Source: Burkholderiales bacterium (GTDB lineage Bacteria > Pseudomonadota > Gammaproteobacteria > Burkholderiales > Burkholderiaceae_B). Taken from it: DNA of 64,000 nt. The notes beneath the pieces are model-generated. The model was given only the letters and a program-made list of their open reading frames with translations, was not told the origin of the DNA and made no database searches. Position 1 is the stretch's first letter, and every line of letters begins with the position of its first letter. A program made the translations under genes and the position numbers. The stretch lies in assembly GCA_021299735.1 (NCBI GenBank), contig JAJTEM010000009.1, positions 124,001 through 188,000 on the forward strand, given 5' to 3'. Shown here in pieces: positions 1-64,000 of this stretch.

Positions 1-1
1 T

Positions 2-91
2 CCCATTCGCAAACTTAACTTGCGGCTGTTCAATCAACATGTGGAGGCATATGAACGCCTCCAGAAAACCGGCAAAGCGTCGCGCACTTAA
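2..91 (+). CDS. C-terminal end of an unidentified protein (partial)
   Basis: An open frame runs in from the window edge and stops at TAA 89-91, giving 29 residues rich in Arg, Lys and Leu. The peptide is too short to assign to a family. The upstream part lies outside the window. It could be the tail of a transposase or recombinase, but nothing visible proves that. Confidence 0.4.
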   Translation, partial: PIRKLNLRLFNQHVEAYERLQKTGKASRT

Positions 92-302
92 GTTTTATTA
101 GAAGTAACCTAGCTCGTCTCCTGATTCCGCGCGGGTTGGGCGTACACGCTTATTTGCAGCGGTTTGCCACAGTTCAGGATACAAGCTGCGCACGAATAGC
201 CCACCCCCACCCATTTGCGGCCCCCACTCACAACAGCCCAAACGGTTCATTAAACAAAGTTTTCCTGATACATTCACTACACAAGAACAAACCGCACACT
301 CA
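92..302. other. Intergenic region upstream of the helicase-S24 gene
   Basis: No gene is supported here. I looked for an SOS box of the CTG-N10-CAG type, because the downstream protein carries a LexA-like domain, and saw none. No clear -35/-10 pair stands out. Confidence 0.4.
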
Positions 303-2696
303 ATGATCGTTTACACCGCCCGCAAATCAAAGTTTCTGGACGACGTACTGGACGATCAAATTCATGAAGTAATTCACCGCGAATTTCAGCGCAAGCTACA
401 CCGCAGGGCGGGCGAATCGGAAGTGAATTCCTGGCGCAACTCCATGCAACGAATGCAGCAGGTTTTAAGCGACCCCGACATTCCCGCTGATTCACTGGTT
501 TCAATCGAATACAACATACCGCTAACCGGCAAACGCATCGACTTCATTTTGACGGGCCGCAACGCACGGCTTGAAGAATGCGCTGTAATTATTGAACTGA
601 AGCAGTGGAGCGATGTGCAAGCCACCCAGCAAGATGCCGTGGTGAACACCTGGCTGGGCAAAGGCAATATCAACACGCCCCACCCTTCTTACCAGGCATG
701 GACTTACGCCGCGCTAATTGAAGACTATTCCGAAGTAGTACAAAACGAACAGGTTCGCCTAAGCGCCTGCGCCTACCTGCACAACCTGAACAGTGCGCAG
801 GTAATTAACGACCCCTTTTACAAAGCCCACACCGACCGCGCACCCGTATTCATTTCAAAAGACGCACGCAAGCTTTCCGAATTTTTAAAGCAGCATGTAA
901 AGCACGGCGACAAAAATGATTTGATGTACCGCATTGAGCACGGAAAAATTCGTCCATCGAAAAACCTGGCCGACAGCCTGGCCAGCATGCTACAAGGCAA
1001 CCGCGAGTTTTTAATGATCGACGATCAAAAGCTGGTGTACGAAATGGCGCTAGACCTTGCCCATGCCTGCGGCGATTCGGAACAGAAGCGCGTGCTGATA
1101 GTTGAAGGTGGCCCCGGCACCGGCAAATCGGTGGCGGCCATTAACCTGCTGAATGAATTTACGCAGCAGGGCAAAGTGTGCCAATACGTATCGAAAAACG
1201 CAGCGCCGCGCGCCGTGTTTGAAGCCAAGCTAAGCGGCACATTTAAAAAAACACGCATTGCGAATTTGTTCAGGGGTTCTGGCGGGTATGTGAACAACGA
1301 AGCCAATCAGTTTGATGTATTGCTGGTAGACGAAGCCCACCGCCTGAATGAAAAAAGTGGCCTGTACGGCAACCTGGGCGAGAATCAAATTAAAGAACTG
1401 ATTCACGCCAGCAAGCTGTGTATTTTTTTCCTGGATGAAGACCAACGCGTTAGCTTTGCCGACATTGGCAGCAAAGCAGAAATTTACAAATGGGCAAGCG
1501 AACTGGGCGCCACTGTGTATGAACAAGAACTGCGCTCGCAGTTCCGATGCAACGGCAGCGACGGCTACATAGCCTGGTTAAACCACCACCTGCAAATTAA
1601 ACCCACCGCCAACTTGAACTTGGATGGGTTGGGCTTTGATTTCAAAGTGTTCAATTCACCCACAGAATTGCACCAAGCCATTCGCCAGAAAAACAGCGTA
1701 AACAACAAAGCCCGCATGGTGGCTGGCTACTGCTGGGACTGGAAAAGTAAAAAGAACCCGAAAGCTTTCGACATTGAATTTCCCGAACACGGCTACCAAG
1801 CGCAATGGAATTTAGACGACGATGGCAGCACCTGGATTATCAAACCCAACAGCGTAGAACAAGTGGGCTGCATACACACCTGCCAGGGCCTTGAACTGGA
1901 TTACGTGGGCGTAATTGTTGGGCCCGACTTCGTAGTGCGCAATGGCGAAGTGGTAACCGACGCATTCAAGCGCAGCAGCAAAGACAAAAGCATTAAAGGA
2001 TTTAAAAGCGGCCAGAAAAGCAAACTGCAAGCAGACCGGGAACACCACTTGGCAATGGCAGAAGCCGTGATCAAGAATACCTACAAAACATTGATGACCC
2101 GCGGCATGAAGGGCTGTTACGTTTACTTCACGGATGACGAGACACGCACGCACTTTCAAGCGCTGGTGAATGGTTTTGTGCAAGCGGAGGCAGCACCCAT
2201 GTTGACCAAATACGAAGGGCTAGACCTACCCATTGTGCAAGCCGGCGAAGAAGCAGCGAACAGCGTACCCATTTTTGATTTGAAATTTGCCGCCGGGCAA
2301 TTTAGTGAATACCAACAGGCCGACACCTTTGACCATGTTGTACTGCCCGCCCACCTGCGCGCCAGCGAAGGCTATTTTGTAGCGCGCGTGGAAGGCGATT
2401 CAATGAACAAACGCATACCCCCCGGCGCGTGGTGCCTGTTTCACTTCAACCCACAAGGCACACGCAACGGAAAAATAGTGGTTGTGCAACACCGCCAAAT
2501 TTCAGACCCTGAGCTGGGTGGGCAATACACCATTAAACGCTACAAAAGCGAAAAGCATTTTGATGAAGACGGTGTGGTGAACAGCGTGGTGGTGTTGAAA
2601 CCGGAATCGACGAATAGCGCGCATGAAGCGATTGTGCTGAGTGCTGAAGATTCGGAAGAAATGGTTGTGGTGGCGGAGTTTTTGACGGTGGTTTGA
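303..2696 (+). CDS. PD-(D/E)xK-like / DUF2075 helicase / LexA-like S24 fusion protein
   Basis: This 797-aa protein has three parts. Residues about 65-105 hold Asp80 followed by Glu98-x-Lys100 after hydrophobic strands, the pattern of PD-(D/E)xK nucleases. Residues about 240-640 form an SF1 helicase core of the DUF2075 (Schlafen group 3-like) type, with Walker A GGPGTGKS at 269-276 and Walker B DEAH at 343-346. Residues about 655-797 match S24 peptidases (LexA/UmuD), with nucleophile Ser700 in GDSM and Lys745 in TIKRY. An Ala-Gly pair at 664-665 lies 35 residues before the serine, the same spacing as the self-cleavage site in UmuD and close to LexA (34). The inferred role is a DNA-acting, possibly antiphage enzyme controlled by DNA damage. 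Family assignment is firm for helicase and S24; the nuclease part is a motif-level call. Confidence 0.85.
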   Translation: MIVYTARKSKFLDDVLDDQIHEVIHREFQRKLHRRAGESEVNSWRNSMQRMQQVLSDPDIPADSLVSIEYNIPLTGKRIDFILTGRNARLEECAVIIELKQWSDVQATQQDAVVNTWLGKGNINTPHPSYQAWTYAALIEDYSEVVQNEQVRLSACAYLHNLNSAQVINDPFYKAHTDRAPVFISKDARKLSEFLKQHVKHGDKNDLMYRIEHGKIRPSKNLADSLASMLQGNREFLMIDDQKLVYEMALDLAHACGDSEQKRVLIVEGGPGTGKSVAAINLLNEFTQQGKVCQYVSKNAAPRAVFEAKLSGTFKKTRIANLFRGSGGYVNNEANQFDVLLVDEAHRLNEKSGLYGNLGENQIKELIHASKLCIFFLDEDQRVSFADIGSKAEIYKWASELGATVYEQELRSQFRCNGSDGYIAWLNHHLQIKPTANLNLDGLGFDFKVFNSPTELHQAIRQKNSVNNKARMVAGYCWDWKSKKNPKAFDIEFPEHGYQAQWNLDDDGSTWIIKPNSVEQVGCIHTCQGLELDYVGVIVGPDFVVRNGEVVTDAFKRSSKDKSIKGFKSGQKSKLQADREHHLAMAEAVIKNTYKTLMTRGMKGCYVYFTDDETRTHFQALVNGFVQAEAAPMLTKYEGLDLPIVQAGEEAANSVPIFDLKFAAGQFSEYQQADTFDHVVLPAHLRASEGYFVARVEGDSMNKRIPPGAWCLFHFNPQGTRNGKIVVVQHRQISDPELGGQYTIKRYKSEKHFDEDGVVNSVVVLKPESTNSAHEAIVLSAEDSEEMVVVAEFLTVV

Positions 2697-2925
2697 GAGG
2701 TGTGGGTTTTGGCCGGAGCGGACATTAGGGCTTACGGCTGGAGCGTCTGAGTTGTTAACCAATGCAGACAGCGACACTTCGGTGGTAACCGATTGTGATG
2801 CAGTCCTTTCGAATAGTGCCTTTAACTCGCCATTTGGTGGCGAATAACCGGGATTTATTGTTCACTATGATCATGCAATGCACGGCAAATGTTTGAAACA
2901 ATTAAATTAAAGAAATAACCTGCGG
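2697..2925. other. Intergenic region before the cassette array
   Basis: No coding frame is supported. It contains a small hairpin (CGCCA-TTTG-TGGCG type, about 2830-2846) and an AT-rich stretch before the attI-like repeat. It could carry the array promoter, but I cannot pick one with confidence. Confidence 0.35.
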
Positions 2926-2964
2926 TGTTCGGATAAATGGATATCGCCGTTATTGTTCAATAAA
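2926..2964 (+). repeat. 39-nt repeat copy 1, attI-like, upstream of cassette array
   Basis: This sequence matches, with 36 of 39 identities, the reverse complement of 17017-17055. Each copy is followed 4 nt later by GTTAG and then the first gene of a run of small co-oriented genes. A conserved block ending at a GTTRRR core, followed by unrelated gene sequence, is what an integron attI with different first cassettes would look like. The integron reading is inference; the repeat itself is directly seen. Confidence 0.6.
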
Positions 2965-3000
2965 TCAAGTTAGCTCACAAATCATTGACTTCAAAGACTC

Positions 3001-4095
3001 ATGCAAAAAGAAAAACACGACTACATTAAGGGCGTTGAACAACTCCATCGCAGTACGTTGGAATTCGCTGCTATCGCGGTGTTGCTGGCACTCGGTGTAA
3101 ATCTACTATCCTCAGCTATTCCTCAAGCATTTTCCTTGACAATTAATACAATACTAGGAATAGGCATCCTGCTGGTTTTGGTAGGTGTCTGTTACGTGAT
3201 GTTGAGAGTCGTTTCTTCACTCTCCAAAACTATCAAGATGGAAGGTGTGCTCCTCTTGTCGAGCAATAACGAAGTGCGCGAAATCGAGCGGTATAGATTT
3301 TCGGAAGAAACCAGAAGCCATATCAAAGGGCTGACTTCGGAAAATAAGGCCTTAGCAAAAACTTGGCAGACTGCAAGTTTAGGGTTTTGCGACGACGAAA
3401 TAGACGAAACAACCCGCAGATTAACGAACAATGCAAATAAGCTCGTGCGTGAAGCTATCGAGTATTTTGTCTTAAGCGAACTCACTCTACATCTAAGCGA
3501 ATATTTCGTCTCCGGAGTACGAGCTAACAATGACGCTGTTGTTACCGTTGAACGACGTGATATCCCACAATTGCTGCTAGACAATCGATTCTTAGAGCTC
3601 TTTTCCAAAGACATGTCTGAGAGAGAGGCATTTCAGTATCACGGAGAAGATTCGCCAGGGAAAATAGTTTTTGCTAAGGGCTCAGAGGGAGAGATATATG
3701 ACAACTTTGAACTTGTGCTGCCCAAAGGGTCGTCGTTGAGCCGACATGGAACAACTTTACGTATACATACACCTCGATTCACCTTGGACATTGATTCAAT
3801 TTACAAGGGATATTCGACGGTCTTGCCACGCGACTTCGAAGAGTTCTACTTAGGCATTCCGTCCAACGAGGTGGACGCACAGCAGGTGAACTTGCGCGTC
3901 ACTGTTAGCTTTAGGTGGTGGAGCGTGCTAAGTTCGCGCAGTTGGGAGTACTTTGCTTGGCTTGATTCATTTCTTGATCGACTTCATGAGTCGTTTCATT
4001 TTGATGCATTCTTGCTTAGTATAGAATGGAAGACAGCCCATACGACCGCAATTGCCATACGCAACGCCAAGTTGTCGGGTAAATATGTTGGCTAA
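3001..4095 (+). CDS. Integron cassette gene: two-TM membrane protein of unknown function
   Basis: The 364-aa product has two N-terminal hydrophobic segments (about residues 21-41 and 47-70) and then a long soluble region that I do not recognise. The predicted topology is a membrane anchor with a cytoplasmic domain of about 290 residues. It is the first gene of the array, after the attI-like repeat. Its TAA stop lies inside the R'' box of the following attC, typical of cassettes. The base composition is more AT-rich than the neighbouring core genes, consistent with transfer. No catalytic motif is visible and no function is proposed. Confidence 0.7.
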   Translation: MQKEKHDYIKGVEQLHRSTLEFAAIAVLLALGVNLLSSAIPQAFSLTINTILGIGILLVLVGVCYVMLRVVSSLSKTIKMEGVLLLSSNNEVREIERYRFSEETRSHIKGLTSENKALAKTWQTASLGFCDDEIDETTRRLTNNANKLVREAIEYFVLSELTLHLSEYFVSGVRANNDAVVTVERRDIPQLLLDNRFLELFSKDMSEREAFQYHGEDSPGKIVFAKGSEGEIYDNFELVLPKGSSLSRHGTTLRIHTPRFTLDIDSIYKGYSTVLPRDFEEFYLGIPSNEVDAQQVNLRVTVSFRWWSVLSSRSWEYFAWLDSFLDRLHESFHFDAFLLSIEWKTAHTTAIAIRNAKLSGKYVG

Positions 4096-4156
4096 CCTTT
4101 CATTCCACCGGACCTGCGCAAAAAGCCGAGCAGGCCGGTGAACTCAAACGTTAGGC
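4090..4156 (+). repeat. attC site 1 (59-base-element type recombination site)
   Basis: R'' GGCTAAC (4090-4096) pairs with R' GTTAGGC (4150-4156) with one mismatch. After a 9-nt spacer the inner arms pair as CACCGG-A-CC with GGCCGGTG, leaving one extrahelical base as expected for a folded attC bottom strand. The tip is a CCTGC/GCAGG hairpin. Total length is 67 nt. These are the defining features of integron attC sites, so the flanking genes are cassettes. Confidence 0.88.
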
Positions 4157-4160
4157 GTCG

Positions 4161-4589
4161 ATGAAGAAGCAGCCCATCAATTCAACTGCCGCGGGTTTAA
4201 TGCTTGACTCGCTTGAGTTCTTCAAAGCTAGCGAACTCGTTCTCAACAGAACATCTGGGGTCTCCTTACCGGCGTACTTCCTACTTGGTCGATCTATTGA
4301 GCTTTCTCTGAAGGCGTTCTTGATTCATTGCGGAGCAAGCGCAGAGGAGACAAAGATCTTCCGGCACAACCTCGTGAAGCTTCTGAGCGAAGCCACAAGC
4401 AGAGGACTGGAAAACCATGTCTCCCTTGAGCAGTCTGAAGTCGCGGCGTTGGATCTGTTGTCCAAGGAATACTTGGCTACTCGTCTTAGCTACCGTGATA
4501 CTGGAAGCACTTACTACTTGCCCTGCATCGACCTTACGGAGAGCGCGGCGAAGAAGCTGATCTGTGGCCTTGAAGGTGTCTGTGTATAG
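4161..4589 (+). CDS. Integron cassette gene: HEPN-like domain protein
   Basis: The 142-aa protein begins only 5 nt after the attC R' box, as in many cassettes. It shows a HEPN-like pattern: an early helix with LLGRSIELSLKAFLI, then a conserved HNL-x-x-LL helix. HEPN proteins are helical and often occur in toxin-antitoxin or defence pairs. The strict Rx4-6H RNase motif is not evident, so nuclease activity should not be assumed, and no adjacent nucleotidyltransferase partner is present. The HEPN assignment is moderate. Confidence 0.7.
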   Translation: MKKQPINSTAAGLMLDSLEFFKASELVLNRTSGVSLPAYFLLGRSIELSLKAFLIHCGASAEETKIFRHNLVKLLSEATSRGLENHVSLEQSEVAALDLLSKEYLATRLSYRDTGSTYYLPCIDLTESAAKKLICGLEGVCV

Positions 4590-4601
4590 CCCCGCGCCGA
4601 C

Positions 4602-4634
4602 GCCTAACCCTTCCATTGAGGGGACGTCAAACGT
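4602..4634 (+). repeat. Decayed attC site 2
   Basis: A good R'' box GCCTAAC (4602-4608) and left-arm sequence are present. The right half is nearly gone: only GTCAAACG followed by TAAG remains where GTTAGGC is expected. This looks like an attC that lost its right arm and part of its core, which would fuse the HEPN-like and protease cassettes into one unit. Confidence 0.55.
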
Positions 4635-4654
4635 AAGAACTCAAGGAGAATTTG

Positions 4655-5461
4655 ATGAATCATTTGTGGAGACAATGTCAAGCGGCAATTTGCTCGCTGA
4701 CATTTGAAAACGCGAACGGCCGCATAACATCTGGCTCAGGCTTTAAAGTAGGAGACTATTTGATCACTAATAATCATGTGATCCAGGTCACGGATGCCCG
4801 GCGAATCGTCATCAGAAGCGTAAATGCAGACTCACATACAACTGCTTTGGATATTTCATTCGGGCATCTTGAGTTCCGTACTTTCTTGGTTGAAGGTGAC
4901 CCAGAAACAGCATGGGATTTTGCGATATTAAGAATCCCAGGGCCTGAATTTCAGGCTTTGCCATCCCTAGAACTTGCTGAGGAAGATGAGATAGAAGTTG
5001 GGAGCCAAATTGCCATTTTCGGGTATCAATTCGATCAAGCACAGCTATCAATGCACATGGGCTATTTGGCTTCGCAATATTTTCGCGCTGGGGTGCACTA
5101 TCTTCAGCTTGATTCAAGTGTAAACCACGGAAATTCTGGCGGTCCTCTAATCGATGCTGTGACCGGTAAAGTGCGCGGAATAGTCACAAGGAAGGCCACT
5201 GGGTTAACTCAACAATTTGATGCGCTGCTGCACTCATTTCAGCAAAATATCAATCAACTGCAGGTTATGCAGCAAGGTGGCGCCCGCGCAATCATTGCTG
5301 GACTTGATCCGGTTGCAGCAATGCTTGCGACTCAAACGCAAATGCAACGGATTGCACAAGAAATTGGTAGGTCGGCCAATGTCGGTATCGGATATGCTTA
5401 TCACATCAACAAAATCAGAGCTAGCTTAGCTAGGCACAGCACTGAAAGCCCATCGCAATGA
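4655..5461 (+). CDS. Integron cassette gene: trypsin-like serine protease
   Basis: The 268-aa product has a chymotrypsin/DegP-like catalytic triad: His in TNNHV (about residue 40), Asp in WDFAIL (about 85) and Ser in HGNSGGPL (about 167). There is no obvious signal peptide and no PDZ domain; the C-terminal 80 residues are helical and unrecognised. ATG 4655 was chosen because AAGGAG lies 6 nt upstream; a TTG directly before it is less likely. Single-domain cytoplasmic proteases of this type occur in defence contexts, where partners may be cleavage targets, but no function can be read from sequence alone. Confidence 0.8.
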   Translation: MNHLWRQCQAAICSLTFENANGRITSGSGFKVGDYLITNNHVIQVTDARRIVIRSVNADSHTTALDISFGHLEFRTFLVEGDPETAWDFAILRIPGPEFQALPSLELAEEDEIEVGSQIAIFGYQFDQAQLSMHMGYLASQYFRAGVHYLQLDSSVNHGNSGGPLIDAVTGKVRGIVTRKATGLTQQFDALLHSFQQNINQLQVMQQGGARAIIAGLDPVAAMLATQTQMQRIAQEIGRSANVGIGYAYHINKIRASLARHSTESPSQ

Positions 5462-5462
5462 G

Positions 5463-5527
5463 TTCTAACTCGTCACTCAACCCAGAATCGCGCCAAATGA
5501 CGCGGGCTGGTTAGTTCGGCGTTAGAC
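5463..5527 (+). repeat. attC site 3
   Basis: R'' TTCTAAC (5463-5469) pairs with R' GTTAGAC (5521-5527) at 6 of 7 positions. The inner arms pair as CT-c-AACC-c-AG with CTGGTTAG, with two extrahelical bases. A CGCG/CGCG stem forms the tip. It lies directly after the protease stop codon and ends the recognisable array. Confidence 0.82.
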
Positions 5528-5624
5528 CAAGTCGGCTTGAAATCACTTGGGAGACCTTCTAGTTCGAAAGTCTCACAGCCACTCTGACCGACATCCCGAG
5601 TTTAACCCCACCAAGGGATTGCTA

Positions 5625-5647
5625 AATATACGGCATTGCCGTATATT
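5625..5647 (+). promoter_or_regulatory. Perfect 23-nt operator palindrome of the HigB/NadS-type operon
   Basis: Arms AATATACGGCA and TGCCGTATATT around a central T are perfectly complementary. The palindrome ends one base before the toxin ATG at 5649. Antitoxins of this class bind such palindromes to repress their own operon, so this is the probable antitoxin binding site. No Shine-Dalgarno sequence fits between it and the ATG, so the transcript may be nearly leaderless. Confidence 0.75.
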
Positions 5648-5648
5648 C

Positions 5649-5969
5649 ATGGATGTGAGAACCGTAGCCGAAACCCCAATATTTCAAAAGTACGCCAGCG
5701 ATGTGTGGTCAGACGCCGAGCGTATTGAATTCATCAACTGGATTGCCAATAACCCAGAGGCTGGCGATGTCATTCCAGGAAGCGGTGGCTGCAGGAAAGT
5801 TCGTTGGTCATCCGCAGGCCAAGGTAAGCGAGGTGGCGCCAGGGTAATTTATTTCAATGCGACTGAAGCGGCTATTTGGCTGCTCATCGTGTACAAAAAG
5901 GCCAAGTTCGATAACCTTCCAACCGCCTTTTTAGCTGAATTGAAAAAAGGAGTAGAAGATGGACTCTGA
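5649..5969 (+). CDS. RelE/HigB-type toxin of a type II toxin-antitoxin pair
   Basis: The 106-aa protein has the RelE/HigB-like core with NPEAGDVIPG, GG-x-RK-x-RW and GKRGGARVIY, the signature of toxins normally paired with NadS-like antitoxins. Family members are mRNA-cleaving toxins; the basic residues in RKVRW and GKRGG probably contact RNA. ATG 5649 was chosen because the protein then starts like its family and sits just after the operator. Toxin-first order and overlap with the antitoxin gene match the higBA arrangement. Confidence 0.82.
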   Translation: MDVRTVAETPIFQKYASDVWSDAERIEFINWIANNPEAGDVIPGSGGCRKVRWSSAGQGKRGGARVIYFNATEAAIWLLIVYKKAKFDNLPTAFLAELKKGVEDGL

Positions 5970-6240
5970 AATGAAAAAATTTCAAGATGACTTACTCAAG
6001 TCCGTGAAACAAATGCGTAAAGGCAAGGCCGCACGCATCAATCAGGTTGAGTTATCGCCTGCGGCAGAGGCACGTGCCAAAATGGGATTGTCTCAACAAG
6101 AATTTGCCTCATTACTGGGTGTGTCAGCTCGCACCCTACAAGACTGGGAACAGGGCCGCCGAAGCCCAACCGGCGCGGCAAAAACCCTGCTCAAAGTTGC
6201 GGTTACTCATCCAGAAGTGTTGCGAGAAATTGGCGCATAA
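5959..6240 (+). CDS. NadS/HigA-type antitoxin with Xre helix-turn-helix
   Basis: This 93-aa protein has a Cro/C1-type helix-turn-helix at about residues 38-75 (LSQQEFASLLGVSARTLQDW, then EQGRR), typical of NadS and HigA antitoxins. It overlaps the toxin gene by 11 nt, so the two are translationally coupled. It should neutralise the toxin and repress the operon through the palindrome at 5625-5647. An alternative start is ATG 5971. Confidence 0.85.
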   Translation: MDSEMKKFQDDLLKSVKQMRKGKAARINQVELSPAAEARAKMGLSQQEFASLLGVSARTLQDWEQGRRSPTGAAKTLLKVAVTHPEVLREIGA

Positions 6241-6318
6241 AAGCCTTTTAGAATTTCGCCCGCCAGCACATCAATCACCAGAAATAAGCGAAATAAAAAC
6301 CCTTCTTGACAAATTTAC

Positions 6319-6365
6319 GCCATGCGTTTAACATCCGTCCTAAGGACGGATGTTAAACGCATGGC
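6319..6365 (+). promoter_or_regulatory. Perfect 47-nt palindrome over the abiE promoter and start
   Basis: Two perfectly complementary 23-nt arms flank a central A at 6342. A TTGACA -35 box lies at 6306-6311, and a TTTAAC or TTAACA -10 falls inside the left arm. The abiEi start codon lies in the right arm. AbiEi antitoxins are known to repress their operon cooperatively through inverted repeats of similar size, so this is very probably the operator. In RNA the leader could also form a strong hairpin hiding the start. Confidence 0.8.
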
Positions 6366-7290
6366 AATAAATATTAAAACAATTCAACCCGAACAAATAG
6401 CCACAAGCATTGCCGCGCAGCTGGCCAAACAAACAGGCCCGGCCATTACGCAGTATGAATTGGCATGCCTGGTATTTCAATGCCTGCCGAATAAAAAATC
6501 AACAACCGCAGCTACAAAAAAACAACTCGACGAAGTTTTAAAACTACTTCAACAATTCCACTTAATACACCCAATTGAACCCTTTGCAGAAACACGCGGG
6601 TACCGGCTGTTTGGGCGTGAACGAAGCACGGCAGTTGAACTTGCATGCAGCCTTGATCCTTTCGCTTACGTATCCCACCTTAGCGCAATGGAACATTACG
6701 GCTTAACCGACCGCCTCTCGCAACTGGTTTATTTAACGCGCCCGAAAGCTTCTGAGTGGTCAACCCTTGCCAAAGCAAAAATGAATCGCGACCTTGGGCA
6801 GCAATCAGAAAATTTTCTGAAGTTGGGCTATCCAAAACCAATTCGCCCTACTTTCAAAAAGCTGTCTGGAATTACGGTGCACCTGCTTGAACGCTCTAAC
6901 CAGGGCGCCTTTCGCACCACAGCACACAGCAGCCTGCGCGTTGCAACAATAGGCCGCGTGTTTCTAGACATGCTTCGCGAACCCGCTTTGTGCGGTGGCC
7001 TGCAACATGTGGTCGACATTTACACCAACCATGCCAAAAAGTACCTGGCATTTGTTGTGGACGAACTGAACACCCATGGCGCACCCATCGACAAAGTAAG
7101 GGCTGGCTACCTGCTTTCCGAAGTTTGCAAACTTAACCACCCGGCTTTTGCCGATTGGGAAAAGTTTGCACAGCGGGGCGGTTCCAGAAAACTGGATCCC
7201 GAAGCCGAATTTGAACCCTTCTATTCTGAACGGTGGAAGCTATCGATCAACCTGCCCTCTTTATTGAACAACGAGAACACCTTTGAATAA
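6361..7290 (+). CDS. AbiEi-family antitoxin of a type IV toxin-antitoxin system
   Basis: The 309-aa protein has an N-terminal winged-helix region (about residues 15-75) followed by the AbiEi antitoxin domain. It includes a segment with SHLSAMEHYGLTDRL and LVYLTRPKASEW, seen in this family. It acts as antitoxin and autorepressor and does not bind the toxin directly. ATG 6361 is preferred; an in-frame ATG at 6322 would translate through the palindrome and lacks a ribosome site. It overlaps abiEii by 8 nt. Confidence 0.82.
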   Translation: MAINIKTIQPEQIATSIAAQLAKQTGPAITQYELACLVFQCLPNKKSTTAATKKQLDEVLKLLQQFHLIHPIEPFAETRGYRLFGRERSTAVELACSLDPFAYVSHLSAMEHYGLTDRLSQLVYLTRPKASEWSTLAKAKMNRDLGQQSENFLKLGYPKPIRPTFKKLSGITVHLLERSNQGAFRTTAHSSLRVATIGRVFLDMLREPALCGGLQHVVDIYTNHAKKYLAFVVDELNTHGAPIDKVRAGYLLSEVCKLNHPAFADWEKFAQRGGSRKLDPEAEFEPFYSERWKLSINLPSLLNNENTFE

Positions 7291-8155
7291 ACAGATTGAA
7301 ACCCTGAACGTAGCCGAATGGGTTGCAAGCGCACCTTTACAGCAACAAGCTTTTCGGGAAGCTGTTCATATTGTGTTGTCGGCAATCGGCAGCAGCGTGC
7401 TGCTGCGTACCAACATGGTGATGAAAGGCGGCATGCTAATGGCCATTCGCTACAACAGCACCCGTTTTACCCGCGACGCCGATTTTTCCACCACGGCACT
7501 TTACCAACAAGGCAATGAGAAAGAATTAATTGAAGAACTTGAAGCCCAAATTCAATATTGCAATCAACTTCTTTCATACAACACCCACTGCACCGTTCAA
7601 TCGTCGAAAATAAGCCCACCAGGCAACAACCGTACACACCCAACATTAAAACTGACGATTGGCTACGCAGCACCAAGCGATCAATCGGCCTTTCGCCGAC
7701 TAATTGCAAAACAGTCACCCAGAATTGTGGAAATTGATTTCAGCTACAACGAGGCGGTACTGGATGTTGAAATGCTTCGGCTTAGCGACCTTGACGAACT
7801 GCATGTGTATAGCTTGGTCAATTTGATGGCGGAAAAGTATAGATCGCTGCTACAGCAACCCATTCGGAAAAGAAATCGGTATCAAGATGTTTACGACCTT
7901 TACTTTCTAATCGAGAAAGCGCCACTGACAGGCCATAGGGAACACCTCGATTTACTTGAATGCATACAAACAACTTGCAACACCAAGGGAATTGAAGCCA
8001 CACCAAACAGCCTAAGAGACACCGCCGTACAAAACATGGCGGCAACGGGCTACAACACACTTACAAACGACCTTCAAGAAAATCTGCCTGAATTTGATGT
8101 GGCTTACTTAAAGGTACGCGAGTTTTACGAAAACTTGCCTTGGGCACTCTCTTGA
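7283..8155 (+). CDS. AbiEii-family nucleotidyltransferase toxin
   Basis: The 290-aa protein is a DUF1814/AbiEii nucleotidyltransferase. Motif I is MKGGMLMAIRY, then TRDADFS with Asp65 and Asp67 as likely metal ligands. A later RKRNRYQDVYDLYFL segment fits the family's third motif. AbiEii/MenT-type toxins transfer nucleotides to RNA and cause growth arrest or abortive infection. The overlap with abiEi shows an operon. The gene is full length and motifs are intact, so the system is probably active. Confidence 0.85.
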   Translation: MNKQIETLNVAEWVASAPLQQQAFREAVHIVLSAIGSSVLLRTNMVMKGGMLMAIRYNSTRFTRDADFSTTALYQQGNEKELIEELEAQIQYCNQLLSYNTHCTVQSSKISPPGNNRTHPTLKLTIGYAAPSDQSAFRRLIAKQSPRIVEIDFSYNEAVLDVEMLRLSDLDELHVYSLVNLMAEKYRSLLQQPIRKRNRYQDVYDLYFLIEKAPLTGHREHLDLLECIQTTCNTKGIEATPNSLRDTAVQNMAATGYNTLTNDLQENLPEFDVAYLKVREFYENLPWALS

Positions 8156-8166
8156 AATGGCAAACC

Positions 8167-8667
8167 TCACCCCCCATAAAATCCAAACACCAACACACTC
8201 ATACCGTCTGCATCAATTATTCGAACACTTATATCAGTCATTCCCATTTCAGCAGCCAATGGCTCCAGGTGCTGCGGTGTGTACAAAGCATTTAACGGAA
8301 CCTGCTTCAATGCCGCCTTCACCTTTGCTACATCTAGGGCTGGAAATAACAAGGCTGGCAATGTATCGAAGGTTTTAGTCACGGTCCCGGCGTTGGGGTT
8401 AGGGCCAAGAAGAACTGTCAGCGTGGCCCCGTAGTGCGCGCAACTGAAAAGTTGCAGGTGAAAACCACCAATGCCTTTCAGGGCACCTATGTAACCAGTG
8501 TTTCTCTCCAACTTCTCAAAGCCAATCACATGCTTCGATTTTTTAAACCGCTGCACATCAACGCCACTGTGTTCATACACACAGTCGCTTCCGGAAGCTG
8601 CCCAGGCAGGCGACAGGGAAGCTGAAAGACATACAAAGAGAAAACACAAAACAGTTTTCTTAATCAT
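8167..8667 (-). CDS. Secreted protein of unknown function
   Basis: The 166-aa product starts with a clear signal peptide (MIKK, hydrophobic core, cleavage after AWA near residue 23), so it is probably periplasmic or exported. Two cysteines in the mature part could form a disulphide. ATG 8667 has GGAG just upstream; a longer frame to 8772 would hide the signal peptide and is rejected. I do not recognise the family. It is convergent with abiEii. Confidence 0.65.
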   Translation of the reverse strand: MIKKTVLCFLFVCLSASLSPAWAASGSDCVYEHSGVDVQRFKKSKHVIGFEKLERNTGYIGALKGIGGFHLQLFSCAHYGATLTVLLGPNPNAGTVTKTFDTLPALLFPALDVAKVKAALKQVPLNALYTPQHLEPLAAEMGMTDISVRIIDADGMSVLVFGFYGG

Positions 8668-8902
8668 GATTTCTCCGGCTGTGGAATTTCCAGATGATAG
8701 GCGGGGAAATGCGAATTTTTTCTTGTGGCTAAGAGTGAAATAACATTTGAACGGATATTGAATTGCCCCCACCCCTCCGGCCCAGAAACAGAGGCCGGAA
8801 CCTGGGCTTTGCAGGAAGCGGAAAAAGCTGGAGAATTAAAAGCAGGAATTTATCACTTGTTTGCAGCCCAGCATTCACGCTCAAGGTCTAGAGAAACTGT
8901 AA

Positions 8903-9703
8903 ATGTCCTCAACAGTTAATACCGTTCACATCACCAAGCCAAGTTTGCTGCTAAACATTCAGAAGGACTTTCAGCAGCAATTAATTAATCGCCCAGACTT
9001 CAAAGACAGGGTTATGGATCTGTTGGCAATCAATCCCGATGAGTGCGATCAATTGCTGCAAGAGTACCCACGCTTTGTTTGCCTGTTCAGGATTGAGTGG
9101 GGGTACATCCGGATGCCTTTCAACCTGGCTGCGGTTCGAGAGGTGGACTTGCAATTTGGTTGTTGCTCTACATGGTCGAAATTCACAGAATCAACAGAGC
9201 GAAAATATCCAGAGCCGAAGTTGTTTGAGGTGAGCGATATTGAGCCGGGGAAACTTGATGACTTGATGAGCTACCAATACACAAGGAAGGCGTATTGGGC
9301 CACTTTCGGTGAGCCATCACCAAAACCAACCTGGCCAAACCCACTGGAGTTGTTTGAGGAGTACTTTGAACGACTGCCCACTTGGGCGCGTGCTATACGA
9401 TTTACGTTTTTGATTATGTTTGTGGCGTTGTTGGTGCTATTCAATTCACCGTTGTTACAAACTTTAATCAACAAGGATTTTGAAAACCTGGGATTTAACC
9501 ATGCTTTTACGCTGGCTTTCACGATGTTCATAGGGTGGTGGATGATTGAAAGCTGCCCCCAGTGCAAGAAATTTTGTACATACATGAGTGGCCACGCAAT
9601 ACCTGCAGATCGTGAAGAAGAAGGGATTCGTTACCTTCAATGCACACATTGTGGCTTTGCTTATTGGTCTCGATACACCATCGGTGGGGGTGGCGGCGGT
9701 TGA
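8903..9703 (+). CDS. Membrane protein with C-terminal zinc-ribbon-like motif
   Basis: The 266-aa protein has a soluble N-terminal region, two probable membrane segments (about residues 163-183 and 197-217), then a CPQC and a CTHC pair about 30 residues apart that would bind zinc. It ends in six glycines. The family is not recognised. No operon partner is visible, and the ribosome site is weak, so the exact start is uncertain. Confidence 0.6.
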   Translation: MSSTVNTVHITKPSLLLNIQKDFQQQLINRPDFKDRVMDLLAINPDECDQLLQEYPRFVCLFRIEWGYIRMPFNLAAVREVDLQFGCCSTWSKFTESTERKYPEPKLFEVSDIEPGKLDDLMSYQYTRKAYWATFGEPSPKPTWPNPLELFEEYFERLPTWARAIRFTFLIMFVALLVLFNSPLLQTLINKDFENLGFNHAFTLAFTMFIGWWMIESCPQCKKFCTYMSGHAIPADREEEGIRYLQCTHCGFAYWSRYTIGGGGGG

Positions 9704-9751
9704 CGCTGCGCACTTTATCTGCAGTAGTTTTGATTTGATCTGACAAAAGCC

Positions 9752-9909
9752 TTGCCAAAGGGTTGGGTAATGTCTCCAAAGCCTGCAAAATGATGGGCTT
9801 TTCCCCCGATACGTTTTATCGCTACCAACACGCCAAGGAAAAAGGTGTGTGGAGACTTTGTTTGAAGCCAATCGACGTAAGCCGAATGTTCGGGCAAGCC
9901 GCATGATGA
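9752..9909 (+). pseudogene. IS481-type transposase N-terminal remnant
   Basis: Translation gives a helix-turn-helix segment (GNVSKACKMMGFSPDTFYRY) followed, after a one-base frame change near 9850, by EANRRKPNVRASRMM. This matches the start of IS481-family transposases from memory. Only about 50 residues remain, no start or catalytic domain is present, and no terminal repeats were found. It is a broken insertion sequence remnant. Confidence 0.55.
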
Positions 9910-9981
9910 AACATTTTCACAGATGTATTGCCAACCGTTATGCTGAGCGATACATCTGCTACTTTCATTTTAGATTTAAAT

Positions 9982-10356
9982 TCATAGGTTATCAATGTTA
10001 AATATTTGGCTGATACCTGGCCTCTCTGGTATGTTAGCCTCATCGTAGCAGTGCAACGAATTAATACAGCAACAAATACTTGTTATCGCCATTGTAAGCG
10101 CAGTCCAATCCCAGGCTATTTTGGGGGCCGCTAATGGGATTGCAACGGTGCAACCTAGGCACCCCGCACAAACAGCAGCGCGCCCCAATTTGGCACAATT
10201 TGTTCTGTAGGCCGACTGTCGATACACTGCCATCTCAGCATGATACGCAGCCATTCCAGGGCCGGAGTCCACATCATCTGCATTGCTGGTTGACCGCGCA
10301 TTGGCACGATTCATCGTTAATGAAGCTGGAGCACTGACACTTGTTGCTGGACTCAT
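9982..10356 (-). CDS. Small hydrophobic protein of unknown function
   Basis: The 124-aa protein has a polar N-terminus rich in Ser, Ala and Asn, then two hydrophobic cysteine-rich segments (about residues 58-78 and 83-100). It lies 100 nt downstream of the EspL-like gene on the same strand, so it may be cotranscribed. The small protein at 26832-27209 has a similar layout but little clear identity. No function can be assigned. Confidence 0.5.
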   Translation of the reverse strand: MSPATSVSAPASLTMNRANARSTSNADDVDSGPGMAAYHAEMAVYRQSAYRTNCAKLGRAAVCAGCLGCTVAIPLAAPKIAWDWTALTMAITSICCCINSLHCYDEANIPERPGISQIFNIDNL

Positions 10357-10456
10357 TTGAAACCCCCTTACTTGTTGGATGGAACGCTACGTAGCAACCA
10401 GCAAGCTAAAGTTCCATTTAGTTTTATATTTTTTGCCAAGTACCAACAAAACTACA

Positions 10457-12331
10457 TTAAAGAGACCCCGAACGGATCGCATCCAGCAAACCGATGCGTT
10501 GGTATTCTGGCACCAGCTCCACCAGCTCAGCGAATGCATGAATGGCCGCCGTTTTGTTGTAATACAGACCAGTATCCAGCGCTGTCATTCCATCTGCCGA
10601 CCTGGCAGCCAACACCTTGGCACGCTGATGCTCTGGAACCGCCAACAAAAACGGTTTAAAAGCTCGAATACACTCTAAGCGCCCATGTCTCATGGCCAAG
10701 TTCAGCCCGAAGGGTTTCTTTCCGACTTTGATATTTGCCAAGTCCAGTTGGCCAGCACGAATCGCATTTTGCACCGCTGGCGTCAGGTCTCTTAACGTGC
10801 CATCGAAACCATGGAAAAGCAAAAACCACAAAGTCGCTTCTGAAACAGAATTGTTTTTCATATTCAAAGTAACCTTCCGGTTTTGGCGAACGGGTGACAA
10901 ACCTGCTTCTGCCTCAAGAATTCCAAGGGTTTGCGCCGAAGTACCGGTGACATACATCATCGATAAATTTTGACCATCGGGGTAGTAATTTGAATAAAGC
11001 GTTGTATAAGCGGGGTGATTGAACAAGTCTTTCACGCGCAGCATATACAGTGCGTTTAATTCCGTGTGTGCAAAACGAACATGATTATTCGTTCTGTTGG
11101 GGTCATAGAACTCTGTCACATACTGCGTATGCCCCAGCTTGCCTGTCTTTACACGCAGCTGCAAACTCATCACATGGCCAGCTGAAAGCAACACAATGTA
11201 TCGAACTGACTCTTGTTGTTTGTTTGCCCCGTCAATGGTGTTGCTCATTCGGGCATTCATCCCCTTGAACTGTTCAATCAGGGTTGCACCAAGCTCATCG
11301 TTGTTGATCAAATAAGGCTCGGCGGCATTCGCCATGACTTGTTTAAACTTTCGTTCGAACTCCCATGCCACCCTGTTTTTCAGATCTGCCGCGCTGGCAA
11401 AATAATCTTGAACCTGGGTATCAGTTTGTATTCGAAACTTGCCCTGAGCTTGCGCGGCCTGGGTCTGTATTCTATGCATGACCAAATGGCGGCAAACAAT
11501 TTGACTTCGAGTCCGCTCATGAAAGCAAACTTTTTTATTGAAGTTGGTGAGCAAATGAACACCCTGGCGCGCAGGGTAAGGAATTTCTTTGAGCAGCCGC
11601 TTGACGACTGGGTTCTGAATTTTTTCTTGCTGGTCCACCACCTCAATAGAATATGAATCGGGTGTTAGCAACAACCTGGCGCGTTGCAATTCCAGCTCGG
11701 CTTGATTGTTTTTCCGATCACCCTGTGGTTTGGCAGCAGCACCCTGAACATTCGTGCCACGAGTTTCAAATACCGTACGCAAGGTTGATTGCAACTCTTC
11801 GGGAATGCCTCGAAGTGAGCCACTGAACGAAGCATTCTGAAGCCATGAGAATGACGAACTAAAGTTATCGCTTGTCCCATCGCCCGCAGCGGGTGGATAA
11901 AGTATCAGAAACCGCCTGACCAAATTAAAATGCTGAAGTATTTTTGGGGATGAATAATCAAGATTCAGCTTGTCGATCGCATTGTGCAATGCTCCCTCAC
12001 CAGGCAATCGGGAAATTTGTTCTAACGACCAATTGACCAGTTTCATGTGTTTATCCCGATCGGGATTATCATGGCGCTTGTCGCTAATTCCAAGCTGAAG
12101 CGCAGCATCTAGAAACGCAATTTTTTCTGAACCAATTGCTCTACACAACTCGGCCGACAACTCTTTCAGCTCCGACTGATGCGGTCCTTTGCTTACCGAC
12201 CCTGAGGTCAAAAATCGGCCAAGTACATGCTTGAAATTCTGTAAAGTTTCTGAACCAAGACCACGTACATCATCACCCAGTGCGAACAAACCAGGGCTTT
12301 GATTATTGTGGCTGGGAGGCAAACCGCGCAT
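10457..12331 (-). CDS. ShET2/EspL-like type III effector-type cysteine protease
   Basis: The 624-aa protein resembles the ShET2/EspL2 effector family. Candidate catalytic residues are Cys280 (IVCRHL), His386 (SAGHVMSL) and Asp410 (FYDPN). EspL uses Cys-His-Asp with a similar His-Asp spacing. The C-terminal region, about residues 535-624, contains ankyrin-like repeats of the form found in these effectors (AMRHGRLECIRAF; ADGMTALDTGLYYNKTAAIHAF). Such effectors are injected into eukaryotic cells and cleave host proteins such as RHIM-domain kinases. No type III secretion genes lie in this window. There is no Sec signal peptide, consistent with an effector. The start codon at 12331 is tentative. 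Confidence 0.68.
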   Translation of the reverse strand: MRGLPPSHNNQSPGLFALGDDVRGLGSETLQNFKHVLGRFLTSGSVSKGPHQSELKELSAELCRAIGSEKIAFLDAALQLGISDKRHDNPDRDKHMKLVNWSLEQISRLPGEGALHNAIDKLNLDYSSPKILQHFNLVRRFLILYPPAAGDGTSDNFSSSFSWLQNASFSGSLRGIPEELQSTLRTVFETRGTNVQGAAAKPQGDRKNNQAELELQRARLLLTPDSYSIEVVDQQEKIQNPVVKRLLKEIPYPARQGVHLLTNFNKKVCFHERTRSQIVCRHLVMHRIQTQAAQAQGKFRIQTDTQVQDYFASAADLKNRVAWEFERKFKQVMANAAEPYLINNDELGATLIEQFKGMNARMSNTIDGANKQQESVRYIVLLSAGHVMSLQLRVKTGKLGHTQYVTEFYDPNRTNNHVRFAHTELNALYMLRVKDLFNHPAYTTLYSNYYPDGQNLSMMYVTGTSAQTLGILEAEAGLSPVRQNRKVTLNMKNNSVSEATLWFLLFHGFDGTLRDLTPAVQNAIRAGQLDLANIKVGKKPFGLNLAMRHGRLECIRAFKPFLLAVPEHQRAKVLAARSADGMTALDTGLYYNKTAAIHAFAELVELVPEYQRIGLLDAIRSGSL

Positions 12332-12489
12332 GAATTCTTGAAAGGCCTGGTATTAACATCTAAGAGCCACTAAGTACCGGCGGCAGACAGGATAGTTCCT
12401 GTGGACATGAAACAGGCCATCATGAACAGCCTGCTCACAAGCAAGCAGCACAGTGTGTGGCACCTGCTACTTGAGCACAAACCAATAAA

Positions 12490-12515
12490 AAAGCAGCCAC
12501 TTGGGCTGCCTTTTT
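12490..12515 (-). terminator. Rho-independent terminator of nrdB
   Basis: On the minus strand a GCAGCC/GGCTGC hairpin with a 5-nt loop is followed by a run of six T residues. It sits 35 nt beyond the nrdB stop. An A-run on the other side makes it possibly bidirectional. Confidence 0.8.
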
Positions 12516-12549
12516 AACTTCGCTTTAAACTTAGGCTTTGATCAAGCCA

Positions 12550-13782
12550 TCAATCCCAGCTTAACGCACCGCCGGTTTGGTATTCAGTCACTCGGCGCTC
12601 GAAGAAGTTGGTTTCTTTCTTCAAGTCCATCATTTCGCTCATCCATGGGAATGGGTTGGCCGCACCTTCGTACAAGGTGCCCAAACCAATCTGGTTGGAA
12701 CGGCGGTTGCAAATAAACTTCATGTATTCCATAAACTGGGCTGAATTCAGGCCCAACACGCCGCGAGGCATGGTGTCTACGGCATACGCGTGTTCAAGTT
12801 CAACGGCCTTGCGGAACATGGCTTTGATCTCTTCCTTGAATTCAGGGGTCCACAGGTGTGGGTTTTCCAGTTTCACGGTGTTGATCAGGTCGATACCGAA
12901 TGTGCAGTGTGCCGACTCATCCCGCAAAATGTACTGGAACTGCTCGGCAGCACCAATCATTTTGTTTTGGCGGCCCAGCGCCAGAATTTGCACAAAGCCC
13001 ACATAGAAGAACATGCCTTCCATAATGCAGGCAAAAGCGATCAGGCTCTTCAACAGTTTCTGATCGTTTTCCAGTGTGCCTGTTTTGAATTCAGGATCAG
13101 TCAACACGTCGATGAACGGAATCAGGAATTCGTCTTTGTCACGAATACACTTGATTTCGTTGTACGCGTTGAAAGTTTCCGCTTCAGGAATACCCAGGCT
13201 TTCTACAATGTACTGGTAGGCGTGGGTGTGAATGGCTTCATCAAAGGCCTGGCGCAGCAAAAACTGGCGGCATTCAGGCGCTGTAATGTGGCGGTAGGTA
13301 CCCAGCACAATGTTGTTGGCGGCCAGTGAATCGGCCGTTACAAAAAAGCCCAGGTTGCGCTTCACGATCAGGCGCTCGTCTTCAGTCAAACCGTTGGGGT
13401 CTTTCCAAAGCGCAATGTCGCGGTCCATGTTGATCTCTTGAGGCATCCAGTGGTTGGCGCACTGGCTCAGGTATTTTTCCCAGGCCCACTTGTACTTGAA
13501 GGGCACCAGCTGGTTTACATCGGTGGTGCCGTTAATTACGCGCTTGTCGGCTGCGTTTACGCGGCCTGCCCTTGCACCTTCAGCGGTTGGCTGCTGCACA
13601 GGGGCAGCGGCCGAACGCGCGGCTGCTTGCTGGTACAAGCCCTGGCTTGCTGCCGGGCTAGCCACTGGCGCAGCAAAGCCTGAGGCCACAGAGCCCATGG
13701 CTGGGGGCATTTGCACGGGGGGCTTGGCAGCAGGTGCTGTTTTGCCCATGGCTGCATCAAATTCATCGTCCCAAGACAACAT
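12550..13782 (-). CDS. nrdB: Class Ia ribonucleotide reductase, beta subunit
   Basis: The 410-aa protein is the diiron-tyrosyl radical subunit that works with NrdA to make deoxyribonucleotides. Conserved ferritin-like helices with carboxylate and histidine ligands are visible ([19 protein letters not shown]). The C-terminus, ending in GGALSWD, is the tail that docks on NrdA. An Ala/Pro-rich N-terminal stretch of about 75 residues precedes the core. RBS AAGGAG lies before ATG 13782, and a TATACC -10-like box lies further upstream. Unusually, nrdB is separated from nrdA by about 3.5 kb of unrelated genes. Confidence 0.96.
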
Positions 13783-13953
13783 ATTTTTTTACTCCTTAAA
13801 TTTTCTTGTTCGCTGCTGCTTTTGGTATAGACCAACCAAATTTAAAAACATTCCATTTTTACTCAAAACATCCGTATTCAATCACTTTGCTTTTTGTCCG
13901 AGATTTACAGCTTAATCTTCCACTGAGTTTTTCTAACGCAATATCTTCAAGGT

Positions 13954-14217
13954 TTAGCGTACTTTTGTGCGACACCAAAAAAAGTAAGCCAGCAACGTCA
14001 ATAAAGATACAACAACAAAAGACAAACCCAAGAAAAAATCAACAAGCAAATTTTGATAATCCTCAATACCTAAAAGATCAAATTTATCGTACAACCACAA
14101 CACAGAAGACTCCGACAACTTTTCATCAATTCTTGAGCGTACCAGCACAAACGCAAGGCCAAGTGTCGCAAAAATTACCCACAATAAAATCAGCAGTATT
14201 CGTGCTGCCTTTTTCAT
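13954..14217 (-). CDS. Small two-TM protein, possible immunity protein
   Basis: The 87-aa product has two hydrophobic helices (about residues 5-25 and 56-80) with the segment between them probably periplasmic. It begins at the end of the Tlde1-like gene with a 4-nt overlap, so the pair is translationally coupled. By position and topology it could protect against the toxin, as Tldi proteins do. That role is inferred from context only. Confidence 0.6.
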   Translation of the reverse strand: MKKAARILLILLWVIFATLGLAFVLVRSRIDEKLSESSVLWLYDKFDLLGIEDYQNLLVDFFLGLSFVVVSLLTLLAYFFWCRTKVR

Positions 14218-14663
14218 GCGACAACTACCTTACCGTAAGCTAAAAGCGTACTGCCCGGCACCGCCACGGGTTTGACACCTCTAAGTATTGCCCGCAAACG
14301 TTGATAATCGCTCATTTTCTCGATCGTAATACAACCCTCGCTTGCGCTGCCCGGATGCAATCGAAACAAACCACGCTTCACATTGTTACAGTAGGTCTCG
14401 TCATCTATTTTTCCATCAGCCGCGTACAGAGAAAACCAGTCATCACGCCCGCTAAACATATCGTAAAACGCTCCGAGCAAACCACCAGACTGCCTGTCGA
14501 AAATATAGTAAGTGCCCGGCGGTATTGGACCAACACCTACATGACACGCAGAAACACGACGATTTACATGATCACCTCGACCAGAAAACGCAGGGAATGA
14601 AATAGCCCCCATCTTGAAAGCGCTCATTGGTTTGTCATTCAATTCAAAACTGCATTCGTACAT
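14214..14663 (-). CDS. DUF2778 / Tlde1-like L,D-transpeptidase-fold toxin
   Basis: This 149-aa protein matches the DUF2778 (Tlde1) family. It has GPIPPGTYYI, a DWFSLYA segment, and the catalytic region RLHPGSASEGC with His103 and Cys111. Family members act on peptidoglycan tetrapeptide stems and are delivered by type VI secretion into rival bacteria. No signal peptide or type VI genes are nearby. It overlaps the following small membrane gene, consistent with an effector-immunity pair. Confidence 0.75.
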   Translation of the reverse strand: MYECSFELNDKPMSAFKMGAISFPAFSGRGDHVNRRVSACHVGVGPIPPGTYYIFDRQSGGLLGAFYDMFSGRDDWFSLYAADGKIDDETYCNNVKRGLFRLHPGSASEGCITIEKMSDYQRLRAILRGVKPVAVPGSTLLAYGKVVVA

Positions 14664-14878
14664 TACTTCATTCTCATATCAGGTCAGCGTATTGTTTTGA
14701 TAGGTCGCTTCTCATTTTTTATCTGGGATAAAGTCCACCAAAAATTTTTACAACTTCAACGTTAGAATTAATGAGACACCTTTGTGCATCCAGATTGAAC
14801 TACTTTTTATGTGATCACTTTTTCAGCGGTCGCGAGATATCGATTTTCTACTAAATATTTTCTTCCCGCCTTTGTCAA

Positions 14879-15370
14879 TTAATACGCGTCCTCCCCGTTA
14901 TCAGCTTTGAACGCATATTCGACAAGACGCTTCTCTGTTAAGGAATCAAGCAAATATTGTGCTTTTTGATTATGAACCGTCAAATCTTCGGCCAGCGATG
15001 AAGCTGTTACGCCGTAGTTCGGCAGCAGGTCTGCATGCTGTTTTAACGCCTCCAATTCATCCTCGCCGAGATTTAGTGTGCCAGCCGCATTTCGCTGTTC
15101 AGCCAAAACACCTTCATAGCGGTTAACTTCGGAAGTCAGCCAAACAATTCGTCTGGTAGTTACAAAAACGTATATGATCAGAAAAATTCCAGCCAGTATC
15201 AGTAACCAACCGTCAAAAACCACTTCGGTTTTTAGCTGCAACCAAAGCCACCGTAAAACCAACGTTACAAATCCTGTCCCCCATTGAATGGCAGCTAAGA
15301 TTATTCCGCCGACCACTGTCCCGATGATCGTGTGCTTAAGTACACTGTTCTCGCTCACTGTTGTTGCCAT
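14879..15370 (-). CDS. Two-TM membrane protein of unknown function
   Basis: The 163-aa protein has two predicted membrane helices (about residues 14-38 and 52-70) and a C-terminal cytoplasmic part with heptad-like helices and a winged-helix-like region (LPNYGVTASSLAEDL). I do not recognise a family. It is one of a run of short minus-strand genes in the nrdA/nrdB gap. Confidence 0.6.
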   Translation of the reverse strand: MATTVSENSVLKHTIIGTVVGGIILAAIQWGTGFVTLVLRWLWLQLKTEVVFDGWLLILAGIFLIIYVFVTTRRIVWLTSEVNRYEGVLAEQRNAAGTLNLGEDELEALKQHADLLPNYGVTASSLAEDLTVHNQKAQYLLDSLTEKRLVEYAFKADNGEDAY

Positions 15371-15432
15371 AAGTTACTTGCGATGCGTAGCTTTATTGAG
15401 CAACGTCCGTGCGGATTGCAGGGTTAGCTCTT

Positions 15433-15867
15433 TCACTTAGCAACCTTGAAATTAACATTTCCATTATCACCAACATGGAATGAAATGCTGCCGTCTACGT
15501 GTTGGCGCACCTGCGCATTCCCTTGGGTTTCGAGAAATGCGCCAGAGCCAGCAGTGATAACCGTACTGTTCGTTTTTAAAGAGCTATTGTTACCAACAAC
15601 AGCCTTACCTCGAAAACTCCCAAAGCTGAGCCCTTGATTTCCATGCAAGTGTGATTGCTGGATTACAAGAAACCCACTTTGGGCTAGAGCACTAATTACA
15701 GATTCGGCATGCATAGAAACGCCATACATATTTATGCGATCCTGAATTTCCTGAACAACGTTCTGCGTATCGACAGACTTTCCTGTTAGGCCCTTTAAGA
15801 GGTCATACACAGCGTTGGTTGCGAGACCAAGACTGAGTTGTGCGAGCGTAGAAAATAATGGATCCAT
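15433..15867 (-). CDS. Hypothetical protein
   Basis: The 144-aa protein starts at ATG 15867, preceded by AGGAG; a longer frame to 16041 runs into an attC-like region and is rejected. Residues 1-60 are helical. The second half is rich in Gly, Asn, Ser and Val in short strand-like repeats (GKAVVGNNSSL; HVGDNGNVNFKV). No known domain is recognised. The spacing and orientation fit a cassette gene. Confidence 0.6.
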   Translation of the reverse strand: MDPLFSTLAQLSLGLATNAVYDLLKGLTGKSVDTQNVVQEIQDRINMYGVSMHAESVISALAQSGFLVIQQSHLHGNQGLSFGSFRGKAVVGNNSSLKTNSTVITAGSGAFLETQGNAQVRQHVDGSISFHVGDNGNVNFKVAK

Positions 15868-15893
15868 GATTTCTCCTTTGCACTGACAGAGAG

Positions 15894-15949
15894 TACTAAC
15901 ATTGAGCCTCGTGGCGGCCTCGCAGTCACAGTCGGCGACCGAAGGCCGC
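15894..15949 (-). repeat. attC-like imperfect palindrome (low confidence)
   Basis: On the minus strand GCGGCCT-T-CG pairs with CGAGGCCGC (15914-15949), leaving one extrahelical T. It is followed by GTTAGTA (15894-15900), close to an attC R' box. The matching R'' box is degenerate. It lies between two short genes, where an attC is expected. Confidence 0.35.
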
Positions 15950-15983
15950 GAATTGCTACGACTAGCTGGACACCACAGCCTAC

Positions 15984-16301
15984 TTACCGGTGATGTTGAT
16001 TCAGCTGTGGCTGTAGATTCCGAATGAGCATACTTTCCCAAAGATCCCGATTCTGCTGAGAGTTCACCACTTTTGCATGGATGTGCGTCGCGCCTGCTCG
16101 CACGGCGGCATCCAAGCGATCATGGTTTGGCATTCTCAATGAAAAATTATCCGTTTGCCCAATGTATACCGCTTGCCAATTTCCGTTCTGAAGCTGGTAC
16201 GCGAAAATGTACAGGCCAGCAATTGCATTCCAGCCCTCATTTTTTGCAAGGACCTCGAACTGCAACGCCTCGCCGTTGCCTAGTGGCCAATTACATATCA
16301 T
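15984..16301 (-). CDS. GIY-YIG domain protein
   Basis: The 105-aa protein shows GIY-YIG nuclease motifs: GLYIF (about residue 29), AVYIGQT (about 44), an Arg in the following helix, and a Glu (WESMLI) before a final PQLN. It is a minimal, single-domain version. Family members cut DNA or RNA using a Tyr and a Glu-bound metal. Activity is plausible because key residues are present, but the role in the cell is unknown. Confidence 0.72.
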   Translation of the reverse strand: MICNWPLGNGEALQFEVLAKNEGWNAIAGLYIFAYQLQNGNWQAVYIGQTDNFSLRMPNHDRLDAAVRAGATHIHAKVVNSQQNRDLWESMLIRNLQPQLNQHHR

Positions 16302-16340
16302 GGTTCACGCTCCTTCCTGAAAGGAATATATAAAATTCGA

Positions 16341-16408
16341 GGTAACCGGCTGCAGCGCAAGGCGAGTTATGGAAAACAACCCACGCTGTTCCCGCAGTCC
16401 GGTTGACC
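16341..16408 (-). repeat. attC-like imperfect palindrome
   Basis: On the minus strand GGT-c-AACCGG-a-CTGC pairs with GCAGCCGGTTACC, with two unpaired bases on one arm only, and about 40 nt between the arms. One-sided extrahelical bases are characteristic of attC. The outer boxes do not match the RYYYAAC/GTTRRRY consensus well, so this may be a diverged site or an unrelated hairpin. Confidence 0.4.
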
Positions 16409-16427
16409 GAAGTGCTAGGAGTAGCGC

Positions 16428-16703
16428 TCAAAAAAAATCCATGAGCCGCAGATAGCGGGGGCTTTTCTCAGCCTCACGCCGAGCTAATGCCCGCACAACA
16501 TTGCCCTTTTCTCGACGTGTTAACTCGGGCTGTTTTTGACACACTAGGTCGTACTTTTCTTGAACCCAGTGATGTACATTCGGAAGCAAATCTTGAAGTG
16601 TGTCAGCCGCCCATTTGTCGATGGTGATACTGCTTTTCTCCGCATTTTCATCAGTGATGGTGTAGGTAGTTTTTCTTTCGTCAAACAGGTCAACAAATTC
16701 CAT
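16428..16703 (-). CDS. Small hypothetical protein
   Basis: The 91-aa protein is acidic at the N-terminus and basic near the C-terminus, and predicted soluble. ATG 16703 is chosen because GGAGG lies 6 nt upstream. The ribosome site is inside the end of the upstream gene, so the two are cotranscribed. No family is recognised. Confidence 0.55.
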   Translation of the reverse strand: MEFVDLFDERKTTYTITDENAEKSSITIDKWAADTLQDLLPNVHHWVQEKYDLVCQKQPELTRREKGNVVRALARREAEKSPRYLRLMDFF

Positions 16704-16705
16704 TT

Positions 16706-16999
16706 TCAATCCTCCAACACCTTAATATGGGGAGCTTTAATTGCCCCTTGATACCAAAGAAACCCCAGTCCAAAAATCAACCCACAAAAAACAAAGATGT
16801 ACTTGGTTTGAAGTTTAAAGAGTGCTGAGAATTGATTACCGGGGATTTCCTCAAAAAACGACAACATCATACAAAGCATTACATAGTCAAACCCCGATAT
16901 TGAGCCAAGGCACTCATCTCGGGAGAAAGCGGTCGCTATAATCGCGAGCAGCACTGACGCAACCATAATGATCATTCCGAACCTCTTGTGGTACGGCAT
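16706..16999 (-). CDS. Small membrane protein of unknown function
   Basis: The 97-aa protein has two strong hydrophobic segments (about residues 8-26 and 66-85) and a weaker one near residue 40. It is the first gene after the second copy of the 39-nt repeat, with GTTAGGAG 6 nt before the ATG region. This placement matches a first cassette. No known family. Confidence 0.55.
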   Translation of the reverse strand: MPYHKRFGMIIMVASVLLAIIATAFSRDECLGSISGFDYVMLCMMLSFFEEIPGNQFSALFKLQTKYIFVFCGLIFGLGFLWYQGAIKAPHIKVLED

Positions 17000-17016
17000 A
17001 GGAACTCCTAACTAGT

Positions 17017-17055
17017 TTTATCAAACAATAATGGCGATATCCATTTATCCGAACA
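17017..17055 (-). repeat. 39-nt repeat copy 2, attI-like, inverted
   Basis: This is the reverse complement of 2926-2964 with three differences. Similarity continues weakly for a further 12 nt on the distal side (TGTGATGTTCGG against TGCGGTGTTCGG). It precedes the run of minus-strand genes toward nrdB and is followed by TAGTTAGG. The two copies point toward each other across about 14 kb that includes core nrdB. Confidence 0.6.
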
Positions 17056-17100
17056 TCACACCTCGGCTTCCTCTGGCCCTGTGCCGCAAACAGCGCAGCT

Positions 17101-17241
17101 TCAGCAAAGGGTTTGCCTGTTGCGCACTTCAAGAAAACCGCCCCGTTTGAACAAGGTTTCAATGGTCGCCAAGATGTTTACATCCTTGGCGATACCCAAG
17201 AACCGCCCATCTTTTTTGGCGGGCTTGGGTAAATTGAACAC
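17101..17241 (-). CDS. Possible short protein downstream of nrdA
   Basis: A 46-aa frame starts at GTG 17241, 75 nt beyond the nrdA stop. The peptide (VFNLPKPAKKDGRFLGIAKD and onward) looks protein-like, with balanced residues and an ATIETLFKRGG helix. The C-terminal end may be altered by the adjacent insertion boundary. It could be a remnant of an ancestral gene between nrdA and nrdB. Confidence 0.25.
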   Translation of the reverse strand: MFNLPKPAKKDGRFLGIAKDVNILATIETLFKRGGFLEVRNRQTLC

Positions 17242-17315
17242 CTTGATTCAAGAAGGGATCAGCGGTTTTCAGTGCGCAAGCAGGGAACCCACGCTGAAGC
17301 CCCTCTGTTTTCATC

Positions 17316-20252
17316 TCACTGGCATGCTTCGCATTCATCGAAACCCGCATCGCCTGGGCGCATGGTGCATACCTTGCCTTCAATTTCAGGCTCGGGCAGG
17401 TTGGGCACTACGCCACTAGCTGGCGCTGATGTAAACGCGGCAGAAGCACCACCTTCCGCATTCACTGAATTCAATTCACCACCGGCCAGCGTCGATTTCT
17501 CGGCGTGTGTAGCACCAATGGTGCGCAGGTAGTAAGTTGTTTTCAGGCCGCGTATCCAGGCCAGTTTGTACGTGTCGTCCAAACGCTTGCCGCTTGCGCC
17601 AGCCATGTAAATGTTCAGGCTTTGGCCTTGGTCAATCCATTTCTGGCGACGGGCTGCGGCTTCAACCAGCCAGCGTGGGTCCATTTCAAACGCGGTGGCG
17701 TACAGGCGCTTCAAGTCTTCGGGAATGCGGTCAATCTTCATCACTGAACCATCGAAATATTTCAGATCAGAAATCATCACTTCGTCCCAAATACCCAAGC
17801 GCTTCAAGTCGCGCACCAGGTGTTCGTTCACGATGGTGAATTCACCTGAAAGGTTCGACTTCACATACAGGTTCTGGAATGTGGGCTCAATGGAAGCGGC
17901 CACACCAATAATGTTGGAAATGGTTGCGGTAGGCGCAATGGCCACGCAGTTGGAGTTGCGCATGCCGTGCTTCTTGATCTTCGCACGCAATGCGTCCCAG
18001 TCCATGCGGCTGCTGGTATCTACTTCCACGTAACCGCCACGCTCTTCTTCCAACAGCTTCAATGAATCCAAAGGCAGAATACCCTTGTCCCACAACGAAC
18101 CCTTGAAGGTGCTGTATGCACCGCGCTCAGCGGCCAATTCGGTTGAAGCCTCGTAAGCGTAGTAGCAAATGGCTTCCATGCTTTCATCGGCAAATTCAAC
18201 TGCATCGCGTGAAGCGTAGGGCTTGCGCATCATGTGCAATGCATCCTGAAAGCCCATCATGCCCATGCCCACGGGGCGGTGGCGCAGGTTTGAATTGCGC
18301 GCCTTGGCCACGGCGTAGTAGTTGATGTCGATCACGTTGTCCAGCATGCGCATGGCCACACCCACGGTTTTACGCAGCTTGTCGTGGTCAATCACCAGCT
18401 CGCCGTTGTCGGCAGGCTTTAGGTGGCGGGTCAGGTTCACGGAACCCAAATTACACACTGCAATTTCGTTCTCGTTGGTGTTCAGTGTAATTTCTGTACA
18501 CAGGTTCGACGAGTGCACCACGCCCACGTGTTGCTGGGGGCTGCGAATGTTGCAGGGGTCTTTGAACGTAATCCAGGGGTGGCCGGTTTCAAACAGCATG
18601 GAGAGAATTTTTCTCCACAGCTTGGCCGCTTCCACTGTTTTGAACAGTTTCAAATCGCCACGCGCGGCTTTTTCTTCGTAGCCCACATAGGCTTTTTCGA
18701 AGGCTTTACCGTACAGGTCGTGCAGGTCAGGGGTATCGGACGGGCTGAACAGGGTCCAGTTGCCACCTTCCATTACACGCTTCATGAACAGGTCGGGAAT
18801 CCAGTTCGCGGTGTTCATGTCGTGCGTGCGGCGGCGGTCGTCGCCCGTGTTCTTGCGCAACTCCAGGAATTCTTCAATGTCCAGGTGCCATGTTTCAAGG
18901 TAGGCACACACGGCGCCCTTGCGCTTGCCACCCTGGTTCACGGCCACGGCAGTGTCGTTCACCACTTTCAGGAAAGGCACCACACCTTGCGATTTTCCGT
19001 TGGTGCCCTTGATGTGGCTGCCCAATGCGCGCACTGGGGTCCAGTCGTTGCCCAAACCACCTGCAAACTTGGACAGCAATGCGTTTTCCTTAATACCTTC
19101 GTAAATGTCGTCCAGGTCGTCGCCAATGGTGGTGAGGTAGCAGGAAGACAACTGCGAGCGAATGGTGCCACTGTTGAACAATGTTGGTGTGGAGCTCATG
19201 AAGTCGAATGTTGACAACACTTCATAAAACTCAATGGCGCGTGCTTCGCGGTCTACTTCATTCAGTGCCAGGCCCATGGCCACACGCATGTAAAAGGCCT
19301 GTGGCATTTCAATGCGGGTGCCGTCCACGTGCAGGAAGTAACGGTCGTACAGGGTTTGCAGGCCGAGGTAATCGAACTGCAAATCGCGCTCGTACTTCAG
19401 GGCTGCGCCCAGCTTTTTCATGTCGAACTGGCCAAGGCGGTTGTCCAACAGGCCAGCGGCAATGCCCTTCTTGATGAACTGGGGGAAGTACTCGGGGTAC
19501 ACCTGCGCCATTTCATCTTGCGCAATTTCGCGGCCAATAATTTCACGGCGAATGGTGTGCAACAACAGGCGGGAAGTCACCAGTGTGTAACTGGGTTCAT
19601 TCTCGATCATGGCGCGCGAAGCCAGAATTGCCGACTTGAACACTTCGTCAATTTTCACGCCATCGTACAAGTTCTTCAGGGTTTCTTTCTGAAGGTGTGC
19701 AACGTCAATTTCATTTAAGCCAACCGCTGCGCTTTCAATCAGCGCTTTCAGTGCTTCTACATCCAGCGGGCGCTTGATATCACCGTCGATCACATTCAGT
19801 GCGTGTTGCTCAGCTTGTGCAACCTGCTTGGCAGCGCGTTCCTGGGCGCGACGCTCGCGGTACAACACGTAGGCGCGGGCAACTTCGGCTTCGCCAGAAC
19901 GCATCAAAGCCAGTTCTACCTGGTCTTGAATGTCTTCAATGTGGAAAATGCCGCCGGAAGGTTGGCGACGCACCAGCGCATTCACCACGCTGCCGGTCAT
20001 TTGTTCGACCAGTTCGCGAATGCGGGCAGACGCCGCGCCTTGCCCACCGTTAACGGCCAAAAAGGCCTTGGTCATGGCCACTGCAATTTTGCTGGGCTCA
20101 AAACCAACCACGGCACCGTTTCGGCGAATAATTTTGTAGTTTGCATACGCGCTGTCAACCACGGGCGCTGTACCTGCAGGCCGGGAGGCGGACAAGGGCG
20201 CATCAGTTACCAAATTGCTCGCCAAATCTGAGGATCCATGGCTAGTTAGCAT
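17316..20252 (-). CDS. nrdA: Class Ia ribonucleotide reductase, alpha subunit
   Basis: The 978-aa protein is the catalytic subunit that reduces ribonucleoside diphosphates. An ATP-cone lies at about residues 40-130 (IIRRNGAVVGFEPSKIAVAM). The catalytic barrel includes Cys in QLSSCYLTT and in AVCNLGSVNL. The C-terminal CEACQ carries the shuttle cysteines that pass electrons from thioredoxin. ATG 20252 has AGGAG upstream; a frame extending to 20309 is less likely. Two NrdR boxes upstream suggest repression when dATP is high. The longer-than-usual C-terminal region (Thr-Ile-Gly onward) fits betaproteobacterial homologues. Confidence 0.96.
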   Translation of the reverse strand: MLTSHGSSDLASNLVTDAPLSASRPAGTAPVVDSAYANYKIIRRNGAVVGFEPSKIAVAMTKAFLAVNGGQGAASARIRELVEQMTGSVVNALVRRQPSGGIFHIEDIQDQVELALMRSGEAEVARAYVLYRERRAQERAAKQVAQAEQHALNVIDGDIKRPLDVEALKALIESAAVGLNEIDVAHLQKETLKNLYDGVKIDEVFKSAILASRAMIENEPSYTLVTSRLLLHTIRREIIGREIAQDEMAQVYPEYFPQFIKKGIAAGLLDNRLGQFDMKKLGAALKYERDLQFDYLGLQTLYDRYFLHVDGTRIEMPQAFYMRVAMGLALNEVDREARAIEFYEVLSTFDFMSSTPTLFNSGTIRSQLSSCYLTTIGDDLDDIYEGIKENALLSKFAGGLGNDWTPVRALGSHIKGTNGKSQGVVPFLKVVNDTAVAVNQGGKRKGAVCAYLETWHLDIEEFLELRKNTGDDRRRTHDMNTANWIPDLFMKRVMEGGNWTLFSPSDTPDLHDLYGKAFEKAYVGYEEKAARGDLKLFKTVEAAKLWRKILSMLFETGHPWITFKDPCNIRSPQQHVGVVHSSNLCTEITLNTNENEIAVCNLGSVNLTRHLKPADNGELVIDHDKLRKTVGVAMRMLDNVIDINYYAVAKARNSNLRHRPVGMGMMGFQDALHMMRKPYASRDAVEFADESMEAICYYAYEASTELAAERGAYSTFKGSLWDKGILPLDSLKLLEEERGGYVEVDTSSRMDWDALRAKIKKHGMRNSNCVAIAPTATISNIIGVAASIEPTFQNLYVKSNLSGEFTIVNEHLVRDLKRLGIWDEVMISDLKYFDGSVMKIDRIPEDLKRLYATAFEMDPRWLVEAAARRQKWIDQGQSLNIYMAGASGKRLDDTYKLAWIRGLKTTYYLRTIGATHAEKSTLAGGELNSVNAEGGASAAFTSAPASGVVPNLPEPEIEGKVCTMRPGDAGFDECEACQ

Positions 20253-20318
20253 GCGTAATTCTCCTGGAATAAACGTGTTCTTGAGGGTTTGTTTTTGTAG
20301 TGGGGGCAAAACCGGAAA

Positions 20319-20365
20319 CCACTATATCTTGTGTTTTATGTGTGGCTTTAAACTAATTGTAGTGG
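20319..20365 (-). promoter_or_regulatory. Pair of NrdR boxes upstream of nrdA
   Basis: Box 1 (20319-20334, CCACTATATCTTGTGT) and box 2 (20350-20365, minus strand CCACTACAATTAGTTT) both resemble the NrdR consensus ACAC-WATATAT-TGTGT. Their centres are 31 nt apart, three helical turns, the spacing expected for cooperative NrdR binding. Confidence 0.65.
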
Positions 20366-20392
20366 TCACAGCACGATTTGGCAAACACTTTC

Positions 20393-20443
20393 TTATCCCC
20401 AGCTTATGCACACAGTTATCCCCTGTGAACAACTTGTGGACAA
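20393..20443. promoter_or_regulatory. DnaA-box cluster upstream of nrdA
   Basis: TTATGCACA (20404-20412) matches TTATNCACA exactly. TGTGGACAA (20435-20443, inverse) has one mismatch, and two TTATCCCC-type sequences lie at 20393 and 20416. DnaA is known to regulate nrd genes in E. coli, so this may tie dNTP supply to replication initiation. Confidence 0.5.
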
Positions 20444-20464
20444 GCATGGGATAAATGCGGTGCA

Positions 20465-20492
20465 ACAAAAAAACGGCCCTTTAAAGGCCGTT
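20465..20492 (-). terminator. Rho-independent terminator of ampD
   Basis: On the minus strand AACGGCC and GGCCGTT form a 7-bp stem around a 7-nt loop, followed by a run of seven T residues. The ampD stop codon lies within the loop. Confidence 0.8.
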
Positions 20493-21044
20493 GATCTGAA
20501 GTTCGTAGGTGTTTGATTTACGAAGCCCTTTCCAGTCAAAGAAGGGCCCAGGGTCGGTTTTTCGGGTGGGCGCTATCTCGCTGTGCGCCATTGCATATTT
20601 CAGTGGATAACGTGCTTGCAACTCCAGGGCGAGGCGTTTCAGGCTGGCGTATTGGGCTACCTCAAATGGGGTGTAAACATCGCCCAACAGTTCAATGCCA
20701 ATCGAAAAATGATTGAAGTTGCTGCGGTTCATGGCTGCAGAAATTCCGGCATGCCAGGCGCGCTTTTCACACGACACAAATTGTGTTACGGAACCATCCC
20801 GGTCAATCAGAAAATGCGAGGAAACATGCAGGCCAATCAACTCACCAAAGGTTGAGTGCGAGTGGCAATCGAGCCGGTTCAAAAACAGGTCGGTAATTAA
20901 TGAAGAATCCCGACCGCGCTCGGGCAGGCTAATGCAATGAATAACCAAGGTATCCACAACCGTGCCCATGGGGCGAGCATCTTGATTGGGGCTTTGCAAG
21001 CGGCGCACCCAGTCTTGTTCAATCCAGCCTTCGTCTAGCCACAT
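20481..21044 (-). CDS. ampD: 1,6-anhydro-N-acetylmuramyl-L-alanine amidase
   Basis: The 187-aa zinc amidase cleaves the anhydro-muropeptides recycled from the cell wall in the cytoplasm. The zinc ligands are His36, His154 and Asp164, nearly the same numbering as E. coli AmpD (34, 154, 164). There is no signal peptide, as expected. It lies upstream of nrdA on the same strand, but separate promoters and a terminator follow it. AmpD loss raises muropeptide levels and can induce AmpC. Confidence 0.93.
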   Translation of the reverse strand: MWLDEGWIEQDWVRRLQSPNQDARPMGTVVDTLVIHCISLPERGRDSSLITDLFLNRLDCHSHSTFGELIGLHVSSHFLIDRDGSVTQFVSCEKRAWHAGISAAMNRSNFNHFSIGIELLGDVYTPFEVAQYASLKRLALELQARYPLKYAMAHSEIAPTRKTDPGPFFDWKGLRKSNTYELQINGL

Positions 21045-21090
21045 GGCATGCCCCTTTTGAAAGTGAAAATACTTTCAACCAATTGAACTG

Positions 21091-21351
21091 TTATTTAACT
21101 CTTTCTCCGGCCGCCTTTGCATGTTCAATACCGCAGTAAAAACGACCCTGCATCATCACCCCTTCAGTCATGGGGCTGTAAGCTCCGCAGTGCTGGCAAG
21201 GCATAATCTCTTCTTTACCAGTATTACGGCCAAGATTGCCTTTTTGTTGAGTGCCCACCCCCGGCTTTTCACCCAATTGTTTGCGCTGCCAGCTTTTGAA
21301 AAGTATCCAGGCCACTACTGCCAGGCCCAGAAAAAACAGAATACGACCCAT
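21091..21351 (-). CDS. PP0621-family small protein
   Basis: The 86-aa protein has one N-terminal membrane helix and a C-terminal zinc-ribbon-like MPCQHCGAYSP followed by a Cys-Gly-x-Glu-His motif. This matches the PP0621 family of unknown function. It overlaps the ypjD stop by one base, so it is cotranscribed. Confidence 0.75.
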   Translation of the reverse strand: MGRILFFLGLAVVAWILFKSWQRKQLGEKPGVGTQQKGNLGRNTGKEEIMPCQHCGAYSPMTEGVMMQGRFYCGIEHAKAAGERVK

Positions 21352-22190
21352 TACACTGCCCTTTTCAAAATAAACTCAAGCACAAACTGGGTGCCGAAAT
21401 AAGCCAGCACCAACACGGCGTAGCTGCCCAAACACCATCGAAGGGCTACTTTTCCGCGCCAACCAAATACCATGCGCCCACCCAGCAAAACTGCAAATGA
21501 ACACCATGAAATGATGGCAAACAGTGTTTTGTGATCGAAGCGCCAGCTGCTACCACTCCAATGCTCAGAGAACAAGAAGCCCGTGGCCAGGGTAAGCGAC
21601 AACAACACGAAACCTGCCCACAACTGCCGAAACAAAATGGATTCCATGGTGAGCAGGGAGGGCAGCTGATCCAGCAGGCGCTCGCGCAACATGCGGTTTT
21701 CTTGTGTGGTGGCAACAGGCTGGTGCAAAGCCTTTTCCTGAAACGCCATGACCACGCCGTGGGCTGCCGCAATACCCAACAAACTGTATGCAGCAAGCGC
21801 AATCAACAGGTGTAACTGGAACAAATGATCGCCAGCCAGGCGAATTGCGGCATCTTGCCCCATCCAGAGCGGGAGCAGAAATACCACGGCACACAACGGA
21901 AATACGATTAATTCAAGCAAAGGCACGCGGTTGAAAAAACTTTCTACAAAGGCCACCAGCGAGGCAAGCCAAGCCACACACATCAGGCCAATCACAAAAC
22001 CAAAGTGCAGGCCATCGGCCTGAAACAAGAGGGTAGCTAACAAATAGCCCGATACCAGCAAGGCCAAGGCCACGAGCGCGCGGCTTACACCCGCAGGTGC
22101 AACCCACTTGCCGAAAACGTTCAGCGCCGCCAATCCACCCGAGGCGGACAGCAGGGGCACTGCGAGCGCGTACAATATTGTGTTGTTCAT
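21351..22190 (-). CDS. ypjD: CcsA/YpjD-type inner membrane protein (cytochrome c assembly family)
   Basis: The 279-aa protein has about eight membrane helices and belongs to the cytochrome c assembly (CcsA/CcmC-like) family. The Trp-rich WWxxWD haem-binding motif is not obvious. It is divergent from ffh, the typical placement of ypjD in proteobacteria. Confidence 0.85.
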   Translation of the reverse strand: MNNTILYALAVPLLSASGGLAALNVFGKWVAPAGVSRALVALALLVSGYLLATLLFQADGLHFGFVIGLMCVAWLASLVAFVESFFNRVPLLELIVFPLCAVVFLLPLWMGQDAAIRLAGDHLFQLHLLIALAAYSLLGIAAAHGVVMAFQEKALHQPVATTQENRMLRERLLDQLPSLLTMESILFRQLWAGFVLLSLTLATGFLFSEHWSGSSWRFDHKTLFAIISWCSFAVLLGGRMVFGWRGKVALRWCLGSYAVLVLAYFGTQFVLEFILKRAV

Positions 22191-22237
22191 ACCAATCAGT
22201 TTACTCGATTCATAGCACGAGTCAGGGGCACTACACG

Positions 22238-23614
22238 ATGTTTGAAAACCTCTCCGATCGCCTAACGCGCGTTGTTAAAAATATCAAAGGCGAGGCCCGC
22301 ATTACCGAGGCCAACACGCAGGAAATGCTGCGTGAAGTTCGACTTGCCCTGCTGGAAGCCGATGTGGCCCTGCCTGTGGTGAAAGAGTTTATCAACCAGG
22401 TGAAGGAACAGGCACTGGGAGAAGAAGTGCTGAACAGCTTGACCCCAGGCCAAACCTTGGTGGGCATTGTTCACAAACAGTTGATCAAGCTGATTGGCGA
22501 AAAAACCGAAGAAATCAACCTGGCGGCACAGCCCCCGGTGGTTATTTTGATGGCTGGCTTGCAAGGCGCAGGTAAAACAACCACCACCGGCAAATTGGCC
22601 AAGTACCTGAAAGACAACCTTAAAAAGAAAGTGCTCACAGTGTCTGCCGACGTGTACCGCCCTGCGGCGATCGAGCAGTTGAAAACGGTTAGCGCGCAAG
22701 CAGGCGCCGAGTTCTTCCCTTCCGACATTACTCAAAAACCAGTCGACATCGCCCTGGCTGCGCTAAACCACGCCAAACGCCAGTTTTTTGATGTCCTTAT
22801 TCTGGATACCGCGGGCCGCTTGGGTATTGATGAAGCCATGATGAATGAAATCAAGGCCTTGCATGCGGCAATCAACCCCACCGAAACCTTGTTTGTTATC
22901 GATGCCATGTTGGGCCAGGACGCCGCCAACACCGCCAAGGCCTTTAACGATGCCCTACCCCTAACCGGCGTGGTGCTTACCAAGATGGACGGCGATGCCC
23001 GCGGCGGTGCGGCACTTTCTGTACGTCAAATTACCGGCAAGCCCATCAAGTTCATGGGTGTGGGCGAGAAGCTGACAGGTTTCGAGAAGTTCCACCCTGA
23101 CCGCGTAGCAGGCCGAATTCTGGGCATGGGCGACATTGTTTCGCTGGTTGAAGAGGCCAAAAAAGGCATCGACCAACAAGAAGCCGAGAAACTGGCCAAA
23201 AAACTGAAAAGCGGCAAGGCATTCGACTTGAACGACTTTTTGGCGCAAATAAGCCAAATGCGCAACATGGGCGGGCTACAGGGCCTGATGGACAAGCTGC
23301 CCAGCCAGCTTATGAAAGGCGCAGGCGAAGTAGACGCCGCAGCAGCTGAAAAACAGATGAAACGCACGGAAGCCATTATTTTTTCAATGACCATTGAAGA
23401 ACGCACCAAGCCCGACTTGTTAAAGGCCTCACGCAAGCGCCGAATCGCTGCAGGCGCGGGTGTGCAGGTTCAGGAAGTGAACCGCCTGCTGAAGCAATTT
23501 GAGCAAATGCGCGACATGATGAAGAGCATGCAAAAAGGTGGTTTGGCCAAGTTGATGCGCAAGATGGGTAGCATGGGTGGCCCTGGTGGCAAAGGCGGTT
23601 TCCCGGGCATGTAA
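22238..23614 (+). CDS. ffh: Signal recognition particle protein
   Basis: The 458-aa GTPase binds signal peptides and 4.5S RNA, and delivers membrane proteins to FtsY and SecYEG. The NG domain has G1 GLQGAGKTTTTGKLA (about residues 103-117), then DTAGRLGID and TKMDGDARGG. The Met-rich M domain (about 300-440) contains the SRP RNA-binding helix (SRKRRIAAGAG) and ends in a Gly/Met tail. ATG 22238 gives the expected start MFENLSDRL. Confidence 0.96.
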   Translation: MFENLSDRLTRVVKNIKGEARITEANTQEMLREVRLALLEADVALPVVKEFINQVKEQALGEEVLNSLTPGQTLVGIVHKQLIKLIGEKTEEINLAAQPPVVILMAGLQGAGKTTTTGKLAKYLKDNLKKKVLTVSADVYRPAAIEQLKTVSAQAGAEFFPSDITQKPVDIALAALNHAKRQFFDVLILDTAGRLGIDEAMMNEIKALHAAINPTETLFVIDAMLGQDAANTAKAFNDALPLTGVVLTKMDGDARGGAALSVRQITGKPIKFMGVGEKLTGFEKFHPDRVAGRILGMGDIVSLVEEAKKGIDQQEAEKLAKKLKSGKAFDLNDFLAQISQMRNMGGLQGLMDKLPSQLMKGAGEVDAAAAEKQMKRTEAIIFSMTIEERTKPDLLKASRKRRIAAGAGVQVQEVNRLLKQFEQMRDMMKSMQKGGLAKLMRKMGSMGGPGGKGGFPGM

Positions 23615-23648
23615 TCGCAGTTTCTTAGCGCTTGGATTTACCTGAAAA

Positions 23649-24350
23649 TCAGGGCTTTTCGACCTTAATGTCGTTTAATGCGGTTTTAGGCAAGGGTTTT
23701 GGCGGCTCAACGTAATAGTAGCCCCAGTTGCGGTCCAGCCGATCGTACACCAGGTTTGGGTAGGTCATTCTTCCCAGGCTACCGTTGTAGCGGCCAAGCG
23801 CACGGTCATAGTTGCCCTTTTCTATATCCAGGTAATGCCTGAGAATTAGGCAGCCATAGCGAATGTTCACTCGCGGCTCATAGAGCTGTCGTACATCACC
23901 ATCAGACAACACTCGGGTCCAGAAAGGCATTACCTGCATCAAGCCAATAGCACCGGCATGGCTTACAGCGTCCGCCCGAAAGTTACTTTCCACTTCAATC
24001 AAGGCAAAAATGATTTGGGGGTCAATGCCAACCCGTTGCGCCTCGTATCGAATGGTTTTTATCAGCTCAGTGCGTTCGTTAAAGTCAGGCACGCGGCGTG
24101 AGAGTCGCCGCGACATTTCAGCCATCCAGTGAATACGATGGCCCACAGAATCGAAAATTGGACGCGGCGCCACGGGCGCTGAAAGCGCTGTGCGCAGCGC
24201 CAGGCGAAGATGATCCGCCATGGGCTCGTATTGCTGGCTGGCATTCGCTGGTGAACCGACACCAGCCAATAGCAACATCAAACTGAAGGCTGCAAGTAAC
24301 CTTCTGACGCCTTGCGCCAGGTTGATTTGGCCAGCTTGATTACAGATCAA
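23649..24350 (-). CDS. Lytic transglycosylase (SLT family)
   Basis: This protein cleaves peptidoglycan glycan strands in the periplasm. A hydrophobic signal ([22 protein letters not shown]) precedes an SLT domain with catalytic Glu in IEVESNF, then AIGLMQVMP and a final GRYNGSLGR. No ATG fits near the signal: TTG 24350, overlapping the proS stop, gives 233 aa and suggests translational coupling. An open frame reaches 24428, which would bury the signal 70 residues in. It lacks a LysM domain. Confidence 0.82.
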
Positions 24351-26106
24351 CTCGCCTTTGGGCAAGTTCAACACGCAACTGCTCAAAAATTTCCCCAATA
24401 CTGACATCACGCTTTTCAACCTTGCCATCGCGAGACTGAAACTCCACTTTGCCTTCTTTCAAACCACGGTCACCCAGAGTTACTCGCAGCGGTACGCCAA
24501 TCAATTCCCAATCTGCAAACATGACACCCGGCCGCTCATCACGGTCATCTAATACTACGTCTACGCCAGCGTCGTTTAGTTCCCTGTAAAGTTTGTCTGC
24601 CTGGGCCTTGACCTCTTCGCTTTTTTTGTAACCAATAGGGCACAGCACCACCTCAAAAGGGGCAATACTCAATGGCCAAATGATGCCGCGGTCATCAAAA
24701 TTCTGCTCGATCGCTGCACCCAAAATACGCGTCACACCAATGCCATAGCAGCCCATCTCGATTACGGCAGGCTTACCGTTTTCATCCAGAAACTTGGCCT
24801 GCAAGGCTTCCGAGTACTTGGTGCCCAAGTAGAACACATGGCCCACTTCAATACCACGACATATCGCCAAAACCCCTTTGCCGTCCGGTGAAAGGTCGCC
24901 CTCCACAACGTTGCGAATGTCGGCCACCTCGGGCTCGGGCAAATCACGCCCCCAGTTAACCCCCACAAAGTGGTAGTCTGCGTCGTTGGCACCACATACA
25001 AAATCACCCATGGCAGCTACACTGCGGTCAGCAACAACGCGCACCTGCCCACTTAAAGCAACCGGGCCCAGGTAACCTGGCCTAGTACCAAAAGCCGCAA
25101 CAATTTCAGCCTCTGTGGCAAGGCGTAATTCTTGTACGCCGGTCAGCTTGCCCAGCTTAATGTCGTTAACCTCGTGATCACCACGCACCAATGCCAATAT
25201 AAGTTGTGTCTTTTTGACGGGTTTGGTTTCATTTTTTTCAACAACTTCATTGGCGAACACCACGCTTTTTACGGTGAAAGCCAATGGCAAACTCAGTTGC
25301 TCTGCGACCGCGTCACATGTGGAGTTGCCCGGGGTGTGAACTTTCTCCATTCCCTTGGTTGCTGCTGGGCGCTGGGTATTACACACGGCCTCGGCCAACT
25401 CCACATTGGCGGCATAGTCCGACCCGGGACAATACGCGATTGCATCCTCTCCGGTTTCAGCAATTACGTGAAATTCATGGCTACGATTACCGCCTATTGA
25501 GCCCGTATCTGCATTCACAGCCCTAAAGTTCAAACCCAAACGGGTAAAAATGCGACGGTATGCGTCAAACATCACATCGTAGGTTTTCAAAGCTGCATTC
25601 TGGTCGCGGTCGAAAGAATAGGCGTCTTTCATCACGAATTCGCGGCCTCGCATCACGCCAAAGCGGGGGCGAATTTCATCGCGAAACTTGGTTTGGATCT
25701 GATAAAGGTTCAAGGGTAACTGGCGGTAACTTTTTACTTCCTTGCGCACCACGTCGGTAATTACTTCCTCGTGTGTGGGCCCAATCACAAAATCGCGGTC
25801 ATGTCGGTCTTTCAGGCGTAGCAGTTCAGGGCCATACTTTTCCCAACGCCCGCTTTCCTGCCAAAGCTCAGCAGGCTGTACAGCGGGCATCAACAGTTCA
25901 AGGGCGCCTGCCCGGTTCATTTCTTCGCGAATAATATTTTCTACTTTGCGAATTGAACGCAAGCCCACAGGCATGTAGGTGTAGATACCACCGGCCAAAC
26001 GCTTGATCATGCCAGCCCGCATCATGAGTTGGTGGCTGATTACTTCAGCATCGGCTGGTGCCTCTTTCAGGGTATTCAAAAAAAACTGGGTGGCGCGCAT
26101 TTGCAA
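24340..26106 (-). CDS. proS: Prolyl-tRNA synthetase (bacterial type)
   Basis: The 588-aa class II synthetase charges tRNA-Pro. The core has motif 2 ([17 protein letters not shown]) and an inserted editing domain (about residues 230-390) typical of the long bacterial form. Motif 3 lies in [13 protein letters not shown], and the anticodon-binding domain is at the end. Either ATG at 26106 or 26100 could start; MRATQFF is the usual start. It overlaps the downstream lytic transglycosylase by about 11 nt. Confidence 0.95.
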
Positions 26107-26240
26107 AAAACTCTTGAGTAATGAATTGGTTAGAACTGCGATTGTACTTTTATCCGCCCGCAGCGCGGATACCCTAGGTGTACAAATGCAGGCTGGTGCT
26201 TATAATGAGTGTGAATTGTAAAGAAATCTGCGGGGCGCGT

Positions 26241-26801
26241 ATGCTTGATAAAGAAGGCTACCGTCCCAACGTCGGCATTATTTTGACCAATTCCCGAAAG
26301 CAAGTCTTTTGGGGTAAGCGAATTCGTGAACATTCCTGGCAATTTCCGCAGGGCGGAATTAAACATGGTGAATCGCCAGAACAAGCCATGTACCGGGAAT
26401 TGCACGAGGAAGTTGGCCTGTTGCCAGAACATGTTGAAATTATAGGAAGAACCAGGAATTGGTTGCGGTATACCGTACCCGATCACTGGATTCGACGGGA
26501 ATGGCGGGGAAGCTACAAAGGCCAGAAACAAATCTGGTTTTTGCTGAAATTGGTTGGAAGGGATTGCGATGTAAGCCTGCGGGCCACTGAGCATCCCGAA
26601 TTTGATGCCTGGCGTTGGAACGAGTATTGGGTTCCACTTGAAAACGTCATAGATTTCAAAAGGGAAGTGTACAAACAAGCATTGGGAGAGTTGGCCAAGC
26701 TGCTGTTTTCCAGAAATGACCCGAGGCGATTGCCGCGGGGTGACCACTGGGAACCTGCCGTTAAAACCGGTGAAACCCAAGGAAAACCAGAGTCGACATA
26801 A
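26241..26801 (+). CDS. rppH: RNA pyrophosphohydrolase
   Basis: The 186-aa Nudix enzyme removes pyrophosphate from 5'-triphosphate RNA, starting RNase E-dependent decay. The Nudix box [20 protein letters not shown] fits GX5EX7REUXEEXGU. ATG 26241 gives the expected [12 protein letters not shown] start. It is divergent from proS with 135 nt between, as in many beta- and gammaproteobacteria. Confidence 0.95.
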
Positions 26802-26833
26802 AAAAACGCGAACCCAAGGGTTCGCGTTTTTTT
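26801..26833 (+). terminator. Strong rho-independent terminator
   Basis: CGCGAACCC (26807-26815) pairs with GGGTTCGCG (26818-26826), with a 2-nt loop, flanked by A6 before and T7 after. It ends rppH and probably also the convergent small gene. Confidence 0.92.
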
Positions 26834-27209
26834 ACACACGATTTTCAGCTGCGGGTACCTCTGGTAATTCAATTGATGCTTGAATTTCGGCCACGCGATT
26901 GCCTCTGAGATAATTCAGGTTAATCGAAGCCATCTTGGCGTAAAACGCCGATGCGGTAATGGCTGTGAGACCCACCATAACTGCCGATGCACCAAAAAGC
27001 ATTTCATGGATCTCTCCGCTTTTGACCATGTGCCTAGCGCCCATACACGCTGCAAACAAACCTGCCGAAGCTGTGACCACGGCGCAACAAAGTGGAGAAA
27101 TCACTGAATTTTGATTGTCTAGACTCTGGGCTAAAGGTGGACGCTGATGGCCCATAGCCTGGTTAGCGTTTACAGTTTGAGCAGAAATAATACCAACTTG
27201 CTGGGGCAT
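26832..27209 (-). CDS. Small two-TM protein of unknown function
   Basis: The 125-aa protein has a Gln/Asn-rich N-terminus, two hydrophobic segments (about residues 41-60 and 70-90) and a charged C-terminus. The layout resembles the 9982-10356 gene, but alignment by eye shows no firm identity. No family is recognised. Confidence 0.5.
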   Translation of the reverse strand: MPQQVGIISAQTVNANQAMGHQRPPLAQSLDNQNSVISPLCCAVVTASAGLFAACMGARHMVKSGEIHEMLFGASAVMVGLTAITASAFYAKMASINLNYLRGNRVAEIQASIELPEVPAAENRV

Positions 27210-27289
27210 GACAACCTTCCTTGACCACGAAAAGATATAAGTAAATCCTCAGGCAAGTTTGGTTCAATTGTACGAAAATCCACTTTGGG

Positions 27290-27522
27290 TTAACCACAGT
27301 CAGCCTTTTGCAAAGCCCCCACCCAACGGTCGCGGTTTTCGCGCCGCTCGCGCATGCACTGAATCAACAGGTGCATATGCACAGATTGCCTTTTTTGTGG
27401 GCCAGCAGTACCCAGGCCGCATCGATGTCTTCATCGCGCTTGAGCCAGCCGAAAACACGCTGCGCAAGCTGGTAGCCAGCTTTTCTTTTTTCATCAACCG
27501 GGTAAACAAAAAGCCGAGCGGG
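27290..27522 (-). pseudogene. Probable degraded gene fragment in two frames
   Basis: Two adjacent minus-strand frames look protein-like: one from about 27522 to TGA 27364 (ARLFVYPVDEKRKAGYQLAQ, then RVFGWLKRDEDIDAAWVLL) and one from ATG 27376 to TAA 27290 (MHLLIQCMRERRENRDRWVG). They would join into one protein with a frameshift near 27375. No clear start exists. The family is not recognised. Confidence 0.3.
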
Positions 27523-27544
27523 CTAAGCAGCAGCTTTTGAATTC

Positions 27545-28666
27545 TTAGGCCAGCACCACCATGTTGTCTCGGTGTATCAGCTCGGGGTCGTCCAGATAAC
27601 CAAGGATGGGCTCTATCGCGCTGGTGGGTTGCTTGGCAATTTTTTTAACCTCAGCAGCAGAGTAATTCACTAGACCACGCGCAACTTCTTCGCCCTCTGG
27701 GCTGAGGCAGGCTACAACATCACCGCGCTGAAAATTGCCTTGGCAACCGGTTACACCAATGGGCAACAAACTGCCTTTTTTCTTGCGCAAGGCCTCAGCG
27801 GCGCCAGCGTCCAGCAACAAGGAGCCTTTCAGTTTCAGGTGGTCGGCCATCCATTGCTTGCGCGCGGCCAATCGCCCCAAGGGGGCTTTCAGGTAGGTGC
27901 CCACGGATTCACCTTTCATCAGGCGCACCAGCACATTCGGTTCATGGCCACTGGCAATTACGGTGGCTGCGCCACTTCGTGCAGCTCGCTTTGCAGCCAG
28001 AATTTTGGTGATCATGCCACCAGTGCCCACACTGCTGCCCGCCCCACCTGCCATTTTTTCAAGCTCGGGGTTGCCTGCTGTTTCCTCGTGGATGAATTTG
28101 GCATCCGGGTTCTTGCGGGGGTCGGCGCTGTACAAACCCACTTGGTCGGTCAAAATAACCAAGGTGTCAGCTTCAACCAGGTTGGTCACGAACGCGCCCA
28201 AGGTGTCATTGTCACCAAAACGAATTTCGTCAGTTACCACGGTGTCGTTTTCGTTGATGATGGGCACCACTTTGTGGCCTAACAACGAATACAAAGTGGA
28301 ACGTGCATTCAAGTAACGCTCACGGTCGGCCAAATCGGCGTGAGTTAACAGCACCTGCGCACACACCAGGCCATGTTCAGCAAATCCGATTTCATAAGCA
28401 TGCACCAAGCCCATTTGCCCCACGGCCGCGGCGGCTTGAAGCTCGTGAATTTCTCGGGGGCGCTTGGCCCAGTTCAGGCGTTTCATGCCCTCGGCAATTG
28501 CACCGGACGAGACTAACACCACCTCGCAGCCAAGTTCGGCGAGTTCAGCAATTTGTGCTGCCCAAGCCCGAATGGACTCCATGTCCACGCCCTTGCCACC
28601 TTTGGTGACCAAGGAGCTGCCTACTTTCACCACTACACGTTGATTTGCCAGAGATTTCTCTGCCAC
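27545..28666 (-). CDS. proB: Glutamate 5-kinase
   Basis: The 373-aa kinase makes glutamyl-5-phosphate, first step of proline synthesis. The amino acid kinase domain shows VVKVGSSLV near the N-terminus, INENDTV, and [10 protein letters not shown]-terminal PUA domain (about residues 280-365) is present, as in E. coli. It follows obgE on the same strand with 5 nt between. Confidence 0.95.
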
Positions 28667-28671
28667 GGAAA

Positions 28672-29799
<1,128 letters not shown>

Positions 29800-29879
29800 T
29801 TACTATGCCCGCATGCTACTTGTAGTGAGTGCGCCTGCCAGACTTGATCTGTTTACTATAAAAATGAATGCACTTGCCC

Positions 29880-29913
29880 AAAAACGAAAATAGCCCTGCA
29901 CTGCAGGGCTATT
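29880..29913 (-). terminator. Hairpin terminator or attenuator after rpmA
   Basis: AATAGCCCTGCA and TGCAGGGCTATT form a perfect 12-bp stem around one base (29889-29913). On the minus strand it is followed by TTCGTTTTT. It probably limits transcription from rplU-rpmA into obgE. Confidence 0.7.
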
Positions 29914-29946
29914 GGACCAAGCACGGTGTGCGGTGCAAACGAGGAA

Positions 29947-30207
29947 TTAACCTTCGCTGACCACGCTCACAGTTTTGCGACGCAGTGCGCCTTTGACTGA
30001 GAACTGCACCTGACCGTCTGTCAGGGCGAACAATGTGTGATCTTTGCCCATGCCGACATTGTCACCAGCATGAAAACGTGTACCGCGTTGGCGAATAATG
30101 ATGCCACCGGCATTGATTGCCTGGCCACCAAACACCTTCACACCCAGTCGCTTGGCTTCTGAGTCACGTCCGTTTCGCGTAGAGCCGCCGCCTTTCTTAC
30201 TTGCCAT
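29947..30207 (-). CDS. rpmA: Ribosomal protein bL27
   Basis: The 86-aa 50S protein near the peptidyl-transferase centre has the usual [20 protein letters not shown] start and [17 protein letters not shown]. The product keeps the usual length. It is cotranscribed with rplU, 16 nt apart. Confidence 0.97.
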
Positions 30208-30223
30208 GAGTCATTCTCCTCTA

Positions 30224-30535
30224 TCAAGCGTTGATGGCTTGGATCTGGATTTGAGTGTAGTTCTGGCGATGGCCTTGACGCTTTTGATAGTGCTTGCGAC
30301 GACGCATCTTGAAGATCTTCACTTTGTCGTGACGACCGTGTGCCAAAACAACTGCCTTGACCGAAGCCCCTTGAACAAGTGGAGTACCCACTTTTACAGT
30401 GTCACCGCTACCAACGGCGAGCACTTCGTCCAGAGAGATTTCTTGGCCAATGTCAGCAGGTATCTGTTCTACTTTAAGTTTTTCGCCAGCAGCAACTTTG
30501 TATTGCTTGCCGCCGGTTTTTATGACCGCGTACAT
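30224..30535 (-). CDS. rplU: Ribosomal protein bL21
   Basis: The 103-aa 50S subunit protein binds 23S rRNA. It has [14 protein letters not shown] at the start and [16 protein letters not shown] near the C-terminus, both typical. It is the first gene of rplU-rpmA-obgE-proB and divergent from ispB, so promoters lie in 30536-30741. Confidence 0.97.
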
Positions 30536-30741
30536 AGTTGACCCTTAATTTTTTAACCAATCTTTAATCTTGCAATGAACCCGAAAAAATTCGGATAGCC
30601 CGCAATTATGCTCGGAAAGTGCAATGTTGTCAAAGCCTTGTGAGCAAAGTGCGCACATTCTGCAAAGCCGATGCGGCTTTTGTCAAACACCCTCAAGTAC
30701 AATATGCGCAACATAAATCATCCTCACATGCAGTGAACCCC

Positions 30742-31734
30742 ATGCCCAGCCCAGCGCCCAGTGTGAAAAGCGTGTTGTCGCCCATCGTGGCCGACATGCA
30801 GCAACTCGACCAGGTTATTCGAGCCAGCCTGCACTCCGAGGTTAGCCTGATCAACCAGATTAGCGATTACATCATCAATGCAGGCGGCAAACGTTTGCGC
30901 CCGGCACTGGTTATTCTGACCGCCCGCGCTTTGGGCGCCACACCACAACAAATGGCACAAGCTATTGAATTGGCTGCAATTGTTGAATTCATTCACACGG
31001 CCACTCTGCTGCACGATGACGTGGTTGATGAATCAGAGATGCGCCGAGGTCGCCTGACCGCAAACGCAGAATACGGAAATTCTGCCGCAGTGTTGGTTGG
31101 TGACTTCCTGTATTCCCGCTCGTTTCAGATGATGGTAAAAATCGGGCTGATGGACGTGATGGACGTGCTCTCGGAAGCGACCAACACCATCGCAGAAGGT
31201 GAAGTGCTGCAACTGCTGAATTGCAAAGACCCCGATGTGACAGAAGACCGATACATGCAGGTTATCGATTTCAAAACGGCAAAGCTATTCGAGGCGTCCT
31301 GCCGGCTGGCGGGTATTGTGACCGGTCAAGACAAGGAACAGATCGCCAATCTGGGGCGGTTTGGCGCAGAGGTGGGCAGCGCGTTCCAATTAATTGATGA
31401 CGTGCTTGACTACGCCGGAGAAAGTACGGCGCTAGGCAAAAATGTGGGAGACGACCTTCGCGAAGGCAAACCCACATTACCCCTTATTCACGCAATGCTA
31501 CACGCCAAGCCACAGATAAAGGCCCAAATTCGGGATGCAATTGCCAACGGTGGCACCCAGGATGTGAGCGGCATTATGGCGAGTATTGAGGAAACAAACT
31601 CCCTGGCGTACACACGAAGTAAAGCTCTGGCCCTGGCACGATCGGCCAAAACCCGGCTAGGCGTGTTAAGCAACAACCAGTACTCGGAGGCACTTGAGAC
31701 ATTGTGCGATGTCGCGGTAAATCGTAATTCTTGA
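30742..31734 (+). CDS. ispB: Octaprenyl diphosphate synthase-type polyprenyl synthase
   Basis: The 330-aa trans-prenyltransferase makes the ubiquinone side chain. First Asp-rich motif is LLHDDVVDES, second is QLIDDVLDY; GGKRLRP lies near residue 60. ATG 30742 was chosen over an upstream frame start at 30619, which lacks family similarity. The ispB-rplU divergent pair is conserved in proteobacteria. Confidence 0.93.
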   Translation: MPSPAPSVKSVLSPIVADMQQLDQVIRASLHSEVSLINQISDYIINAGGKRLRPALVILTARALGATPQQMAQAIELAAIVEFIHTATLLHDDVVDESEMRRGRLTANAEYGNSAAVLVGDFLYSRSFQMMVKIGLMDVMDVLSEATNTIAEGEVLQLLNCKDPDVTEDRYMQVIDFKTAKLFEASCRLAGIVTGQDKEQIANLGRFGAEVGSAFQLIDDVLDYAGESTALGKNVGDDLREGKPTLPLIHAMLHAKPQIKAQIRDAIANGGTQDVSGIMASIEETNSLAYTRSKALALARSAKTRLGVLSNNQYSEALETLCDVAVNRNS

Positions 31735-31839
31735 TCTGAAAAAACATCCGCCTAGGTGATTGAAAAGTACACACTGAAGAAGCATAGTTGGGCAATAAAG
31801 CTGTTGATCCAAACCGTTCACCTTCAAGGACCTTGATCT

Positions 31840-33534
31840 ATGAGCATCAGTAGTGCAATTGTCAAAAGCTCTGGGCTTGTGCGGGCACTGACCGCCAAAC
31901 AACTTCTGGACAACGCCCGACTGGAGCAGTTAACCGCTGAGGAGGTCCAAGGCCGCTCAGTGGCAGAGTGGATTGTGAGCAACGGATTGGTGAGCGCCGA
32001 GTTGCTCGCCAGCACGGTTGCGAAGCACTTTGGGTACCCGTTGCTGGACCTAAGCCAATTTGACGAGACGCGAGAGGGGCTGGAGGCTGACCTGGTACAG
32101 GCAGAAAAAGGATTAGAAGCTTTTGTACTGAGCCGCCGCCACGGCTCATTGAACGTGGCCATGGCCGACCCGACAGACCTTAGCACCATTCAGCAACTAA
32201 AGTTTCGGACCCAGTTGCTTGTTGAACCGGTGGTGGTGGAATACGATAAGTTATTAAGCCGAATCGAAAAGAGCTCCCCCTCACAGGGTATGGATGAAGG
32301 CTTGCTCACGGAGGTTCAGTCTGAAGGCAGCTCGAATCAAGAAGAATCTGCCCTCTATGTAGATGATGCGCCTATCGTTCGATTTGTTCAGCGGGTGCTG
32401 AGTGATGCCCTGAAAAAAGGTGCATCCGATATTCACCTCGAGCCTTATGAGAAAAGCTACAGGGTCCGATTCCGTATTGACGGGGTGCTTCAGGAAACTT
32501 CACAGCCGCCGCTGACAGCCAAATCACAAATTGCAGCACGAATCAAAATCATGAGCCGGTTGGATACCACTGAAACACGCGTGCCCCAAGATGGCCGCAT
32601 TCGGCTTACGCTGGGTTCCGACGAGCGCAAAATTGACTTCCGGGTCAGCACATTGCCAACATTGTTTGGCGAAAAAATTGTGATGCGTTTGCTTGACTCC
32701 ACCAAATCACTGCTGAAACTAGAACAACTGGGATTTGAGAATGCCCAGCGCACGGCTGTGGAAAATGCATTGGCAAAACCACACGGCATGATTTTGGTCA
32801 CTGGCCCAACAGGAAGCGGCAAAACCGTGTCCCTGTACACGTTTTTACAAATGCTAAACCACAATTCCGTCAACATCAGCACGGTAGAAGATCCAGCCGA
32901 GATCAACCTGGCGGGAATAAACCAGGTCAACATCAACGAGCGGATTGGCCTAACCTTTGCGAAGGCCCTGCGCGCCCTGCTACGTCAGGATCCTGACGTC
33001 ATTATGGTCGGCGAGATTCGTGATCTGGAAACGGCTGACATTTCGATAAAGGCTTCACAAACTGGTCACAAGGTATTGTCTACCTTGCACACCAACGATG
33101 CTGTGTCTTCGATCATTCGCCTGAAAAACATGGGCGTTGAAACATTCAACATCGCCTCGTCGGTCAGCTTGATCATCGCCCAGCGCTTGGTACGAAAACT
33201 ATGCAGTTGCAAGTCCCCGCATCCGCTCGGGCTTCAGGCGATGGCCACTTCAGGTTTGTTGAAAGAGGTCCCCCAAGAGGATTGGACACCCTTCTGCGCG
33301 GTGGGCTGCGAGGCCTGCAATGGCACAGGATACTCGGGTCGCACCGGTATTTACGAAGTGTTACCCGTGTCTGAAGCCATGCAGGAACTCATTATCGCGG
33401 GCGCATCTGCGCTTGAAATGGAACGCCTTGCCCGCCAAGAGGGAATTGCGAGTATGAGTGAATCCGGTATCGCCAAGGTTCGCTTGGGTATCACCAGCAT
33501 TGAAGAAATTCTGAGCGCGACAAAAGCCGATTAA
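31840..33534 (+). CDS. pilB: Type IV pilus assembly ATPase PilB
   Basis: The 564-aa ATPase powers pilus extension. It has an N-terminal GSPII_E domain (about residues 1-150), then Walker A GPTGSGKT (about 323-330), Asp box, Walker B region (VIMVGEIRD) and the tetracysteine zinc site (CSC... CEAC). It is the first gene of pilB-pilC-pilD. Motifs are intact. Confidence 0.95.
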   Translation: MSISSAIVKSSGLVRALTAKQLLDNARLEQLTAEEVQGRSVAEWIVSNGLVSAELLASTVAKHFGYPLLDLSQFDETREGLEADLVQAEKGLEAFVLSRRHGSLNVAMADPTDLSTIQQLKFRTQLLVEPVVVEYDKLLSRIEKSSPSQGMDEGLLTEVQSEGSSNQEESALYVDDAPIVRFVQRVLSDALKKGASDIHLEPYEKSYRVRFRIDGVLQETSQPPLTAKSQIAARIKIMSRLDTTETRVPQDGRIRLTLGSDERKIDFRVSTLPTLFGEKIVMRLLDSTKSLLKLEQLGFENAQRTAVENALAKPHGMILVTGPTGSGKTVSLYTFLQMLNHNSVNISTVEDPAEINLAGINQVNINERIGLTFAKALRALLRQDPDVIMVGEIRDLETADISIKASQTGHKVLSTLHTNDAVSSIIRLKNMGVETFNIASSVSLIIAQRLVRKLCSCKSPHPLGLQAMATSGLLKEVPQEDWTPFCAVGCEACNGTGYSGRTGIYEVLPVSEAMQELIIAGASALEMERLARQEGIASMSESGIAKVRLGITSIEEILSATKAD

Positions 33535-33554
33535 CCTGCTTGAGAGAGCGTGTC

Positions 33555-34796
33555 ATGAATGCAAATTTGAGAGACAAGTCCGCTTCTGGAGATACGCTGT
33601 TTTTTTGGACAGAAAAACCAAAAGGCAAATCAAAAAAAGCGCGATCAGGTGAAATCCGAGCGCGCTCAATTGACCATGCGCGCTACCAGCTAAGCCGACA
33701 GGGCGTTACGGCGAGTACAGTTCGAAAAGCCCGGTCCTTCACTGGGCGAGGAATTCCTCTGGCCACAGTTGCCTCTTTTGTGCGGCAGCTTGCCGTAATG
33801 ATCCAGTCTGGTGTGCCCCTTGGGCAAAGCCTGGGCTTGATTGCGAGCGGCATGACTGACGACAAATCAAAAAGGGCCATGCAAACTGTAGTCCGCTCCA
33901 TTCGAGGCGATATTGAAAGTGGCTTGAAACTAAGCGAGGCCATGCGTAAACATCCCCGCTGTTTCGATAACCTGTTCTGTAACACATTGGCCGCCGGCGA
34001 GAATGCAGGTGAACTGGACGCAGCACTAAGTCGGCTAGCAACCCACATGGAAAAAACACTGAACATTCGACGGAAAGTTCGCAAGGCGATGATCTACCCA
34101 AGTATCGTGATATTGGTGGCGATTGCGGTCAGCGTGGGTATGCTGTTGTTTGTCTTGCCCTCGTTCAAATCCATTTATTCGCAATTCGATGCAGAACTTC
34201 CGGCGCTCACCTCCATGCTGCTTGGTACCTCCGACCTATTACAAGAGCATGGACTGGTCATGCTCGGTATTTTGGGGGTGGTAATTTATAGCCTGATTCA
34301 GGTTTATCGCAGAAATCAGAAATTCAAAAACTCTGCTGACACTCTTTTATTGCGCATTCCGCTGATCGGCGACATGATGAAAACCGCAGTTCATGCACGC
34401 TGGACGCGCACTTTTGCGACATTGAGTGCATCTGGCGTGCCAATTACGTCAGCACTCGAATCAGTCGCTAGCGTGTCTCACATTCAAAGCTTTCAGGACG
34501 CCACACTGGAAATACGGCAATCAGTTGCATCTGGTGGCCGGGTTTCCGACAGCATGGACAGCGTTCGAATATTTCCTCCAGAAGCGGTACAGATGATAAG
34601 AATCGGAGAGGAATCCGGGAGGCTTGACTCGATGCTGGAACGACTGGCCAATCAGTACGAGACCAGCCTAGATGACAAGGTGGATACGCTATCCACTGTA
34701 ATGGAGCCTATGATCATGTGCGTGATAGGTGTACTGGTTGGCGTTCTTATTATTGGTATGTATATGCCAATCTTCAGTATGGGAGACATTTTTTGA
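33555..34796 (+). CDS. pilC: Type IV pilus inner membrane platform PilC
   Basis: The 413-aa protein contains two T2SSF domains (about residues 75-200 and 275-400), each with membrane helices. It forms the platform moved by PilB. ATG 33555 is preferred to a TTG at 33540. Its stop overlaps the pilD start region. Confidence 0.94.
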   Translation: MNANLRDKSASGDTLFFWTEKPKGKSKKARSGEIRARSIDHARYQLSRQGVTASTVRKARSFTGRGIPLATVASFVRQLAVMIQSGVPLGQSLGLIASGMTDDKSKRAMQTVVRSIRGDIESGLKLSEAMRKHPRCFDNLFCNTLAAGENAGELDAALSRLATHMEKTLNIRRKVRKAMIYPSIVILVAIAVSVGMLLFVLPSFKSIYSQFDAELPALTSMLLGTSDLLQEHGLVMLGILGVVIYSLIQVYRRNQKFKNSADTLLLRIPLIGDMMKTAVHARWTRTFATLSASGVPITSALESVASVSHIQSFQDATLEIRQSVASGGRVSDSMDSVRIFPPEAVQMIRIGEESGRLDSMLERLANQYETSLDDKVDTLSTVMEPMIMCVIGVLVGVLIIGMYMPIFSMGDIF

Positions 34797-35558
34797 CCGC
34801 ATTAAATGGTTTGGAACCAGAGCAATGGTTGGTATTAAGCGCGCTGCTGGGGCTGTGTATTGGGTCTTTGCTCAATGTGGTAGCCCATCGCTTGCCAGTG
34901 ATGATGCAACGCGCCTGGGACGCCGACCTTGCTGAGGCCCAAGGCCGCGAGCCGGAAACGCTTCCGCGGTTCAACCTTTTTTTGCCTGCCTCTCATTGCC
35001 CGGCATGCAAAACAAAACTGAAAGCCTGGCAAAACATCCCTGTGCTTTCTTACCTGCTGCTTCGTGGAAAATGTGGCCACTGCTCAAGCCATATTTCCTT
35101 GCGCTACCCGTTCGTCGAGCTGCTTTGCGGAGGGCTTTTTGTAACTGTCGCCTTGCTCAATCCACCAGGACTTGTCGCCTTGGCCCTAATGGGCTCTGCT
35201 TTGGGCTGGCTTGCTATTCAACCTTTTCGCCGAGTTTGTACCACTGGCCAGCGCTGTGGCTGGCGCGGCAACTGGCTATTTGATACTTTGGATTATTTAC
35301 CAACTGTTCAAATTGGTCACTGGCAAAGAAGGTATGGGATATGGTGACTTCAAGCTGCTGGCAGCCATCGGCGCATGGCTGGGCCTAACATCGCTGTTCA
35401 GCGTGGTACTTTTCGCCTCCGTGTCGGGTATTGTATTTGGCCTGATTATTCAAACCATTCGCGGACAGAAAAAAACCGATGCCTTTCCTTTTGGCCCCTG
35501 TTTAGTGATGGGCGCCTTGGCCTGGATGGCTGGTCTTGACGTGACTCAATGGTTTTAA
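34793..35558 (+). pseudogene. pilD: Damaged prepilin peptidase gene (deletion plus frameshift)
   Basis: PilD cleaves and methylates type IV prepilins. The first frame (TTG 34793 to about 35195) encodes a normal N-terminus with the CPAC/CGHC zinc site and RYPFVELL. The rest continues in another frame from about 35195 (LLWAGLLFNLF, GKEGMGYGDFKLL with the second catalytic Asp). Compared with P. aeruginosa PilD from memory, about 21 residues between, including the first catalytic aspartate (LIDADHQLLPD region), are missing. This fits a 62- or 65-nt deletion. The gene is probably non-functional, or the sequence is in error. Confidence 0.78.
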
Positions 35559-35565
35559 ACAAGCA

Positions 35566-36186
35566 ATGCACATTGCCTTAAAAAAACCCAAGCAACTCGT
35601 GGTGGGCCTGACCGGCGGAATCGGATCAGGAAAAACTGCGGTCTCAGGCCGCCTTCATGACTGGGGCGCAACAGTAATTGATACCGATGAGATTGCACAT
35701 AGCCTGACAAAAGCGAATGGGCTGGCCATGCCAGACATACGCAAAGCTTTTGGCGAAGAGGCCGTGCTTCCCGATGGAAGCATGAACCGAGACCACATGC
35801 GTGCCCTGGTATTTAAAGAGCCCGACAAACGAATTGCCCTGGAAAAGATTCTCCATCCAAAAATTCGGCAACTTGTTCAATTGAAGCTGAACGCAGGAGC
35901 CCCACTGTACTTTGTACTGGTGGTTCCATTGCTGTTTGAAAAAGAAGGTTGGGGGGAACTAATGGACGAAATTATTGTGGTCGATTGCCCGGTAGAGCAA
36001 CAGATTCAAAGGGTGATTCAACGCAACGGTTGGCCAGAAGCCCAGGTACGCGCGGTAATACAAAACCAGGCAACACGAGAGAAACGATTGGCGGGTGCTA
36101 CAAAGGTGATCGAAAACAATGGTGATCTGGCAGAACTTGTCAAAAAAATTGACTTTATGCACCAAACATTGATAAAAAAAGCGTAA
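35566..36186 (+). CDS. coaE: Dephospho-CoA kinase
   Basis: The 206-aa enzyme does the last step of coenzyme A synthesis. Walker A is GLTGGIGSGKT (residues 15-25), followed by DTDEIAH. Typical length is about 200 aa. It lies right after pilD, as in many proteobacteria. Confidence 0.95.
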   Translation: MHIALKKPKQLVVGLTGGIGSGKTAVSGRLHDWGATVIDTDEIAHSLTKANGLAMPDIRKAFGEEAVLPDGSMNRDHMRALVFKEPDKRIALEKILHPKIRQLVQLKLNAGAPLYFVLVVPLLFEKEGWGELMDEIIVVDCPVEQQIQRVIQRNGWPEAQVRAVIQNQATREKRLAGATKVIENNGDLAELVKKIDFMHQTLIKKA

Positions 36187-36231
36187 AAGTGATCGCGCTA
36201 TTTGCATGAAAACTACAGGTGCGCCACAATC

Positions 36232-37074
36232 ATGCATGATGCTTCTTTTTATTGCGATAGCTCGGTGACCCAAGTTACAGACGAACAACAGACCGCAAAT
36301 CCGGTCACTCAAATCACCACATACGAGTTTCCACTCAATGAGAGAATTCGTACCTTGTTGCGCCTTGAAGATTTGTTTGCCAAGTTTGGTTTTTTCATGT
36401 CTCAAGACCACCGCTTGGATCACCACACGGCTCTACTTACCCTGTTTGAAATCATCGAAGTCGGCTCAAGAGCTGATCTGAAAAGCGATCTACTTCAGGA
36501 ACTCGACAGGCAGCGTACCTCGCTAATTCAATTCAGGGGCCATCCTGGCGTAGATCGCAACATGCTGGAGGACACGCTGGTCAGCATCGACTCCACAGCC
36601 ACACAACTGAACCAATGCAGTGGCCGCTTGGGCTACCACCTGCGAGACAATGAATTTCTGATGATTATTCGCAGCCGCTGCTCGATTCCTGGTGGCGTGT
36701 GTGAGTTTGATTTGCCGGGCTATCACCGCTGGCAATCAAGGTCAGCCCAGGCGCGCCGTGCGGACATTGAGGCGTGGTTTGAACCCATGCGACCGTTGGC
36801 CAAAGCGATTCAATTGGTGTTAAAAATTTTACGCCACAGCGGGGAGATCGCGGTGGTGACCGCTGAACAGGGCAACTACACCCAGCAAATGAGTGGCAAA
36901 ACTTTTCAGTTATTGCGGGTTGATTTGCCAAGCGACCTAGAGGTGGTGCCTGAATTCAGCGCCAACAAATACATGCTGTGGATCAGGTTGAACATCCCCA
37001 ACGCCAATGGAGTCAGCAAAAACAACCCTTATCTTGATCCGATCGAATTCAAGATACGGCTTTGCAACTTGTAA
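36232..37074 (+). CDS. zapD: Cell division protein ZapD (DUF1342)
   Basis: The 280-aa protein belongs to the ZapD family that cross-links FtsZ filaments at the division ring. Signatures are YEFPLNERIRTLLRLEDLF and a C-terminal FKIRLCNL-type strand. ATG 36232 is preferred. The small gyrase inhibitor gene yacG usually following zapD is not seen here. Confidence 0.92.
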   Translation: MHDASFYCDSSVTQVTDEQQTANPVTQITTYEFPLNERIRTLLRLEDLFAKFGFFMSQDHRLDHHTALLTLFEIIEVGSRADLKSDLLQELDRQRTSLIQFRGHPGVDRNMLEDTLVSIDSTATQLNQCSGRLGYHLRDNEFLMIIRSRCSIPGGVCEFDLPGYHRWQSRSAQARRADIEAWFEPMRPLAKAIQLVLKILRHSGEIAVVTAEQGNYTQQMSGKTFQLLRVDLPSDLEVVPEFSANKYMLWIRLNIPNANGVSKNNPYLDPIEFKIRLCNL

Positions 37075-37083
37075 TTTCGCGGT

Positions 37084-38076
37084 TCAAACCCCGAACTGAC
37101 TGAGCATTGCAATTCCGTGAGCACCACTTAAGCGAGCATTAAGCACATCACCCCAAGATAGCCCACCGATGGCAAACACCGGTAAACGCGCTCCCTGCGC
37201 CACTTCCGTAAACTTTTCCCAACCCAAACCCAATTGCCCAGGATGTGAGGCAGTTTGCTTTACTGCGCCCAACACGGCATAACTTAAGCCACGATCGAAA
37301 GCGAGCCGCAATCCATCTGCATCATGCACCGACGCGCCAGCGCAGTGCACGTCTTGAAACTGACCTGACAACAAATGCGCCTGAGTCAAATGCAGCGGGC
37401 ATGGCAAGGCCTCAAGATACTGGCGCAAGTTCAGCCAAGTGTCGGAATTTACAAGCATGGCCTGCCCGGTTTGTTGACACAAACCATAACAGTGTTCAAA
37501 AGCCTGGATTAAATACTCGCCCCTCAAGGCTTTCTCACGAAACTGAACGTAAACCGGCACACCGGTGGTGTTCAAACCTTGTTCTAATCGCTGGGCGCAT
37601 GCCTCAAACCCGGCCTCATAATTGCTCAGCGCCATGACAGTGGGCTGGGCCAATTTGGGCAACAGGGGTTCGGTGGCCGGCAAGATTGGGGAAAGGTCTG
37701 AACTGTTGAGGCTAGCCCAGGTAAAACGCTGTTGCTCCAGCGCCCGGGGCGTGCCTTCAAAACGCCACACACGGTATAAATGCAAACGTACGTTAGCATG
37801 TTCGTAGTCGTGCTCTATGCGAAACCACGGCCCGCCCTCCAGCGCAACGATGTCCAACTCTTCTTTTAATTCACGCACCAGGGCTTGCCACACTGTCTCA
37901 TCGGGCTCCACCTTGCCGCCCGGGAATTCCCAGTAACCTGCGTAAGGCTTGCCCTCCGGTCTGCAACCCCATAGCACCTGACCCGCGGTATTGAACACCA
38001 CTGCCACTGCAACATCGATACGGGGTTTTATATGCGATTCGCCCACCAGGTTCACAAACCTTTCGAGCCTGCCCAA
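37084..38076 (-). CDS. MutT Nudix hydrolase fused to a ThiE/TenI-like domain
   Basis: The 330-aa protein has an N-terminal MutT-type Nudix domain (box GGKVEPDETVWQALVRELKEE), which removes 8-oxo-dGTP. A C-terminal TIM-barrel domain resembles thiamine phosphate synthase (FREKALRGEYLIQAF; FAIGGLSWGDVLNA). This fusion is common in beta- and gammaproteobacteria. It overlaps the upstream ATPase gene by 25 nt. Confidence 0.88.
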   Translation of the reverse strand: MGRLERFVNLVGESHIKPRIDVAVAVVFNTAGQVLWGCRPEGKPYAGYWEFPGGKVEPDETVWQALVRELKEELDIVALEGGPWFRIEHDYEHANVRLHLYRVWRFEGTPRALEQQRFTWASLNSSDLSPILPATEPLLPKLAQPTVMALSNYEAGFEACAQRLEQGLNTTGVPVYVQFREKALRGEYLIQAFEHCYGLCQQTGQAMLVNSDTWLNLRQYLEALPCPLHLTQAHLLSGQFQDVHCAGASVHDADGLRLAFDRGLSYAVLGAVKQTASHPGQLGLGWEKFTEVAQGARLPVFAIGGLSWGDVLNARLSGAHGIAMLSQFGV

Positions 38077-38918
38077 TGCTTTGCAAACTGGTAAGCAAGG
38101 CGACCGCTGCGGCTGCCGCGCTCTATGGTCCAGCGCAGCGCAATGTGCCGTGCCTCATCGGTGTAAGGCATGTTGAATTGTTCCAGCCAAACTTGCACCG
38201 CCGCCAGGTATTCATCTTGATTAAAGGCGTGAAAAGACACCCAAACGCCAAACCGGTCTGACAAGGATACTTTTTCCTCGATGCCCTCAGCTGGACGAAT
38301 TTCGCCATTGTCCATGTGCTGGGTTTGAAGGTTGTCCTTCATCATTTGGGGCAACAAATGGCGACGGTTGGATGTGGCATAAATCAGCACATTGTCAGAG
38401 GTACCAGCAATCGATCCATCAAGCACGCTTTTCAAGGCTTTGTAGCCAGCCTCACCTTCCTCGAAAGAAAGATCGTCGCAAAACACAATAAAACGTTCGG
38501 GCCGTCCATTCACCAAATCGACCACATCTTGCAAAAAAAGCAGGTCTGTTTTGTCCACTTCAATCAGGCGCAAACCCTGTGGTGCATAGCGGCTTAACAT
38601 GGCACGCACCAAGCTGGATTTGCCCGTGCCACGGGCGCCGGTTAACAACACATTGTTGGCGGGCAGGCCTTTTACAAACTGGTGGGTATTTTGGTCAACT
38701 TTTTCAAGTTGAGGGGCAATGTTTTGGAGTACCGCAGCATCCAGCGACTCAACGGTTTTCACTGGCTCCAGGCGCAACTGGCCAGCCCTGTGATGCAAAC
38801 GAAATGCGGTTGAGGCATTCCAGTTGTTGGGGGCTTTCATCACCCCTTGCTCAAGGGCCTGCGCAATTCGGCTGAGTTGCTCGAGTATGGCTTTGATGTC
38901 GTTGTGCTGAGTGCTCAT
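38052..38918 (-). CDS. DUF815-family AAA ATPase
   Basis: The 288-aa AAA+ family protein has Walker A GARGTGKSSLVRA (about residue 94), Walker B FIVFCDDLSF, and a C-terminal helical lid with RGSRSGRLA. DUF815 ATPases occur next to mutT and argJ in this group; their cellular role is unclear. Confidence 0.88.
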   Translation of the reverse strand: MSTQHNDIKAILEQLSRIAQALEQGVMKAPNNWNASTAFRLHHRAGQLRLEPVKTVESLDAAVLQNIAPQLEKVDQNTHQFVKGLPANNVLLTGARGTGKSSLVRAMLSRYAPQGLRLIEVDKTDLLFLQDVVDLVNGRPERFIVFCDDLSFEEGEAGYKALKSVLDGSIAGTSDNVLIYATSNRRHLLPQMMKDNLQTQHMDNGEIRPAEGIEEKVSLSDRFGVWVSFHAFNQDEYLAAVQVWLEQFNMPYTDEARHIALRWTIERGSRSGRLAYQFAKHWAGSKGL

Positions 38919-38931
38919 CGCGCAGCCGCAC

Positions 38932-40161
38932 TTAACTGCGGTAGTCCGCGTTAATGGTCACATACTCGTGTGAAAAGTCGGTGGTCCAGACCGTGGTGCT
39001 GGCATTACCGCGCCCCAGTTGAACACGCACAGTGATCTCAGCATCGTTCATCACAGCCTGGCCTTGTTCTTCCCGGTAATCGGGGTGGCGACCACCGTTT
39101 TGGGCCACGTACACATCACCAAGGTACAGCTGAATCTTGGTTTGGTCCAGGTCTTCAATACCTGCGTAACCAACTGCCGCCAGAATGCGACCCAAGTTGG
39201 GGTCGGAAGCAAAGAACGCAGTTTTCACCAACGGGGAGTGGCCAATCGCGTAGGCTACTTTCAAGGCTTCCTCTTCGTTGCCCGCCTGCTCAACCTTCAC
39301 GGTGATGAATTTGGTGGCACCTTCGCCATCGCGCACAATGGCCTGTGCCAGCTTGATCGATTCCGCCTTCAGGGCCTCAAATACTGTCGCCGCTTCGGGC
39401 TCATTACCGGTTTGAATATTCACCGCCTTGCTTTTGCCAGTTGCAATTACAACAAAGCTGTCGTTCGTCGATGTATCGCCGTCAATGGTAATTCTGTTAA
39501 ACGATGCATCGGCCATGGCCGTGGTCCATTTTTCCAGCACTGGTTGTGCAATTGCAGCGTCGGTGGCCAGGTAGCCCAGCATGGTGGCCATGTTGGGGCG
39601 AATCATGCCTGCACCCTTGGACACACCTGTAATAGCAATTTCACCTGAACCCACTTTCAGTTTGCGGCTACTGGCTTTGGGCAAGGTGTCTGTGGTCATG
39701 ATTGCGGTGGCGGCATCCAGCCAATCGGCTTTACCCAAACCTGAAACTGCTTGGTCGATACCCAGCAGCAAGCGATCCATGGGCAGATTTTCCAGAATAA
39801 CCCCGGTTGAAAACACCAGCACCTGCTCGGCCTGAACGCCCAGCAACTCGGCTACTTTGGCCGTGGTTGCGCGCGCATCAGCCAAACCACGCTCGCCCGT
39901 GCCAGCATTGGCGCAACCCGTGTTCACCACCAGTGCACGGATACCCTTGCCCGCTTTCAGGTTGGCCTGGCAAACCTGAACCGGTGCAGCGCAAAAGCGG
40001 TTTTTCGTGAATACGCCTGCCACGCTGCTACCCTCGGCCACACGCACCACCAACACATCTTTGCGGTTCGGTTTGCGAATTTGGGCCATGGCATAACCCA
40101 TGTCCACGCCAGCGACTGGAAACAGTGAATCAGCAGCAGGTACGTTCAAATTCACAGGCAT
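38932..40161 (-). CDS. argJ: Bifunctional ornithine acetyltransferase / N-acetylglutamate synthase
   Basis: The 409-aa proenzyme catalyses two steps of arginine biosynthesis. Self-cleavage occurs before the Thr in [12 protein letters not shown], forming alpha and beta chains. ATG 40161 was chosen because GGAG lies just upstream; a frame to 40185 extends farther. Typical full length. Confidence 0.94.
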
Positions 40162-40233
40162 GGCATTTAACTCCTTGGCTCGCACTTTTTGCGCTGGTGC
40201 GGCGTAAATAATTGCGTAACTAATTCAACAGAT

Positions 40234-42993
40234 TCAGGAAATTTTTCCGTGGCACTGCTTGTATTTTTTACCAGAGCCACAAGGGCATGGGTCGTTTCTA
40301 CCCACTTTCTCACTAACCCGGCGCGGTACATTGGCTGGTGCGCCAACTTGCTCTTCGCCAGTAGCCTGCTCTTCTTCTCCGCTGGCATCGGGGTGCTGGT
40401 ACTGAATATTGTCCAGGTGCGCAGCCGCTTCCTGTTCCAGTTGCTGTTCAGCCTGCTGCACTTGCTCCGCAGATTGAACACGCACGGTCAACAGCACTTT
40501 GGCCACTTCATCACGCACACGGTTCAACAAGGCACCAAACAGTTCAAAGGCTTCACGCTTGTATTCCTGCTTTGGATTTTTCTGGGCATACCCACGCAAG
40601 TGTATGCCTTGGCGCAGGTAGTCCAGCGCAGCAAGGTGCTCACGCCAGTGCGTATCAATGCTTTGCAACAACAGTGTTTTCTCGAATTTGGCAAATGAAT
40701 CTACGCCGACCAACTGAACCTTGGCTTCATAAATATCGTCGGCCATTTGAAGAATTCGTTTGAGGAAATCTTCATCCAGGCTCTTGGCATCTTCTTCCAG
40801 CCATTTACGCAATGTGGCTTCAAGCTGATATTCGTTGCGCAAAACGGTTTCCAAACCTTCCAGATCCCATTGCTCTTCCACGGATTCTTCCGGGATGTAC
40901 TCCCGGAACACAGCCTCCAAGGCACCGTGTCGCAGATTGCCAATGGTTTCGCGAATTTCAGCCGATTCCAGAATTTCGTTGCGCTGTGCATAAATGATTT
41001 TGCGCTGCTCATTGGACACATCATCGTATTCCAGCAGCTGCTTGCGAATGTCGAAGTTGCGGCCTTCTACTTTGCGCTGGGCTGATTCAATCGAGCGGGA
41101 CACAATACCTGCTTCAATGGCTTCGCCTTCCGGCAGCTTTAAGCGCTCCATAATGGCGCGCACCCGGTCGCCCGCAAAAATGCGCAGCAGCTGGTCTTCC
41201 ATCGACAAGTAAAAGCGCGATGAGCCAGCATCACCCTGGCGGCCTGCACGGCCACGCAGCTGGTTGTCAATACGGCGGCTTTCATGGCGTTCGCAGCCAA
41301 TAATATGCAAACCACCAGAGGCGAGCACGGCCTCGTTGCGCAGCATCCACTCCGCGCGCGCTTTTTCGATCAGCGCAGGCTTGGCGGCTTCTTCAATTTC
41401 AGGATTGTTTTCAATGCCTGCCAATTCGCGCTCAAGGTTGCCGCCCAACACAATGTCGGTACCCCGTCCCGCCATATTCGTGGCAATGGTAATGGCCTTA
41501 GGGCGCCCTGCTTGGGCAACAATTTCTGCCTCGCGTTCATGCTGCTTGGCATTTAGCACATTGTGGGGCAGCTTCTCTTTCTCAAGAAAACTGGCGATCA
41601 GTTCGGAATTCTCAATGGATGTGGTACCGACCAACACTGGTTGGCCACGCCCGTAACAATCCTTGATGTCTTCAAGAATTGCATTGTATTTCTCGCGAGC
41701 GCTTTTGTAGATTTTGTCTTGTGCGTCCTTACGCTGAATTGGGCGATGCGTTGGAATAATCACGGTTTCCAGGCCATAAATGGACTGGAATTCAAAAGCC
41801 TCAGTGTCCGCCGTACCTGTCATGCCTGACAGCTTCTTGTACATCCTGAAATAGTTCTGGAAGGTGATGGAAGCCAGTGTTTGATTCTCGGCCTGAATGC
41901 GAACACCTTCCTTGGCTTCCACCGCCTGATGCAAGCCATCAGACCAGCGTCGACCCGGCATCAGGCGCCCTGTGAATTCGTCCACGATAATCACTTCACC
42001 GTTTTGAACCACATAGTGCTGATCTTTGTGAAACAGGTTGTGGGCACGCAAAGCGGCCATCACATGGTGCATCAAAGAAATATTGGCAGCATCATAAAGG
42101 CTGGCGCCTTCGGGCAACAAACCCATTTGACTGAGAATTTGCTCTGCCTTTTCATGGCCAGCCTCACTCATCTGAATTTGATGGCCTTTCTCATCCACGT
42201 AAAAATCGCCTGGAACTTCTTCTTCACCAGGCTTTTGCTCACTTTGCATGCGCACCAATTGCTTCGGCAGGCTATCGAGCTTGCGGTACAACTCGGTGTG
42301 GTCGTCGGCCTGCCCCGAGATAATTAAGGGCGTGCGGGCCTCGTCGATCAAAATTGAATCGACCTCGTCAACAATTGCATAATTCAAACCACGCTGTACA
42401 CGCTCGCCCACGCTGTACACCATGTTGTCGCGCAGATAATCGAAACCAAATTCATTGTTGGTGCCATAGGTAATGTCTGAAGCGTAAGCAGCCTGTTTCT
42501 GATCGTGCGGCATGCGAGACAGGTTGCAACCCACGGTCAGCCCCAAGAAACTGTAAAGCCTGCCCATCCAGGCGGCATCACGAGAAGCCAGGTAATCGTT
42601 CACGGTAATCACATGAACGCCCTTGCCTTCCAGCGCATTCAGGTATGCGGGCAAGGTGGCCACCAAGGTTTTACCCTCACCGGTGCGCATTTCTGAAATT
42701 TTGCCTTGATGCAAGGCCATACCGCCGATGAGCTGCACGTCAAAGTGGCGCATGCCAAACACCCGCACGCTAGCCTCGCGAACCACTGCAAATGCCTCTG
42801 GAAGCAAATTGTCCAGAGTCTCGCCATTGGCCAGGCGCGCCTTGAACTCGGCAGTTTTTGCACGCAAGGCGTCGTCAGTCAAGGCCTTAATGGTGGGCTC
42901 AAGTGCATTGATTTGGTTGACGGATTTACGATAGGTTTTCAGTAGCCGTTCATTGCGGCTGCCAAAAAGCTTTTTCAGAGTGTCTGTGATCAT
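40234..42993 (-). CDS. secA: Preprotein translocase ATPase SecA
   Basis: The 919-aa motor protein drives proteins through SecYEG. The N-terminal DEAD region has MRTGEGKT and [12 protein letters not shown]; the second motor domain has RGTDI and GRAGRQGD. The C-terminus has the SecB-binding zinc motif [13 protein letters not shown]. It lies downstream of the M23 gene on the same strand. Confidence 0.97.
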
Positions 42994-43092
42994 AGTGTCA
43001 GCTGGTTCGACCCTTTGAGGGCCTGAAAGTCAATCGACCGGGTTTGGGTCCGGTCGATTCCAAAAACAGCATAGAAGTTTAGCACGTGAAGC

Positions 43093-44070
43093 TTAGTCGA
43101 GTGGGACTGTAGCGCTTTCCGAGAATAAGCCGTTCAAAGCGGCCACGGTCGAAGGCCCTGGGCGGGGAAGTCCGTTTTTCTCCAAGAACTTGCTGGGATT
43201 TTGAGGCACTCCGTTTACGCGCACCTCAAAATGCAAGTGTGGGCCAGTAGAACGGCCTGTACTGCCCACCAAGGCAATTTTTTGGCCCAACCGAACAATG
43301 TCGCCGGGCTTGACTAACAGCTTTGAAGCGTGCGCATACCGTGTGATGGTTTTGTTATTGTGTTCAACTTCAACCATATTGCCGTAACCGGGGTGCCATT
43401 TGGCATCAATCACAACCCCGGCAGCCGCAGCAAGAATCGGGGTTCCAGTGGGAGCAATAAAATCGATTCCCTCATGAACGGAGCGACGTCCGGTGAAAGG
43501 GTCTATGCGGTTACCGAAATTGCTGACTGCAATGGTTTCTGAGAGGGGAGATTCGTTGGGAATACTGAGAAACTTGACGCGGGCGCTTTGAAGGTCTGTG
43601 TCGATGATACTAAATACATCGGCCTGTCTTTCAATTTGATTGGCCACATCTGAAATTGCAGTTTTCACCTCCCTGTAATTCAGGGATTTTTCGTCTTTCT
43701 GTTGCACACCACCCAAACCCACTTGCTCGGTCAGCGTGACCTGTGTGTCCAGTCCGTTGGATTTGAGTAATCGCACGCTCACGGCATCCAGGCGGGCAAG
43801 CTGCGCCCTCATCTCGGCCAAGCGAATGGCCATTGCATCGAGAGGGCTTCCGGTATTCTCGATGTCGTGGTGTTTGACGAGCTGTTGCGTGTAAACAATA
43901 TCCTGAACAACAGGAATTTTCTCACCGAATCGTGCCGCCAGATAAAGCCCGGCAGCCAGGAAAAATCCTGCAAACATAACCAGCAAAACAATCAGCAAAG
44001 CAACGTGACTGGCCTTTATACTGAGTACACTGGTACGAGAAAAATGACCTCGCATAAGAATTAACTGCAT
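43093..44070 (-). CDS. M23 family metallopeptidase, membrane-anchored
   Basis: The 325-aa protein has one N-terminal membrane helix (about residues 24-48), a coiled-coil-like stretch and a LytM/M23 domain with HEGIDFIAPTGTPI and GRSTGPHLHFEVR, both metal-binding His motifs intact. It probably cuts or remodels peptidoglycan cross-links in the periplasm. ATG 44070 has GAGGAGG 7 nt upstream. It is divergent from the DciA-like gene. Confidence 0.9.
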   Translation of the reverse strand: MQLILMRGHFSRTSVLSIKASHVALLIVLLVMFAGFFLAAGLYLAARFGEKIPVVQDIVYTQQLVKHHDIENTGSPLDAMAIRLAEMRAQLARLDAVSVRLLKSNGLDTQVTLTEQVGLGGVQQKDEKSLNYREVKTAISDVANQIERQADVFSIIDTDLQSARVKFLSIPNESPLSETIAVSNFGNRIDPFTGRRSVHEGIDFIAPTGTPILAAAAGVVIDAKWHPGYGNMVEVEHNNKTITRYAHASKLLVKPGDIVRLGQKIALVGSTGRSTGPHLHFEVRVNGVPQNPSKFLEKNGLPRPGPSTVAALNGLFSESATVPLD

Positions 44071-44140
44071 GTATAACCTCCTCAATCCGCGTAGCGAACC
44101 GAATTCACCCGTTTTTAACGGATTTTAGTGAGAATACCCG

Positions 44141-44590
44141 GTGAAACCAAAGCATTCCGCATTATCTCCCTTGGCAAGCCTTATGCAGGAGCCAGAAACA
44201 AGCTCTCTGATTACCCAAGCAGCACAATCAAGACGACTTGAGAAAACCATTCATTCCTGGCCCTCACTGCGTGGCGTGACTTTTAGTGTTGGACCAATTA
44301 AAAAAGACAAACTAAAAATTTTTGTATCAACCCCGGCCGCACTAACGCGCCTGAGACAGTCCTTGCCCAGCCTGATTCAGCACTTGCAGGGATCGGGATT
44401 GAATATAAACGAAATTCAACTACAAATACAAACCAACCCTTTGATGTCGAAACAGCTGGAGCGTCGCCCAAAAAAAGCCGTCTTCTCAGAGGCAGCTAAA
44501 AAAGCATGGCTTGACCTCGAAAGCCGGCTGGCAGATTCACCACTGAAAGAAGCCACCCAAGCTTTGAATAAACATCACAAGTTCAAGTGA
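44141..44590 (+). CDS. DUF721 (DciA-like) protein
   Basis: The 149-aa basic protein contains a DUF721 domain. This family includes DciA, the helicase loader for DnaB in bacteria lacking DnaC, so it may help load DnaB at replication forks. It sits between lpxC and the secA-M23 block, which is a common DUF721 position. Confidence 0.78.
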   Translation: MKPKHSALSPLASLMQEPETSSLITQAAQSRRLEKTIHSWPSLRGVTFSVGPIKKDKLKIFVSTPAALTRLRQSLPSLIQHLQGSGLNINEIQLQIQTNPLMSKQLERRPKKAVFSEAAKKAWLDLESRLADSPLKEATQALNKHHKFK

Positions 44591-44654
44591 AATCGCAATG
44601 TATCCGAAAACAACCAGAGTTTGTTACATTTAATATCAATTTACAATCAATAAC

Positions 44655-45575
44655 TTAAGCAACGGCCCAATCTGCCCTGAATACAGTAGGGGTTTCCCTT
44701 ACACTCTCAAAAGTTACGATCTCAAATGCAGTTGGATCGCTGACCAATGCTCGAATCAACTGATTATTAAGACTATGGCCGGAGCGGTAAGCCTGGTACT
44801 CCCCTATTATGGGGTGGCCAATTACATACAGGTCTCCGATCGCATCCAGCACCTTGTGCTTCACAAACTCATCGTCATAGCGCAGGCCATCCGAGTTCAG
44901 GATTCGGTATTCATCCATCACGATAGCATTGTCAAGATTACCACCCAAAGCCAAACCCAAGTTGCGCAAGGTTTCAACGTCTTGAGTGAAACCAAATGTG
45001 CGCGCCCGGGCGATGTCCCGGGTGAAAGAGGTTTTGGAAAAATCGATTTCGACCATTTGACCGGTTTTGTCTATCGCCGGGTGACCAAAATCAATTTCAA
45101 ATTTCAGGCGAAAGCCATCGTAGGGCTTCAAACTGGCATATTTCAGGCTCGCGCCCTCACCTTCCCGAACCTCAATTTCTTTTTTTACGCGAATGAATTT
45201 TTTCAAGGCTGATTGTTCGACCAAACCCGCCTGTTGAATGAGAAAAACAAAAGAAATTGCACTGCCGTCCATGATAGGAACTTCAACAGCAGTCAAATCG
45301 ATGTAAGCGTTGTCAACACCCAAGCCACACAAAGCCGACATCAAGTGTTCGATGGTCGAAACTTTGGCGCCCTCTTTCTCGAGCGTAGAAGCCATTCGAG
45401 TGTCGCCAATTGCATGCGAGTTCACCGGGAAGTCTACCGGCTCAGGCAGGTCTACCCGCCTGAATACGATGCCCGTATCAGGTGGCGCAGGCCGAAGCGT
45501 CATGGTAACCCGCTTGCCTGAATGCAAGCCGATACCTGTGGCGCTCAACACTTGTTTAAGAGTTCTCTGTTTCAC
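44655..45575 (-). CDS. lpxC: UDP-3-O-acyl-N-acetylglucosamine deacetylase
   Basis: The 306-aa zinc hydrolase performs the committed step of lipid A synthesis. Motifs include GLHSGK near the N-terminus, the zinc site [10 protein letters not shown], and the [10 protein letters not shown] segment. Length is normal. It ends the dcw region, as in many beta- and gammaproteobacteria. Confidence 0.96.
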
Positions 45576-45720
45576 TCAAATTTCCTTGAATTGTCACCGA
45601 AGTGTAACCACCCGGCAGGTTCAACCCAAGATCTTTCATGGAGATCAAACTCAAATTAGGGCCAAAACAGGGTAAAAGTGTCGCAAAATTGCACGAATTA
45701 CCCAGTTTTCAGTTCTTTTT

Positions 45721-46224
45721 TTAAATCTGAGACAACAACTTCTCAGCAGTACTGTTCTCAAAAACACCGGGGGGTTCAAGATTAAACTGGGCTACCACGC
45801 CGTCTTTTACCAACATGGAATATCGATTCGAGCGAATTCCCATTCCTCTTGAGGTCAAGTCCAGCTCCATACCAATCTTCTTTGTAAACTCAGCCGAACC
45901 GTCGGCCATCATGCGCACCTTGCCATCCGCACCCAGAGACTTGCCCCACGCGCCCATCACAAACGCATCATTGACGGAGATACACCAAATTTCATCCACT
46001 CCCTTGACCTTGAATGCCTCGAAGTGCTGAATAAAACCGGGAACATGTTTTGCAGAGCAGGTTGGCGTGTACGCGCCTGGCAAGGCGAGGATCGCAACCG
46101 TTTTACCAAGCAATTCTTTTTTCACTTCAAATTTGTTGGGCCCCAAGGAACAGCCTTCGGTTTCTTCGTGAAAAAACTCAAATAACGTTGCGTCAGGCAA
46201 GCTATCACCGATCTTGATTGTCAT
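45721..46224 (-). CDS. Peroxiredoxin (Prx5 type)
   Basis: The 167-aa thiol peroxidase reduces peroxides. The peroxidatic Cys56 lies in PGAYTPTCSAKHVPGF. Like many betaproteobacteria, it sits between ftsZ and lpxC. It is separated from ftsZ by a 190-nt structured region. Confidence 0.93.
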   Translation of the reverse strand: MTIKIGDSLPDATLFEFFHEETEGCSLGPNKFEVKKELLGKTVAILALPGAYTPTCSAKHVPGFIQHFEAFKVKGVDEIWCISVNDAFVMGAWGKSLGADGKVRMMADGSAEFTKKIGMELDLTSRGMGIRSNRYSMLVKDGVVAQFNLEPPGVFENSTAEKLLSQI

Positions 46225-46268
46225 TTTTTTACTTCTCCATAAACCTCAAAAATACAGCATGCAAGCGA

Positions 46269-46334
46269 CCCGGGGTAGATCGCGGGTTTGCAGTCTTCGG
46301 CAAAACTGCAAACTTCACCCGCGAACACCCGGGG
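46269..46334. other. Long imperfect hairpin upstream of the peroxiredoxin gene
   Basis: CGCGGG and TTTGCAGT pair with ACTGCAAA and CCCGCG with a 5-nt one-sided bulge, and outer CCCGGGG blocks extend it. On the minus strand it falls in the peroxiredoxin leader, 45 nt before its ATG. It could be an ftsZ terminator, an RNA leader structure or a small repeat element. Confidence 0.45.
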
Positions 46335-46418
46335 CATTGATAGGACATTCACTTTTCGACAATTTTCTCGAAAAGCTAATCGCTTGCTTTTATTGTCGCA
46401 TTGGCTGCAACACTACAT

Positions 46419-47588
46419 TCAGTCAGCTTGACGACGCAAAAATGCGGGGATATCAAACCGGTCCATGCCGCTGTCCTGCAAAGCTTGTACCCGTGAGGCA
46501 GCATTGTCACGTGGGTTGCGGAATACGGCTGGAATGGCGTAATCCGTTTGACCCTGCTGACCACCGACCGCATCAAATGTACCTGTGCGCGCCATGGGCT
46601 GGTATTGCTCCGCCTGTACCAACGTTGGCTTGGCTGCCTTACGCCCCAAACCTGTGGCCACTACGGTTACGCGCAAATCGTCACCCATGGTTTCATCGTA
46701 AGCGGTACCGAAAATTACGGTAGCATCTTCGGCAGCATAAGCACGAATGATGTTCATCACTTCTTTGGTTTCTTTCAGTTTCAGGCTCTTGCTTGAAGTG
46801 ATATTCACCAATACTCCGCGTGCGCCAGACAAATCCACACCTTCCAGCAATGGAGAGGCAATAGCCTGCTCTGCAGCTTCGCGTGCGCGATCAGGGCCAT
46901 TGGCAGTTGCAGTGCCCATCATGGCCTTGCCTACTTCAGACATGATCGTTTTCACGTCTTCAAAGTCGACGTTCACGTTACCTTCTACATTGATGATTTC
47001 TGCGATACCGGCACAGGCGTTGTGCAAAACATCATCGGCGGCAATAAAGCAGTCCTCTTGGGTTGCGTCGTCGCCAACCACTTCCAGCAGCTTTTCGTTC
47101 AACACGATGATCAGTGAGTTCACTTTGCTGGCCAATTTTTCCAGACCCTCTTCAGCGGCCTTGCAACGCTTGGTGCCTTCAAACTCGAAAGGCTTGGTTA
47201 CGACGGCCACTGTGAGGATACCCAGCTCCTGTGCTACTTCAGCCACCACAGGCGCGGCGCCTGTACCTGTACCACCGCCCATGCCGGCTGTAATGAACAC
47301 CATGTGCGCACCACGCAGTGAGTCACGAATGCGATCACGATCTTCTTCAGCTGCCTGGCGACCAGCTTCAGGTTTAGCGCCTGCGCCCAAACCGGTTTTG
47401 CCCAACTGAATTAGTACATTTGCTTTGGTTTTGGCCAAAGCTTGTGCATCAGTGTTGGCACAAATGAACTCAACGTTTTGCACGCCTTGCGCAATCATGT
47501 GAGCCACGGCGTTGCCGCCCGCTCCGCCTACGCCCACAACTTTAATGACAGTCCCTTGGGTTTCTGTCTCGAGAATTTCAAATGACAT
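46419..47588 (-). CDS. ftsZ: Cell division tubulin homologue FtsZ
   Basis: The 389-aa GTPase polymerises into the Z-ring. The tubulin signature GGGTGTGAAPV is at about residue 105; the N-terminus holds VGVGGAGGNA. The C-terminal tail ends in DIPAFLRRQAD, the conserved peptide binding FtsA, ZapD and others. Last of the essential dcw genes here. Confidence 0.98.
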   Translation of the reverse strand: MSFEILETETQGTVIKVVGVGGAGGNAVAHMIAQGVQNVEFICANTDAQALAKTKANVLIQLGKTGLGAGAKPEAGRQAAEEDRDRIRDSLRGAHMVFITAGMGGGTGTGAAPVVAEVAQELGILTVAVVTKPFEFEGTKRCKAAEEGLEKLASKVNSLIIVLNEKLLEVVGDDATQEDCFIAADDVLHNACAGIAEIINVEGNVNVDFEDVKTIMSEVGKAMMGTATANGPDRAREAAEQAIASPLLEGVDLSGARGVLVNITSSKSLKLKETKEVMNIIRAYAAEDATVIFGTAYDETMGDDLRVTVVATGLGRKAAKPTLVQAEQYQPMARTGTFDAVGGQQGQTDYAIPAVFRNPRDNAASRVQALQDSGMDRFDIPAFLRRQAD

Positions 47589-47650
47589 GGTATTTGCCTC
47601 CTATCTAGCAAAAATTAACATCGCCGAAAAAACTTGAATAAAAACTACAA

Positions 47651-48883
47651 TTAAAAATTACCTAAAAACCAATCTTTCATTTTTTGCACAGTTTGCTTCA
47701 GCCCAACGCCTTGAGAAGCCACACGGCGGCCACGCAAATGTTGAGCGCGCGCCTCGTGAAGTAAACCCATGGCAGTTGCAAAGCGTGGGGTTCGAACCAT
47801 ATCGGCCAAACCACCCGCATAATCAGGAACACCGATGCGCACCGGTTTCATGAAAATGTCTTCACCCAGTTCTGCAATTCCAGGCATCAAGCTGGTGCCA
47901 CCCGTCAACACCACGCCGGAGGACAATAATTCCTCGTAACCCGATTCGCGCAAAACCTGCTGCACCATCAAGAACAACTCTTCAAGGCGAGGTTCGATGA
48001 CAGCAGCCAGCGCCTGCTTCGACAAAGTTCTGGGATCCCTCTCACCAATTCCTGGCACATCAATCTTGGCGTGTGGATCGGCCAGCACTTGTTTGGCAAC
48101 ACCGTGACGAATCTTGATTTCTTCGGCATCTGGAGTTGGTGTGCGCAAGGCCATGGCAATGTCATTGGTAATTTGGTCGCCAGCAATTGGAATCACCGCA
48201 GTGTGGCGAATTGCGCCACCGGTGAATACCGCAATGTCAGTTGTTCCGCCACCAATATCGATCAGCGCAACCCCCAGCTCTTTCTCATCTTCAGTCAGCA
48301 CAGCCATACTGGAAGCCAGTGGTTGCAACATAAGGTCTTGTACTTCCAAACCACAACGGCGTACACACTTCACAATATTTTGCGCCGCAGACACTGCACC
48401 AGTCACAATGTGCACTCGGGTTTCCAGGCGAACACCGCTCATGCCGAGTGGCTCACGTACATCCTCCTGACCATCCACAATAAATTCCTGCGGCAACACA
48501 TGCAGAATTTGTTGATCGGTCGGGATGTTCACAGCCTTTGCGGTTTCAATGACACGGGCTACATCAGCCTGCGTAACCTCACGTTCTTTAATTGCAACCA
48601 TTCCCGAGGAATTGAAGCTGCGAATGTGGCTTCCGGCGATACCAGTCAGCACGGTTTTAATTTTACAATCAGCCATCAGCTCGGCCTCTTCGAGAGCTTG
48701 CTGAATGGAGTGCACAGTGGACTCGATATTGACGACCACCCCTTTTTTCAACCCGCGCGATTCATGCTGCGCCACGCCGATCACTTCGAAACGGCCATCT
48801 GGCAACAGCTCCGCAACCATGGCCACAACTTTCGCAGTGCCAATGTCCAGCCCAACTATCAAATCTTTCGGCTCTTTGTTCAT
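47651..48883 (-). CDS. ftsA: Cell division protein FtsA
   Basis: The 410-aa actin-like ATPase anchors FtsZ to the membrane. Actin-fold nucleotide motifs include VGLDIGTAKV near the N-terminus and DIGGGTTDIAVF. The amphipathic C-terminal helix (MKDWFLGNF) acts as membrane anchor. 62 nt separate it from ftsZ. Confidence 0.97.
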   Translation of the reverse strand: MNKEPKDLIVGLDIGTAKVVAMVAELLPDGRFEVIGVAQHESRGLKKGVVVNIESTVHSIQQALEEAELMADCKIKTVLTGIAGSHIRSFNSSGMVAIKEREVTQADVARVIETAKAVNIPTDQQILHVLPQEFIVDGQEDVREPLGMSGVRLETRVHIVTGAVSAAQNIVKCVRRCGLEVQDLMLQPLASSMAVLTEDEKELGVALIDIGGGTTDIAVFTGGAIRHTAVIPIAGDQITNDIAMALRTPTPDAEEIKIRHGVAKQVLADPHAKIDVPGIGERDPRTLSKQALAAVIEPRLEELFLMVQQVLRESGYEELLSSGVVLTGGTSLMPGIAELGEDIFMKPVRIGVPDYAGGLADMVRTPRFATAMGLLHEARAQHLRGRRVASQGVGLKQTVQKMKDWFLGNF

Positions 48884-48908
48884 GGTGCCCAGTTTTAATT
48901 TTTCATAT

Positions 48909-49688
48909 TCAGTTCAATTTCACGCTTGAAGCATTCGCAGGATTCGACACCGCCAAACGCTCGCCCCTTACTGCCACACCCCGTGGATAGCGCAGATCAA
49001 TTCGATCTACAGTTGCCATCACCTGACTTGTAATTTTTGGATAAACCGCCAGTAGTCGATCCATTTTTTGTTCAATGCTGAAATTCTCTTGAGCTCGTCC
49101 CAATTCAATCGTGATACCAGTGTCGGTTTCAATGGACCATGCGTAACGATCCGATAGCTCCACACGAGAAGGCCACATGCCGAGGTTTTTTAATTTTTCA
49201 ATACTCGACACGTACATTTTTGAAACAAGCAATTCACTGCCCGCCGGGCCATTCAACATGGCCAACTGCTGATCTTCCGCAACCTCTGCCAGGTTTGCAG
49301 AAAAGACTTCGCCGTAAGTATTAACCAGGCGAGTTTCGCCCCACAAAGCCAAAGGTGTATGCCCCTGAATTTGTATGCGCAAGCCACTTGGCCAAGTGCG
49401 CTGCACCACCGCCTTGCGCACCCAGGGTTGGGCTTCAACATGCTCCCGGACTTTCTGCAAATTGGCCGAAAAAAAAGTGCCTTCAATTTTTGGCAACACA
49501 TTCGCTTTAAAGCCAATCAGATTCACACGCTCTACATCACCAACCAGCTCAACACGCTTTAGCTCAAACATTGGGCGCTGAATTAACCACTGAATACAAG
49601 CGTAGCCCAACAACACCAGTGCAAGGGCTGAAAACAGCCCAGCAATAATGCTCATGAGTTTGTCGTCGTTCCAGATGGCACCCAGCAT
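48909..49688 (-). CDS. ftsQ: Cell division protein FtsQ
   Basis: The 259-aa bitopic protein of the FtsQLB complex has one membrane helix (about residues 13-33), a POTRA domain and a beta domain. It begins right after ddl. Length is normal. Confidence 0.94.
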   Translation of the reverse strand: MLGAIWNDDKLMSIIAGLFSALALVLLGYACIQWLIQRPMFELKRVELVGDVERVNLIGFKANVLPKIEGTFFSANLQKVREHVEAQPWVRKAVVQRTWPSGLRIQIQGHTPLALWGETRLVNTYGEVFSANLAEVAEDQQLAMLNGPAGSELLVSKMYVSSIEKLKNLGMWPSRVELSDRYAWSIETDTGITIELGRAQENFSIEQKMDRLLAVYPKITSQVMATVDRIDLRYPRGVAVRGERLAVSNPANASSVKLN

Positions 49689-50660
49689 TTAGCGCGCGCC
49701 CCCCAAATTCAATCCCGATGCTTTTAGGCGTGCACTGGCTGCAATCTGCATAACCAAGTCGTCGTACTCAACACCGTTGGCTCTTGCGCTCATTGGCACC
49801 AAGGAGTGGTCGGTCATGCCTGGCGATGTGTTCATCTCCAACAGCCAGGGTTTACCGCTTTGGTCTACCAACACATCTGCTCGTCCCCAGCCTGCACAAC
49901 CCAGCACCTGGTAAGCCTTTACACAAAGCGCCTGCACTTCCGCTTCAAAACCAGGCTCCAATCCGCTGGGGCAGAAGTATTTGGTTTCATTACCAACGTA
50001 TTTGTTGTGGTAGTCGTAGTTGCCATCAGGAGCCTGAATTCGAATAACCGGTAGTGCATGCGCACCGGAACCTTCACCCATTACAGGTACAGTCAGCTCT
50101 TGGCCATTGACAAATTTCTCGGCCAACACATTCGGATCGTATTTGTAGGCCAATTCAAAAGCAGACTGTAGTTGATCTGCTGTTTTTACTTTGGTCAAAC
50201 CCAGGGTCGAACCTTCTTGCGCTGGCTTGACGATCAGTGGTAGACCCAAACGTTGTACTACTGCCTGAGCGTCGAACCCAGGCTCAAGGCGAACATAATC
50301 GGGTGTGGCCAAGCCTTGGCTGATCCAGGCCGCTTTTGTCAGGATTTTGTCCATGGCCAGGGCAGAGGCGGTAACACCACTGCCGGTGTAAGGAATATTG
50401 AGCCATTCCAACACGCCTTGAATGGTGCCATCCTCGCCGAAACGACCATGCAAGGAAATCACAGCACGATCGAAACCGCCTTGTGCCAACTCGACCATGC
50501 TGCGTTCGGCCGGATCAAAACCGTGGGCATCCACACCATTGCGCTTCAAGGCTGCAAGCACCATGCTGCCAGATTTCAGCGATACCTCCCGCTCAGCAGA
50601 TCGGCCACCAAACAGTACGACCACTTTACCGAGGCTCTTTGGATCAACACGCGTATTCAT
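49689..50660 (-). CDS. ddl: D-alanine--D-alanine ligase
   Basis: The 323-aa ATP-grasp enzyme joins two D-Ala residues for the peptidoglycan stem. Signatures are [25 protein letters not shown] and [13 protein letters not shown]. Overlaps murC by 4 nt. Confidence 0.96.
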
Positions 50661-52057
50661 GAACGGCCTCCCTGGGCACCTGCAACCAAACGACCGGGCA
50701 AAGCCCCAATGGAGCCAGCACCCATGGTGATAACCAAGTCACCATCACGGGCAATGTTTAAAATCGTACTTTCCATTTCATTCATGTCTTCAACAAATAC
50801 GGGCTCAGTGCGGCCAGCCACTCGAACGGCACGGGCCAGCGAACGACCATCCGCAGCAACAATCGGCGCTTCTCCCGCTGAATATACTTCCGACAAAATC
50901 ACCAAGTCTGGCGTACCCAACACCTTCACGAAGTCTTCAAAACAATCACGGGTACGCGTGTATCGGTGTGGCTGAAAAGCCAGTACGAGACGTTTGTCGG
51001 GGTAAGCACCGCGCGCGGCCGCGAGTGTAGCAGCCATTTCAACAGGGTGATGACCATAGTCGTCGACCACCAGAAAGTGCCCTCCCTCTTTGGCTGCCAC
51101 TTCACCGTAATGCTGGAAGCGACGCCCCACTCCATTGAATTTTTCAAGGGCGTTAACAATCGCTTCATCCGAAACACCAATTTCTGTAGCCACCGCAATT
51201 GCTGCAAGCGAATTCCGCACATTGTGGTCACCGGGCAGGTTCAAAGTGATGTCGAGCGGGGCCTCATCTTCGCGAAGAACGGTGAATTTCATTTTGCCTT
51301 GGCAAGCCTGAACATTGACTGCGCGAATTTGCGCGAGTTCCGACAAACCATAGGTCACTACAGTCTTGGACACAAAAGGCATGATTTCGCGCACGCAGGG
51401 ATCGTCCACGCAAACAGCGGCCACACCATAGAAAGGCAGGCGCTGCGTGAACTCCACAAAGGCTTGCTTCAGTCGCGCGAAATCGTGTCCATATGTTTCC
51501 ATGTGGTCAGCATCAATGTTGGTGATGACTGCAATAACCGGCATCAGGTTCAGAAACGAGGCATCTGACTCATCAGCCTCCACCACCATAAATTCGCCCG
51601 TACCCAGCTTGGCGTTTGCACCCGCAGAATTCAGACGCCCCCCAATCACAAATGTGGGGTCTAGTTTGCCTTCCGCAAGAATGCTCGCCACCAGGCTGGT
51701 GGTCGTAGTTTTGCCATGCGTACCTGCCACGGCAATGCCCTGTTTCAAGCGCATCAATTCAGCGAGCATCACCGCACGTGGCACCACAGGTACCCGCGCT
51801 GCGCGTGCAGCCAATACTTCAGGGTTGCTGCCACCAACCGCAGTGGATGTAACCACCGCATCCGCCCCCGCAATATTCGACCGCTCGTGCCCTGTAAATA
51901 CGGTTGCACCCAACTTGGCCAGCCGCTGGGTTACTGCGGAATCAGACAAGTCTGAACCGCTGACCTTGTAACCCAGGTTGATCAATACTTCAGCGATTCC
52001 GCTCATACCGGAACCACCAATACCTACAAAGTGCACATGTTTGACCTTGTGTTTCAT
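50657..52057 (-). CDS. murC: UDP-N-acetylmuramate--L-alanine ligase
   Basis: The 466-aa Mur ligase adds L-Ala to UDP-MurNAc. ATP loop [12 protein letters not shown] (about residues 113-124), N-terminal [14 protein letters not shown]. Overlaps murG and ddl by 4 nt each, so translation is coupled. Confidence 0.96.
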
Positions 52058-53127
52058 ACCTTCGCAACCTGTTCAATATAATTCGCCACATCTTGGGTGG
52101 CTTGAGGTTTTGCCAATGCCCTGGCACGCTCTGCCTTTTCTAGACAAGCATCGCGGTCGGTTTGCTGCATCCAGTTGGCCAGCCATGTGGCATCCAGTTC
52201 GTTTTGCTGGCGTATCCACGCTGCCTGTTCCTTGACCAGAAAATTGGCGTTGTGGGTTTGATGATCATCAACCGCATGCGGGAACGGTACGAACAAAGCT
52301 GCAACACCGATAGCAGCCACTTCGGCCACAGTCATGGCACCCGCCCTGCAAATCACCAGATCGGCCGCTGCCATGGCTGCGGCAACATCATCAATAAATG
52401 CCAGCTGCTGGGCACTTACACCCGCTTTTTCATAGTTGTCGCGCAAAGCCGGTAAATTTTTCTCACCCGCCTGGTGCACCACGTCTGGCCTGCAATTTAC
52501 TGGTAGCAAAGCCAAGGCTTTAGGCACTACTTCATTCAAGGCTTGAGCACCCAAACTTCCGCCCAACACCAGCAATTTCAAAGGCCCGCTGCGCCCGTGA
52601 AATCGCGCGCGCGGCTGGGGTTGGCTGTAAATCATTTCACGCACGGGGTTGCCCACCCAGTTTGAATCTGGAAGCGCATAAGGAAAGGCAACCAGCTTTT
52701 GATCGGCCAACTTGGCCAACACTTTGTTGGTAAGGCCCGCGACCGAGTTTTGCTCATGAACAATCAGAGGAATATTCAACAAACTCGCCATCATGCCCAA
52801 AGGAAAGGCTACATATCCACCCATGCCCAACACCACCGAAGGCCTTGTGCGGCGAAGAATTTGCACCGACGTCCAAAATGCACGCAGCAACTTCAAAGGC
52901 ATTAACATTTGCTGCAAAACACCTTTGCCGCGAAAACCCGAAAACACCAAGGTGTTCATTTCCAGACCATTCGCGGGTACTAACTTTCCCTCCATGGCTT
53001 GAGGGTTCCCCGCCCATTGAACTTGCCAACCACGGGCTTTCAACTCAGAGGCAACGCTCAAACCGGGGAAAATATGGCCACCAGTGCCGCCCGCAACAAT
53101 CAATGCCATTCTTTGTGGCCTAGTCAT
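52054..53127 (-). CDS. murG: UDP-GlcNAc transferase to lipid I
   Basis: The 357-aa GT-B transferase turns lipid I into lipid II on the inner face of the membrane. [12 protein letters not shown]-terminal loop and [11 protein letters not shown]-terminal motif are clear. Overlaps ftsW by 4 nt. Confidence 0.96.
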
Positions 53128-54383
53128 GTTGTGCCTCCCCGCATCATGGTTCGGTTTTCATGGTCAATGCGAAGTACGAGTGCCATGGCAACACAGGTGA
53201 CAAGAATTGCTGAACCGCCATAGCTCATCAATGGCAAAGTAAGGCCCTTGGTGGGTAAAACACCCAAATTCACACCCATGTTGATAAAGCACTGAACCCC
53301 AATCCAGATACCCACACCCTTGGCAACAAGGCCGGAAAATGTGCGTTCCAGTGCAATTGCCTGAGTACCTATGGCAAAGCATCGCTTGACGATATACATG
53401 AACAGCAAAATAACCACTGTTACACCCACGAAACCAAGCTCCTCACCAATTACTGCGAGTAAAAAGTCAGTGTGGGCTTCTGGCAAGTAATGCAACTTTT
53501 CGACACTGCCACCCAACCCCACACCCAATACCTCGCCGCGGCCAAATGCGATCAGGGAGTGCGAAAGTTGGTAGGCCTTGTTCAAGGCATTGTCTCCTTC
53601 CCAAGGGTCAAGGTAGGCCAACAAACGGGCGCGTCGATAATCACTGAACGCGATCAACAATGCAAATGCGGCACTCAGTGCAAACAGCACCCCAAAAAAT
53701 ACCCGCGCATTGATACCACCTAAAAACAGGATCCCGAACACCACCGTGACTATCACGATAAATGCACCCATGTCAGGCTCGAGCAAAAGCAGCATACCCA
53801 CCAGGAACATGGCCATGAACATGGGGAACAAGACCTTCCCGAAACGCTGCATATAGGCCTGTTTGCGTACGGTATAATCGGCGGCATAAATAATTGCGCA
53901 CACCTTCATTAATTCAGAGGGCTGAATGTTCAACACATACAGCGACAGCCAGCGCCGGGCACCATTAACCTCTTTGCCAATTCCAGGAATCAACACCAGA
54001 ATCAACAAGGCGATACAACACAAAAATACCAATGGCGCCAACTCTTGCCAGGTTTTCATTGGAATTTGAAAAACACAGAAAGCCGCTACAAATGCCACGG
54101 CAATCGACACGGCATGCCGAACTAAAAAATGTGTGGTTTGATATTCGGCATATTTATTGGAGTCGGGCAAAGCAACAGTGGCTGAATACACCATCACAAG
54201 CCCAAGAAACAGCAGCGCCAAAACAGCCCAAAGCAACCCCTGATCAATCGCTTGGGACACAGCAGGTCCTCGATTGACCTTGTACATTGAAGAAGCAGAC
54301 AAACCACCGCCAGCAGCTGTTGCTGGAATCAGGCTTTTGAACTGCATGTCGTTCTGATCTTTCTTGCTCCACTTGCCTAGCAT
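53124..54383 (-). CDS. ftsW: SEDS glycosyltransferase FtsW
   Basis: The 419-aa protein has about ten membrane helices and polymerises lipid II at the septum with FtsI. Catalytic loop includes WEGDNALNKAYQLSHSLIAFG. ATG 54383 overlaps the murD stop; a frame extending to 54476 runs into murD and is rejected. Confidence 0.95.
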   Translation of the reverse strand: MLGKWSKKDQNDMQFKSLIPATAAGGGLSASSMYKVNRGPAVSQAIDQGLLWAVLALLFLGLVMVYSATVALPDSNKYAEYQTTHFLVRHAVSIAVAFVAAFCVFQIPMKTWQELAPLVFLCCIALLILVLIPGIGKEVNGARRWLSLYVLNIQPSELMKVCAIIYAADYTVRKQAYMQRFGKVLFPMFMAMFLVGMLLLLEPDMGAFIVIVTVVFGILFLGGINARVFFGVLFALSAAFALLIAFSDYRRARLLAYLDPWEGDNALNKAYQLSHSLIAFGRGEVLGVGLGGSVEKLHYLPEAHTDFLLAVIGEELGFVGVTVVILLFMYIVKRCFAIGTQAIALERTFSGLVAKGVGIWIGVQCFINMGVNLGVLPTKGLTLPLMSYGGSAILVTCVAMALVLRIDHENRTMMRGGTT

Positions 54384-55852
54384 GGCTGCCCCCTGTCCGC
54401 CGCAATGGCTCGAACGGCATCCACAAAAACCTCGGCACGGTGCACATAATTCTTGAACATGTCCAAGCTCGCGCATGCGGGGCTCAACAACACACAGTCA
54501 CCTTCGCGGGCTTTGCTGGCTGCTACCAGTACAGCATTCTCCAAAGAGTCGGCTTTCTCACAAGGTACTTGAGCAGCCGCAAGAGCGCTGATCATTTTGT
54601 CAGCGTCTTTGCCGATCAACACCACATGCTTGCAATAATTCGACACTGGCTGCACCAAAGGAGAGAAGTCTTGTCCCTTGCCATCACCGCCAGCAATTAA
54701 CACTGTTGGCTTGGCCAAGCCATTCAATGCAGCAACTGTGGCCCCAACATTCGTGCCCTTGCTGTCGTCGAAATAATCCACACCATCGATTTGAACCACA
54801 TGCTGAACACGGTGTGGTTCGCCTTGGTAGCTGCGCAAACCATGTAGCAACTTAGCCATTGGAAGCCCCAAGCCCTGGCACAACGCCAAGGCAGCCAACG
54901 CATTGCATGCGTTATGCAAGCCCACCACTTGTAAGGCCTCGGTCGGCATCAACAGTTTTTGACTGGGCTCCACTTCCTCTTGCTTCTTGCGCCGATTAGA
55001 AGTTGATGCCTCCAGATCTCCAACCATTTGAGTCAGCCACAACATGCCGCCTTCCCGAACAAGGCCAAAGTCACCGGCATTTACAGGTGCGCTTGTGCCG
55101 AAAGTAATCACTTCGGTGGCAGCGGGTAAACTCGCCTTGGCCACCAAATCATCATCCCGATTCAACACACACACACTGTTTTCTGAAAAAATTCGAAACT
55201 TGTCTTGGGCGTACTCCTGCATATCAGCGTGCCAATCAAGGTGATCTTGCGTAATGTTGAGCACCGTTGAGGCATCAAACTTCAAACGCTTGGTCCAGTG
55301 AAGCTGAAAACTGGATAACTCGAGCACCCACACATCGGGTAAATCATCTGACTCAAGCTGTCCACGCAAAGCATCCAAAGCGGCAGGACTGATATTTCCT
55401 GCGGCCACTGCTTTCTTCCCGGCGAATTGCGCAAGGCATTGCACCATTCGCGTCGTAGTTGTTTTGCCGTTTGTACCAGTAATACCGACAACTTGCGGTT
55501 TGTAATTTTTTTGTTGATGCAAGGCGGCCAATGCATCGGCAAACAAATCAAGTTCAGAATCTACAACGGTGCCGTGTGCCAAAGCCTGCGCCAATACCTC
55601 AACCATTAGCGGGTGGGACGGTGGCAGACCTGGCGATACAACAACACGGTTGAAGTTCCAGTTTAAATCGCTCGCAGAATTGAATACACGCACATCGGCC
55701 TGAATGGATTGCAACTCCTGCAAACCAGGCGGGGTTTCACGCGTGTCGATCACAGTCAATCGGGCGCCCTGCGCAAGCGCCCAGCACGCGCAAGCCAAGC
55801 CAGACTCACCGAGCCCAACTTGCAAAACCGATTGATCCAGAAGCAGATTCAT
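54377..55852 (-). CDS. murD: UDP-MurNAc-L-Ala--D-glutamate ligase
   Basis: The 491-aa Mur ligase adds D-Glu. ATP loop is GTNGKTTTTRMV (about residues 125-136), followed by a central domain with a charged insertion (NRRKKQEEVEP) that lengthens it relative to E. coli MurD (438 aa). Confidence 0.95.
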   Translation of the reverse strand: MNLLLDQSVLQVGLGESGLACACWALAQGARLTVIDTRETPPGLQELQSIQADVRVFNSASDLNWNFNRVVVSPGLPPSHPLMVEVLAQALAHGTVVDSELDLFADALAALHQQKNYKPQVVGITGTNGKTTTTRMVQCLAQFAGKKAVAAGNISPAALDALRGQLESDDLPDVWVLELSSFQLHWTKRLKFDASTVLNITQDHLDWHADMQEYAQDKFRIFSENSVCVLNRDDDLVAKASLPAATEVITFGTSAPVNAGDFGLVREGGMLWLTQMVGDLEASTSNRRKKQEEVEPSQKLLMPTEALQVVGLHNACNALAALALCQGLGLPMAKLLHGLRSYQGEPHRVQHVVQIDGVDYFDDSKGTNVGATVAALNGLAKPTVLIAGGDGKGQDFSPLVQPVSNYCKHVVLIGKDADKMISALAAAQVPCEKADSLENAVLVAASKAREGDCVLLSPACASLDMFKNYVHRAEVFVDAVRAIAADRGQPC

Positions 55853-55872
55853 TGTTTCAACTCAATTTAAAT

Positions 55873-57027
55873 TCAACGCAGTTTTAACGTGGACAAACCG
55901 ATCAACACGAGGATCATTGTGATGATCCAAAACCGGACCACCACCTGGGTTTCCTTCCATCCACTTAGCTCATAGTGATGGTGCAGTGGCGCCATTCGGA
56001 ATACCCGTTTTCCGCCGCTGTACTTGAAGTACAAAACCTGAATCATCACCGAGAGGGTTTCAGCCACAAACACGCCACCCATAATGAACAACACCACTTC
56101 CTGGCGAACAATCACGGCCACCGTTCCCAGCGCACCGCCGAGCGCAAGCGCGCCCACATCGCCCATGAATACCTGTGCCGGGTAGGCGTTAAACCACAGG
56201 AAAGCCAAACCAGCACCAGCAATTGCAGCCAGGAAAACAGCAAGTTCGCCGGCGCCAGGAATGTATGGAAGCAACAGGTATTTGGAATACACCGCATTGC
56301 CAGCCACGTACGCAAAAATTGCCAGTGCCGAGGCCACCATCACTGTGGGCATAATCGCCAGACCATCCAGGCCATCGGTCAAATTCACTGCATTGCTGGT
56401 TCCCACGATTACAAAGTAGGTCAATGCGATAAAGCCCCATACACCGAGGGGGTAGCTAATCGACTTGAAAAAAGGAACGATTAGATCTGCATTGTTGGGT
56501 AGGTGCATTGAAAAACCACTTTCTACCCAAGCCACAAATATATCCAGCACTTGCTGACCGCTTTGTGCAGACACAGCGAACGCAAGATAAAACGCGCAGA
56601 TTAAACCCACCACGCTTTGCCAGAAGTATTTCCATTTCGCAGGCAAACCCTTTGGGTTGCGGTACACCACCTTGCGGTAATCGTCCACCCATCCAATCCA
56701 GCCGAAACCGAAGGTGACCAGCATGACGACCCATACGAAACGATTGGACAAATCGGCCCACAACAAAGTTGAAATACCAATACCAATCAAAACCAGGGCA
56801 CCGCCCATGGTGGGTGTACCCGCTTTGGCCAAATGGGTTTGAGGACCATCGTCGCGTACAGATTGACCAATTTTGTATTGGGTTAACTTGCGAATCACCA
56901 TAGGCCCAGCAACCAGACCTACCAGCAACGCAGTGGCACAAGCCAGCACAGCGCGCAAGGTGAGGTAATTGAAAACACCAAATGCGCGAATGTCTTGCGC
57001 AAGCCATTGGGTTAGCTCAAGAAGCAT
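55873..57027 (-). CDS. mraY: Phospho-MurNAc-pentapeptide transferase
   Basis: The 384-aa protein with about ten membrane helices makes lipid I from UDP-MurNAc-pentapeptide and undecaprenyl phosphate. Motifs include [17 protein letters not shown] and APLHHHYE. Overlaps murF by 11 nt. Confidence 0.97.
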
Positions 57028-58423
57028 GTTTAGCCTCCCCTGAATGATATTGAACCAGCGCTTGCACCACCCGTTCCATTTTCATGAAACGAGAGCCTTT
57101 GACCAGCACAGACCAGCGGCCTTGCTTTGTTGTATTCATGGTGCTTTCTATCAAGGTTTCTATGTTCTCAAAATGTGTTGCACCCTCACCGAAGGCCAAC
57201 ACTGTGTTCGTGGTTGCATCACCCAAGGCGTACAGATTTTTAACCCCTACCTGTTTTGCAAAACGCCCCACCTCGGCGTGGTACTCATCCGACTGATCAC
57301 CCACTTCACCCATGTCACCCAGCACAAGCAAAGTGCCGCCCGCCAGCTGCCCCAGCACTTTGCTTGCTGCGTTGACGGAATCCGGGTTGGCGTTGTAGCT
57401 GTCATTGATCAACAACATGGATGACGTATTCAGAGCTATTTGCAAGCGCCCGGTCACAGGCTGAAAAGCATTCAAACCGGCCTGGATTGCTGCAGGCGCG
57501 CAGCCAGCAGCGTGTGCAGCCGCAGCTGCTCCCGCTGCGTTGGCATAGTTGTGCTCACCAATAAAGTGAGGCTGTAATTCAATCTGTTTGTCCAAAGCCA
57601 TCAACACAGCGGTGGATTGCTCAGAATCAGCTTGAATGGGCAGAACTTCGAAATCAGCACCTGGACCAAAACGCAAGGTACTTTTCCCGGTTGACAGCGC
57701 TTGCCAGCAAGCATCAAATTCATCACTGACAGGAAACACAGCACAACCATTGGGCGGCAAATGGGTAAACGCACTTCCATTTTCCTGGGCAACCGCCAAC
57801 ACGGTTTTCATGAACTCCTGGTGCTCGCGCTGTGCGTTTGTCAACAGCACCACGTCGGGTTTCACCAACCCCGCAAGGTAATCAATTTCGCCAGGGTGGT
57901 TCATACCCATTTCGATCACAGCCATTTTGTGCTCGGCACGCAGTTTCAGCAGCGTTTGTGGCACTCCAACTTCATTGTTTAAATTGCCTGCGGTCACAAG
58001 TACTTGCTCTTGCCCGCACTGGGCTTTACAAATACTTCCCAGCATTTCCTTGCTGGTGGTTTTGCCATTGCTACCCACCACAGCCAATACTTTTAAATCA
58101 AATTTTTGCCGCCACGCACTGGCTAAAGTGCCAAAGGCTACGCGAGTGTCCTTCACCACAAACTGGGCAATCGGCAAATCAAGTTCGCGATTGGTCACCA
58201 AAGCAGAAGCACCTGAATTCATCACCTGCTCAGCAAAATCATGTGCATCAAATCGTTCGCCAATCAGGCATACGAATAGATCACCCTTTTCAACCAAACG
58301 ACTATCGGTTTGAATAAGCCGAACATCGCCAGACAGCGATTGCGTAGCCTGGCTTAACGGCTTGATTAGTTGCTTGCTTAATGCGCTTGCGATATGCGCA
58401 AAATCCCAATTCAATTCAAGCAT
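57017..58423 (-). CDS. murF: UDP-MurNAc-tripeptide--D-Ala-D-Ala ligase
   Basis: The 468-aa Mur ligase completes the pentapeptide. ATP loop [12 protein letters not shown]; central domain with [13 protein letters not shown] 58423 overlaps the murE stop; an in-frame extension to 58477 lies within murE. Confidence 0.95.
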
Positions 58424-59912
58424 GAGCACCTCGCTTGCCAAGGGCAAACTCGGCACACTGTGCATCGGAATGTGCAATCACCCGCGTACCAATGGTTTGA
58501 GTGCTTTCATGTCCTTTACCTGCCAACAACACCACGTCGCGAGCGCTTGCTTTGAAAATTGCAAATTCAATTGCAAGCATGCGATCAACTTCAACATGTA
58601 TTTTGCCCAGCTCAGGCCTATCAATGCCTGTGCAAATTTCTTGCAGAATGCTTTCAGGATTCTCGCTGCGGGGGTTGTCAGAAGTGATCACCACAAAATC
58701 CGCTTTGGCAGCAGCCACAGCACCCATTAAAGGTCTCTTGCTTCGGTCACGGTCTCCACCACAACCAAATACCACCCAAAGCTTGCCTTGCCGCTTATTG
58801 GCAAAAGGGCGAAGTGCCAGCAGGGTTTTTTCCAGTGCATCAGGAGTATGTGCATAATCAACAACTACCGCTGGTTCGCCTTGAATGTGCTGCATGCGAC
58901 CGGGTGCTGGAGTTACCACTGCCAGTGCATTTCCAACCTCACTGGCGCTGTACCCCAGGCGAACCAAAGTAGCAAAAACCAAAGCCATATTGTCGGCATT
59001 GAATTCACCAATAATTGGTGTATCAATTTGGGTGTTTGCACCATTCATTTTCAGCTCAATTCGCTGACCCTTTTCCTGAGGGTTAACCTTCAGGATCTGA
59101 CATTCGGATGTGTCAGCATGGCCCACGGCGGCACACTCAATGTTTCTGCGCTGAACGTTTGCCAAAAACTCCATTCCGAACTCATCGTCCGCATTCACCA
59201 CCGCCAAACGCAAGGTTGGCCATCCCGCCAAAATCATTTTGGAACGGGCATAGGCAGCCATATCTCCGTGATAATCAAGGTGGTCCTGAGACAAATTGGT
59301 GAGTAGCGCAACATCTATGCTGACACAAGCCAATCTGCGCTGCTCGAGTCCAATCGATGAAGCTTCGATGCACACGGTGTCAAAACTGGCCGCCCTCAAT
59401 TCATGCAACAAGTGATGAACGCCAACTACATCAGGCGTAGTCAAGCCACTGTGGGGCTTTAACTGATCAGGCTCACCGTAACCCAGCGTGCCTATTACCG
59501 CCGCTTTTTTACCCAGTTGTTTTAGGGCCTGCGCCAACCAGCGGGTGACCGTAGTTTTTCCATTAGTGCCTGTGACCGCAATAATTGTCATGGCATCACT
59601 GGGTGTTTCGTAATATCCGAAAGCCAAATCAGCCAACATTGTTTTCAGATGCAACACAGGCAATACACTGGCGCTTTGGTAAGATCGGCCGTCATCATAA
59701 TCAACCAGCACAAGACCACACCGCTGCTCACGCAGTAAGTCATCCGCCAAATTACGTGGATCAAATTTTTCACCAGGCACAGCGAGAAACACGTCACGGG
59801 GACCTGTCAAACGACGATGATCAGTAACAAGTCCCGAGCAGTCTGCATAGAAACCACGCTCGTGGAGCTCAGCCAATACCTCTGACACTGAATGCAGGTA
59901 AGCGCTAATCAT
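58416..59912 (-). CDS. murE: UDP-MurNAc-L-Ala-D-Glu--meso-diaminopimelate ligase
   Basis: The 498-aa Mur ligase adds the third stem residue. ATP loop GTNGKTTVTRWL (about residues 114-125). The motif DNPRSE near residue 408 selects meso-diaminopimelate over lysine, as expected in Gram-negative bacteria. Overlaps ftsI by 4 nt. Confidence 0.96.
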   Translation of the reverse strand: MISAYLHSVSEVLAELHERGFYADCSGLVTDHRRLTGPRDVFLAVPGEKFDPRNLADDLLREQRCGLVLVDYDDGRSYQSASVLPVLHLKTMLADLAFGYYETPSDAMTIIAVTGTNGKTTVTRWLAQALKQLGKKAAVIGTLGYGEPDQLKPHSGLTTPDVVGVHHLLHELRAASFDTVCIEASSIGLEQRRLACVSIDVALLTNLSQDHLDYHGDMAAYARSKMILAGWPTLRLAVVNADDEFGMEFLANVQRRNIECAAVGHADTSECQILKVNPQEKGQRIELKMNGANTQIDTPIIGEFNADNMALVFATLVRLGYSASEVGNALAVVTPAPGRMQHIQGEPAVVVDYAHTPDALEKTLLALRPFANKRQGKLWVVFGCGGDRDRSKRPLMGAVAAAKADFVVITSDNPRSENPESILQEICTGIDRPELGKIHVEVDRMLAIEFAIFKASARDVVLLAGKGHESTQTIGTRVIAHSDAQCAEFALGKRGAHA

Positions 59913-61669
59913 AGGCGACTCCCTGCAGTGCCAGGTGCAGCAACAAACTTTCGCAATTGTTCGGTAGATTCGATCGCGTCAGGCTGCACATTCAAACGGG
60001 TCAACACGCTTTTTGTAATTGTCGAGAAAACTGGTGCGGCAACCAAACCACCGTAATACACGCCTCCCTTGGGCTCATCGACCATAATGGCAACAATCAC
60101 ACGCGGATCGGACACAGGCGCAAGACCAACATAGGAAGAAACATATTTGTTTACGTAACGGCCACCTTCTTGTTTGTGAGCCGTACCAGTTTTGCCTGCA
60201 ACCCGATAGCCTTGTACCTGGGCTTTGATCGCAGTTCCTTCGGGCCCAGACGCCAACTCAAGCATATGCAACATACTGTCGGCGACTTTCTCGCTAATTA
60301 CGCGATGCGACACTATGGCATCCTGGGGACCACGCTTAACGAGAGATGCAGGAACAAAATGCCCCTTGTTCGCAAAAATTGTGTAGGACTGCGCCAACTG
60401 AATCAAAGACACAGAAATGCCATGCCCATACGACATGGTAGCCTGCTCAATCGGACGCCATTTATTCCAAGGACGCACTCGGCCAGCCACCGAACCTGGG
60501 AATGCAATCGAAGGTGTTTGCCCGAATCCAAGTAAATTAAAAAAGTCCCAAAGATCTTTTCTCTCCAGTTCCAACACAATTTTGGAAGTACCCACATTGC
60601 TGGACTTCTGGATAATTTCCTCAACCGTCATCACGCCATGCGGCTTTGTGTCAGTCACGGTGGCTGGACCAATCGAAAACCGTCCGTTACCAGTGTCAAT
60701 TCTCGTACTGGCTTTGACCTTACCTTGATCCATGGCCAAGGCCACACCAAAAGGCTTCAACGTTGAACCAGGCTCAAACATGTCCGTGAACACACGGTTG
60801 CGCAATTTTTCGCCATGCAACTGTCCCCGGTTGTTGGGGTCGTATGTGGGAATATTGGCCATCGCCAGTAACTCACCGGTTTTTGCATCCAGTACCACGG
60901 CTGCCGCAGCTTTTGCCTTGTGTTGTTCAACTGCTTTTTTCAATTCAGACAGCACGATGTACTGCACATCTGCATCCACGGACAACACCAAATCCTGTCC
61001 GTTCACGGGTGGCCTCAACTCCCGGATGTCTTCAATCACGTTGCCCAATCGATCGCGCAGCACGTTTCTCTCGCCATCCTCACCGGTCAATCGATCATTG
61101 AATGCAAGCTCAACACCCTCCTGGCCTTTGTCCTCAATGCTAGTAAAACCGACCAAATGCGCCATGGTCTCACCTTGGGGGTAATACCGTTTACTCTCTG
61201 TAACAAAGCCCAACCCTGGAATCTTTAGCGCTTTGGCCTTTGCCGCAACATCGGAATCGACCTGGCGATCCAGGTAAACAAAAGCGCGCTTGCTGTCTTT
61301 GCGCATCTGGGCAATCATTCGGTCTGGCTTCAAACCCAGTATTGAAGCAAGTTTGCGCAAATCTTCATCTTTTGCATCACCAATACGTCGGCCGTCATAC
61401 CACACGCCGTGGGCAGGAACACTCTGCGCCAAAACCACCATATTGCGATCAAGCAAGCTTCCTCGACTGGCCTGAAGCGGCAAGGTACGCTCCAAACGCT
61501 TGGCCCCCTGCTCCTGCAAAAAGTCGTTGGAAATAATCTGCAAATATGCGGCGCGTGCAATCAAGCCACCAAAAGCCAGTGAGATGCACACCAAAACAAA
61601 ACGCGACCGCCACGCAGGCAATCGCATTTCAAGCAATTCTGATCCACCAAAACGGACAGCTTTACTCAC
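59909..61669 (-). CDS. ftsI: Septal transpeptidase FtsI (PBP3)
   Basis: The 586-aa class B penicillin-binding protein cross-links septal peptidoglycan with FtsW. It has one N-terminal membrane helix, and catalytic motifs SxxK (GSTLKP), SSN (KSSNVGTSK) and KTGTA. GTG 61669 is preferred because GGAGGGGG lies 8 nt upstream and the frame overlaps the ftsL stop. Confidence 0.95.
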   Translation of the reverse strand: MSKAVRFGGSELLEMRLPAWRSRFVLVCISLAFGGLIARAAYLQIISNDFLQEQGAKRLERTLPLQASRGSLLDRNMVVLAQSVPAHGVWYDGRRIGDAKDEDLRKLASILGLKPDRMIAQMRKDSKRAFVYLDRQVDSDVAAKAKALKIPGLGFVTESKRYYPQGETMAHLVGFTSIEDKGQEGVELAFNDRLTGEDGERNVLRDRLGNVIEDIRELRPPVNGQDLVLSVDADVQYIVLSELKKAVEQHKAKAAAAVVLDAKTGELLAMANIPTYDPNNRGQLHGEKLRNRVFTDMFEPGSTLKPFGVALAMDQGKVKASTRIDTGNGRFSIGPATVTDTKPHGVMTVEEIIQKSSNVGTSKIVLELERKDLWDFFNLLGFGQTPSIAFPGSVAGRVRPWNKWRPIEQATMSYGHGISVSLIQLAQSYTIFANKGHFVPASLVKRGPQDAIVSHRVISEKVADSMLHMLELASGPEGTAIKAQVQGYRVAGKTGTAHKQEGGRYVNKYVSSYVGLAPVSDPRVIVAIMVDEPKGGVYYGGLVAAPVFSTITKSVLTRLNVQPDAIESTEQLRKFVAAPGTAGSRL

Positions 61670-61943
61670 GTTGAAAGCCCCCCTCCATCGGCATGAACAC
61701 AACCGCACCTTGAGCCGGTGGACTCATGTCCAAACGGGTCCGCGCAACCTCATCCACACGCTCACCTTTGGCCAAAGCCACCTGCTGCAATTGCAAACGG
61801 GTAAATGCCACTTCAATCTGGTGCTCTGCCTGCCGTTCTTGGCCAAGCTCAACAAACAAGGTTCGCGCAGCATGCTGCTGCTCAACCACCAACATGGCGC
61901 AAAAAATAACCAACCCAAGCAACAGGATATTCAAGCGCCCCAT
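61662..61943 (-). CDS. ftsL: Cell division protein FtsL
   Basis: The 93-aa bitopic protein has a membrane helix (about residues 5-24) and a periplasmic coiled coil. It forms the FtsQLB complex that activates FtsWI. ATG 61943 has AGGAGG just upstream and overlaps rsmH; a longer frame to 61970 is less likely. Confidence 0.9.
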
Positions 61944-62896
61944 GAGCCCCCTCCTTCTGCGGCAGGCCACTCGGCCAGCTTCTCAGCGACGCGTAACACC
62001 GATGAACGGGAACGTGGGTTCAACTCACACTCTTCTTTGCTGGGTTTAATCCGATCCAGCTTTTTCATCAAGGGCATGGGCTCGGGCAGGGGCAGCTTGC
62101 GCAAGCGGGCATCCTGTTGCGATTTTGGATTCGCCAGTTTCTCGATAAACTGCTTCGTAATTCTGTCTTCAAGCGAATGAAAACTGATCACTGCCAACCT
62201 GCCCCCTACCTTCAATCTTTTAAAAGCAGCGGTTAAACCTTGTTCGAGCTGCGCAAGCTCCTGGTTGACGTGAATCCGTAAAGCCTGAAAGGTGCGCGTT
62301 GCAGGGTCTTGGCCCGGCTCCCGCGTGCGAACTGCCCCTGCCACGATCTGGGCAAGGTCGAGTGTTGTAGTGATCGGCCGCTCCGCGCGGCGAGCAACAA
62401 TCGCTGTTGCAATCTGAACAGCAAACCGTTCTTCCCCATAATTCTTTATCACCTCTTTGATTTCCCGAGCATCGGCCCGAGCAAGAAAATCGGCCGCCGA
62501 CTCTCCAGTCTGCGGATCCATGCGCATGTCCAATGGACCATCCCGGCGGAAACTGAAACCTCGCTCAGCCTGATCAATTTGGGGTGATGAGACACCAATA
62601 TCCATCAACACCCCATCCACCTGATCGATACCCAATGAATCAAGCGCGAAATCGAGATCTGCAAACGCGCTGCGAATACCCCGAAAACGGGAGTCATTGA
62701 TGTCGTCCATGGCCTGAATGGCTTGAGGGTCGCGATCAAGCGCCACAAGCCGGCCTTGTGCAGAGAGTTTTCCGAGCAAAGCGCGGCTGTGCCCGCCACG
62801 ACCAAAGGTGCAGTCGAGATAAAGCCCGTCAGGCTTGTGCAACAGGGCGTCAACCGTGGGCTGAAGAAGCACGGGAATGTGTTCATGGGTACCCAC
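61931..62896 (-). CDS. rsmH: 16S rRNA (cytosine1402-N4)-methyltransferase
   Basis: The 321-aa SAM-dependent enzyme (MraW) methylates C1402 in the ribosomal P site. Signatures are [13 protein letters not shown], the SAM loop [12 protein letters not shown] and [13 protein letters not shown]. Overlaps ftsL by 13 nt; 2 nt from mraZ. Confidence 0.96.
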
Positions 62897-62898
62897 CT

Positions 62899-63327
62899 TC
62901 AGAAACTGAATTCGTTCAGTGATTCAGGCATGCCCGCGGCAACTGCCTTTTCCTCTTCCACCTTCAACAGCGTGGAATCCCAAATTTCGAAATGACTGCC
63001 CATGCCCAACAGCATCACGTCCTTGCTCAATGAAGCCGCCTCCCGCAACTCTGGCGACACCAGAATGCGCCCCGCTGAATCAATTTCAACATCGGTTGCA
63101 AAGCCAAGAAAAATGCGCTGCCAAGGACGAGCAGACATGGGCCAGGCGGCAATTTTTTCCCGATGCTGCTCCCAAACCGGACGCGGAAACATCAACAGAC
63201 AGCCGTTGGGGTGTTTTGTAAGCGTCAAGGCTCCCTCGCACTGCATTTGCAGCGCATCACGATGCTTCTGCGGCACATTCATGCGCCCTTTTGCATCCAT
63301 CGATAAGGAAGAACTGCCCTGATACAC
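62899..63327 (-). CDS. mraZ: Transcriptional regulator MraZ
   Basis: The 142-aa SpoVT/AbrB-like regulator has two tandem MraZ domains ([14 protein letters not shown] and [14 protein letters not shown]). It binds repeats before its own gene to control the dcw operon, of which it is first. Confidence 0.96.
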
Positions 63328-63334
63328 GCGAATT

Positions 63335-63374
63335 AATTTCCCACAAAATCACACAAATCCCCACGAATCACCAC
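63335..63374 (-). promoter_or_regulatory. MraZ-binding direct repeats
   Basis: On the minus strand four consecutive 10-nt units occur: GTGGTGATTC, GTGGGGATTT, GTGTGATTTT, GTGGGAAATT. MraZ is known to bind TGGGN repeats at 10-nt spacing, so this is the autoregulatory site. It lies between the promoter and the mraZ ATG. Confidence 0.8.
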
Positions 63375-63401
63375 TTTACGCATTATGAAATGGGTGGTCA
63401 A
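63373..63401 (-). promoter_or_regulatory. Probable mraZ/dcw promoter
   Basis: On the minus strand TTGACC (63396-63401) and TAAAGT (63373-63378) are separated by 17 nt, fitting a sigma-70 promoter. The -10 overlaps the first MraZ repeat, which suits repression by MraZ. Confidence 0.6.
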
Positions 63402-63565
63402 GCAGTTCTCTAGGGAAAACGCTTTACAACCAAGGACTTAGAAGTACTTTGGAGAAAATATCGAGGCAAAAATCGCTGAAAAAATAAGACCATAAAGACA
63501 ACACTGAAAGTAATGTCTTAAGAGCAGTCGCCGAAGATTAAATTGTGATGAAGAGATGTAGAAAG

Positions 63566-63962
63566 CGCGCCTGTAAGCCGGATTCTGTTCAATGGCTTTT
63601 CAGCCAAAGTGACAGTCATTCCTCTAGGCTGAAAATTGCTCTTCAGCTCAAGCCACCTACCCGCGCGCTCGGGGAGCACCGTTGACGCCCGAAAGCGCCT
63701 GCGCGCCTATTTGGTGTTGCTCCAAGTGGGGTTTACCTAGCCAGCCTTGTTGCCAAGCCTGCGGGGGTCTCTTACACCTCCGGTTCGCCCTTGCCTGTGA
63801 AAGTTGCCTTTCCATCGGCGGTGTGTTTTCTGTTGCACTTTCCGTCGCCTTGGGTTTTGTTTCCAAAACCGTATAACGCCTGGTCGTTAACCAGCACCGT
63901 GCTCACTGGAGTCCGGACTTTCCTCTCCCTGAAGTTCAGGCAGCGACTGTCCGACGCACTTT
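63566..63962 (-). ncRNA. rnpB: RNase P RNA (bacterial class A)
   Basis: The minus strand contains the conserved 5' core GAGGAAAGTCCGGACTCC and the 3' segment ending near CCGGCTTACAGG, both hallmarks of RnpB. The RNA is the catalytic part of the tRNA 5'-processing enzyme. Exact ends are estimated to within about 10 nt. Upstream position relative to the dcw promoter is known in betaproteobacteria. Confidence 0.92.
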
Positions 63963-64000
63963 CCGGGAACAAGTGTAGACCCATCCCAAACAAAAGCCAA

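Follow-up and report, generated by a model that had tools for sequence, protein, structure and literature searches.

To our knowledge, self-cleaving proteins of the S24 family are either repressors or UmuD-type polymerase subunits. In LexA and UmuD, about 35 residues separate the glycine of the cut site from the catalytic serine, and a further 37 separate that serine from the catalytic lysine. Once LexA has been cleaved, latent ClpX signals beside the cut are reported to bring about destruction of its N-terminal part (PMC5742171, PMC10584840). ClpXP also acts on type I restriction enzymes, where its removal of HsdR is described as restriction alleviation in E. coli (PMC4231737; PMC11109961). 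Among nuclease-helicases, the single-chain defence proteins Nhi and AbiO are close at hand; Nhi is an anti-phage enzyme that nicks and unwinds DNA, with an activity that is reported to depend on the phage SSB (PMC12904381).

We analysed a window of 64,000 nucleotides (G000:C39:124001-188000) from a genome assigned to the genus Limnobacter on the basis of six named Limnobacter records that carry the gene at 77-90% identity. The open reading frame at 303..2696 (+) codes for a protein of 797 residues which combines, in this order, a nuclease-like domain (Asp80, Glu98, Lys100), a Schlafen-group-3 (DUF2075) helicase and a LexA/UmuD-type S24 domain. This three-part architecture had been put forward in a preliminary description made from the letters of the window; Pfam domains and conserved residues bear it out, and residues D80, E98, K100, A664, G665, S700 and K745 all lie at the positions given there. 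In being a nuclease-helicase the protein resembles Hachiman (HamAB), a defence that reads genome integrity; unlike it, Hachiman consists of two proteins, uses a helicase of another family, is activated by damage and has no S24 domain reported in the part of the paper available to us (PMC12278908). In a full-text search of the literature, from which subscription journals and most preprints fell out of scope, an S24-nuclease-helicase fusion is undescribed in the titles and abstract openings of the matches listed, and no paper on DUF2075 itself appeared by the same measure. A paper on BREX that mentions Schlafen proteins presents them as RNases, and S24, LexA, MazG and DUF2075 do not occur in the main text as available. 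Within the literature searched, a LexA-type fuse on an SLFN helicase core is undescribed.

Three domains in a single chain

Relatives were collected by a scan of genome contigs, of which the best 80 of 316 confirmed were kept, and a total of 89 proteins were read from these 80 loci, from genomes of the genus and from the own genome. The alignment comprises the 68 proteins that exceed 700 residues. Another 19 are short, and two were left out, L090 because it duplicates the own gene and L054 because its gene is split in two. Of the aligned proteins 63 are distinct, some of the remainder representing one species reached by two routes.

The helicase core (residues 262-611; 1086..2135, +) is of a known kind. 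It matches the Pfam family SLFN-g3_helicase, which we take to be the former DUF2075, with 346 bits against a cut-off of 24 (E 2.8e-103). Translation and alignment place the Walker A motif, GGPGTGKS, at residues 269-276 (1107..1130, +) and a DEAH motif at residues 343-346 (1329..1340, +); positions 269-274, D343 and E344 are kept in 68/68 homologues and H346 in 66/68. The PADLOC models of AbiO and Nhi match this part of the protein in 46/46 homologues scanned, but neither matches at full length: the models cover only the P-loop part (residues 235-417 of the window protein for AbiO, 260-417 for Nhi) and take in neither the N-terminal domain nor the S24 domain. The model PDC-S41 spans the nuclease-like N-terminus and runs into the beginning of the helicase, again in 46/46 homologues (residues 4-301 of the window protein, E 9.2e-17), but it is distant at 58.6 bits, stops before the S24 domain and is itself a PADLOC candidate. 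With PDC-S41 and the partial AbiO and Nhi matches in all homologues scanned, the protein falls in an anti-phage-type family, and the antiphage role once offered as plausible remains so; we rate such a role for the ORF 303-2696 protein as quite probable.

The N-terminal domain (residues 1-250; 303..1052, +) probably has a PD-(D/E)xK nuclease fold, as judged from its motifs and from profile matches below threshold. Its D...E-x-K pattern is invariant among the aligned full-length homologues, with Asp80, a putative metal ligand (540..542, +), and both Glu98 and Lys100 of the putative nuclease site Glu98-Leu-Lys100 (594..602, +) each present in 68/68. Invariant positions of the domain include D80, E98-LKQW-102, H127-PSYQAW-133 and Y135, a pattern that we presume to be that of RecB-type PD-(D/E)xK nucleases. 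No Pfam family matched residues 1-254 of the window protein, and a profile of the domain matched no chain in the PDB, the one hit at E 1.9 being neurofibromin. When 30 homologous N-termini were compared with Pfam, 33 families appeared at E up to 5, many of them plainly unrelated, with NERD in six N-termini and Endonuc_Holl in four (best E 7.3e-5, all under the Pfam cut-off where a score was shown). Ten N-termini scanned singly gave NERD in three, Endonuc_Holl in two and DUF2726 in one, under the cut-off and all spanning D80-E98-K100, and the remaining ones gave no match or unrelated ones. NERD, Endonuc_Holl and DUF2726 are presumably all families of the PD-(D/E)xK fold. The nuclease residues first proposed have held in every aligned sequence, and for the fold the profile matches stay below threshold.

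The C-terminal domain (residues 656-797; 2268..2693, +) is identified as a LexA/UmuD-type S24 domain by Pfam, PDB profile and PHROG searches. Peptidase_S24 matches residues 657-781 at E 7.4e-9 (35.8 bits, curated cut-off 23.3), PHROG 4, a family of phage repressors, matches residues 648-750 at E 5.3e-10, and a profile built from 31 S24 domains picked out only LexA and UmuD among PDB sequences, 13 in all with E not above 10, the matches being weak (best E 0.0078). As in LexA, UmuD and CI, an A/C-G site, a serine and a lysine follow one another in order, namely the predicted self-cleavage site Ala664-Gly665 (2292..2297, +; A/C-G in 67/68), the predicted nucleophile Ser700 (2400..2402, +; 68/68) and the predicted general base Lys745 (2535..2537, +; 67/68); unlike in those proteins, the domain stands at the C-terminus of an enzyme. 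Position 664 is Ala in 50 homologues, Cys in 17 and Thr in one, and position 665 is Gly in 67 and Ala in one. The cutting apparatus of LexA type is complete and conserved: all of the 68 homologues but one retain the combination on which the preliminary description had relied, with Ala-Gly or Cys-Gly at the cut and both Ser and Lys. Its UmuD-like spacing stands in part: the Gly-to-Ser distance is 35 in 54/68 homologues, but the Ser-to-Lys distance, absent from that description, is 45 in 67/68, pointing to an insertion of about eight residues between the two catalytic residues relative to LexA and UmuD.

A variable linker (residues 612-655; 2136..2267, +) joins the S24 domain to the helicase, and the distance from residue 612 to residue 664 ranges from 45 to 69 residues across the 68 homologues. 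In Limnobacter (7 sequences), median dN/dS is higher in the linker (0.132, 20 pairs) than in the nuclease-like part (0.043), the helicase (0.076) or S24 (0.062, 21 pairs), and the S24 value indicates purifying selection in this genus. Homologues at about 46-60% identity keep the catalytic residues, both among named members of the Pseudomonadota and Bacteroidota and in MAGs that were assigned to Nitrospira, Prosthecobacter or Acidobacteriota. With the residues kept across these taxa and purifying selection acting on S24, the residue pattern goes beyond chance. We regard self-cleavage of the chain as very probable. The three residues P3-P1 before the predicted cut end in Ala-Ala in 50/68 homologues and in -Cys in 17/68; in the window protein, the predicted new C-terminus is Phe-Ala-Ala, and the last 133 residues would be split off. 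The own genome encodes RecA, ClpX and a LexA-like protein (RVAA|G, GMSM and TVKR when read by eye), the last having Ala-Ala before its cut as well and being the only other carrier of an S24 domain in that genome.

Relatives with and without the S24 domain

Seventeen homologues truly lack the S24 domain; the same label on L050 was an artefact of a contig end, and that protein is excluded from the 17. On a tree of 78 rows (11 of the 89 proteins were omitted as duplicates, truncated or split), presence of S24 changes four times, a number expected to fall by one given the mislabelled L050, against a mean of 16.6 in shuffles. The S24-less L052 is 83.7% identical over 621 residues to the S24-bearing L025, and no S24 remnant was found at the L052 locus by tblastn. 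When six S24 domains were run by tblastn against the loci of the 19 short forms, only the truncated gene of L036 and a weak match of 26 residues in L068 came up. We also considered that a split S24 partner might lie beside the S24-less homologues, and rejected this, as none occurs among the neighbouring frames of the 81 loci searched. Since these forms are found, the nuclease-helicase core exists without the switch, and natural forms such as L052 argue that removing S24 leaves no obviously unworkable protein. Within the S24-less branch, L080 carries a different S24 with Cys-Gly and a Ser-Lys spacing of 37 residues. Elsewhere, L020 has lost both the cut site and the lysine and has kept the serine, its sister in the tree, L049, being intact; such joint decay would fit the expectation for a working set of residues.

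The S24 switch recurs on related enzymes. A helicase-S24 tail follows a GIY-YIG-like domain in L091 and L092 (of the same family), L139, L140 and L141, with Pfam matches to that domain below the cut-off in each of the four scanned (E 1.7e-4 to 0.05). All 5/5 have an AAG site with an Ala-Ala end before the cut, the serine and the lysine, and each is preceded by a MazG-like frame, which in L140 is merely 65 residues long. In genome G259, a HsdR of 1188 residues (L138; HSDR_N, SWI2/SNF2 and T1R_D3-like parts) ends in the same type of S24 domain, its predicted cut end is also Ala-Ala, and it is encoded in one run of genes together with HsdM, HsdS and an OLD-like ATPase. No further HsdR-S24 fusion was found in the sampled class or in 398 genomes of the phylum; in G261 and G101, the matches to related HsdR proteins lay entirely outside the S24 part, and G157 has the same S24 type at a contig end. 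More distant S24 domains, with Arg at the Lys position as read by eye, occur on the DUF3427 helicases L114/L143, L118 and L121. Overall, the S24 profile matched 25/274 genomes of the sampled class at E 1e-3, with six places below 1e-40, the own included, and the weaker matches largely LexA-like by eye; in the draw from the phylum, 5/398 genomes matched at 1e-12, the own among them.

The direction of the predicted switch

The account of the whole that we prefer, and hold tentatively, is that the gene codes for an anti-phage-type nuclease-helicase with a LexA-type fuse by which it is switched off when host DNA is damaged. In the intact chain, the SLFN helicase motor would act on foreign or abnormal DNA and bring the N-terminal nuclease there. 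Upon damage to the host DNA, RecA on single-stranded DNA would cause the S24 domain to cut its own chain at Ala664-Gly665, and the nuclease-helicase, now without its last 133 residues and ending in Phe-Ala-Ala, would most likely be marked for ClpXP, as with LexA. Removal of the enzyme would spare the host chromosome during repair, amounting to a built-in, post-translational restriction alleviation. The parts of this account differ in strength. That the activity of the enzyme is tied to DNA damage is probable, RecA is a likely trigger of the predicted cleavage, and the step by which cleavage turns the enzyme off is evenly balanced. A close parallel is the ClpXP-mediated alleviation of type I enzymes, in which a DNA motor-nuclease is likewise removed when host DNA is at risk, and one HsdR bears the same S24 type; unlike what is proposed here, control of EcoKI in E. 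coli is reported to need no S24 domain, and its degron was not found (PMC4231737).

The preliminary description took the opposite direction, release of the nuclease-helicase by RecA-activated cleavage. In a fuller form of this view the S24 domain would lock the enzyme, for example as a dimer, until single-stranded DNA produced by phage or damage stimulates cleavage through RecA and a DNA-destroying enzyme is set free for defence or suicide. The cleavage residues are conserved, the S24 tail lies behind the whole enzyme on a variable linker so that a cut would free the enzyme cleanly, and Hachiman and AbpAB provide precedents for damage-activated nuclease-helicase defence (PMC12278908, PMC10732053). 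We nevertheless regard activation as unlikely, and release of the nuclease-helicase by cleavage finds no support in the relatives: 17 homologues lack S24 entirely, including one with 84% identity to an S24-bearing protein; L020 retains the enzyme with an S24 that appears uncuttable; and the xAA end found in 50/68 resembles that of LexA. In addition, activation of AbpAB by mitomycin C is reported to be independent of RecA and LexA (PMC10732053). Because of the S24-less forms, the retained L020, the xAA ends and the occurrence of S24 on a HsdR, damage-linked switching is more likely to be off than on.

Other observations stand against an off-switch. Cut ends in -Cys, not -AA, make up 17/68, the Ser-Lys spacing is 45 and not 37, the HsdR-S24 fusion is found in one genome only, and the S24-less forms may be controlled in some other way. 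The MazG-like partner of most homologues, which is absent from the Limnobacter loci, is unaccounted for, and Hachiman and AbpAB are nuclease-helicase defences that DNA damage turns on (PMC12278908, PMC10732053).

An improbable alternative, in our estimate, is that the signal is not RecA at all and that the S24 domain cuts itself through engagement of DNA by the helicase, through a phage factor or by slow constitutive cleavage, damage control not being its purpose. An S24 domain fused to a DNA motor could read the state of that motor, the Ser-Lys spacing is unlike that of LexA, and IrvR of Streptococcus mutans self-cleaves without RecA; IrvR, however, is described as exceptional for a LexA-like protein (PMC7101444), and nothing in our data indicates a specific alternative trigger.

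Genomic setting and significance

The full gene is present in 8/16 Limnobacter genomes. In L001, L002, L038, G007 and G009 it lies between common flanks, one situated about 4.7-6.3 kb before the window start and the other 12.5-13.8 kb after it; L003 and L005 have the upstream flank in common, and L004 nothing but the gene itself. G008 has both flanks and lacks the gene. G004 holds a remnant, with Glu replacing Gly at the cut site, that consists of fragments from the two ends of the gene, the first of them lying at a contig end. From the shared flanks, the empty site of G008, the remnant of G004 and the presence in half of the genomes, it follows that this is an accessory gene at a recurrent chromosomal site in Limnobacter. 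Downstream in the window are a protein without a Pfam match over the cut-off, a HEPN-like one (below the cut-off), a trypsin-like protease, a RelE-like (below the cut-off)/HTH pair and, as context outside the protein, an AbiEi/AbiEii pair (6322..8155, +; 6322-7290 and 7283-8155; PADLOC E 2.4e-104 and 2.3e-106). With these two pairs, the border with an accessory region containing toxin-antitoxin systems, as first described, is supported.

Among neighbours in 81 loci, raw counts, for which there is no matched control, are 14 for the AbiEi-type and 11 for the AbiEii-type cluster (named from the L006 copies) and nine for the DUF3427 helicase cluster (named from L001); Fic proteins are also found. 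The survey of homologue neighbourhoods for defence genes, suggested earlier, yielded no usable enrichment. For a PADLOC tally without control, 140 frames were drawn at random from the 226 neighbouring ones at 33 loci and seven were set aside, six of which exceeded 1000 aa; the remaining 133 gave 154 redundant families, the top ones being candidate classes in 3/133, and no enrichment is claimable from this tally.

A MazG-like gene, whose L006 copy matches PF12643 at E 2.9e-14, occurs in the fetched flanks of 71/80 loci, directly before the homologue in 48/54 loci of its cluster and after it in Halomonas. The nine loci without it are six of Limnobacter, L030, L040 and L051, which starts at a contig end. 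MazG as an essential partner was rejected for Limnobacter, where 9/10 genomes searched hold a copy elsewhere, including G001 and G008, in which no copy of the S24 protein was found; the copy elsewhere is probably resident. In DefensePredictor, the MazG domain is listed among uncharacterised predicted defence domains (PMC13092281).

LexA boxes were sought in up to 300 bases upstream of the 89 genes (less for L021 and L029, none for L051). The upstream intergenic stretch of the window gene (92..302, no strand assigned) contains no sigma-70-like match, and within 300 bases no LexA box with fewer than two mismatches was found. Boxes with one mismatch occur at six loci (L008, L015, L016, L021, L048 and L075), none of them in Limnobacter, and none with fewer than one mismatch was found upstream of the genes searched. 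Transcriptional SOS control is unsupported, there being no good upstream LexA box, and SOS control would for this reason have to be post-translational. As for mobile elements, 15 pattern matches in viral contigs included none confirmed as a relative, none of four phage records covered 80% of the query, and one of 38 plasmid records, a Halomonas replicon, covered at least 80% of it.

Least probable of all is that the protein is not a defence but an SOS-controlled enzyme of DNA repair or genome maintenance, a reading favoured by RecA/LexA logic being repair logic and by the Limnobacter gene sitting without a MazG-like neighbour at one recurring chromosomal site, but opposed by its patchy presence, with the empty flanks of G008 and the remnant of G004, by neighbours that include AbiE pairs, the restriction-like DUF3427 helicase group and Fic proteins (again with no matched control), and by the match of its core to defence models.

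The recurrence of the domain also raises a broader idea, which we regard as rather doubtful, that S24 acts as a portable damage fuse grafted onto several DNA-attacking motors, through which RecA filaments would lead to self-cleavage and destruction without LexA-controlled transcription. The motors would be the nuclease-like SLFN helicase, the GIY-YIG-SLFN helicase and the type I HsdR. If true, DNA-cutting motors with a conserved S24 switch would couple the SOS signal to immunity directly and post-translationally, with consequences for the question of how a nuclease-helicase defence spares a host whose DNA is damaged.

Genes near the nuclease-helicase

A gene for a MazG-like pyrophosphohydrolase lies close to the nuclease-helicase in 71 of 80 loci, the best 80 of 316 relatives (e.g. 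9636–10004 of locus L006), and this neighbour is found beside nuclease-helicases both with and without the S24 domain; among these 80 loci, none of those from Limnobacter carries it there. In the window itself, three genes at 3001–5461 (+) possibly form a small defence-type cluster. One product has a Saf_2TM-like match that is weak and below the cut-off, another is HEPN-like with a match just below the cut-off, and the third is a trypsin-like protease that is also similar to the protease portions of several PADLOC models, RT-associated ones among them. Further along, the gene at 10457–12331 (-) encodes a protein of 624 aa, for which Pfam gives a match to PF07906, the ShET2 enterotoxin N-terminal region family, at E 8.9e-31.

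A remnant and a phage homologue

Limnobacter genome G004 (L096, L097) retains a remnant of the nuclease-helicase-S24 gene, consisting of pieces of both ends with a stop, in which the cut-site Gly is substituted. Microcystis phage Mwe-JY31 (PP438423.1, 3861–5705) encodes a homologue 55% identical to residues 1–619 of the window protein, and no match to the S24 part is reported in this record.

S24 domains on other enzymes

In PLD/DEAD/DUF3427-type helicases (L143:5268–8576, the same as L114; L118; L121; L022:12526–16374), an internal S24-like domain has an A-C-G site and the Ser, with Arg apparently where Lys is expected, and may be a dead or different switch. The L022 copy adjoins a member of the nuclease-helicase family. 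A C-terminal S24 of the nuclease-helicase's type also occurs on a type I restriction HsdR (L138:218–3784 (-)), whose gene stands in line with hsdM, hsdS and the gene for an OLD-like ATPase; this fusion was found in one case, genome G259. Finally, proteins joining a GIY-YIG-like nuclease to an SLFN helicase and S24 are encoded at L091:7052–9241, L092:7384–9582, L139:6862–9048, L140:3945–6128 and L141:7871–10069, each gene preceded by a MazG-like frame. Compared with the nuclease-helicase under study, these forms retain the helicase and the switch, whereas the nuclease is swapped.
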